DNA of 31,659 nucleotides, taken from a virus. The position numbers were made by a program, and so were the translations under genes. The stretch lies in the IMG/VR virus record IMGVR_UViG_3300029787_000208, positions 1 through 31,659 of that record; one strand, written 5' to 3'. Positions 1-31,659 of this stretch are shown here, one piece after another (positions within the stretch are counted from its first letter, which is position 1; each line of letters starts with the position of its first letter). Below the pieces are notes generated by a model. It made no database searches. It was given only the letters and a program-made list of their open reading frames with translations, and was not told the origin of the DNA.

Positions 1-87
1 AGTCTGACACCATACATAAAACATACCTACACTGGTGCATCAGAAGCACTAGCCCAGCGCAGCGCATTTAAAGAGGAGAAAGAGTGA
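1..87 (+). CDS. 3' end of an upstream gene (partial)
   Basis: The first reading frame is open from the window edge to a TGA at 85-87, encoding about 28 residues that end in SAFKEEKE. The stop overlaps the ATG of the HNH gene as TGATG, the coupled junction used throughout this genome, and the Shine-Dalgarno AGGAG for the next gene lies inside this tail. A second frame is open to about 70 but has no such coupling. The product cannot be recognised from this fragment. Confidence 0.5.
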   Translation, partial: SLTPYIKHTYTGASEALAQRSAFKEEKE

Positions 88-701
88 TGAAACGTATAGT
101 TATAGATAAGCTAAAAAGGGATGCTATACGGCATGGTTGGAGCAATAAATGTGCTTATTGTAGAAATGAAGTAGACGAAGATTATCACATAGATCATATA
201 ATACCACATTCTTCTGGAGGTTCTTGTGATTTAAATAATCTATGTTTGTCCTGTACTACCTGCAATTTAAAAAAAACAGATACACGCTTACCTATTTTTT
301 ATGAAGGTTTGCTGTTGGCTATTGCAAATAGAAAACAACACAAGATAAAAGAATTTATAAATAAAAAAGATACGAAAGAAGTTAAACAAAAAGAAGAGTT
401 TGTTCCTAAATCATATGATGTTATTACCTATTACTGTACCCTTAGAAAAAAATGGGTGACAAAAATAGGAGGTGATTGGAAACATAAGCCTTTAGAGCAG
501 GTAAATATGAAGGGTATATCCGAACGTGGGTCTGGTTACAGGGTTTCAAGAAGGGTAAACAAAACGCTTTACAGGTGGCACTGTAGTAATTTAGAAAATG
601 CAATTAGACATAGGGATAAAATATTTAATATGAGTGTAACAGAGTTTGAGGATATGTATAAAAAGATTATGGGTAAAAAGGATATAAAAGATGCTTATTG
701 A
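87..701 (+). CDS. HNH endonuclease with AP2-like C-terminal domain
   Basis: Probable homing-type DNA endonuclease. Residues about 20-62 hold a full HNH core: a first CxxC (KCAYC), HIDHIIP carrying the metal-binding His, an NNL segment, and a second CxxC (LSCTTCN). The C-terminal third (GYRVSRR through YRWHCSNLENAI and RDKIF) resembles the AP2-type DNA-binding fold often fused to phage HNH enzymes; this second call is weaker. I chose ATG at 87, which overlaps the upstream TGA and sits 9 bases after AGGAG; a GTG at 84 is an alternative. The gene overlaps the primase gene by 11 bases. By eye it is richer in A, T and lysine codons than its neighbours, as expected of a mobile nuclease gene. The HNH call is firm; homing activity is inferred. 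Confidence 0.85.
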   Translation: MKRIVIDKLKRDAIRHGWSNKCAYCRNEVDEDYHIDHIIPHSSGGSCDLNNLCLSCTTCNLKKTDTRLPIFYEGLLLAIANRKQHKIKEFINKKDTKEVKQKEEFVPKSYDVITYYCTLRKKWVTKIGGDWKHKPLEQVNMKGISERGSGYRVSRRVNKTLYRWHCSNLENAIRHRDKIFNMSVTEFEDMYKKIMGKKDIKDAY

Positions 702-1563
702 TATGGACAAGCTAGACATAGCTGAAGGTGCTAACATCAGGAGCGACTGTCCTAGATGTGGCGGTAAGAATACTTTCACTGCTACCAAGCGTGACGGTAA
801 GATAATCTACAACTGCTACAGGTTATCGTGTGATGCCAAAGGTAAGATCAACTACGGTATGACTGCAGAGGATATGCAGAGCTATTTTGTTAAGCCTCTT
901 ATAGAAACTGGTAGTGCTAGTAGTAGGTTAGAGCCATTTGTTTATCCAGAGAATGTAATAGTGCCTGTAAGTAACAGATATATAAACAGGTTTTGTATGC
1001 GGTGGCAGGGCATGTATGCAGAAACCTTACGAAACATAGAGTTAATGTACGATGTTAAAGATAAACGTGCAGTCTTTCCTATCTATCAGGATGGTGTGCT
1101 TGTAGATGCTATAGGCAGAGCACTAGAGGGATCCACACCTAAGTGGTTGCGCTATGGTAAGAACGCTGAATACGCTAAGTATTGTTATGGATACTCTAAC
1201 GGTGTGTTTGTACTGGTAGAGGATGTTATCAGTGCTATTACTGTAGCTAAGGTGTGGCCCAGTGTAACAGGTTTCGCACTACTAGGCACTAACCTGACTG
1301 ATACACACAAAGAGTGCTTGAGTGATGATGCTAAGTATGTTATCGTTGCGCTTGACCCTGATGCTATGCGTAAGACTTTGATCATGCGTAAAGAGATAGA
1401 GGCTTGGTGTGACATACCTACTAGAGCTATCAGGTTACGTGACGATGTTAAGTATCAGGATGGTGATGATATGAACTTCTTGGGGAGATGGATTGATGAA
1501 GCAAAGAGACACGGTAAACAAGAGGAACCCAATGGCGAAGGATTTACGACAACCCAAGTATAA
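691..1563 (+). CDS. DNA primase (zinc finger plus TOPRIM)
   Basis: Makes RNA primers for lagging-strand synthesis at the phage replication fork. The N-terminus has a zinc-ribbon with C20, C23, C42 and C47. A TOPRIM-type core follows, with the catalytic glutamate in FVLVEDVISA (E177) and the metal-binding DxD in VALDPDA (D222, D224). The layout matches the primase half of T7 gp4, but the helicase half is missing and is encoded separately at 3418-4647. At 290 aa it fits a stand-alone primase. The ATG at 691 follows AAAAGG by about 9 bases and lies inside the end of the HNH gene. A very small ORF begins inside its 3' end. Confidence 0.9.
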   Translation: MLIDMDKLDIAEGANIRSDCPRCGGKNTFTATKRDGKIIYNCYRLSCDAKGKINYGMTAEDMQSYFVKPLIETGSASSRLEPFVYPENVIVPVSNRYINRFCMRWQGMYAETLRNIELMYDVKDKRAVFPIYQDGVLVDAIGRALEGSTPKWLRYGKNAEYAKYCYGYSNGVFVLVEDVISAITVAKVWPSVTGFALLGTNLTDTHKECLSDDAKYVIVALDPDAMRKTLIMRKEIEAWCDIPTRAIRLRDDVKYQDGDDMNFLGRWIDEAKRHGKQEEPNGEGFTTTQV

Positions 1564-1648
1564 ACCACAGGTGATACCTGATAAGAAGAAACCTAAACCA
1601 GTGCGTAAGCAGAAACACAAAGGAGATAAAAATGAAGCAAGGTATTAA
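1532..1648 (+). CDS. Small basic protein, overlapping ORF (38 aa)
   Basis: A 38-codon frame starts at ATG 1532 inside the primase gene and ends with TAA at 1646-1648 inside the next gene, bridging the 68-base gap between them. AGAGGAA lies about 5 bases before the ATG. The peptide is strongly basic, rich in Lys, Pro and Gln (for example KKKPKPVRKQKHK), with no recognisable domain. It could be a genuine nucleic-acid-binding peptide or a chance frame; the ribosome binding site and exact gap filling favour a real gene, its short length does not. Confidence 0.4.
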   Translation: MAKDLRQPKYKPQVIPDKKKPKPVRKQKHKGDKNEARY

Positions 1649-2204
1649 TCCTAGAACAGGTAAGAAGTATTACTACAAAGACAATCCAGCCGCACATAAG
1701 GCTAGACAAGCTAGACATAACCCTATTCACAACCCTCTGTCAATGTATGTAAACAGTAAGTACATATCACGCAAGCATCCGTTGTACAAACCAGGAAGAT
1801 ACAAATCTTTTGGTGATGCTGCTTTTACTGCATTACAAAAGGACAGGCGTATAAAAGAAGGATATGTGTATGCAATCAGCAACCCAGCTTGGCCTGAGTG
1901 GATCAAGATTGGCATGGCTATTGATGCAGAGGACAGGCTAAACGGCTATCAGACTAGCTCACCTATGCGTGACTACAAGCTAATACACTCTATCGCTACT
2001 CAGGATAAAGGTAGGCTAGAACGCATAGCGCACAAGGCTGCTGCCAAGTTTGGTGAGAGACAAGGCGAGTGGTTTAAGATAACAGATGAACAAGCAATAG
2101 TAATCCTAAATAGTATAAAGGAGGATGTTAATGGACAGGCGAGAGAAGCAACTGACAAAAGAAATCTATCGCATGATAGGCTCATTGAAGAAAATGTTCA
2201 GTGA
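1632..2204 (+). CDS. T5orf172 / GIY-YIG-like nuclease-domain protein
   Basis: A 190-aa protein. Residues about 77-150 resemble the T5orf172 (MUG113) branch of the GIY-YIG superfamily: GYVYAISNP for the GIY strand, IKIGMA for the YIG strand, then an Arg in AEDRLNGYQ and a downstream GEWF. Such domains occur in phage nucleases and DNA-binding proteins; whether this one cuts DNA cannot be told from the sequence. The N-terminal 70 residues are basic, with a modification-like PRTGKKYYYKDNP stretch and HKARQARH. AAAGGAGATAAAA precedes the ATG. It lies between primase and small membrane-protein genes, so an early role in DNA metabolism or host takeover is inferred. Confidence 0.75.
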   Translation: MKQGINPRTGKKYYYKDNPAAHKARQARHNPIHNPLSMYVNSKYISRKHPLYKPGRYKSFGDAAFTALQKDRRIKEGYVYAISNPAWPEWIKIGMAIDAEDRLNGYQTSSPMRDYKLIHSIATQDKGRLERIAHKAAAKFGERQGEWFKITDEQAIVILNSIKEDVNGQAREATDKRNLSHDRLIEENVQ

Positions 2205-2382
2205 TAAAGGTAAACGTAAGAAGCTAGAAGAGGAGGTTGCTTACAAGCAAAAGGAACTACAAGATCACATAGGTGTGAAGAAGTTTATCAGACCTATGAA
2301 TAACATGGAACGTAAAGCAGCGAAAGAAAGGCGCAAGAAGAACAGTAAATGGGATGGCGATGGAGGTGAGATGTATGAGTAA
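2131..2382 (+). CDS. Small basic coiled-coil protein, unknown function (83 aa)
   Basis: Highly charged, Lys/Glu-rich and predicted mostly helical; residues about 15-45 (SLKKMFSDKGKRKKLEEEV) could form a short coiled coil. No known domain is recognised. I prefer ATG 2131 over the in-frame ATG at 2125, because AAAGGAGG at 2117-2124 is then 7 bases upstream instead of touching the start. The gene overlaps the end of the T5orf172 gene by 74 bases and the next gene by 8 bases. A DNA-associated role is possible given the basic composition, but this is a guess. Confidence 0.6.
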   Translation: MDRREKQLTKEIYRMIGSLKKMFSDKGKRKKLEEEVAYKQKELQDHIGVKKFIRPMNNMERKAAKERRKKNSKWDGDGGEMYE

Positions 2383-2512
2383 TGAAGAACAGTATCACAT
2401 CAAAGGATGGTTTGGAGCCTTTCTAATATGTGTGTTTATGATAATAGGTGTGCCAGTATTGATTAACTTATTCTTCTGGCCTGACATTGGAGTATGGAGT
2501 ATGTTAAGATGA
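2375..2512 (+). CDS. Small single-TM membrane protein (45 aa)
   Basis: A 45-codon ORF. After a short polar N-terminus (MSNEEQYHIKG) there is a continuous hydrophobic stretch, roughly residues 12-35 (WFGAFLICVFMIIGVPVLIN), consistent with one membrane span. GGAGG at 2362-2366 lies 8 bases before the ATG. The stop is shared with the start of the next gene as ATGA at 2509-2512. The family is not recognised. It is the first of four consecutive small membrane or exported proteins, which supports it being real despite its size. Confidence 0.65.
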   Translation: MSNEEQYHIKGWFGAFLICVFMIIGVPVLINLFFWPDIGVWSMLR

Positions 2513-2781
2513 AATGGTTTGTAATGGTATTCTTTCTGTCGTGGAATAACGATGGCACAAGAGATACGTTTGTGTTTAATAATCCAGTGTATACCTCTGA
2601 AGAAGAATGCAGAGCTACACTGACTGACAGACAAGAGATAATGAAGTATGTGCATGGTATGATGTTAGCTTACAATGGTATGCTTCCTGGTGCTGTTGAG
2701 ATGGTAAACTGCATAAACGAAGATATGTTTAATGAGTTAAAGCTATTGAAAGATAAACAAGATGGTAAGGTTATGTTATGA
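2509..2781 (+). CDS. Small exported or anchored 'MKW' protein with Cys pair (90 aa)
   Basis: Starts with MKWFVMVFFLS, a short hydrophobic leader that could be a signal or anchor, followed by a polar domain with two cysteines (C34 and C68). It resembles the 63-aa product at 11850-12041 (MKWILVLIFF, Cys 30 and 56), so the two look like members of one family. The start at 2509 is chosen over ATG 2494 because it forms ATGA with the upstream stop and has GGAG 9 bases before it. A periplasmic location with a disulfide is inferred. The function is unknown. Confidence 0.65.
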   Translation: MKWFVMVFFLSWNNDGTRDTFVFNNPVYTSEEECRATLTDRQEIMKYVHGMMLAYNGMLPGAVEMVNCINEDMFNELKLLKDKQDGKVML

Positions 2782-2981
2782 CACCAAGAGAGGAGGCACA
2801 GTTAGAGGCAGAGAGAACTTATGTTGACTTTCTGCAGTGGTCAAAGAGAATACTATACTGTACAATAGCTTCGTTACTACTGGTTGCATCGTGCAACTTT
2901 GGAGTGAGAGACAAGAAGTATCCTAATTACAACGGTGAAGTATATGCACCAAAGAACTTAGGATTATCAGATGAAAGGTAG
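2778..2981 (+). CDS. Small membrane protein or putative lipoprotein (67 aa)
   Basis: A charged N-terminal stretch of about 25 residues is followed by a hydrophobic segment ending in LLLVASC, which fits a lipobox with C39 as the lipidated residue, then a polar tail. The N-region is longer than in typical lipoprotein signals, so a plain type II membrane protein is equally possible. ATGA coupling joins it to the preceding gene, and no strong Shine-Dalgarno is seen. Its size and layout would allow an outer-spanin-like role, but there is no partner with a clear inner-spanin layout next to it and no sequence match that I recognise. Confidence 0.6.
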   Translation: MTPREEAQLEAERTYVDFLQWSKRILYCTIASLLLVASCNFGVRDKKYPNYNGEVYAPKNLGLSDER

Positions 2982-3321
2982 TGAAAGATCATTTCCACCG
3001 TTTGCATTAGCACACCTAGTAGTAGATGCTTGGAAGTGCATTATGACAATCGAGAACTCACCACTAAGGAAGCTACCTCCACAGTTAGGCTTGATGATAT
3101 TCTTGATACTGTCATTCATGTGGAGTGGTATCTTTGCGTCCATAATAAAAAACCCATACGCTTTTGGGTGGAGTGCTGGTGCTCACTTCTTGGTTGTCTG
3201 TGGTATATTTATCACTGCCATAGTATTCCAAGAAGCAGAGAAGGCTAATCCTAGTATGGATGATATATTTAAATCAAGAAAGAAGTACAACGGTAGAGCA
3301 AAGGATGGTGAACATGAATAG
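2971..3321 (+). CDS. Two-TM membrane protein, unknown function (116 aa)
   Basis: Two clear hydrophobic spans at about residues 39-57 (LGLMIFLILSFMWSGIFAS) and 67-87 (AGAHFLVVCGIFITAIVF) are joined by a short loop and followed by a charged tail. AGGA lies 7 bases before the ATG, and the gene overlaps the previous one by 11 bases. The size and two spans would fit a class II holin, but the position inside the replication module, far from virion and lysis-like genes, argues for another membrane role such as host takeover or superinfection exclusion. Both options are inference. Confidence 0.7.
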   Translation: MKGSERSFPPFALAHLVVDAWKCIMTIENSPLRKLPPQLGLMIFLILSFMWSGIFASIIKNPYAFGWSAGAHFLVVCGIFITAIVFQEAEKANPSMDDIFKSRKKYNGRAKDGEHE

Positions 3322-3417
3322 AATATTAGATAAATAGAAGAACTAACTAAGAGAGTAGCAAGTTTAGAGAAGAGACTTGAGGCACTAGAGAGAATACTAA
3401 TAGGAGATGGTAAGTAG
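3314..3417 (+). pseudogene. Short coiled-coil ORF broken by a single-base frameshift
   Basis: An ATG at 3314, with AAGG 9 bases upstream, reads seven codons (MNRILDK) and hits TAG at 3335-3337. The frame beginning at 3334 then continues (EELTKRVASLEKRLEALERI) to a TAG at 3415-3417, directly before the helicase ATG. Adding one A to the AAA run at 3332-3334 would join both parts into a 34-aa peptide with leucine-zipper-like spacing. Either the gene is broken, an A was lost in sequencing, or the ribosome shifts frame here. Confidence 0.45.
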
Positions 3418-4647
3418 ATGGAACATGGAGAGTTGTCCTTGATACGGACGCTAATGAACAAAGACTTTTATGATAACAACAAAGGAATACATACACCAGA
3501 TAAACTATTTACGAAAGACATACGCAGGATCAAGCAGACTGTAGACTACGCTATGAATCAGTTTGACAAAGACTTATCCTTTGCAGAGCTAGAGGGTTTG
3601 TTCTTTACTAGAGAGACAATGACTACAGCTAACAAGGAGTCCTACAAAAGAGTGTTTGACAAGCTACGTGATGAAGCACCTATGTGCTCAGAGGTAGCAC
3701 AAGAAGTTATGTCTAGCTTGTTTAGGAATGTAGTAGGTGAAGAAGTAGCTAACTTAGGTTTTGACTACGTGAATGGCGAGAAGAATACACTGGAGCCACT
3801 ACGTAATATACTGACTGACTACCAAGATAACTTCTTGCCTAACTTAAAAGTAGATTGGGGTGACATATCTATAGACAACCTACTCGTAGCTAACGAGATA
3901 CAATCTAAGTGGCAGTTCAACATACCATCCCTACAAAGAAATGTAGAGGGCGTATCAGGCGGGCATCTGGTTTTGGTAGGCGCAAGACCTAACACAGGCA
4001 AGACTAGCTTTCATGCCTCTCTGATAGCCTCTGAGGGTGGCTTTGCTAGACAGGGTGCTAAGTGTATCGTGCTGTGTAACGAAGAGGACTACACTCGTGT
4101 GGGTGCTAGGTATCTTAGTGCTGCATCAAACATGCCTATGGAAGAGATCAAAGACAACTATGCTCTAGCAGCTACGAGGTACAAGCCAGTGTATGACAAC
4201 ATCAAGATAGTTGATAGCACAGGCAAGGACATGAACTGGGTTGAGGCTGTAGTAAAGAACTACAAGCCTGACATAGTGGTGCTCGACATGGGAGACAAGT
4301 TTGCTAACAAGACAGGTGCTGACTCCCATGTGTACCTCAAGGATGCAGCCATCCATGCCCGGAACATAGCGAAGCAGTATGAGTGTGCTGTGATCTGGAT
4401 GTCTCAGCTATCAGCAGAGGCAGAGGGTAAGGTATATGTTGATCAGTCTATGCTAGAAGGAAGCAAGACAGGCAAGGCATCAGAGTGTGACTTAATGGTG
4501 CTGATATCTAAGAACGCCATTACTGAAGGAGAGTATGAAGGAGATACACAAAGACACTTAGTAATAGCTAAGAACAAACTGAAAGGTGGCTGGCATGGTA
4601 GGATTACGTGCAAGCTAGATGGAGAGAGAGCTAGGTATTCAGCATGA
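3418..4647 (+). CDS. Replicative DNA helicase (RecA/DnaB-like)
   Basis: Hexameric ATP-driven 5'-3' helicase expected to open the replication fork. In the C-terminal RecA-like domain the Walker A motif is GARPNTGKT (188-196), the catalytic glutamate motif is CNEED (about 220-224), the Walker B motif is IVVLDMGD (D290), and a sensor-like glutamine lies in VIWMSQL (Q330). A further LEGSKTGKASECD segment matches the nucleotide-contact region of DnaB-type enzymes. The N-terminal 150 residues are poorly conserved and lack a zinc finger, so priming is done by the separate primase at 691-1563. AGGAG lies 11 bases before the ATG. ATGA coupling links it to the polymerase gene. Confidence 0.9.
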   Translation: MEHGELSLIRTLMNKDFYDNNKGIHTPDKLFTKDIRRIKQTVDYAMNQFDKDLSFAELEGLFFTRETMTTANKESYKRVFDKLRDEAPMCSEVAQEVMSSLFRNVVGEEVANLGFDYVNGEKNTLEPLRNILTDYQDNFLPNLKVDWGDISIDNLLVANEIQSKWQFNIPSLQRNVEGVSGGHLVLVGARPNTGKTSFHASLIASEGGFARQGAKCIVLCNEEDYTRVGARYLSAASNMPMEEIKDNYALAATRYKPVYDNIKIVDSTGKDMNWVEAVVKNYKPDIVVLDMGDKFANKTGADSHVYLKDAAIHARNIAKQYECAVIWMSQLSAEAEGKVYVDQSMLEGSKTGKASECDLMVLISKNAITEGEYEGDTQRHLVIAKNKLKGGWHGRITCKLDGERARYSA

Positions 4648-6686
4648 GGAGGGTGCTTGACGTAGAGAACTCCATAACACTACGTGATGGAAAGATATAC
4701 AACGATCCTTACGAAGAGGCTAATACTCTGACTGAGGTAGGTGTCTTGTGTTTAGACAGTGGCATGAAGAGACTGTTACCGTTTGACCACAATGAGGCTA
4801 CAGAAAAAGATAAGATGAACTCTTGTATCTTACAAAGATTACTTGACAGCACTACGCTGCTAATAGGTCACAACTTACAGTACGACTTACAGTGGCTGTG
4901 GGCTAACGATTTTAAATATGACGGTGAGATATACGATACCATGCTAGCAGAGTATTTGCTTATGCGTGGACAGAAGCAACCTTTGAGCTTAGAACAGTGC
5001 GCTATACGCAGGGGCTTGAAGTATCAGAAGGATGATACACTTAAAACTTACTACAAGAAAGGATATAACACAAATGAAATACCGTTGGATGAACTCAGCC
5101 ATTATCTTGAGCACGACTTGCTTACTACTGGCGAATTGTACTACGCCACAGATAGGGATTACAAAACCCCTGCTGCAGCATCCCTTAAATCCGTTCAAGG
5201 AGTCACCTTTAGAACCTGCAAAGCTCTCGCAAGAATGTCCAGATCAGGGATCAGGGTGGATACAGAAGCCCTCGAACACGTCAAACATGACTATGAACGA
5301 GAGCGAAACGAAATCTTGGAACGATTGCAAAGTAGAACTAGAGCACTCATGGGAGGAACACCCATAAATTTAAACTCACCAGAGCAGCTATCTTGGATTA
5401 TCTTTAGTCGTAAACCAAACGATAAGAAAGAGTGGGCAGAGCTATTTGATTTTACAGATCCATCTAACTTTAAAGATACAGTAAAAAAGAATAGCACTCT
5501 TATGCTAAAGACAAACGTAAAGACTTGCCCTGAGTGCGATGGGACAGGTAAAGTGTACAAGATAAGAAAGGATGGCACACGTTACGCTAGACCTAACAAG
5601 TGTCCTAAATGTGGTGGTATAGGCTATCTTCTAATAAATACTAATCAGATGGCTGGACTTGGCTTCTTTCCACCAAGCAAGAAATGGATAAGTGCAAACG
5701 GCTTTAGTGTAGGTAAGAAGAACCTAGATACACTTATAGCCACAGCTAAGAATAACTATATGGAGAAAGCGATTGGATTTTTACAGGATGTTAAGCGGCT
5801 TAGTGCTATTAATAGCTATCTCAGTAGCTTTGTGGATGGCATTTCCTCCAACACTAAACGAGACAGAAGGTTACATATCACCCTTACCCAAACAAACACC
5901 AATACAGGTAGATTTTCTGGACGAAAACCTAACATGCAAAACATGCCAAGAGGAGGAACCTTCCCCATAAAACGTGTGTTCATTTCGCGCTGGGATGGTG
6001 GCAAGATAATTGAGGCTGACTTTGCACAGCTTGAGTTCAGAACTGCTGCTTTCCTCGCACAGGACAGCACAGCCATGAGGGAGATAGATACAGGGTTTGA
6101 TGTACACTCCTACACCGCAAAGGTTATCAGTGATGCAGGGCAGCCTACAACACGTCAGGAAGCAAAAGAGCATACCTTTGCCCCTCTCTTTGGAGCTACA
6201 GGATATGGCAGAAGCAAGGCAGAGGCTGCATACTACAAGCAGTTCGTAGAGAAGTACAAGGGTATAGCTAAGTGGCACAAGAAGCTAGGTGATGAGGCTG
6301 TAAACGAAGGAAAGATAACTAACGTAAGTGGTAGGCAGTACGCTTTCCCTGATGTAGTACGCAGGGAGAACGGCTCAGTCAGTCACTTCACTATGATTAA
6401 GAACTATCCAGTGCAGGGCTTTGCTACTGGTGATGTTGTGCCTGTAGTTTTGCTAGAGCTTGACCGTTTGCTACAACCTATGCAGTCGTGCTTGGTCAAC
6501 AGTGTGCATGATAGTGTGGTAATTGACGCACACCCTGAAGAAATAAATGATGTGTTAAGCATTATAGATTTGCTTAACGATAACTTGAATGATATAATTC
6601 AAAAAGAATACGATATAGAAATGAATGTACCACTGCTATTAGAGTCCAAGATTGGTGACAACTGGCTTGACATCAAGGACGTTTAG
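4644..6686 (+). CDS. polA: Family A DNA polymerase with DnaJ-type zinc finger insert
   Basis: Replicative phage DNA polymerase of 680 aa. The N-terminal 3'-5' proofreading domain has D6 and E8 (LDVENS), NLQYD with D81, and YLEHD with D158. The polymerase domain has motif A around DFAQLEFR (D459), the O-helix R504xxxK508xxxF512, and motif C VHDS (H622, D623). Between the two domains lie two CxxCxGxG units (CPECDGTG at 295-302 and CPKCGGIG at 320-327), the pattern of the DnaJ central zinc-binding domain. A partial DnaJ domain in the polymerase is the reported hallmark of HMO-2011-type phages. The position equivalent to E. coli F762 is Phe, and the Y766 equivalent is Phe516. ATGA coupling with the helicase. 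A promoter overlaps its last codons. Confidence 0.95.
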   Translation: MRRVLDVENSITLRDGKIYNDPYEEANTLTEVGVLCLDSGMKRLLPFDHNEATEKDKMNSCILQRLLDSTTLLIGHNLQYDLQWLWANDFKYDGEIYDTMLAEYLLMRGQKQPLSLEQCAIRRGLKYQKDDTLKTYYKKGYNTNEIPLDELSHYLEHDLLTTGELYYATDRDYKTPAAASLKSVQGVTFRTCKALARMSRSGIRVDTEALEHVKHDYERERNEILERLQSRTRALMGGTPINLNSPEQLSWIIFSRKPNDKKEWAELFDFTDPSNFKDTVKKNSTLMLKTNVKTCPECDGTGKVYKIRKDGTRYARPNKCPKCGGIGYLLINTNQMAGLGFFPPSKKWISANGFSVGKKNLDTLIATAKNNYMEKAIGFLQDVKRLSAINSYLSSFVDGISSNTKRDRRLHITLTQTNTNTGRFSGRKPNMQNMPRGGTFPIKRVFISRWDGGKIIEADFAQLEFRTAAFLAQDSTAMREIDTGFDVHSYTAKVISDAGQPTTRQEAKEHTFAPLFGATGYGRSKAEAAYYKQFVEKYKGIAKWHKKLGDEAVNEGKITNVSGRQYAFPDVVRRENGSVSHFTMIKNYPVQGFATGDVVPVVLLELDRLLQPMQSCLVNSVHDSVVIDAHPEEINDVLSIIDLLNDNLNDIIQKEYDIEMNVPLLLESKIGDNWLDIKDV

Positions 6687-6695
6687 TGGTATAAC
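6667..6695 (+). promoter_or_regulatory. Sigma70-like promoter
   Basis: TTGACA at 6667-6672, an exact -35 consensus, is followed after 17 bases by TATAAC at 6690-6695, five of six matches to the -10 consensus. It overlaps the end of the polymerase gene and lies about 38 bases before the ATG at 6733, giving a leader of about 30 bases with an AAAGGAT ribosome binding site. It would drive the genes from the candidate ssDNA-binding protein onward. The minus-strand promoter at 26683-26711 has the same TATAAC and the same spacing. Confidence 0.7.
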
Positions 6696-6732
6696 TTGAG
6701 TCTTAACTTAGTATGCATAGAAAGGATAAAAT

Positions 6733-7572
6733 ATGCAAGAGAACGCAGTAGCATTAAAAGTAGATAACATGAACCTAGCTGACGCAATGGGCTTCTCTGC
6801 CCCTACAGGACAGTCACAGTCTACGCTAGCCAGGATTACAGGAACAGTTATACAGGAGGTTATAGATGGTAAGGTAGCATCTTCTCCTGTGTTTAAGATT
6901 GTGACTGAGGACGATACAGTATTTGCAAGGAAGGTAGATGTACGCCTGTTTGCTGAACGACAGAAGTGGCAGCGTTGGGATAGTGAGAACAAGACTATGC
7001 AAAAGTCTGTCATGTCAACTAACTTAAATCACGACATGAAAGATACGATTGGTACGTTCAATCTTGGTAGGCCATCAGGTTACATCAAAGACTTCGCTGC
7101 ACTACCTAAAGATCAACAAGACTTGATCCGTAGTATCAGTCGTGTAAAGGTTATAATGGGTATGGCTACACTCACAGGTGCTTTCTACGAGGGTGGTGCT
7201 CCTGCTGATGGATATGATCAAGAGTTCGCTTTTGTCATGGATGTAAAGAACCGTGATAGCTTAAAGTCTATCGATACTACAGTAGGTAAGTTAATCAAGA
7301 AGCGTATCAATCCTGCAGAGCAGAGCATAGCTTTGTTAGGAGAGACACAAACTTTACCAAATGGTAATCCTTTCATGGTGATTGGTGCTTCACTAAGTGA
7401 CTTTGTTGGTTTGCAAGAAGGTGACAACGATACTCTACAAGATTTTCTAGACTACGTTGGTGCTAACAATGATTATGTTACTACCAAGTGGGCAGAGAAC
7501 AATGTAGAAACTATATCTGCCAGTGAGCAAAACATTGTATCTAACATAGTAGATGTGGAGGACTTTGAATAG
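6733..7572 (+). CDS. Candidate phage single-stranded DNA-binding protein (279 aa)
   Basis: No domain is recognised with certainty. The protein is soluble and mixed alpha/beta in appearance, and it ends in an acidic tail (NIVDVEDFE) with a near-terminal Phe, similar in style to the acidic tails of SSB and T7 gp2.5 that recruit polymerase and other replication proteins. It lies directly after the polymerase and before the recombination nuclease, where T7-like genomes keep gp2.5. It is the first gene after the promoter at 6667-6695, which suits a protein needed in quantity. The SSB role is inferred from tail and position only; another replication accessory protein is possible. Confidence 0.6.
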   Translation: MQENAVALKVDNMNLADAMGFSAPTGQSQSTLARITGTVIQEVIDGKVASSPVFKIVTEDDTVFARKVDVRLFAERQKWQRWDSENKTMQKSVMSTNLNHDMKDTIGTFNLGRPSGYIKDFAALPKDQQDLIRSISRVKVIMGMATLTGAFYEGGAPADGYDQEFAFVMDVKNRDSLKSIDTTVGKLIKKRINPAEQSIALLGETQTLPNGNPFMVIGASLSDFVGLQEGDNDTLQDFLDYVGANNDYVTTKWAENNVETISASEQNIVSNIVDVEDFE

Positions 7573-8435
7573 TGAATCACCCTGCTGAATTAGCTTTGCA
7601 CCAGTATCTAAGGGATGCCATTGACGGTAAGTCTAAGATGTCAAAAGATATCATTGATAAAATAAAAGATGATATTGGTGAGGCTCTTGATAAACAGTTC
7701 AATGAACCTGAAGGTAAGAAAGAGTTTAAACTAAGGATGTCCAATGTTGGGCGTCCTAAATGCCAGCTTTGGTTTGAGAAGAATAACCCAGCGCATCAAG
7801 ACGTATTGCCTACATCATTCAAGATTAATATGATCTTTGGAGATATGATAGAGGCGTTACTGAAAGGTTTGCTACGTGCTTCTGGGGTAGAGTTTGGTGA
7901 TAACAAAAAGGTATCACTGCCTCTATCTGACACAGAAGAGATATCTGGTGAGTACGACATGCTGCTAGATGATAAGATAGATGATGTTAAGTCAGCTAGT
8001 AACTGGTCATACGACAACAAGTTTGTAGACTTCTACACGCTTGAGAAAGGTGATGGGTTTGGCTACGTGCCACAGCTTGTTGGTTACTCTGAGGCAGCTA
8101 ACAAGAAGGTAGGTGGCTGGTGGGTTGTTAATAAGAACAATGGTAGCTTCAAGTATGTGTCAGCAGCAGAGGTAGACAAGGACGCAGTTCTACAAAAAAT
8201 AAAGGATGTCCATGAGTATCTCAAGACTGACGCACCATTTGAGAGATGCTTTACAGATGAGCCAGAGTCGTACAGAGGTGTGAACAGTGGTAACTACAAG
8301 TTACCTATGGATTGTAACTTCTGCTCACACAAAGCTAAGTGCTGGCCTACACTAAAGAGCTTACCATCTAAGGTGTATAAAGGCAAAAGAGAAGCACCTA
8401 TAGTACATTACACTAGACTGAAAGGCGAATACTAA
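7572..8435 (+). CDS. Cas4/RecB-like PD-(D/E)XK nuclease with four-cysteine cluster
   Basis: Likely exonuclease for host DNA breakdown or recombination. The nuclease core is visible as SGEYDML (D129) followed by the D-x-K signature DDVKSAS (D138, K140) and a motif with Q168 and Y172 (PQLVGY). One cysteine lies upstream (GRPKC, C64) and three cluster near the C-terminus (C248, C251, C257 in CNFCSHKAKC), the arrangement that holds a 4Fe-4S cluster in Cas4 and AddB. No cas1/cas2 or repeats are nearby, so a CRISPR role is not indicated. Start is GTG at 7572, overlapping the previous TAG, with GGAGG about 10 bases upstream. Confidence 0.8.
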   Translation: MNHPAELALHQYLRDAIDGKSKMSKDIIDKIKDDIGEALDKQFNEPEGKKEFKLRMSNVGRPKCQLWFEKNNPAHQDVLPTSFKINMIFGDMIEALLKGLLRASGVEFGDNKKVSLPLSDTEEISGEYDMLLDDKIDDVKSASNWSYDNKFVDFYTLEKGDGFGYVPQLVGYSEAANKKVGGWWVVNKNNGSFKYVSAAEVDKDAVLQKIKDVHEYLKTDAPFERCFTDEPESYRGVNSGNYKLPMDCNFCSHKAKCWPTLKSLPSKVYKGKREAPIVHYTRLKGEY

Positions 8436-8639
8436 ATGAGTAAGGTGACAATAAACGACAAAGAATATGACACAGACAGTATGACAGAAGAACAGCTAGA
8501 GTTGCTAAACGTCTTACAGCAGAACACAGTCATAGCTAATCAGCTAGATCACCAGATACAGTGTGTACGTGCTGTAGGTAAGGTAAAGCTAGAAGAGCTT
8601 GTTAAGTTACTAGATGTTAAAGAAGAGAAGAAGACATAG
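8436..8639 (+). CDS. Small helical protein, DUF6447-like (67 aa)
   Basis: Starts MSKVTINDKEYDTDSM followed by two amphipathic helices, a pattern I recognise from the small phage DUF6447-type proteins of unknown function. It begins one base after the upstream TAA and overlaps endonuclease I by 26 bases. An AAAGG lies about 12 bases upstream. Charged, without signal or membrane span. The family assignment is from memory of the N-terminal pattern and is moderate. Confidence 0.7.
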   Translation: MSKVTINDKEYDTDSMTEEQLELLNVLQQNTVIANQLDHQIQCVRAVGKVKLEELVKLLDVKEEKKT

Positions 8640-9063
8640 CACTAGAAGATATCGCAGTGGATTAGAGAATGATGTAGCTGCATATCTGAAGAAGCATCAA
8701 AAGAAAGTCAGGTACGAGCGTTTAAAAATAGAGTGGGAAGACTTACGATATAGAACGTACACGCCTGACTTTATACTTGATAATGGTATCATAATAGAAA
8801 CCAAAGGCATCTTTGACGTAGAGGATAGACGCAAACACTTAGCTGTACGGAGACAACATCCAGAGCTAGACATTCGTTTCGTATTTAGTAACTGCAAAGC
8901 AAAGCTGTATAAGGGATCAAAGACAAGGTACTGTGATTGGTGTGACAAGTATGATTTCAAGTGGGAACACAGGATCATACCTGAAGATTGGCTAAAAGAG
9001 AAAGGTGAACCTATAACAGTGAATACAATACTGTTCAAAGGTAAAAAGAAGGTGGCAATATGA
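8614..9063 (+). CDS. Endonuclease I, Holliday junction resolvase (T7 gp3-like)
   Basis: Cuts branched DNA such as Holliday junctions and helps degrade host DNA. The 149-aa sequence follows T7 endonuclease I closely: RSGLEND (E18), TYTPDF (D52), NGIIIETKG (E62, K64), then RKHL, RQHPELDIRFVFSN and KLYKGSKT. These equal the T7 catalytic set E20, D55, E65 and K67. Two cysteines near 107 and 110 (YCDWC) are extra to T7. The ATG at 8614 lies inside the preceding gene and has no strong Shine-Dalgarno, so translation is probably coupled; no other start in frame would keep the N-terminal RSGLE motif. Confidence 0.93.
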   Translation: MLKKRRRHSTRRYRSGLENDVAAYLKKHQKKVRYERLKIEWEDLRYRTYTPDFILDNGIIIETKGIFDVEDRRKHLAVRRQHPELDIRFVFSNCKAKLYKGSKTRYCDWCDKYDFKWEHRIIPEDWLKEKGEPITVNTILFKGKKKVAI

Positions 9064-9413
9064 AATATGTAATAGGAGATGATGAGGTAGCTTTAGTTTT
9101 AAAGCCATGTGCCTTTGACAAAAGAGGTAAGTGGACAGGAGAGATGAACACTGGACTTGTAGTAGGACAAATAAAACTACTTAGTTCAGATGATGTATCT
9201 TACGTTGTACATTTAGCTACACTGATGGGTGCTTTTTTAGAGCTTGCACAACACGATGACGAGTTGTATAATGCAGTAGAAGAACACAGAAATGATTTGA
9301 TAGGTTTAGAACATAGGCTACAAGAAGATAATACTTTGTATGAAAAGGTAGAAGGTACGGATGGCAAGGTTCTAAAGCTAACTCGATTTACTAAGACACA
9401 AGGAAACGCATAA
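9060..9413 (+). CDS. Hypothetical protein (117 aa)
   Basis: I do not recognise a family. The sequence has a beta-rich first half (VALVLKPCAF, GLVVGQIKLL), a short hydrophobic helix (VVHLATLMGAFLELA) and an acidic helical second half ending in a basic tail. ATGA overlap with endonuclease I and TAATG overlap with the next gene place it in the replication operon. GGTGG lies about 6 bases before the ATG. No membrane span or catalytic motif is evident. Confidence 0.65.
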   Translation: MKYVIGDDEVALVLKPCAFDKRGKWTGEMNTGLVVGQIKLLSSDDVSYVVHLATLMGAFLELAQHDDELYNAVEEHRNDLIGLEHRLQEDNTLYEKVEGTDGKVLKLTRFTKTQGNA

Positions 9414-9715
9414 TGAGTGTAATAACTATGGCAGATCAAACTATTGATGTATCTGATATAATAAATGGTGATACTACATTTAACTACGACAGTGTAAACA
9501 AACCAGCACACTACAACTTAACTGATGGTATAGAGTGTATTGATTACATTAAGCAGGTATTAGGACTACACGGCTTTGTAGCTTACTGTAGAGGCAATGT
9601 AATAAAGTACAATCACAGAGCAGCTTACAAGAACGCTACACCTGTAGAGGATTTAAAGAAAGCACAACAGTATTTAACATGGGCAAATGAAACACTGAAG
9701 GAGATACATAAGTGA
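9413..9715 (+). CDS. DUF3310 protein (SaV-like)
   Basis: Contains the DUF3310 signature: KPAHYN, DGIECIDYIKQVL, FVAYCRGNVIKYNHRA and a C-terminal DLKKAQQYLTWANE helix. This family is common in phage nucleotide-metabolism regions and is sometimes annotated as nucleotide kinase-like, but its function is not established. About 30 N-terminal residues precede the domain. AAGGAA lies about 7 bases before the ATG, and TAATG couples it to the upstream gene. Its position just before the ribonucleotide reductase fits a nucleotide-pool role. Confidence 0.88.
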   Translation: MSVITMADQTIDVSDIINGDTTFNYDSVNKPAHYNLTDGIECIDYIKQVLGLHGFVAYCRGNVIKYNHRAAYKNATPVEDLKKAQQYLTWANETLKEIHK

Positions 9716-9891
9716 ACGGCATGAACAAAAAGTTTAGCGTTACATTTTTATTAGAGGTAGACGAAGCCTGTAACGTGCTATCAACTGTACAAGATGCACA
9801 CGAGGAGGATGTGCGTGACTTAATACACAACACGTTTCACGACATAGATGATGTGAAGATAGATAACTTAAACATTAAGGAGAGGGCATGA
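9712..9891 (+). CDS. Small hypothetical protein (59 aa)
   Basis: A short frame between DUF3310 and the reductase. I chose GTG 9712 as start: it overlaps the upstream TGA as GTGA and lies 8 bases after GGAG, whereas the in-frame ATG at 9721 would be 17 bases away. The product has a beta strand (KKFSVTFLLEVDE) followed by an acidic helix and a strand (DVKIDNLNI). It ends in ATGA overlap with the reductase. No family recognised. Confidence 0.7.
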   Translation: MNGMNKKFSVTFLLEVDEACNVLSTVQDAHEEDVRDLIHNTFHDIDDVKIDNLNIKERA

Positions 9892-11837
9892 TTAACGCAA
9901 GCGACATAGAAGCGTTTGAATACTACAACAACGTAGACACTGGTGAAGTATTACCTACTGACTACCAGACTTTTATACATCAGTCCAGGTATTCTAAGTG
10001 GATGCCAGAAGAAAAGAAAAGGGAGAACTGGAGAGAGACAGTACAACGCTACATGGATAACATAGTTGATGGTAAAGTATCACCAGAAGAACAGCTACAA
10101 ATAGAGGATGCTATTATTAATCTAGAAGTAATGCCATCCATGAGAGCCATGATGACTGCAGGGCCAGCAGCAGACCGTGATAACACATGCATATATAACT
10201 GTAGTTACCTAGCCGTAGATGACCCTAAAGCCTTCGATGAGGCTATGTTCATTCTTCTTTGTGGTACTGGTGTCGGGTTCAGTGTAGAGAGACAATACAT
10301 CAACAAGCTCCCTGAAGTCCCTGTTCTCTATCACTCTGATACTACTATCGTTGTTAAGGACAGCAAGGAGGGGTGGGCTAAAGCGTTCAGACAAGTGTTG
10401 GCTCTCCTATGGGCTGGTGAAATACCTAAATGGGATATGTCTCTTGTACGTCCAGCAGGTGCTAGGTTAAAGACATTTGGCGGTAGAGCAAGTGGTCCTG
10501 CTCCCTTGATTGATTTGTTTAGATTTACTGTACAAACATTTAAATTTGCTGAAGGACGTAAGCTCAATGCTTTAGAGTGTCACGACATCATGTGCTTTAT
10601 AGGACAGATAGTTGTCTCTGGCGGTGTAAGACGTAGTGCTATGATCTCTTTGTCTAACCTCAGTGATGATCGTATGCGTCACGCTAAGTCAGGGCAGTGG
10701 TGGGAGACAGCAGGGCATCGTGCTCTAGCTAATAACTCTGTGTGTTATACGGAGAGGCCAGATATGGAATCATTCTTACGTGAGTGGACATCTTTGGTAG
10801 AGAGTAAGTCAGGTGAGAGAGGAATATTTAACCGTGAAGCATCTAAGAAACAAGCTGCAAAAAATGGTAGGCGTGACAGCGAGTGGGACTTTGGGACTAA
10901 TCCATGTAGTGAGATCATATTGCGTCCGAATCAGTTCTGCAATCTTACTGAAGTTGTGGTTAGGGCAGAGGATACTATTGAATCTCTTGAGCGAAAGGTA
11001 CGTATTGCAACACTTTTGGGAACAATTCAATCCACCTACACAAAGTTTCCATACTTGCGAAAGGTGTGGCAGCGAAATACAGAAGAAGAACGCTTGTTGG
11101 GTGTGTCACTCACAGGGATAATGGACAATCCACTAATGACCACAAAGAACAAAGGTCTAGAAAAAACATTGGAGCACCTAAAGAATGTCGCTATTTCTAC
11201 TAACGCTGAACTTGCTAGCAATCTCAATATACCCACGTCTACTGCAATTAGCTGCGTTAAGCCATCGGGAACGATCTCCCAGTTGGTTGACAGTGCGTCT
11301 GGTATTCATCCTCGCCACAGTGCATATTATATCCGTACTGTACGCGCTGATACCAACGACCCCTTAACTAAACTTATGGTGGATCAAGGCATACCTAACG
11401 AGCCGTGTGTTATGAAGCCTGATAGTACAGTAGTGTTTAGCTTCCCTATCAAGTCACCAGATAAAGCAGTGCTGAGAGATGATCTAACAGCCATAGAGCA
11501 GCTAGAGACTTGGCTTATGTATCAGCGACACTGGTGTGAGCACAAGCCCTCAGTGACGATTACAGTGCGTGATGAGGAGTGGCTAGAGGTAGCTTCATTT
11601 GTGTACAAACACTTTGATGAGATGAGTGGTATATCTTTCTTGCCTCACTCAGATCACACATATCAGCAAGCACCATATCAAGAGGTGGGTAGGTCAGACT
11701 ATAGAATGTTAGATTCACTGATGCCAGTTAGCATTGATTGGTCTAAGCTATCTGATTACGAAGAAGATGATAACACAGCATCTATGCAAACACTAGCGTG
11801 TAGTGGTGATAGCTGTGAAATAGTAGACTTAACGTGA
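9888..11837 (+). CDS. nrdJ: Class II ribonucleotide reductase, adenosylcobalamin-dependent
   Basis: Reduces ribonucleotides to deoxyribonucleotides for phage DNA synthesis, using a cobalamin-derived radical. The thiyl-radical cysteine and catalytic glutamate are in TNPCSEIIL (C340, E342). A redox cysteine lies at C351 (FCNLTE), the same 11-residue spacing as C408 and C419 in Lactobacillus RTPR, with its likely partner among C101 and C105. The swinging C-terminal pair is CSGDSC (C638, C643). At 649 aa it is shorter than the 739-aa RTPR. No small subunit or activase gene is present, as expected for class II, and oxygen is not needed. ATGA coupling with the upstream gene. Confidence 0.93.
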   Translation: MINASDIEAFEYYNNVDTGEVLPTDYQTFIHQSRYSKWMPEEKKRENWRETVQRYMDNIVDGKVSPEEQLQIEDAIINLEVMPSMRAMMTAGPAADRDNTCIYNCSYLAVDDPKAFDEAMFILLCGTGVGFSVERQYINKLPEVPVLYHSDTTIVVKDSKEGWAKAFRQVLALLWAGEIPKWDMSLVRPAGARLKTFGGRASGPAPLIDLFRFTVQTFKFAEGRKLNALECHDIMCFIGQIVVSGGVRRSAMISLSNLSDDRMRHAKSGQWWETAGHRALANNSVCYTERPDMESFLREWTSLVESKSGERGIFNREASKKQAAKNGRRDSEWDFGTNPCSEIILRPNQFCNLTEVVVRAEDTIESLERKVRIATLLGTIQSTYTKFPYLRKVWQRNTEEERLLGVSLTGIMDNPLMTTKNKGLEKTLEHLKNVAISTNAELASNLNIPTSTAISCVKPSGTISQLVDSASGIHPRHSAYYIRTVRADTNDPLTKLMVDQGIPNEPCVMKPDSTVVFSFPIKSPDKAVLRDDLTAIEQLETWLMYQRHWCEHKPSVTITVRDEEWLEVASFVYKHFDEMSGISFLPHSDHTYQQAPYQEVGRSDYRMLDSLMPVSIDWSKLSDYEEDDNTASMQTLACSGDSCEIVDLT

Positions 11838-11849
11838 AGGAAAATGTAA

Positions 11850-12041
11850 ATGAAATGGATACTAGTCCTTATCTTTTTTAATGAAGGACTGCACTACGCA
11901 CAAACACAGCCTTACTTATACGAGAACTACGATATATGTAAGGATGCAGCAGATGAGGTGAAAGAAGTGTATATAAAGAATATGCCACATGAAGATGCAG
12001 AAGTTATGGCGTTTTGTGCCGCACTACCACGGCGACCATGA
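11850..12041 (+). CDS. Small exported or anchored 'MKW' protein with Cys pair (63 aa)
   Basis: Hydrophobic leader MKWILVLIFF, then a polar segment with C30 and C56 and a C-terminal FCAALPRRP. It shares its layout with the 90-aa product at 2509-2781. AAGGAAAA lies just upstream of the ATG, and the gene starts 12 bases after the reductase stop. A periplasmic or membrane-attached place with an intramolecular disulfide is inferred. Function unknown. Confidence 0.7.
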   Translation: MKWILVLIFFNEGLHYAQTQPYLYENYDICKDAADEVKEVYIKNMPHEDAEVMAFCAALPRRP

Positions 12042-12241
12042 CCATAGAGAGTGAAGCAAGAGAACACATGGAAAGAAAGCAAAGACTTTTTTATGAGGGG
12101 CTATTAAAAAAGTTAGAGCCTGTCAAGCAACACATAGATGAATACTTGCCTGACAGCAAGAACAAAGTTAGAGCTTTAGAAAGCGTAGATGATGTAGGTA
12201 TGATATCTAAATACGCTGCAGAGCTACGTGGACTAAAGTAA
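12038..12241 (+). CDS. Small helical protein (67 aa), last gene of the + strand run
   Basis: Charged helical protein without a recognised family. I start at ATG 12038, which overlaps the previous stop as ATGA; an in-frame ATG at 12014 would overlap the MKW gene by 28 bases and adds a Thr-rich stretch that looks non-native. No clear Shine-Dalgarno, so coupling is assumed. Its stop at 12239-12241 is 2 bases from the stop of a likely minus-strand gene. Confidence 0.65.
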   Translation: MTIESEAREHMERKQRLFYEGLLKKLEPVKQHIDEYLPDSKNKVRALESVDDVGMISKYAAELRGLK

Positions 12242-12243
12242 TA

Positions 12244-12417
12244 CTAATCTAGTTTAGCACTAGGTGGACACTGTTGACTTTCATCCCATAAGACTATGTG
12301 GTGAGGCCAGTAGTAGTACCTGGTGCTAATCTCTTTTGGGCATCTGTATTCACAAACTGTGTACATAGTAGCTATTGGAGCCATGCCAAAGAATACACCA
12401 GTTAGAGCACATATCAC
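12244..12417 (-). CDS. Small Cys-containing membrane protein, likely missed gene (57 aa)
   Basis: A 57-codon minus-strand frame begins with GTG overlapping the TGA of the 1229-aa gene (GTGA) and ends at a TAG 2 bases from the opposing gene's stop. The N-terminus is hydrophobic (ICALTGVFFGMAPIATMYTV, one likely span), followed by a polar tail with Tyr-Tyr-Tyr-Trp and cysteines at 3, 22, 26 and 50. No strong Shine-Dalgarno. It fills a gap that would otherwise be the largest non-coding stretch in the window. Family not recognised. Confidence 0.5.
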   Translation of the reverse strand: MICALTGVFFGMAPIATMYTVCEYRCPKEISTRYYYWPHHIVLWDESQQCPPSAKLD

Positions 12418-15400
12418 AGGCCAGTTTTTATCTTGAGGTTAAGATGATCTATGTAGGATTCGTATGTTTTAAGTTCTCTAAAGTTAAAATCTTTTAGTTC
12501 AGCATTTACACCCAAGCTCTTCATGTACTTCATAGCTTTAGCTTTTTGTCCTTTAGTGCCTTTAGTAGATGCTCTATATCTTTGTTGATCTATGTATCCA
12601 GTAGTGCCTACTATATCAAAGTATTGTCTTAACTCATTTCTAGCTTGAGTTAGCTCATGCTTAACACGTCCTCTTTTATCCTCTAAATCACTCTCTTTAA
12701 ATGTTTTACTTTGTATTAATCTTTGCATACGTCTTTCTAAAATAGGAGCTAGTGTTCCATTAAATATATTGTCATACGTAGGTATGTTTGATCTTTGATC
12801 TTGCTTCCATGACTGCAAGTTTGTCAACGTGTATGCTTGCTCTGTAGCTGTCTTACCTCGCTTTATGTTCAAGCCTAGTATACGAGCTAGTGGATTAGCA
12901 TCATAGATGTCACCCTCTCTGCTTGACACACGTAAGTTTTCACCTGTTAAAGTTTCAGACTCTCCTATCAAAACTTCTAGTATATTGTCAAAGTATTTAG
13001 TAGACGATTGTGTGAACGTAGTAAAGCCATCTGCTTGCCTAACGTCTTTAGCTATATCATTGTTAGCAAGAAAGCCTACTGATCTATTTATAGCATCTAA
13101 TGGACGTGTAGCACCTGCAGCTATATTACCAAGAGACTTATAAAGAGCATCTAAATCAGCACTCCTACCTTCATTAGCAAAAAAATCTAAGGCATTAAAT
13201 ACATCATTGCCAAACTGTACATCTCTGGCTACTTGACCTATAGCTAGTTGATTTCCTAGCTCTTCTAATAATTCAGGAGGAACAGTTTCTTTCTTTACAA
13301 TGAGATTACCTACTCGTCCAGCAGCTAAAAACAAAGAGAACGGAAACACATTTCTAACATCTATTACTGTGCCACTCACCTCTATCTCGTTTGTACCTAA
13401 TCCTTTCTTTTGTCTTTCATTGTCCATCTGCATAGCCATAACTAATGCAGAGCTACCTACTAAAGAACGAGCGAAAGCCTCATTAGTTTTTATACCAGGT
13501 TCTTTTTTAACTATGCGACTTGCAACCCCTGCAAAACTTAATGGACTCCACTGATAAGCTGTGGCTACAACATTATTCATAAATCTACCAAAAGGTATAA
13601 CAGTACCAAGCAAAGGTGTGTTAGATGCTTGTTCGACCCACTTAGCTGCACGACCTAACAATTGATCATCAGTGGTGTAATCTTTAGAAAACACAGAACG
13701 TAACGTGGTATCTACTGCACCGCCTATAACGTCATCATCTATTTTAGCTAGATCACCAGACTTTAATACATCAATTAGATTATCCCCATGCTTTAGTCTA
13801 ACATATTTATCTAGCTCAGTCATAAACATTTGTGACTTAGTAAATACATCCTGTACACGAACCCCTGTTATCATCATGGCAGCATCAGCAAATATTTCTG
13901 ACTTTTTTAATATACCATCTTCCATGTTCATGTTGTATCTTTTTGCAGTTCTCTCTACACCACCACCAACAGTTTCAAACAGTAATCCCTTTAGTTCTTT
14001 GTTGTCTTTTATCTCATCCATTAATCCTATAAACGAATCGTAAGTTGTTGTAGGATCAAGAAAGTTCTTCATCTTTTGTGCTTGTATATCTCTGTACACA
14101 CGAGCCTGTCTAAATAATTCTTTGCTTAACTTGGTATTACCTACACCTGCTGCACCCACACCAGCTATAGCTAACTGCCCACCAGCAAACAGATCAGCTA
14201 CACCCTGCCCTGCAAAGAACTGGGCGTAACCAGCTACGTTAGCTGCAGTTGTAGCAGGAGATGAAACTAAAAGACGTTTCCATACATTCTGTGCGTATCC
14301 TAATGGTCTTGCTCTTTTAGTTATACCTCCCAAACTTTCTTCACCTAATTGATCCCTGACTGCTTTTGATGCTACAGTTTGTGATAATATCTCGTTTCCT
14401 GCTACAACTCCTGCGTCTGTGGCTCTACGCACACTAGCCATAACACTAAGAGCACTACCAGCCTCGCTTGTAGTAGCAGCTATAATATCTCCTAAATCTA
14501 TGGCAAGAGATGCAGTCTCTCCTAGTTTTATTGATCCTCCTGTGGCTGTTAAAAATTCTTCTTTTATTTCTTCTAATTCTTTCTCAGGCATGTACTGTAA
14601 TAAGTTAGTCATTACATCAGATACTTTTGTCTTCTTAGAAAACTTAATGCCGTTCTCTAAAAATATCTTTGATAATCCACCTATGGGTATCTCAACCTTT
14701 GACTCTGCTTTTTGTTCCTTTGTGTAACCTAGCATTATTTTACTTAACAGGCTCTCTGGCATTTTCTGATTGCCCTCGCCTTTAGTTAATAATTTTTTAC
14801 CTGCACCAACCTTCTCAGACCAAGATCTAATGTCATCTTTTAATTGTTTAGCTGCTTTATCTACTGATTCTTTTTTAAGTAACGGTTTACCTATTGCCTC
14901 TCTTTCTAGTTTAGCCACTAATCTTTTTTGTTCTTTTATTTGTGCTTCAGGTGCTTTATCTTTCTGCATCTTTTTAAGTTGTTCTCTAGCTGACTTAAAC
15001 CTTTTAAGTGGAAACTCTGCAGCCCTACTTGCTGCTCTTGCACTATCTAAAGCCTCTCCTAGCCCAGAGACACCACCAAACTTACCAAACGTAAAGTGTA
15101 AGCCACCACCTACACCACCCAATGTAAGAGACAGGCCAGTTTGTAGTGCGCTATACTTGTCTTGAGCACCTACATCTAAATATATATCTTGTATAGCCAC
15201 ATCCTGATACCCAGCAAGTAAAGCATCGATAGCCGTAGTCTGAAGCACAGCTTTTTTAGCTGCTCTTTTAGTGCCAAACTTAACAACATTAGGCTTCATG
15301 TAACCCTTCTCAAGAACTACTTCACCACCTTCAACAACAGTTTTCTTAGCGGCCTTTTGTGCTGCTTCAAATCTTATCTTAGCCCTTGCAACTTTAGCTG

Positions 15401-16103
15401 CACTCTCTGCTGCTTTGTTCATAGATGCTTGTGTGTACCCACTACCTGCTAACTTTGCAGTCATGGCCTCTGCTGCATCTAGGCCAGCTTTCTCTGCAGC
15501 TTTCTTAGTTGCACCAGACTGTGCAGCTTTCCTAGCTGCTGCTGCTACAGAGGCTTTTATAGCTGCTTTACTAGCCTCGCTTACACCCAGCGCACCTGCC
15601 TTACCTAAACCGCCTGTTACTAAACCTACATAGTTTGTAGGATCACTCGCTATAGATAGTATGTAGTCTTTTACACCATCTACTGCACCAAAGACACCAT
15701 CGTTTACAAACACATTACCTAAACTATCATACAACTGATAGGCATCTTTGGCTATACGTTTAGTCTCATCGTCTGCTTTACCTATGAATCTAGCTTCACC
15801 TGCAGTGGCGACTATGTTAGTGTTAAATCTACGCATACTATCAACAAAGTCTTCAACCACAGTTTCTTTATCAGCATCCATGTAGGTAGCACCTTTTTTG
15901 CTAATCATGTACTGTCGTATTTTGTTTAACCTGTCTCTTCTGTACAGATCATCTTTCTTTAACTTCTCGCCCTTACGATTATCAGGCTCAAACATCTCAT
16001 CAAACTCAGTGTTATCTCTTCGCACTGGTGAACTAGAGTCTATCTTTTTAGGCTCAATAGGCTGTATACCAAGTTCTTTGTTAAGCTCTTCTAATGTTCT
16101 CAT
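12414..16103 (-). CDS. Very large internal virion / DNA ejection protein (1229 aa)
   Basis: Probable internal core protein that leaves the head with the DNA, comparable in size and place to T7 gp16. No enzymatic motif is seen. Residues about 165-300 are rich in Ala and Lys with long amphipathic helices, and Gly/Ala-rich hydrophobic stretches near 335-350 and 610-660 (NVAGYAQFFAGQGVADLF) could insert into membranes. The rest is helical and charged. It is ATGA-coupled to a lytic transglycosylase gene; in T7 that activity is fused to gp16, here it would be a separate protein. The ejection role is inferred from size, composition and neighbours. Confidence 0.75.
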   Translation of the reverse strand: MRTLEELNKELGIQPIEPKKIDSSSPVRRDNTEFDEMFEPDNRKGEKLKKDDLYRRDRLNKIRQYMISKKGATYMDADKETVVEDFVDSMRRFNTNIVATAGEARFIGKADDETKRIAKDAYQLYDSLGNVFVNDGVFGAVDGVKDYILSIASDPTNYVGLVTGGLGKAGALGVSEASKAAIKASVAAAARKAAQSGATKKAAEKAGLDAAEAMTAKLAGSGYTQASMNKAAESAAKVARAKIRFEAAQKAAKKTVVEGGEVVLEKGYMKPNVVKFGTKRAAKKAVLQTTAIDALLAGYQDVAIQDIYLDVGAQDKYSALQTGLSLTLGGVGGGLHFTFGKFGGVSGLGEALDSARAASRAAEFPLKRFKSAREQLKKMQKDKAPEAQIKEQKRLVAKLEREAIGKPLLKKESVDKAAKQLKDDIRSWSEKVGAGKKLLTKGEGNQKMPESLLSKIMLGYTKEQKAESKVEIPIGGLSKIFLENGIKFSKKTKVSDVMTNLLQYMPEKELEEIKEEFLTATGGSIKLGETASLAIDLGDIIAATTSEAGSALSVMASVRRATDAGVVAGNEILSQTVASKAVRDQLGEESLGGITKRARPLGYAQNVWKRLLVSSPATTAANVAGYAQFFAGQGVADLFAGGQLAIAGVGAAGVGNTKLSKELFRQARVYRDIQAQKMKNFLDPTTTYDSFIGLMDEIKDNKELKGLLFETVGGGVERTAKRYNMNMEDGILKKSEIFADAAMMITGVRVQDVFTKSQMFMTELDKYVRLKHGDNLIDVLKSGDLAKIDDDVIGGAVDTTLRSVFSKDYTTDDQLLGRAAKWVEQASNTPLLGTVIPFGRFMNNVVATAYQWSPLSFAGVASRIVKKEPGIKTNEAFARSLVGSSALVMAMQMDNERQKKGLGTNEIEVSGTVIDVRNVFPFSLFLAAGRVGNLIVKKETVPPELLEELGNQLAIGQVARDVQFGNDVFNALDFFANEGRSADLDALYKSLGNIAAGATRPLDAINRSVGFLANNDIAKDVRQADGFTTFTQSSTKYFDNILEVLIGESETLTGENLRVSSREGDIYDANPLARILGLNIKRGKTATEQAYTLTNLQSWKQDQRSNIPTYDNIFNGTLAPILERRMQRLIQSKTFKESDLEDKRGRVKHELTQARNELRQYFDIVGTTGYIDQQRYRASTKGTKGQKAKAMKYMKSLGVNAELKDFNFRELKTYESYIDHLNLKIKTGL

Positions 16104-16705
16104 TGTAGTGCATCCTTCAGGGCGTTAGAAAACTTTGTGCCTTTAGTTCCAAAAGCATCTGTACCAACTACGCCTGTCTTTAACCACGCCTTTGCTCCAA
16201 CGTGTCCTTGATTGTGTGCGTAAGCGAGTGCAGCTATCTTTTCTTTTTGTGATAGCTTTTTATATATAGGAGATTTCATCATGTAAGAATGATTCTTAGC
16301 CGTGTAAGCAGCTAATGCCTTCTCTTGTAAGTCTACATCTGACCTAAAAGACACTCTAGACCTTGTGTCATGTTTAAGTGGTGTCCCTAGTAAAGATGCC
16401 GCATCTATCTTTGCATCCTTACCTAGTTGATATCTACCATCATAATGATTATTTTTACCACCTTTAGCGGAGTAATCACCAGAAGACTCTATCTTAGCCA
16501 ACTCTTCTCTGTATGTATCCCATGAGCTTTTGTCTATACCTATCTTGTTAGACACAAGACCATATGACACATCTTCCCAATCAGCTTTAGGCTTACTCAT
16601 TAGTCCTTGCTTATCCTTTGTAGGATCCTCTACAAGTTTACTGTATTGAACATATCCACCGCTTGTTGCTGGTGAAGGTTCTGCATATTGAGAATAAGAA
16701 CCCAT
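16100..16705 (-). CDS. Lytic transglycosylase-like protein, virion-associated (201 aa)
   Basis: Likely cuts peptidoglycan to help DNA entry. The transglycosylase core shows the catalytic glutamate in KIESSGDYSA (E73 with this start), GRYQLG, and the AYAHNQGHVGA motif with its NxG (N165). A GLMSKP motif lies at about 34. The start is uncertain: ATG 16705 is 4 bases after the upstream stop but has a weak ribosome binding site. An upstream in-frame ATG at 16822, with AAGG 10 bases before it, would add 39 residues including KKKRIRR and a hydrophobic stretch resembling a signal anchor, overlapping the previous gene by 113 bases. No other lysozyme is seen in the window, so a role in final lysis is not excluded. 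Confidence 0.75.
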   Translation of the reverse strand: MGSYSQYAEPSPATSGGYVQYSKLVEDPTKDKQGLMSKPKADWEDVSYGLVSNKIGIDKSSWDTYREELAKIESSGDYSAKGGKNNHYDGRYQLGKDAKIDAASLLGTPLKHDTRSRVSFRSDVDLQEKALAAYTAKNHSYMMKSPIYKKLSQKEKIAALAYAHNQGHVGAKAWLKTGVVGTDAFGTKGTKFSNALKDALQ

Positions 16706-16709
16706 ATCT

Positions 16710-18320
16710 TCAAGACCCACGTTCACGGCGTTTGGTGTGAGGCCCAGTACCATCATCGTCGTAGAACTTACCACCAATGGGAATAGCATCAAACGCCTTA
16801 TCCTTTTCTTCTTGTGTATCATAGCTGTCTAACCTTACTATACTGGGTTCTTCATCGGATGTCAACCTTTCTACATCTAACTTCTTACCTGTCTCAGGAT
16901 CATGGGTGTCTCCAAACAACTCATCCCATTGATTAGGTCTAAGATTATCTGGTATCCTCATGCGTCCTGCTAGTATGTCATCTCTGTCTTCTCCACTCAT
17001 ACCTCCACCAAATACAGTAGTAGAGAAGCTACGCTCTGGTCTAGGAGGCACACCACTAGCTATATTACCACTATCATCCTTATAGTAAGTTGCTTCTTCT
17101 ACTTCTGGCTCCTCTGTTTTATCGACCCCTCCTCCTTCTGGCAATTTAGGGTCACTAACTATTTTTGCACTTGGTATTAATCCTTTAATAGCAAGATCAG
17201 CAAGAGCTTCATCTATCATATCCTCTTTTATTGGTGTCCCATTAGATATTATACTTTTTACCGCCCCATCTGCGCCTACAACTATTTCATATTTATAACC
17301 ACCTGTATTTGGTATAGTAAATATATTTTCAATATCTTTCTTTGCAGAAGTATTAGTCAATAATTTTTTTACTACCTTTCTTTCAAGATCATCTCCTTGT
17401 AATCCTTCATATGTCAATCTTCCTAGCTGACCTTCAGTTAGATACCCCTCTAAAACAGAACCCATCTTATCTAAGTAAGTAGGATTCTCCGCTACTATTA
17501 CTTGTACTTGATTAAATATAGATTGTGATCTGTCTAGAGCCGCTAACTCTCGTGCTCTTTCATTTTGTTCTCCTACTTCAACGCCCTCTTGCTGTGCTTG
17601 TGCGACATAATCACCTGCCTTTTGTTTATCTGCAATATTTCTATCAATAGCACTGAGCATATTCATAAAACTACGTGATGCACTAGTACCATCAAAGTCC
17701 TCTGTAGGCAAGAACGAAAAGTATGTACCCGGTGCAACACTTTCGTATGCTTCCTGTTTAGATATCTCATTTATATCCATCACAGAATACCCATCGTAAT
17801 ACGCATCTTTGTCTAGCCTTGATCTAACAGCATCGTCTAAATCAATACCAAACAAGGTCTTCATCACACCACGTTTAGGGTCTTTTGTACTACCTAAAGA
17901 TGGCTTACTTAATGCCGTATTCATCTCATAAAAATCTTCTGATCTTACATCGCCATACATAAAGTTATCAGAGTAGTCTATCAATGAGTCAATCTCGTAC
18001 TGATCAAACTTTTGTCCCGGTGTAAAGTCACGCCTCTTTGCCTCTGCCTGTGCAGACGTTGATAAATCAAACAGACCTTTAGGACCAGATGCAATAGCTG
18101 CATTAATATGCTTATCGTTAAAGCCCAACGCCCTCAGTCTTGATATCTCAGACTTAGCTAAACCTTGTAACTGTTTAAGCTGATTTATCTTCCCCTTAGA
18201 TTCTTCAGCGTTTTCTTTTAGCTCTCTTTTATATTCTCTTGCTTCAGCAACTCTTGTATTAATCTGACGTGCTTGATCCTCCATAAACCCTGTAGCAAAT
18301 GCTTTATAATTAAACGTCAT
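16710..18320 (-). CDS. Internal virion protein, helical (536 aa)
   Basis: A long helical protein without a recognised domain. Residues 1-60 are strongly charged and likely coiled-coil; the middle is acidic with scattered Tyr-rich segments; the C-terminus ends AIPIGGKFYDDDGTGPHTKR, a short beta-like motif seen at the ends of other phage internal proteins. An extended leader AAGGTAAAGTATT precedes the ATG. It lies between an acidic small protein and the transglycosylase, so it is probably a second member of the internal core or ejection apparatus. This role rests on context. Confidence 0.75.
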   Translation of the reverse strand: MTFNYKAFATGFMEDQARQINTRVAEAREYKRELKENAEESKGKINQLKQLQGLAKSEISRLRALGFNDKHINAAIASGPKGLFDLSTSAQAEAKRRDFTPGQKFDQYEIDSLIDYSDNFMYGDVRSEDFYEMNTALSKPSLGSTKDPKRGVMKTLFGIDLDDAVRSRLDKDAYYDGYSVMDINEISKQEAYESVAPGTYFSFLPTEDFDGTSASRSFMNMLSAIDRNIADKQKAGDYVAQAQQEGVEVGEQNERARELAALDRSQSIFNQVQVIVAENPTYLDKMGSVLEGYLTEGQLGRLTYEGLQGDDLERKVVKKLLTNTSAKKDIENIFTIPNTGGYKYEIVVGADGAVKSIISNGTPIKEDMIDEALADLAIKGLIPSAKIVSDPKLPEGGGVDKTEEPEVEEATYYKDDSGNIASGVPPRPERSFSTTVFGGGMSGEDRDDILAGRMRIPDNLRPNQWDELFGDTHDPETGKKLDVERLTSDEEPSIVRLDSYDTQEEKDKAFDAIPIGGKFYDDDGTGPHTKRRERGS

Positions 18321-18326
18321 AATACT

Positions 18327-18977
18327 TTACCTTCTAGCCATTAGACCCATCTCTTGTGGAGCCTGTTCTTGTTCTTCTTCTATTAGTTCTTCTGGTTCTG
18401 CACCCTCTACAGGCGGTTCAGTAACTTGTTCTAACTCTTCTGCTTCAGGAGGTGGCATATCTTGTGCAGCTTCAGCAGCGTCTTCACGTCCTACGTCCTG
18501 TGCTAGAAAGTCTGATATCTCTCCTAACAGTTCTGTACCTGCATCTTCTGTGCCTTGCTCTTGAGCTTTGCTTAATTCATTTAACAAGACTAACTGAATA
18601 CGATCTCTTTCTTTTTGATCTATTTCTTTTTGTGGGTCTTTGTTTGTAAACTTATAATCTATCTCATTGTTATCAGCCACAGCAGCTAAGAACTCCATGA
18701 TTACAGGCTTTACTAACAGAGCTACATCTAAAGTATGTGTGCCTTTCATAACTTGTGATAGAGTCAACGCCTCTGCTATAGGGTTGATAGCTATACCAGC
18801 AACTAAAGCAGCCATCATATCATCCATGACTTCTTCTCTAGCTAAACTAGTTATGTAGAACTGCGTTGCTTCTTCTACTGTGTTTAACGCTGCTGGACGC
18901 TCCCACGGCCTCTCACCTGGTGCATGAGTAAATAATGAGTTGCCCGGTATAGGTGCTCCAAACTGTGATACTGCCAT
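18327..18977 (-). CDS. Acidic structural-region protein ending in GLMARR (216 aa)
   Basis: The N-terminus MAVSQFGAPIPGNSLF and a helical middle resemble a family often seen next to internal virion proteins in marine phages; its function is unknown to me. The last 60 residues are very acidic, rich in Glu, Pro and Ala, and end abruptly in the basic EMGLMARR. I start at ATG 18977 because AGGA lies 8 bases upstream; the longer frame to 19010 adds MVLGLLSRKRK, which overlaps the preceding gene. It may act as a chaperone or scaffold-like partner given its charge; this is a guess. Confidence 0.75.
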   Translation of the reverse strand: MAVSQFGAPIPGNSLFTHAPGERPWERPAALNTVEEATQFYITSLAREEVMDDMMAALVAGIAINPIAEALTLSQVMKGTHTLDVALLVKPVIMEFLAAVADNNEIDYKFTNKDPQKEIDQKERDRIQLVLLNELSKAQEQGTEDAGTELLGEISDFLAQDVGREDAAEAAQDMPPPEAEELEQVTEPPVEGAEPEELIEEEQEQAPQEMGLMARR

Positions 18978-18987
18978 CTTTCTTTTC

Positions 18988-19431
18988 CTACTTAGTAAAC
19001 CCAGCACCAAAGTATAAACCTACTATGGCTGATACAATGTGTGTATCTAGGGGAGTGATTACAAATCCTTTTGCCATCTTCCATTGGATAGCTTCATCAG
19101 GGCCAAACAACCAGTTCATAAAACCGCCCTGCATCTCTGTGTATCCTACATATACACTGACATCAGGATACCACACTGCGACTAGCTTTGGCAAGACAAT
19201 AATGCTAAACACTGCAGATAAAGCTATAAGTCTACGTGTCCAAGCAAAGTGTTTATCATTCTTACCAGCGTTACGTGCTTCTGCTACAGCTTCTTTGTTG
19301 AAGTTAGCACGTTCCATAAGCATCTTGTTGTTGGCTTCTCTAGCCTTGATGGACTGCCCCCATATGGACATGACACCACCTAGTATGGTAGAGAAGAGCA
19401 TTGTTATTAGTTCTAAAGGTAGTCCTAGCAT
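18988..19431 (-). CDS. Three-TM membrane protein, candidate holin (147 aa)
   Basis: Hydrophobic spans lie at about residues 5-25 (PLELITMLFSTILGGVMSI), 65-85 (LIALSAVFSIIVLPKLVAVW) and 122-143 (VSAIVGLYFGAGF), with a basic, helical stretch between the first two. The size and three spans fit a class I or 3TM-type holin, but a structural membrane role is possible. I start at ATG 19431, which forms TAATG with the upstream stop and has GGGG 9 bases before it; an ATG 15 bases earlier lies within the upstream gene. The holin call is an inference from topology. Confidence 0.7.
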   Translation of the reverse strand: MLGLPLELITMLFSTILGGVMSIWGQSIKAREANNKMLMERANFNKEAVAEARNAGKNDKHFAWTRRLIALSAVFSIIVLPKLVAVWYPDVSVYVGYTEMQGGFMNWLFGPDEAIQWKMAKGFVITPLDTHIVSAIVGLYFGAGFTK

Positions 19432-20903
19432 TAAGAAGTACCCCATGTTTTAGGATTACCAAGATTAATTGTTATTGTAGTTTGAAAAGGCTCTCCTGCT
19501 TTTTTTAATCGTTCTTGTTTAGCATATCCAATCATTGAAGCGGCTTGAACAGGAGAGGCATCTAGTAATAAAGACCTTGCTAATCGTTTATCTCCTGCTT
19601 CTACCGCTTCAAAATAAGCTTTTCTTTTTGGTCCTTCATTATAATCAAATGTATCGTTTATTATTATATTACCATCTTTATCTTCATTAAACCTGAACAC
19701 ACCAAAACTTCTAGCTATCCTTAATTTTGGATTCATAATACCTGCTAATGGACCTTTTTTATTAACCTCTAATTCTTTTTGATCTAAGTCTTCATATTTA
19801 GTATATTTTCTACTGTCGTTCATGGCGTTGTTTACTGCATTACGTAAAACATTTATATCTGTTTTAGATATATTATCTTCTGTAAAATTTCCTCCTGCAT
19901 TTAATAAATTATTTGCAAAAAATCTAAATTCTGTAGTGCCAAAGTTTTCTAAAAAGTTTCCTATCCCATCAAATATACCAGCTTTAACCACTGTTACACC
20001 ATCGTCAACTCCCTCTATGTCTCCTACTCTTGTTCCTCGCCTATCCATAAGACCTTGTTGTTCTGATATTTCTGATTCATCTAGTTCAGTTACTGTCACG
20101 TCACCTGCAGACCTTTGCTCTTCTATAGCTCTTGCCATAGCTCCTGAAGTTATTGGTCCTACTACACCATCTACTCCTATGCCTTGCTTCTCTTGAAAGT
20201 CTCTTACGGCGGCTCTGGTTTTTGGTCCTAACTTACCGTCTACCTCTAGATCATAACCTAATATGTTTAAATTTCTTTGGGCATCCTCTGTATCGTATAC
20301 CAAAGGAGTGCCTGATTCTGCGGGTATACTTGCAGGTGCATCCACTTGTACTGGTGCTCTTGTATCTGATAGAGCTAACTCAGTCTGTCTAGCTATACTG
20401 TCAAAGTTATCCTCTGCTTGTGTAGACTGAGCATACGCTATGGCTTCACTTATAGCATCAGACTTAAACCTTTGTCTTTTTACTTGTGGTGTATCATTAC
20501 CAAACTTAACTAAATTCTTCATAGTGGTATTGTGTTGAGTAGCTAATGAATTAGGATTTATTAAAATCTCTTGTGCGTCTATGCTGTTTAACGGAATCCC
20601 TACTGATTTAATTTTATCATCATCATCATAGTCATTCATACTTTTAATTGTATTAGCTGTAAAAACAGCAGGGTTATCACCTGTCTCAACGCCCTCTGGT
20701 CTAGCTCTAGGTCTAAGGCTAACATTTACACCCTCTGGCCTAGCTCTAGGTCTAAGGCTAACATTTACACCCTCTGGCCTAGCTCTAGGTCTAAGACTGC
20801 TAGACATTAATCCCTCTGACTGCTTCTCATCCTCTTTTGGCTGATCAGAGTCAATCCCTAATACATTTTTTAATATATCTACTATACCATATTGATTAGT
20901 CAT
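19431..20903 (-). CDS. Peptidoglycan-binding-domain protein with SLRPRARPEGVNV repeats (490 aa)
   Basis: Residues about 206-258 form a peptidoglycan-binding domain 1 (AQRNLNILGYDLEVDGKLGP, then TRAAVRDFQEKQGI and DGVVGP), so the protein should bind the cell wall. No catalytic domain is seen; it probably anchors or positions the virion at the wall during entry, with the nearby transglycosylase supplying the cut. The N-terminus carries two and three-quarter copies of a 13-residue Arg/Pro repeat (36-71), directly after a GLM motif at 31-33; a second GLM lies at 284-286. The leader is AAGGTAAAGTAAG before the ATG. The C-terminal 200 residues are of unknown fold. Confidence 0.8.
   Translation of the reverse strand: MTNQYGIVDILKNVLGIDSDQPKEDEKQSEGLMSSSLRPRARPEGVNVSLRPRARPEGVNVSLRPRARPEGVETGDNPAVFTANTIKSMNDYDDDDKIKSVGIPLNSIDAQEILINPNSLATQHNTTMKNLVKFGNDTPQVKRQRFKSDAISEAIAYAQSTQAEDNFDSIARQTELALSDTRAPVQVDAPASIPAESGTPLVYDTEDAQRNLNILGYDLEVDGKLGPKTRAAVRDFQEKQGIGVDGVVGPITSGAMARAIEEQRSAGDVTVTELDESEISEQQGLMDRRGTRVGDIEGVDDGVTVVKAGIFDGIGNFLENFGTTEFRFFANNLLNAGGNFTEDNISKTDINVLRNAVNNAMNDSRKYTKYEDLDQKELEVNKKGPLAGIMNPKLRIARSFGVFRFNEDKDGNIIINDTFDYNEGPKRKAYFEAVEAGDKRLARSLLLDASPVQAASMIGYAKQERLKKAGEPFQTTITINLGNPKTWGTS
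20692..20795 (-). repeat. 39-base tandem repeat, 2.7 copies
   Basis: Units at 20692-20730 and 20731-20769 are followed by a 26-base partial copy at 20770-20795. The two full units differ at one base (T or C) in this reading, so the duplication looks recent. Each encodes 13 residues (SLRPRARPEGVNV). The length, 39 bases, keeps frame, so copy number can change without breaking the gene. Confidence 0.9.
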
Positions 20904-20914
20904 CTTACTTTACC

Positions 20915-23900
20915 TTAATTAAAAAAGCCGCCTGATTTAAGCCCACCAGCTTCACCTATAGCACCTATTGTAGCTGATAGAAATTGTCCTGCTGCCATAG
21001 AGAAGCCACTATCTTCTGCAGCATCTGCATCTATTTTAGCTTTAACTAACTCGTGATCTCTGTCAACTTGCTTCTCTGCGGTAGTCCAAGCGTAGTTCAT
21101 TAAGTCACGCTCTTGTTGCCACACTTCTGCTATACCTTGTGTTGTTAAGTTATTAGCTGTTTGTGCTGCCACCATGTTAGCTTCGTTAATAGCTGCGTTC
21201 TCTATAGTAGCTATGTTTTGTCTCCACTGAGTATTAGCTTGAGCCACAACCAGTTCATTAGATGCATTAAACATATCTCTCTGATTGCCTAACTCAGCGT
21301 TAAACTTAGCCATAGTATTCTCTTCACCTACGTTGAACTGCTCCATAGCGTTTTCTTGTGCATTGTTAAACATCTCAACTTGTGCATCTAAGTTCATAGT
21401 GAACTGTGTCATTTGATTCTTGCTCTCAGCATTAAACTGTTTAGCTGCGTTGTCTGCAGCTTGATCAGTAAAGATACTTTGTGTAGTTTGTTGTGCTTTA
21501 AATATCTCCATCTGCTGTGCGTTATCTAAGTTCTGCATATCCATCTGTAAGAAAGCTTGTGCTTTTTGTTGTGCAACCTGTTGATTATTTGACAAGTTAG
21601 TTAAGTCTACTTGTGTCAAAGATGCAGCATCAGACATTAGTTTGGCTTGACGGTTATTTAAGTTAGCTAAGTTTACAGACTGTGCAAGCTGCGAGTTCTG
21701 CAGTAAGCGAGATGTCTCAGCAGTAAAGTTCATGTTAGCTATCTCAGCTATACGCTCTGCACGTATTACATTTACTTGCTGTTTATTAGTTAGCTCTTGT
21801 CCTCGCATGGATGCTTCTATCTGTGCGTTAGCTAGGGCAGTCTGTTGACGGTTAGACAAGTTCTCTACATCGATGTTTAACGCATTAGTCATGTTAAACA
21901 TTCTGATCTGCTGTTCGTTGTTTAACTCTATCTGACGTTCTTGTAGCTGGCTTGACACGTTGAACAAAGATGTTTGCTGTCTGTTATCTAACACCCTACC
22001 TTCCATAGCAGCCATAGATACAGCATCCTGTATGAAAGCCTGTTGCTTATTATTGGCGTTACTTATCTCTCTTTCAAAAGCCTGTGTACTGGTAAGCACA
22101 GCCACTTGCTGTTCGTTAGTAAGAACCTGACCCATCATAGATGCTTTAACTTGTAAGTTAGATAGTGCAGTCTGTTGTCTATTAGACAAGTTAGTTAAGT
22201 CTACCTCTAACTTTTGATTAGCTTCTAATAGTAGGGCTTGTTGTCTGTTTGTCAGGTTTATATCGTTTACTTCTGCAAACCTAGCAGCATTAGCTAGAGC
22301 TACACTTTGTGATACGCTAATCTCTTGATTACGTATACCTGCATTTAGTTGTGCCTGTGTCAACACAGCCTCTTGCTGGTTACTAAGGTTTGTTAGTTGT
22401 AAGTTAGAATTGTTCATAGAGTTCTGTATGCTTACAGCTTGTCTATTAGATAGGTTCTCTAACTCAAACCTTTGTGCTGCTGCAGCATTAGCTAAAGCTA
22501 CAGCTTGTTTGTTACGTACATTCTCCATATCCATAGCTTGAAAGATAGATGCTTCAGCTTGTGCAATAGGCAAGGTTGTCTCCATAGCAGCCTGTATTAG
22601 AGCAGCAGCAGCCATAGAACTACCGCCCATGCCTCTAGAGTTCATAGCTTCGTTTACGTTACGTATGGCTCCTGCAGCCCATGCTGGTGTGCCATCGTTA
22701 AACGAATCCATGAGCCTCTCTAGTTGAAACGTGATAGTAGACTGTGGACTGACATCTCCTTTAGTAAACTTAGCCTCTAGTGTCTGCGAGAACGTAGCTG
22801 CTGCAGCCTTTGCAACGGCATCTCCATTTAAAGCTTCAAGTGTTTGTCCTGTTACGATAATCTTCTCATCGTTTATTATTTTGTTTATATCTATTATTTC
22901 ATCAGGCCCAACAACAGTCTGTGCTCCCGGTAAAACATCAGGTACAAACTCTGTTGTCTTCTCTGGTGCACTTGCCTCAGTTGCAAAACGTGCAGCCTCT
23001 TCTACTTTAGTAATCTCAGCTAGGGCAGCTTGTGCAGGAGCCAGATTGTAATCTACTTTTGCGGTAGCTTTAGGTGTATCTGTAGCAAACTTAGCAGCAT
23101 CAACATCTGGTCTTCTCTCTGTAATCTGTTGATCAGGTGCTGATACAATGCTATCAAACAGTTCTGCTGTTGGTAGTTCTCCGTCCTGCATACGTCTACG
23201 AAATTCTGGTATCTGTACTCTAAGTATGTCTTCTTCTTCAGCAGACAAGTCTAGCTGTGCTAGCTCCTGTGGGTCCATCTGTGCTGCTTTAGCTATGGCG
23301 TCTTCTGATGGTGTGCCTGTCTGTGCAGAGAACTTAGCTAGTGCATTTGTAATCTTATCTTGTGACATAGTAGCTTCGTATGTAGCCACAGAGTCATCTC
23401 TTGCGTCAGCTTCTATACGTGCTTCATACTGTTCTAACTTAACAGGATCAGTAGGCACAGGGCCATACTTCTCTTGCTTCTCTGCATCAGTGAGTTTGCC
23501 TAAGTATGCTAGTGTTAGTTTAGTTGATGGGGAGTCAACAGCATCAGCAGCCTTTGCTTGTTTAGCTATGATGTCTTCTATTTCTGCTAGCTGTCCTGTG
23601 TTTGTATCTATAAACTGATTGTTCTCAACCTTAATGCCATACACATCTGGACGTGTTACTAGATCCATAGGTGAGCTAATAGTCTTAGCTAATGTCTCTG
23701 TCACACTAGGAACTGCTGTAACTTTAGCTCTAGACTCTGTAGAATCCAAAGTCATTTTAGTTTGTTCTATTCCTTCATTAGCTGTATCTAAAGCATCTAC
23801 TGCGTCTACGTATTCTTGTTCACTTTCACTTTTAGGTTTATCTTTAAACGTATCTGTATCTTTAAAATCACCTAACATTTTAGCTAGATTATTAAAGTCA

Positions 23901-25057
23901 TCTATAGCGTCTTGTTTATTATCTCGACGTATAGTAATAGTTTGACCATTATCATATTTAAAAGTCCAGTTGTCTTTAGACCCTTTATCAAGTTCTTTTT
24001 CATCATACTTAGTAGGGTCTACTGGCAGCTTACCACTTTCAAGTATAGTCTTTACTTGTGATATGGGCGTGTTTGACTTTTCGTTTGCAGATAAAGTAAA
24101 TCCATACTCCTCTTTAACTTTAGATATATCTAAATAATTATCTTGTATTGTTTTTAAAGCATCAGGATATTTTGGTTGCCCTGTATCATCTACAGCATCA
24201 AAGGATTCAAACTCTATAGCTTCAACATCAATATCATTTAAAGTTATCTGTGCATCTGTAAGTGCCTTCTGTGCATCAGCATATGCTTTCTGTGCAGTGT
24301 CTAGCTCTGCTACTTCTGCTGGTACATCTTTAGGATCAGGAGCACCTGGTTGTATGATAGGACGTTCTACATCTTCGTCTACAGGTGGCTTGGGTAAGGC
24401 AGGACCACCCTCAATAGGCCCACCCTTTATAGGCAATCCCTGCAACTCTTGTAGCCTAGCAGTAAGTGATCCAATCTCTGCTTGTTTAGCTCTTTCAGCA
24501 TCTGCTTTTGTTTTTGCATCCTTAGCAAACATTAAAGCATCCTGTGATGTAATCTTACCATCCTTGTTAAAGTCAAACTCTAAGTTAGGATCAGCTTGTC
24601 CTGTAGCCATTTTAAGAATGTCTTGTGTTTGGGACTCTACTTCTGGGCTTAACTCTGTCTGACCTGCTTCTTTTGCTTTCTCTACTTCAATATTTTTAAC
24701 TTCGCCCTGATCCCCAAAGTAAGTTGAGAAGTCAGGCTCTTGTTGCACACCAGTGCCACCTGTGCCAGGAGCTATCTGTGTATTAATACCTGTTACTCCT
24801 GATAAGAATCCCCCTGCAGTATTAGCAAGTTTTTTATCTGGGGTAGTACCACCAGCTTGCATACCTGTAGGGGCTATAGGCTGTCCTTCTATGCGTTGTC
24901 TAGCCATCTCAGTATAACGCCCAAGCATAGATGCAGCAGACGGTGTAGCCGCTAAGAAGTTATCCATCTCATCTTGCTGCGCTGGGCCTGTATAGCCTAG
25001 CTCAGAAAGCAACTGATGCGTCTGCTGATTGTTAAAACCTTTAAACTTGTTTGCCAT
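20915..25057 (-). CDS. Giant repeat-rod virion protein (1380 aa)
   Basis: Largest protein in the window. The N-terminus (1-110) is low complexity with Gly, Gln and Thr; an EF-hand or dockerin-like calcium loop follows (DFNKDGKITSQD, 162-173, with D, N, D, I and D at the expected positions). The region 180-840 is helical, acidic and Thr/Asp/Ala-rich. Residues 847-1198 are sixteen consecutive 22-residue repeats (pattern LxNRQQ at the start) with no insertions or deletions; about six 11-residue repeats (QFNAxxxN) follow to about 1272. The C-terminus is Gly-rich. An 11-residue period predicts a nearly straight helical rod. A tail, internal-core or ejection-tube component is inferred; I do not recognise a named family. 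Leader TAGGTAAAATACT. Confidence 0.85.
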   Translation of the reverse strand: MANKFKGFNNQQTHQLLSELGYTGPAQQDEMDNFLAATPSAASMLGRYTEMARQRIEGQPIAPTGMQAGGTTPDKKLANTAGGFLSGVTGINTQIAPGTGGTGVQQEPDFSTYFGDQGEVKNIEVEKAKEAGQTELSPEVESQTQDILKMATGQADPNLEFDFNKDGKITSQDALMFAKDAKTKADAERAKQAEIGSLTARLQELQGLPIKGGPIEGGPALPKPPVDEDVERPIIQPGAPDPKDVPAEVAELDTAQKAYADAQKALTDAQITLNDIDVEAIEFESFDAVDDTGQPKYPDALKTIQDNYLDISKVKEEYGFTLSANEKSNTPISQVKTILESGKLPVDPTKYDEKELDKGSKDNWTFKYDNGQTITIRRDNKQDAIDDFNNLAKMLGDFKDTDTFKDKPKSESEQEYVDAVDALDTANEGIEQTKMTLDSTESRAKVTAVPSVTETLAKTISSPMDLVTRPDVYGIKVENNQFIDTNTGQLAEIEDIIAKQAKAADAVDSPSTKLTLAYLGKLTDAEKQEKYGPVPTDPVKLEQYEARIEADARDDSVATYEATMSQDKITNALAKFSAQTGTPSEDAIAKAAQMDPQELAQLDLSAEEEDILRVQIPEFRRRMQDGELPTAELFDSIVSAPDQQITERRPDVDAAKFATDTPKATAKVDYNLAPAQAALAEITKVEEAARFATEASAPEKTTEFVPDVLPGAQTVVGPDEIIDINKIINDEKIIVTGQTLEALNGDAVAKAAAATFSQTLEAKFTKGDVSPQSTITFQLERLMDSFNDGTPAWAAGAIRNVNEAMNSRGMGGSSMAAAALIQAAMETTLPIAQAEASIFQAMDMENVRNKQAVALANAAAAQRFELENLSNRQAVSIQNSMNNSNLQLTNLSNQQEAVLTQAQLNAGIRNQEISVSQSVALANAARFAEVNDINLTNRQQALLLEANQKLEVDLTNLSNRQQTALSNLQVKASMMGQVLTNEQQVAVLTSTQAFEREISNANNKQQAFIQDAVSMAAMEGRVLDNRQQTSLFNVSSQLQERQIELNNEQQIRMFNMTNALNIDVENLSNRQQTALANAQIEASMRGQELTNKQQVNVIRAERIAEIANMNFTAETSRLLQNSQLAQSVNLANLNNRQAKLMSDAASLTQVDLTNLSNNQQVAQQKAQAFLQMDMQNLDNAQQMEIFKAQQTTQSIFTDQAADNAAKQFNAESKNQMTQFTMNLDAQVEMFNNAQENAMEQFNVGEENTMAKFNAELGNQRDMFNASNELVVAQANTQWRQNIATIENAAINEANMVAAQTANNLTTQGIAEVWQQERDLMNYAWTTAEKQVDRDHELVKAKIDADAAEDSGFSMAAGQFLSATIGAIGEAGGLKSGGFFN
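21242..22519 (-). repeat. Protein-level 22-residue and 11-residue repeat array
   Basis: From 22519 down to 21464 the coding strand holds sixteen 66-base units in perfect register, most beginning with codons for LxNRQQ or LxNxQQ. From about 21439 to 21242 the unit halves to 33 bases (QFNAESKNQMT-like). The DNA units are diverged, unlike the 39-base repeat nearby, so the array is old and held by selection on protein shape. Confidence 0.85.
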
Positions 25058-25070
25058 AGTATTTTACCTA

Positions 25071-25538
25071 TTATCCGTTTATCACTTCATTTAATCCGTA
25101 CACCATAAAAACTAAGCCTCCCACAAATATTAAGACACCTATTACTACAGATATACCCCAAAACAACTGATCCCTTTGTTTAGCTTGTAGCTCTAACGCT
25201 TCCTTGTGTCTCTGCCTAGCTGCCGCCTGTTCCTTTACTACCATGTCCCACATGCCCGGTGGCCCGAATAGCTGACATGTTTCTCGTAGCATGTCCATAG
25301 CTTCTTTGTGTTTCATCTTAGCTTGTGCTATGGCGAATCCTTCTTCTTCGCTACTTGTAAGTCTACCTAGTGGGCCTTTGTGTTTGCCACTCTCAGCAAG
25401 TTGTATCTCTGTATCTAACCTAGCTAGTTTGCCAAAGTGAGGTAATAAATCACTAACATCACGTCCTGCTTTTATAGCAGAACTAATACCACCTGATATT
25501 GTACTTACTGCAGACGCAAGTGCAAGAACCTCTATCAT
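25071..25538 (-). CDS. Membrane-associated protein with N- and C-terminal hydrophobic segments (155 aa)
   Basis: Starts MIEVLALASAVSTISGG, a mildly hydrophobic helix, then a long charged helical middle (coiled-coil-like, with KHKEAMDMLRE and ARQRHKEALELQ), then a strong C-terminal span (ISVVIGVLIFVGGLVFMVYG). The layout matches a conserved family of marine phage proteins of unknown function that sit in virion or lysis regions. GAGAGGG lies about 10 bases before the ATG. It may work with the adjacent 87-aa membrane protein. Function not established. Confidence 0.72.
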   Translation of the reverse strand: MIEVLALASAVSTISGGISSAIKAGRDVSDLLPHFGKLARLDTEIQLAESGKHKGPLGRLTSSEEEGFAIAQAKMKHKEAMDMLRETCQLFGPPGMWDMVVKEQAAARQRHKEALELQAKQRDQLFWGISVVIGVLIFVGGLVFMVYGLNEVING

Positions 25539-25556
25539 TATGACAAAACCCTCTCA

Positions 25557-25820
25557 TTAGTTTCTAATCGCCATCTTTTCTACGGACATACGAATAGCTT
25601 TTATATTCTCGTCTATCCTAGCCATAGATACAGCCTGTCCATGTACTGCATCCTCTACTCTTCCCATACGTTGTTGTAACTCTACAATCTTAGATGCATT
25701 AACTTCTATGTCAGATGTCATAGTGCTGACTGTCCACACGATAGCTGCAGCTTGTATAAGCAGACCTAGTATTAGTGTCAGGGGTACAGACTTACTCAAG
25801 TGCCAGTTATCATTAGCCAT
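25557..25820 (-). CDS. Small single-TM coiled-coil protein, spanin- or holin-like (87 aa)
   Basis: One N-terminal span at about residues 12-32 (VPLTLILGLLIQAAAIVWTV) follows a short cytoplasm-side stretch, and the rest is a coiled coil (EVNASKIVELQQRMGRVEDA, then IDENIKAIRMSVEKM). This is the layout of an inner-membrane spanin, or of the small phage proteins sometimes annotated as holins. No lipoprotein partner is nested within it. The ATG overlaps the upstream gene by 8 bases, with GAGG 9 bases before it. A lysis role is inferred. Confidence 0.65.
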   Translation of the reverse strand: MANDNWHLSKSVPLTLILGLLIQAAAIVWTVSTMTSDIEVNASKIVELQQRMGRVEDAVHGQAVSMARIDENIKAIRMSVEKMAIRN

Positions 25821-26658
25821 TACTCTTGTCCTCTATCTGTGGTGTGTTAGCTAACGAAGTAGGATCAAATACATCAAACCCTCTACTGTTAGCAAACGCT
25901 GCAGGACACCCTGCCCATTTATCTGCACAACCCTCAAGCCACTGTACTGTGTGATGATGCTCTGGGGCTTTGCCTTTTGTAACTAATTCATTCTCCCAGT
26001 TAAGATAAGAGAATACTTCTGCTTGAGCTTGGGCTGCATTGATACCTAAGTCAAATAAGTAGATCATGTTACCTTCGTCAATCACACCATTTCTAGGTCT
26101 TGCACTATTTAATGCTTGCTTCATGCAAGTCATAATGTGGTAACGTGCTTCTTCTAACTCGTAGTCTTCTTCAGTAAGCTCTTCTTTACCAATTTTTTTC
26201 ATCAAGTTATCGTATTGATTAGTAAAGAAGTTCATCTTACGTACAGCACCCTGTACTGCATTACGTGTACCTTCTAAGTGACCCTGTATCTCTAGTATCT
26301 CTATCTCTAGCATCTCACGGTCAAGATGATCACTGCAGTCTAGTAGCTTACGTTGTTTCTTTTTTAGTTTTACTTCTTTCTTACGTAAGTTTACATATGC
26401 TTCTTGTAAGGCACTACGTGTTTTGTCTATCTCAGCTAGTGTGTGCTTAATGCTACGTATGGGCGTGATAGCTGTTACGTCTAGTGTAACTCCCATAAAC
26501 TGACTGTGTGACTTGTGGAAGTTGCTGGTAGCCTGTGTTACTGCTGGCATCTTCTCAGCAATGTTAGTAAGCATAGATTTGTATTCAGGGGCAGCAGTAG
26601 GTAGTGCTTCGTTTAGTGTAGTTGTTATAGCTAGTTCTGTTGACAAGTTAGACTCCAT
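25813..26658 (-). CDS. Coiled-coil virion-region protein (281 aa)
   Basis: First gene after the minus-strand promoter. Residues about 70-170 form a long charged coiled coil (NLRKKEVKLKKKQRKLL, then EMLEIEILEIQGHLEG). The C-terminal part is more globular, with a HHH cluster and three cysteines near 242-255 (EGCADKWAGC). No family function known to me. The ATG at 26658 has only a weak ribosome binding site (TAAGAACA), and the predicted leader is short. Context suggests a structural or assembly role. Confidence 0.7.
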   Translation of the reverse strand: MESNLSTELAITTTLNEALPTAAPEYKSMLTNIAEKMPAVTQATSNFHKSHSQFMGVTLDVTAITPIRSIKHTLAEIDKTRSALQEAYVNLRKKEVKLKKKQRKLLDCSDHLDREMLEIEILEIQGHLEGTRNAVQGAVRKMNFFTNQYDNLMKKIGKEELTEEDYELEEARYHIMTCMKQALNSARPRNGVIDEGNMIYLFDLGINAAQAQAEVFSYLNWENELVTKGKAPEHHHTVQWLEGCADKWAGCPAAFANSRGFDVFDPTSLANTPQIEDKSNG

Positions 26659-26682
26659 TGTTCTTATTGTTCTTAGAGGAGA

Positions 26683-26711
26683 GTTATATCATATTTTTAT
26701 AATAAATGCAA
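26683..26711 (-). promoter_or_regulatory. Sigma70-like promoter, minus strand
   Basis: Reading the minus strand, TTGCAT (26711-26706) is followed after 17 bases by TATAAC (26688-26683). The -10 is a five-of-six match; the -35 matches at three positions, so it is weaker than the promoter at 6667-6695. It lies in the only gap over 50 bases between virion genes, right after the stop of the 77-aa gene, and would give a leader of about 17 bases before the ATG at 26658. Confidence 0.55.
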
Positions 26712-26714
26712 GTG

Positions 26715-26948
26715 TTATCCGTTAGACCATTGTGTATACCATTTACCATCAGAGTGCTTAAATGCACCGTCATACACTGGTCCTATTCTTGGCCCCTCAA
26801 ATACAGGGTCTACACCTTCACCATCTAACCATGCTTCTGTTAGCTCACCCATAGGTGGAACATTATGTGGTCTACGTTTTCTGTTTCTAAAACGAAACTC
26901 TGTTTCTGTAATCACTTCACCTGTCTCTCTATATCTAAGTAATGCCAT
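26715..26948 (-). CDS. Small protein, possibly tail-fibre assembly related (77 aa)
   Basis: Starts MALLRYRETGEVITETEF followed by a basic RNRKRRP stretch and the segment DGEGVDPVFEG, ending in DGKWYTQWSNG. The pattern resembles the small proteins that follow tail-fibre genes in many phages (DUF4376-like N-terminal part and 'DGKWY' end), some of which help fibre assembly; the match is from memory and not secure. AGAGGT lies 6-7 bases before the ATG. It is the last gene of the fibre group, just ahead of the minus-strand promoter. Confidence 0.65.
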   Translation of the reverse strand: MALLRYRETGEVITETEFRFRNRKRRPHNVPPMGELTEAWLDGEGVDPVFEGPRIGPVYDGAFKHSDGKWYTQWSNG

Positions 26949-26956
26949 TTGTACCT

Positions 26957-28945
26957 CTAAGCTATAGCGTAAAATATATAGTCACCATCTGTAAAATCAC
27001 CTGTAATAGTAAAGCCTGATGATAATGGGTCTATATAATCTGTGTTAGTGACCTGTGCTGCAGTATCATTAAGCAGTAAATAAGGATCATTCCCAGCAAT
27101 TATTCCGTTAGTGCTATCCCACCAATACCAATCTCCTGTAGCATCAGTACGTTTAAGCATTACTAGTCTAGCACCTGCTGTGAATCCACAGTCTACATCT
27201 GTAGAACTTCCTGAGTGTGTTACTGACCCAACTTTAGATACACCTGCAAGAGTAGCAAAGAGATAAACTATCCAACTTTCCCCAGAGCTAAATGTTCCAG
27301 AATCTGCTTGAAATGTAGTTGATGTAAAGTTACTGAAAACAGTTGATCCTAGATTTGCACTATCTGTATTTAATCTAAGATAATTATTGACCATATCAGC
27401 ATACCAGTGACTTGTTCCATCTCTTCTTTTTGCTAGTAAAAATTCTGGTGCTACACCTAAGTTATGATTTATAGTCATTGCCCCAGAAGCACCTATTACA
27501 GCGACTACATCAAAATATCCTTTGGCACGTTTCCACATATAGTTAATATTATCAGTAGAACCACCAAAAAAAGCATTAAGACCAGACCCACCAATAGTAA
27601 ATCCATCCATTACATCCCATGCCACGTCACCTGCAGAAGTTGCCTCTGCTACATTGGCATTTGTCTGCAGGTGGCTGTTAGTTAATCGTGTAAATGCAAA
27701 ATTATTACTTGTTGCGTCATAAGTTGTAGCTATGCTAAAATCTACAGGAAATCCTGATGTATACTTACCCTCACCGTCTGAGCTACTTCTAATACTTGTA
27801 GCAAACACCTCAGTAGCATCTGTTATGGTAGCCATATCTTCTCTTCTAATTGCTACGTAAATAAAGTTACTGTTATTTTCATTTATTTCTGATGAAGTAT
27901 GACCAATAGAAAATCCTGTAGAAGTTGCTCTTGCCCAATCTTGACTTGTAGAAGTTTGTTCTGCTGCAGTTAAATTAGGGATTAAAGCATTATAACCAGT
28001 TACACTTAAATTACGCATAGAGTCCATTATTTGCCAGTTTTCAGATGAGCTTGTATTTTTAATAAAAAGCCATTGGGGTTCAAATCCAAGATTAATCACT
28101 GGCCCTGTAGTATTACCATTACCTGTATAACTCCCACACTGGATCATAGAGTCAGACCCTGTTTCGTGAGCAAAGAGGTAGGCTACATAAGTGCCAGCAC
28201 CGTGATGGTTTCCTACTGTAAAAGTAGTTGATGTAGGGGCTGTATCATTCCAAAGTAGGCTACCGTCACTTCTCGCAGAAGTATTGTTTAAACGCATTCC
28301 GTAATCTTGCGGCTCTGTAGCATCCATGCCTCTATGATAGACGTGCCAATCTTGACTTGCATTTGTCTGCTTCAGTAAAACCATCCCCGGAACAGAGCCT
28401 AGATTATGGCTTAACACATACTCGCCAGAGCCTTGCGTCCAAGTTTGAATATCAAAAAACTTAGGAGCTTTTTTAAAAGTCCAAGATACATAGTTTGTTC
28501 CATTAGTGTTGGTTGATCCGTTGACGTACTGCAAAGAAAAGCCATCACTGTTAAACGAAGAAATATCACTATTAGATGCTTCTGCAGTTGCACCATTTGA
28601 ATTTACTAATTTAGTAACGCCACGCTCAGAATCAGTCAGGATATTATTCTCAGTAGAGCTACGAGATTTCAACCAAACCAAACCACCCTTGTTAGATAAA
28701 TCAATACCATTGGTAATTGTTTGTGTACCTGCATTACCTGTCCACAAATCTATACTAAAGTTATTCTCAATAAATGTATCTGGATTAGCTACATTAGCAT
28801 CAGGCCATGTACCACCACGCCTAGCTTCTAGTTGATCCTGCACTGACCACACACCAGATGCTACCCCTGCTATGTGTGTATCACTAGAAGTAGGCTCTAC
28901 CTTTGTAGGTGTAATCATGCTTTTAAGAAAACGTGTTTGTGACAT
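26957..28945 (-). CDS. Tail fibre / adhesin with DUF7483-type repeats (662 aa)
   Basis: Probable receptor-binding protein on the tail. Several diverged copies of a beta-rich unit can be seen, each with a 'NLGxxPxxxxxK' strand followed by a Trp-containing strand: at about 85-93, 180-203 (SHNLGSVPGMVLLKQ), 285-305 (NLGFEPQWLFIKN), 493-515 (NHNLGVAPEFLLAKRR) and 590-610 (LVMLKRTDATGDWYWWD). This is the pattern I associate with DUF7483 in marine phage fibres. The N-terminal 60 residues, with GVWSVQDQLEARRGGTWP, probably attach it to the tail. TAATG coupling to the upstream propeller gene, with GGGGGA 9 bases before the ATG. Confidence 0.8.
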   Translation of the reverse strand: MSQTRFLKSMITPTKVEPTSSDTHIAGVASGVWSVQDQLEARRGGTWPDANVANPDTFIENNFSIDLWTGNAGTQTITNGIDLSNKGGLVWLKSRSSTENNILTDSERGVTKLVNSNGATAEASNSDISSFNSDGFSLQYVNGSTNTNGTNYVSWTFKKAPKFFDIQTWTQGSGEYVLSHNLGSVPGMVLLKQTNASQDWHVYHRGMDATEPQDYGMRLNNTSARSDGSLLWNDTAPTSTTFTVGNHHGAGTYVAYLFAHETGSDSMIQCGSYTGNGNTTGPVINLGFEPQWLFIKNTSSSENWQIMDSMRNLSVTGYNALIPNLTAAEQTSTSQDWARATSTGFSIGHTSSEINENNSNFIYVAIRREDMATITDATEVFATSIRSSSDGEGKYTSGFPVDFSIATTYDATSNNFAFTRLTNSHLQTNANVAEATSAGDVAWDVMDGFTIGGSGLNAFFGGSTDNINYMWKRAKGYFDVVAVIGASGAMTINHNLGVAPEFLLAKRRDGTSHWYADMVNNYLRLNTDSANLGSTVFSNFTSTTFQADSGTFSSGESWIVYLFATLAGVSKVGSVTHSGSSTDVDCGFTAGARLVMLKRTDATGDWYWWDSTNGIIAGNDPYLLLNDTAAQVTNTDYIDPLSSGFTITGDFTDGDYIFYAIA

Positions 28946-29904
28946 TATGCTATTCCCCCATGTGCATTACAAGCACCTCCTAGACTATTTCCACCTATAT
29001 TAGCAGCAGCAGTATCGCCAAACTCAGTAGCATTACCTGTAGAAGCTATAGTAATCTGGTCAAATTTATTACCTGATACTACAAATATTGCTTTTATTTT
29101 ATTAGTGCCTGAAGATGAGTTAATACTACCTATGTTTTCTGTTAAATCACCAAAGTCAGTAGCATTACCAGTAGAAGCTGTAGTTATATAATCTATAGTA
29201 TTTACCTCACTACCTGTATTACCACCAGCAAAAACTCCTCTTGTGTTACTACTTTCTGAAGCCAGTCCAAATCTTGAGTTAGTCAAATCCCCAAAGTCTG
29301 TAGCATTACCTGTTGAGTCTATAGTAAAGTATTCTATAACATTTAACTTTGGAGAAGGAACTCTTCCTCCACCAACAATAGCACGAGTAGTATTAGAACA
29401 ACCTGCTGATTCAGATTTATTCGTACTTGAATCTCCAAAGTCTGTAGCATTGCCTGTTGACCCTATGGTAATATAATCAACTACATTACTTCTATCAGAA
29501 CTATCTTCACCGCCAACAAATAAACCTCTTGTGTTATTGCTTGTTGCAGCAACACCCCCACCTCTAGCAACAGTTAAATCACCAAAGTCTGCAGCATTAC
29601 CTTCAGTGGAAAATGCTACATAATCTATAGTAGTTCCTACGCTACTTGCAGAACCACCTCCCCATACTGCACGAGTAGAAGAAGCTACAGCACCACCATA
29701 ACTACGACCTGATACACTTAAATCTCCAAAGTCTGTACGATCAGCAGTACTAATTAAATCAATTTTGTATATGTTTTGATCATCTGCACCAAATAAAACT
29801 CTACCCGCTGCTAATATTGATGCTGGACTTACATTATCTGCTGACCACGTTGCTGCATACTGAAACTGTGTTGTGAGGCTCCATACGCCATTATAGTTGG
29901 GCAT
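28945..29904 (-). CDS. Propeller-repeat adhesin 2 (319 aa)
   Basis: After a short N-terminal segment (MPNYNGVWSLTTQFQYAATW) there are six repeats of about 43-49 residues, each of the form TRGxFxGG...IDYxTIASTGNATDFGDL. Six Kelch- or RCC1-like units would make a six-bladed propeller. The C-terminus CNAHGGIA matches the end of its upstream neighbour. The two genes look like products of duplication. Likely surface-exposed tail protein that binds the host. The codons for HGGIA contain GGGGGA, the ribosome binding site of the downstream gene. Fold is inferred from repeats. Confidence 0.8.
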   Translation of the reverse strand: MPNYNGVWSLTTQFQYAATWSADNVSPASILAAGRVLFGADDQNIYKIDLISTADRTDFGDLSVSGRSYGGAVASSTRAVWGGGSASSVGTTIDYVAFSTEGNAADFGDLTVARGGGVAATSNNTRGLFVGGEDSSDRSNVVDYITIGSTGNATDFGDSSTNKSESAGCSNTTRAIVGGGRVPSPKLNVIEYFTIDSTGNATDFGDLTNSRFGLASESSNTRGVFAGGNTGSEVNTIDYITTASTGNATDFGDLTENIGSINSSSGTNKIKAIFVVSGNKFDQITIASTGNATEFGDTAAANIGGNSLGGACNAHGGIA

Positions 29905-30773
29905 TAGGCTATACCTCCGTGACAGTTAGATGCACCAGAATGAGCATAACCTCTAGCATCAGTTAAAGTACCAAAGTCTGTGGCATTACCAGTAGAGGCT
30001 ATTGTAACCTGCTCACCAGAAGTTAAAAATGCAGCACTACTACTTTCTCCACCAGAAAAAACTGCTATAGTATTATTACTTACTCCAAATGCTCCAGCCC
30101 TACCAGTTGTAAGATCACCAAAATCAGAAGCATTACCTGTACTTGCTATAGTAATATATTGAATCTCATTTTGTTTATTATTATTTCCTGCAATTACACC
30201 TCTTGTAGCACTAGCAGCAGGTGCTAAATAAGCTGCAGCACGTAACAGATCACCAAAGTCAGAAGCATTACCAGTAGAAGCTATTGTAACATAATCTATT
30301 GTAGTACTGCTTCCACCTAAAAATACGCCTCTTGTAGCACTAGCTGTTGCATTTATATCATCGTGTGTTCTAGTTAAGTCTCCAAAATCTGTACCATTAC
30401 CTGTAGAAGCAATAGTAACATATTCTATAGTATTAGCATCACTACCACCCCACTCACCACCACCAAAAAGAGCACGAGTGCTATTTCCACAACCACCACC
30501 TGTACTAAACGTAGCTGACAAATTTCCAAAATCTGATTCGTTTCCAGTTGTAGCTGCAGTAACATATTTTATGTGATTCCTAACTGCGTTAGAGTTATTT
30601 TGTCCTCCTGCACGTAATATTCTTGTAGCACCACCAGCAGCAGAACATTGTCTTATAGCTTCTGAACAATCACCAAAGTCTGTAGAGTTACCTGTGGTAG
30701 TTAAATCATAAAAATCTATAACATCAACTCCTGAACTACCATCAAAACCACCAAACATTAAACCTCTTTGAAG
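28963..30773 (-). repeat. Twelve degenerate repeats of about 130-150 bases across two adhesin genes
   Basis: Each unit encodes one propeller blade. The part coding for TIASTGNATDFGDL recurs with high nucleotide similarity, visible on the + strand as versions of 'ccaaagtctgtagcattacc'. There are six units in each gene. The similarity between units and genes gives sites for recombination that could swap or change blades. Confidence 0.8.
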
Positions 30774-30947
30774 GGCAGGAGTAAAACTAGCACTAGCATC
30801 ACTAGGTGCAGACGTACCATGTGAGTTTATAGCCCACACTTTAGCTGTAGCTGCAGTGCCATTTGTAAGACCTGTAACAACAATAGGTGAAGATGTACCT
30901 GTGTTAGAACCTGCACTATAGGCAGTGCCATCTGTACTAACCTGCAC
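29904..30947 (-). CDS. Fn3 plus propeller-repeat adhesin 1, start disrupted (347 aa as drawn)
   Basis: From GTG 30947 the product begins in the middle of a fibronectin type III domain (DGTAYSAGSNTG, IVVTGLTNGTAATAKVWAIN, TSAPSDAS), followed by six repeats ending in the same TIASTGNATDFG motif as the next gene, and the tail NCHGGIA. The same frame runs open upstream to 31073 and encodes the missing first half of the Fn3 domain (PDPPTDVTGTGGSEQVSVAF). It has no start codon there and is preceded by a TGA in frame. So the true gene probably begins in the 111-aa frame at 31401 and crosses by a one-base shift; the joined product would be 498 aa. TAATG couples it to the next gene. Confidence 0.75.
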   Translation of the reverse strand: MQVSTDGTAYSAGSNTGTSSPIVVTGLTNGTAATAKVWAINSHGTSAPSDASASFTPALQRGLMFGGFDGSSGVDVIDFYDLTTTGNSTDFGDCSEAIRQCSAAGGATRILRAGGQNNSNAVRNHIKYVTAATTGNESDFGNLSATFSTGGGCGNSTRALFGGGEWGGSDANTIEYVTIASTGNGTDFGDLTRTHDDINATASATRGVFLGGSSTTIDYVTIASTGNASDFGDLLRAAAYLAPAASATRGVIAGNNNKQNEIQYITIASTGNASDFGDLTTGRAGAFGVSNNTIAVFSGGESSSAAFLTSGEQVTIASTGNATDFGTLTDARGYAHSGASNCHGGIA

Positions 30948-31065
30948 TACAAATCCTGTGATAGAAGATGTACCTGCATCAGTAGGAGCAGTAAATGCTA
31001 CACTTACCTGTTCACTACCTCCAGTGCCAGTAACATCTGTAGGTGGATCAGGCGCATCTAATCCA

Positions 31066-31401
31066 TCAGTATGTCAAATCACTATTCGCAGAAGCTGTTA
31101 ATGCAAGTAGGTCTGTCTCATCTAAATAAAAGCCATTGTCTTTGCCCACTAAAACTAGTGATGCATCAGCAGGTACAGATATTGTACTAGCTATCTTTAC
31201 ATAGTTTGATCCATTGTCTGTGCTTACTTCTGCAGTAATATCAGCAGCATTACTACCATCTATGTTTGCAATAATAAGTGAGTTTATCTTTGCGCAGTTT
31301 TCTGCAGGAACATCAACTATGTCTGCTCTACTTGTCGTGACTGCACCAACTGCTACTTTAGGTGTAATAGTTGCTACATTAATTATATTTGGAGTTGCCA
31401 T
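31066..31401 (-). CDS. Small tail-associated virion protein, frame ends at Fn3 junction (111 aa)
   Basis: Starts MATPNIINVATITPKVAVG and continues with beta-rich segments (INSLIIANIDGSNAADI, STISVPADASLVLVGKDNG, YLDETDLLALTAS), a family I know from marine phage tail regions, function unknown. Relatives usually continue with a further beta strand after the equivalent of SDLTY, where this frame stops. AAAAGGTAA precedes the ATG. The stop (31066-31068) lies within 8 bases of the upstream limit of the Fn3 frame, so this may be the N-terminal part of a single longer protein. Confidence 0.75.
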   Translation of the reverse strand: MATPNIINVATITPKVAVGAVTTSRADIVDVPAENCAKINSLIIANIDGSNAADITAEVSTDNGSNYVKIASTISVPADASLVLVGKDNGFYLDETDLLALTASANSDLTY

Positions 31402-31418
31402 TTACCTTTTCCTTTTTA

Positions 31419-31659
31419 CTATCCAAACACTATCGCCATAGCAATAGCAAAGCCCTTAGTAGCAGAGCTACCACTAGCATAAGTTTTTACATCTGAGGCA
31501 GGAATAGTTTTCATCGTTCCACCATCATTAACTACAAACCCATCTGCATCTGCTACTGTTATTGAACCGCCAACAGAAGTATCACCGTCTAGTAGATTTA
31601 ACTCTGAGGCAGTAGCAGTAACGCCATCAAGTATGTTTAGTTCCGTTGCTGTTGATGTT
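31419..31659 (-). CDS. Tail fibre protein, C-terminal part (partial)
   Basis: Open from the window edge to TAG at 31419-31421, about 80 codons. Two copies of the common fibre repeat are visible (TATELNILDGVTA and TASELNLLDGDTS), then ITVADADGFVVNDGG and a C-terminal TIPASDVKTYA, followed by SATKGFAIAMAIVFG. This is a familiar ending of long phage tail fibres. The N-terminus lies beyond the window. It is followed after a short gap by the 111-aa gene. Confidence 0.8.
   Translation of the reverse strand, partial: TSTATELNILDGVTATASELNLLDGDTSVGGSITVADADGFVVNDGGTMKTIPASDVKTYASGSSATKGFAIAMAIVFG

Follow-up and report, generated by a model that had tools for sequence, protein, structure and literature searches.

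In a protein family of marine short-tailed phages with strict 22-residue repeats, length changes come nearly always in five-unit blocks

The α-solenoid families, such as those of the TPR, HEAT and LRV type, are made up of helical units of fixed length arranged in tandem, and the H protein of phiX174 reportedly has a hydrophobic segment at one of its ends. For phiX174 H, hendecads and an amide lining are described in PMC7354561 (text and Table 1). The α/β coiled coils with β-layers that contain the nonad I-A-N-M-A-T-K-D-D are homotrimers, SLH excepted (PMC4786415). The gp14-, gp15- and gp16-like ejection proteins of T7-type phages show (PMC8954989) the same gene order and size range as three genes of the locus described here.

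The window, i.e. the whole stretch of viral DNA that was analysed (31,659 nt, positions 1–31,659 of record IMGVR_UViG_3300029787_000208, a fragment), encodes a 1380-aa repeat protein, P0001 (table 1), which gave no Pfam family over the cut-off, no PHROG family and no match among PDB sequences; a search of the open-access literature returned nothing on its repeat. The protein and its locus share with the T7 gp14-gp15-gp16 ejection proteins the cassette order and sizes, a podophage setting, peptidoglycan-active neighbours and an all-helical prediction, but the window family is a fourth, repeat-built protein beside the usual three and varies in length by repeat blocks; family profiles found no convincing match among PDB sequences, solved ejection proteins included. 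The likeness to phiX174 H lies in the richness in Q, N and R, the 11-residue units and the hydrophobic segment at one end, whereas the units of the window family are predicted to be of helix-turn type, belong to a tailed phage and number up to 31; no match to phiX174 H was listed by phmmer or hmmsearch against PDB sequences, which cover solved structures only. Tape-measure proteins of long-tailed phages are also long and helical, and are found among the weak BFVD matches, but the window family occurs in short-tailed phages (in podophage isolates the repeat number, n, goes from 2 to 11) and moves in steps of five. With the α/β coiled coils it has in common a turn motif like the nonad, and the Peptidase_S74 domain of some members hints at trimers, although here the unit is of 22 residues and the second layer residue is polar. 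Fixed-length helical units in tandem are shared with the α-solenoids, from which one helix per 22 residues, the lack of proline, the lack of a Pfam match and growth in fives set it apart. A repeat array of strict unit length that changes in fives is more interesting than a measured straight rod.

Table 1. Layout of the repeat protein gene and of its neighbours, in nucleotide positions of the window.
Feature	Position	Strand	Basis or remark
1229-aa protein in place of gp16-like ejection protein	12414..16103	minus	position and size only
240-aa endolysin-like protein	16100..16822	minus	phrog_5867, E 5.2e-42
536-aa protein in place of gp15-like ejection protein	16710..18320	minus	position only
227-aa downstream partner gene	18327..19010	minus	position and size of gp14-like ejection protein
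490-aa protein with peptidoglycan-binding domain	19431..20903	minus	PF01471, E 7.7e-16
P0001, 1380-aa repeat protein gene	20915..25057	minus	ORF; 281 family ORFs across 282 loci
C-terminal Gly/Ala-rich hydrophobic tail	20918..21022	minus	Peptidase_S74 chaperone domain beyond the corresponding segment in four relatives
Conserved C-terminal domain, W-R-Q ... W-Q..RD ... DR	21023..21241	minus	alignments
11-residue units, residues 1199–1272, QFNA..S.NQ type	21242..21463	minus	lag analysis, length rule, spectrum
Sixteen 22-residue units, residues 847–1198	21464..22519	minus	lag analysis, alignment, anchor model; predicted helix-turn array
Unit 0, residues 825–846, LPIA anchor	22520..22585	minus	anchor model
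Conserved pre-repeat domain, residues 740–824, GTPAWAAGA and ARG.G.SS	22586..22840	minus	alignments
Variable linker, residues ~61–735, with proline and glycine, length highly divergent among relatives	22853..24877	minus	
N-terminal ~60 residues, motif F.GF......GY.G...FL...P, recurring in relatives	24878..25057	minus	N-termini comparison, alignment consensus

Within residues 847–1198, sequence identity at lags of 22, 44 and 66 residues is 0.25–0.27 (z 9.7–10.7 versus shuffles) and the units print in register, in keeping with the sixteen indel-free units first noticed from the sequence alone; in residues 1199–1272, the lags that stand out are those of 11 (z 5.1) and 33 (z 6.1) residues, which bears out the switch to 11-residue units that had been placed after residue 1198. 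Taken together, lags 22, 44 and 66 in the units and 11, 22, 33 and 44 in the 11-residue part lie 4.5–10.7 s.d. over shuffles. In the same analysis, a weak lag 3 alone rises above background in residues 1–700, and no lag does so in residues 700–846 and 1273–1380. The sequence-only reading had located the repeats correctly (residue 847 begins at 22519, residue 1272 finishes at 21242), and the question it raised of indels in relatives was checked: 19 sixteen-unit sequences, the window protein included, align without a gap. A coiled coil cannot be deduced from a strict 22-residue (2 × 11) period alone. Outside the array, proline amounts to 5.6% upstream of unit 0 across the family, a domain scan places a LysM domain at residues 71–110 of CRP-235 (L098) in the region equivalent to the linker, and at the C-terminal end the last 45 residues contain 47% GAILVF and 8.4% G.

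A tblastn search with P0001 found matches in 27 phage records, mainly HMO-2011, roseophages of the CRP-n series and pelagiphages. Array length was measured between two anchor models, one for unit 0 (LPIA) and one for the site after the last unit (QFNA), both of which are present in 274 of 281 family ORFs; leaving out the 7 ORFs without one anchor and three truncated fragments (L042, L073, L074), 271 usable relatives were obtained, and in every one of these the anchor-to-anchor distance equals 2 modulo 11. The same holds for every member of a second set, in which 102 ORFs had both anchors and 61 distinct new relatives were left once 22 already in the first set and 19 duplicates had been taken out, so that strict length keeping, first noted in the single protein, is real and family-wide. 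The length of the 11-residue part up to the W-R-Q motif is 9 modulo 11 in 225 of the 226 sequences with the motif, the 45 of 271 without the W anchor being left out of this count. Repeats and 11-residue part of the family together, 66,653 residues, contain no proline, nor do 18,376 further residues of the second set. The repeat number is strictly kept within close kin, and the length of the N-terminal region does not offset it (r 0.45, 137 rows).

Side by side with whole-unit arrays, a half-unit (11-residue) shortening giving n = 5.5 is found in L078–L080, L091, L099, L055, L067 and L028. This state requires three changes on the first tree; the half-unit loss that concerns L027/L028 sits in unit 0, beside the array and outside its interior.

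The repeat numbers of the 271 relatives are 2 (83 sequences), 3 (7), 4 (1), 5.5 (9), 6 (62), 9 (22), 11 (40), 14 (2), 16 (36), 21 (2), 26 (4) and 31 (3). Among the 61 new arrays, 48 belong to the 6–26 series and 8 have 9, 14 or 19 units, the rest being 5.5 (two), 0.5 (one), 2 (one) and 7 (one). The values of n thus fall into the series 6-11-16-21-26-31, 4-9-14-19, 2-7 and 0.5-5.5: all those of the new arrays lie in classes modulo 5 that were already present, by which 0.5 is paired with 5.5 and 7 with 2, and the values 14, 19, 7 and 0.5 of new relatives, which had no part in spotting the rule, extend the five-unit step to further residue classes. As many of the 271 sequences are near-copies, changes were counted on a tree from which the variable units were left out. 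It had 158 rows after two short ones were dropped and after thinning, in which same-n rows closer than 72–86% identity were removed and different n kept. On this tree n changes at least 37 times and n modulo 5 only 8 times, versus 32–36 changes for moduli 3, 4, 6 and 7 and 24 for modulus 2. With branches under 95 collapsed, n changes 31 times versus 7 for n modulo 5, so that a minimum of about 24 changes involved five units or a whole multiple of five. The quantum of length change is 110 residues (five units, 330 nt), and array length changes in nature almost only by five-unit blocks.

It is quite possible that this step means nothing for the structure: the one long stretch of DNA homology available would be a five-unit block of ancient origin, and unequal recombination would move 330 nt at a time. 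Indeed, identity at an offset of five units is 0.41, 0.48 and 0.58 in arrays with n = 21, 26 and 31, respectively, and the DNA identity of five-unit blocks in nine arrays is 60–86% at +5 as opposed to at most 54% at other offsets; given the five-unit duplication visible in arrays with n of 21 or more, block recombination is one cause of the steps. It does not account for them all: blocks five units apart lack similarity in arrays of 14 and 19 units (0.23 and 0.24), which nonetheless stand in the 4-9-14-19 series, the same step separates 2 from 7 and 0.5 from 5.5, and an array with n = 6 has no second block to serve as partner. The lack of offset-5 similarity at n = 14 and 19 favours an added structural constraint. 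Recombination and structural constraint are compatible causes, which are inseparable in this analysis. A simple five-unit duplication turning n = 6 into n = 16 was also considered; it is invisible in the sixteen-unit arrays, and duplication was retained just for n of 21 or more.

Structure prediction with AlphaFold2 reached a mean pLDDT of 48.9 (60–74 in the repeats) with the 19 sequences and of 69.6, with a pTM of 0.55, with 112 relatives of several n classes. In the latter model most units are predicted at pLDDT 76–91 as a helix of ~16 residues plus a turn, with helix starts spaced every 22 residues in a solenoid-like array, an outcome to be read with the caveat that AlphaFold2 may favour solenoids for repeats; the 11-residue part is modelled as long helices at low confidence (pLDDT 40–50). 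Across 1306 distinct units, position 2 is S, T, N or D in 93% and position 5 is Q in 87%, and glycine reaches 15% at position 20, with no more than 3.5% elsewhere; this composition agrees with turns. An array with 6-residue turns would rarely lack proline altogether, whereas a continuous helix would be expected to. At period 3.65 the spectral power averages 1.1, i.e. background, over the 22-residue units versus a weak 2.7 over the 11-residue part, and the 22-residue units show a power of 4.0 at period 2.75; a continuous helix would fit the 11-residue part only. Coupling analysis gave z of about 4 (4.1) from a unit to the next and 6.5 at two units, with equal or higher values at the other offsets that served as a control; couplings were dropped as support for contacts between adjacent units. 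No solved fold was matched: the 112-sequence model had no Foldseek match in the PDB at E ≤ 0.001 and a best Z of 5.7 with VIA-align, and the weak 19-sequence model gave no usable PDB match with either Foldseek or VIA; these comparisons neither assign nor dismiss any fold family of the PDB. In BFVD, four matches at E ≤ 0.001 are homologue-like, the best having a TM of 0.64 at 48% identity, and the next-best stand at E 0.04 and weaker.

A straight α-helical rod or tube, i.e. a hendecad coiled coil acting like the phiX174 H pilot tube with a lumen lined by N, Q and R, is unlikely in the light of these results, even if Q, N and A abound in the unit, proline is wholly absent, all lengths are multiples of 11, the helical period of 3.65 is present in the 11-residue part, and the core spacing 1-5-9-12-16-20 is formally 4-4-3-4-4-3. 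The 22-residue units themselves are at background for that period, the predicted helix breaks come at high pLDDT, position 2 carries a helix-cap signature and position 20 the glycine, and a straight 11/3 helix should lengthen or shorten by a unit or half a unit at a time and gives no reason for steps of five. The sequence-only reading, which took 2 × 11 to mean a hendecad coiled coil and the array to be a single straight helix of ~60 nm, is therefore not supported for the 22-residue units: structure prediction, for which it had named a confident compact fold as the refuting outcome, went against the rod with helix-turn units at pLDDT 76–91.

An unproven but testable idea is that five units make up one superhelical turn and that only whole turns can be added. 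As a tentative and possible account, the proteins would represent a new helical-repeat family of abundant marine phages, with a length quantised in whole superhelical turns of five 22-residue helix-turn units each, full turns alone being allowed so that the ends keep their relative orientation. If the array is such a superhelical spacer, nature has carried out dozens of independent length experiments, nearly all in steps of five, it becomes directly testable how function is tied to repeat number and superhelical phase, and a natural extendable scaffold is at hand for protein design.

The window phage is of the HMO-2011 type, and the protein's probable membership of the virion rests on synteny with such phages; no virion proteome for them was found in the literature searched, and no capsid or portal gene was recognised within the window fragment. 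In HMO-2011 and CRP-603 the gene comes after tail and fibre genes and before genes for proteins of ~150–190, ~500–530 and ~1130–1150 aa, a three-gene run that in CRP-603 has a cell wall hydrolase gene ahead of it. A similar order with wider sizes is met in phages of Rhizobium, Sinorhizobium, Vibrio, Aeromonas and Pseudoalteromonas, and across phages the run comprises ~150–230, ~400–930 and ~800–1900 aa. The three downstream genes, assigned by their position, resemble a gp14/gp15/gp16-like ejection cassette, which the repeat protein gene adjoins, itself preceding the trio. Of 281 loci, 243 have a homologue of the 227-aa partner, which lies downstream except in a single locus with overlapping ORFs, and only one of the 184 loci with at least 4.5 kb of downstream sequence is without it. 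Profile searches gave no PDB or Pfam assignment for this partner and no convincing PDB match for the 536-aa protein, and the 1229-aa protein had no PDB or PHROG match.

The best reading of P0001, if one that stays somewhat short of probable, is that of a virion protein of ejection type which penetrates the envelope and has a solenoid spacer that changes by whole superhelical turns. The ejection role that had been suggested at the outset fits the neighbourhood, the cassette being ordered like gp14-gp15-gp16 (PMC8954989). The ends of the protein (hydrophobic tail, LysM in CRP-235, and S74 behind the tail in four relatives) suggest envelope contact. In an ejection protein of this kind, the helix-turn units are predicted to stack as a solenoid, followed by the longer helix of the 11-residue units; five units would form one superhelical turn, and only whole turns would keep the orientation of the N- and C-terminal parts. 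The protein would exit the virion together with or before the DNA, its Gly/Ala-rich tail would contact a membrane, its N-terminal part could carry a peptidoglycan-binding domain, and the array would serve as an extendable spacer between the two.

Trimeric tail fibres commonly carry S74 domains. Peptidase_S74 is found at the C-terminus of CRP-3, CRP-235, CRP-738 and CRP-212 (n = 3-type relatives, CRP-212 lacking an anchor and its n being uncounted), while a Pfam search found none in the window protein. The protein could hence be a trimeric external fibre or tail needle that the S74 chaperone trimerizes and folds, the array being the shaft, possibly with β-layers between helices, as the resemblance of the turn motif M-A-N-L-S-N-R-Q-Q to the β-layer nonad would allow. 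This is improbable: the domain is present in just 4 of 56 members scanned, behind a Gly-rich hydrophobic segment, the second β-layer residue is S, N, T or D instead of A or V, separate tail-fibre genes lie upstream, and the gene stands at the ejection-like cassette with its 227-aa partner. Among the same 56 members, phrog_4287 ('DNA ejection protein') is matched by three relatives with n = 3 and phrog_6121 ('virion structural protein') by four, PHROG matches that stem at least partly from the S74 domain. DUF4214 occurs in 3 of the 56.

A length ruler (tape measure) for tail or host envelope is highly implausible despite the strict keeping of n within close kin, since n spans 0.5–31, differs among short-tailed phages with 53–56 kb genomes (short tails are described for CRP-1 to CRP-7 in PMC6918029) and, when repeat numbers were compared, differs between phages of one host strain (5.5 and 3 on FZCC0040, 6 and 5.5 on FZCC0023), which contradicts a ruler for the host envelope and leaves the word 'measured' in its tape-measure sense unsupported. 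As to hosts, the phage contigs L376–L379, equal in size and range, were binned into MAGs of both Flavobacteriales TMED123 and Neomarinimicrobiota MED589, so that the host cannot be read from the titles of GTDB MAGs.

Some minor features of the surrounding genes may be recorded. Near its N-terminus the 490-aa protein has three near-identical short tandem copies (SLRPRARPEGVNV-like) before the peptidoglycan-binding domain. At 16710–16822, the 240-aa endolysin-like gene and the end of the 536-aa gene have 113 bases in common, read in different frames, and the 3′ end of the endolysin-like gene shares 4 bases with the 1229-aa gene. At 28945–30947 of the window (minus strand), adjacent proteins of 319 and 347 aa, perhaps paralogous tail proteins, contain degenerate repeats around 'TIASTGNATDFGDL'.
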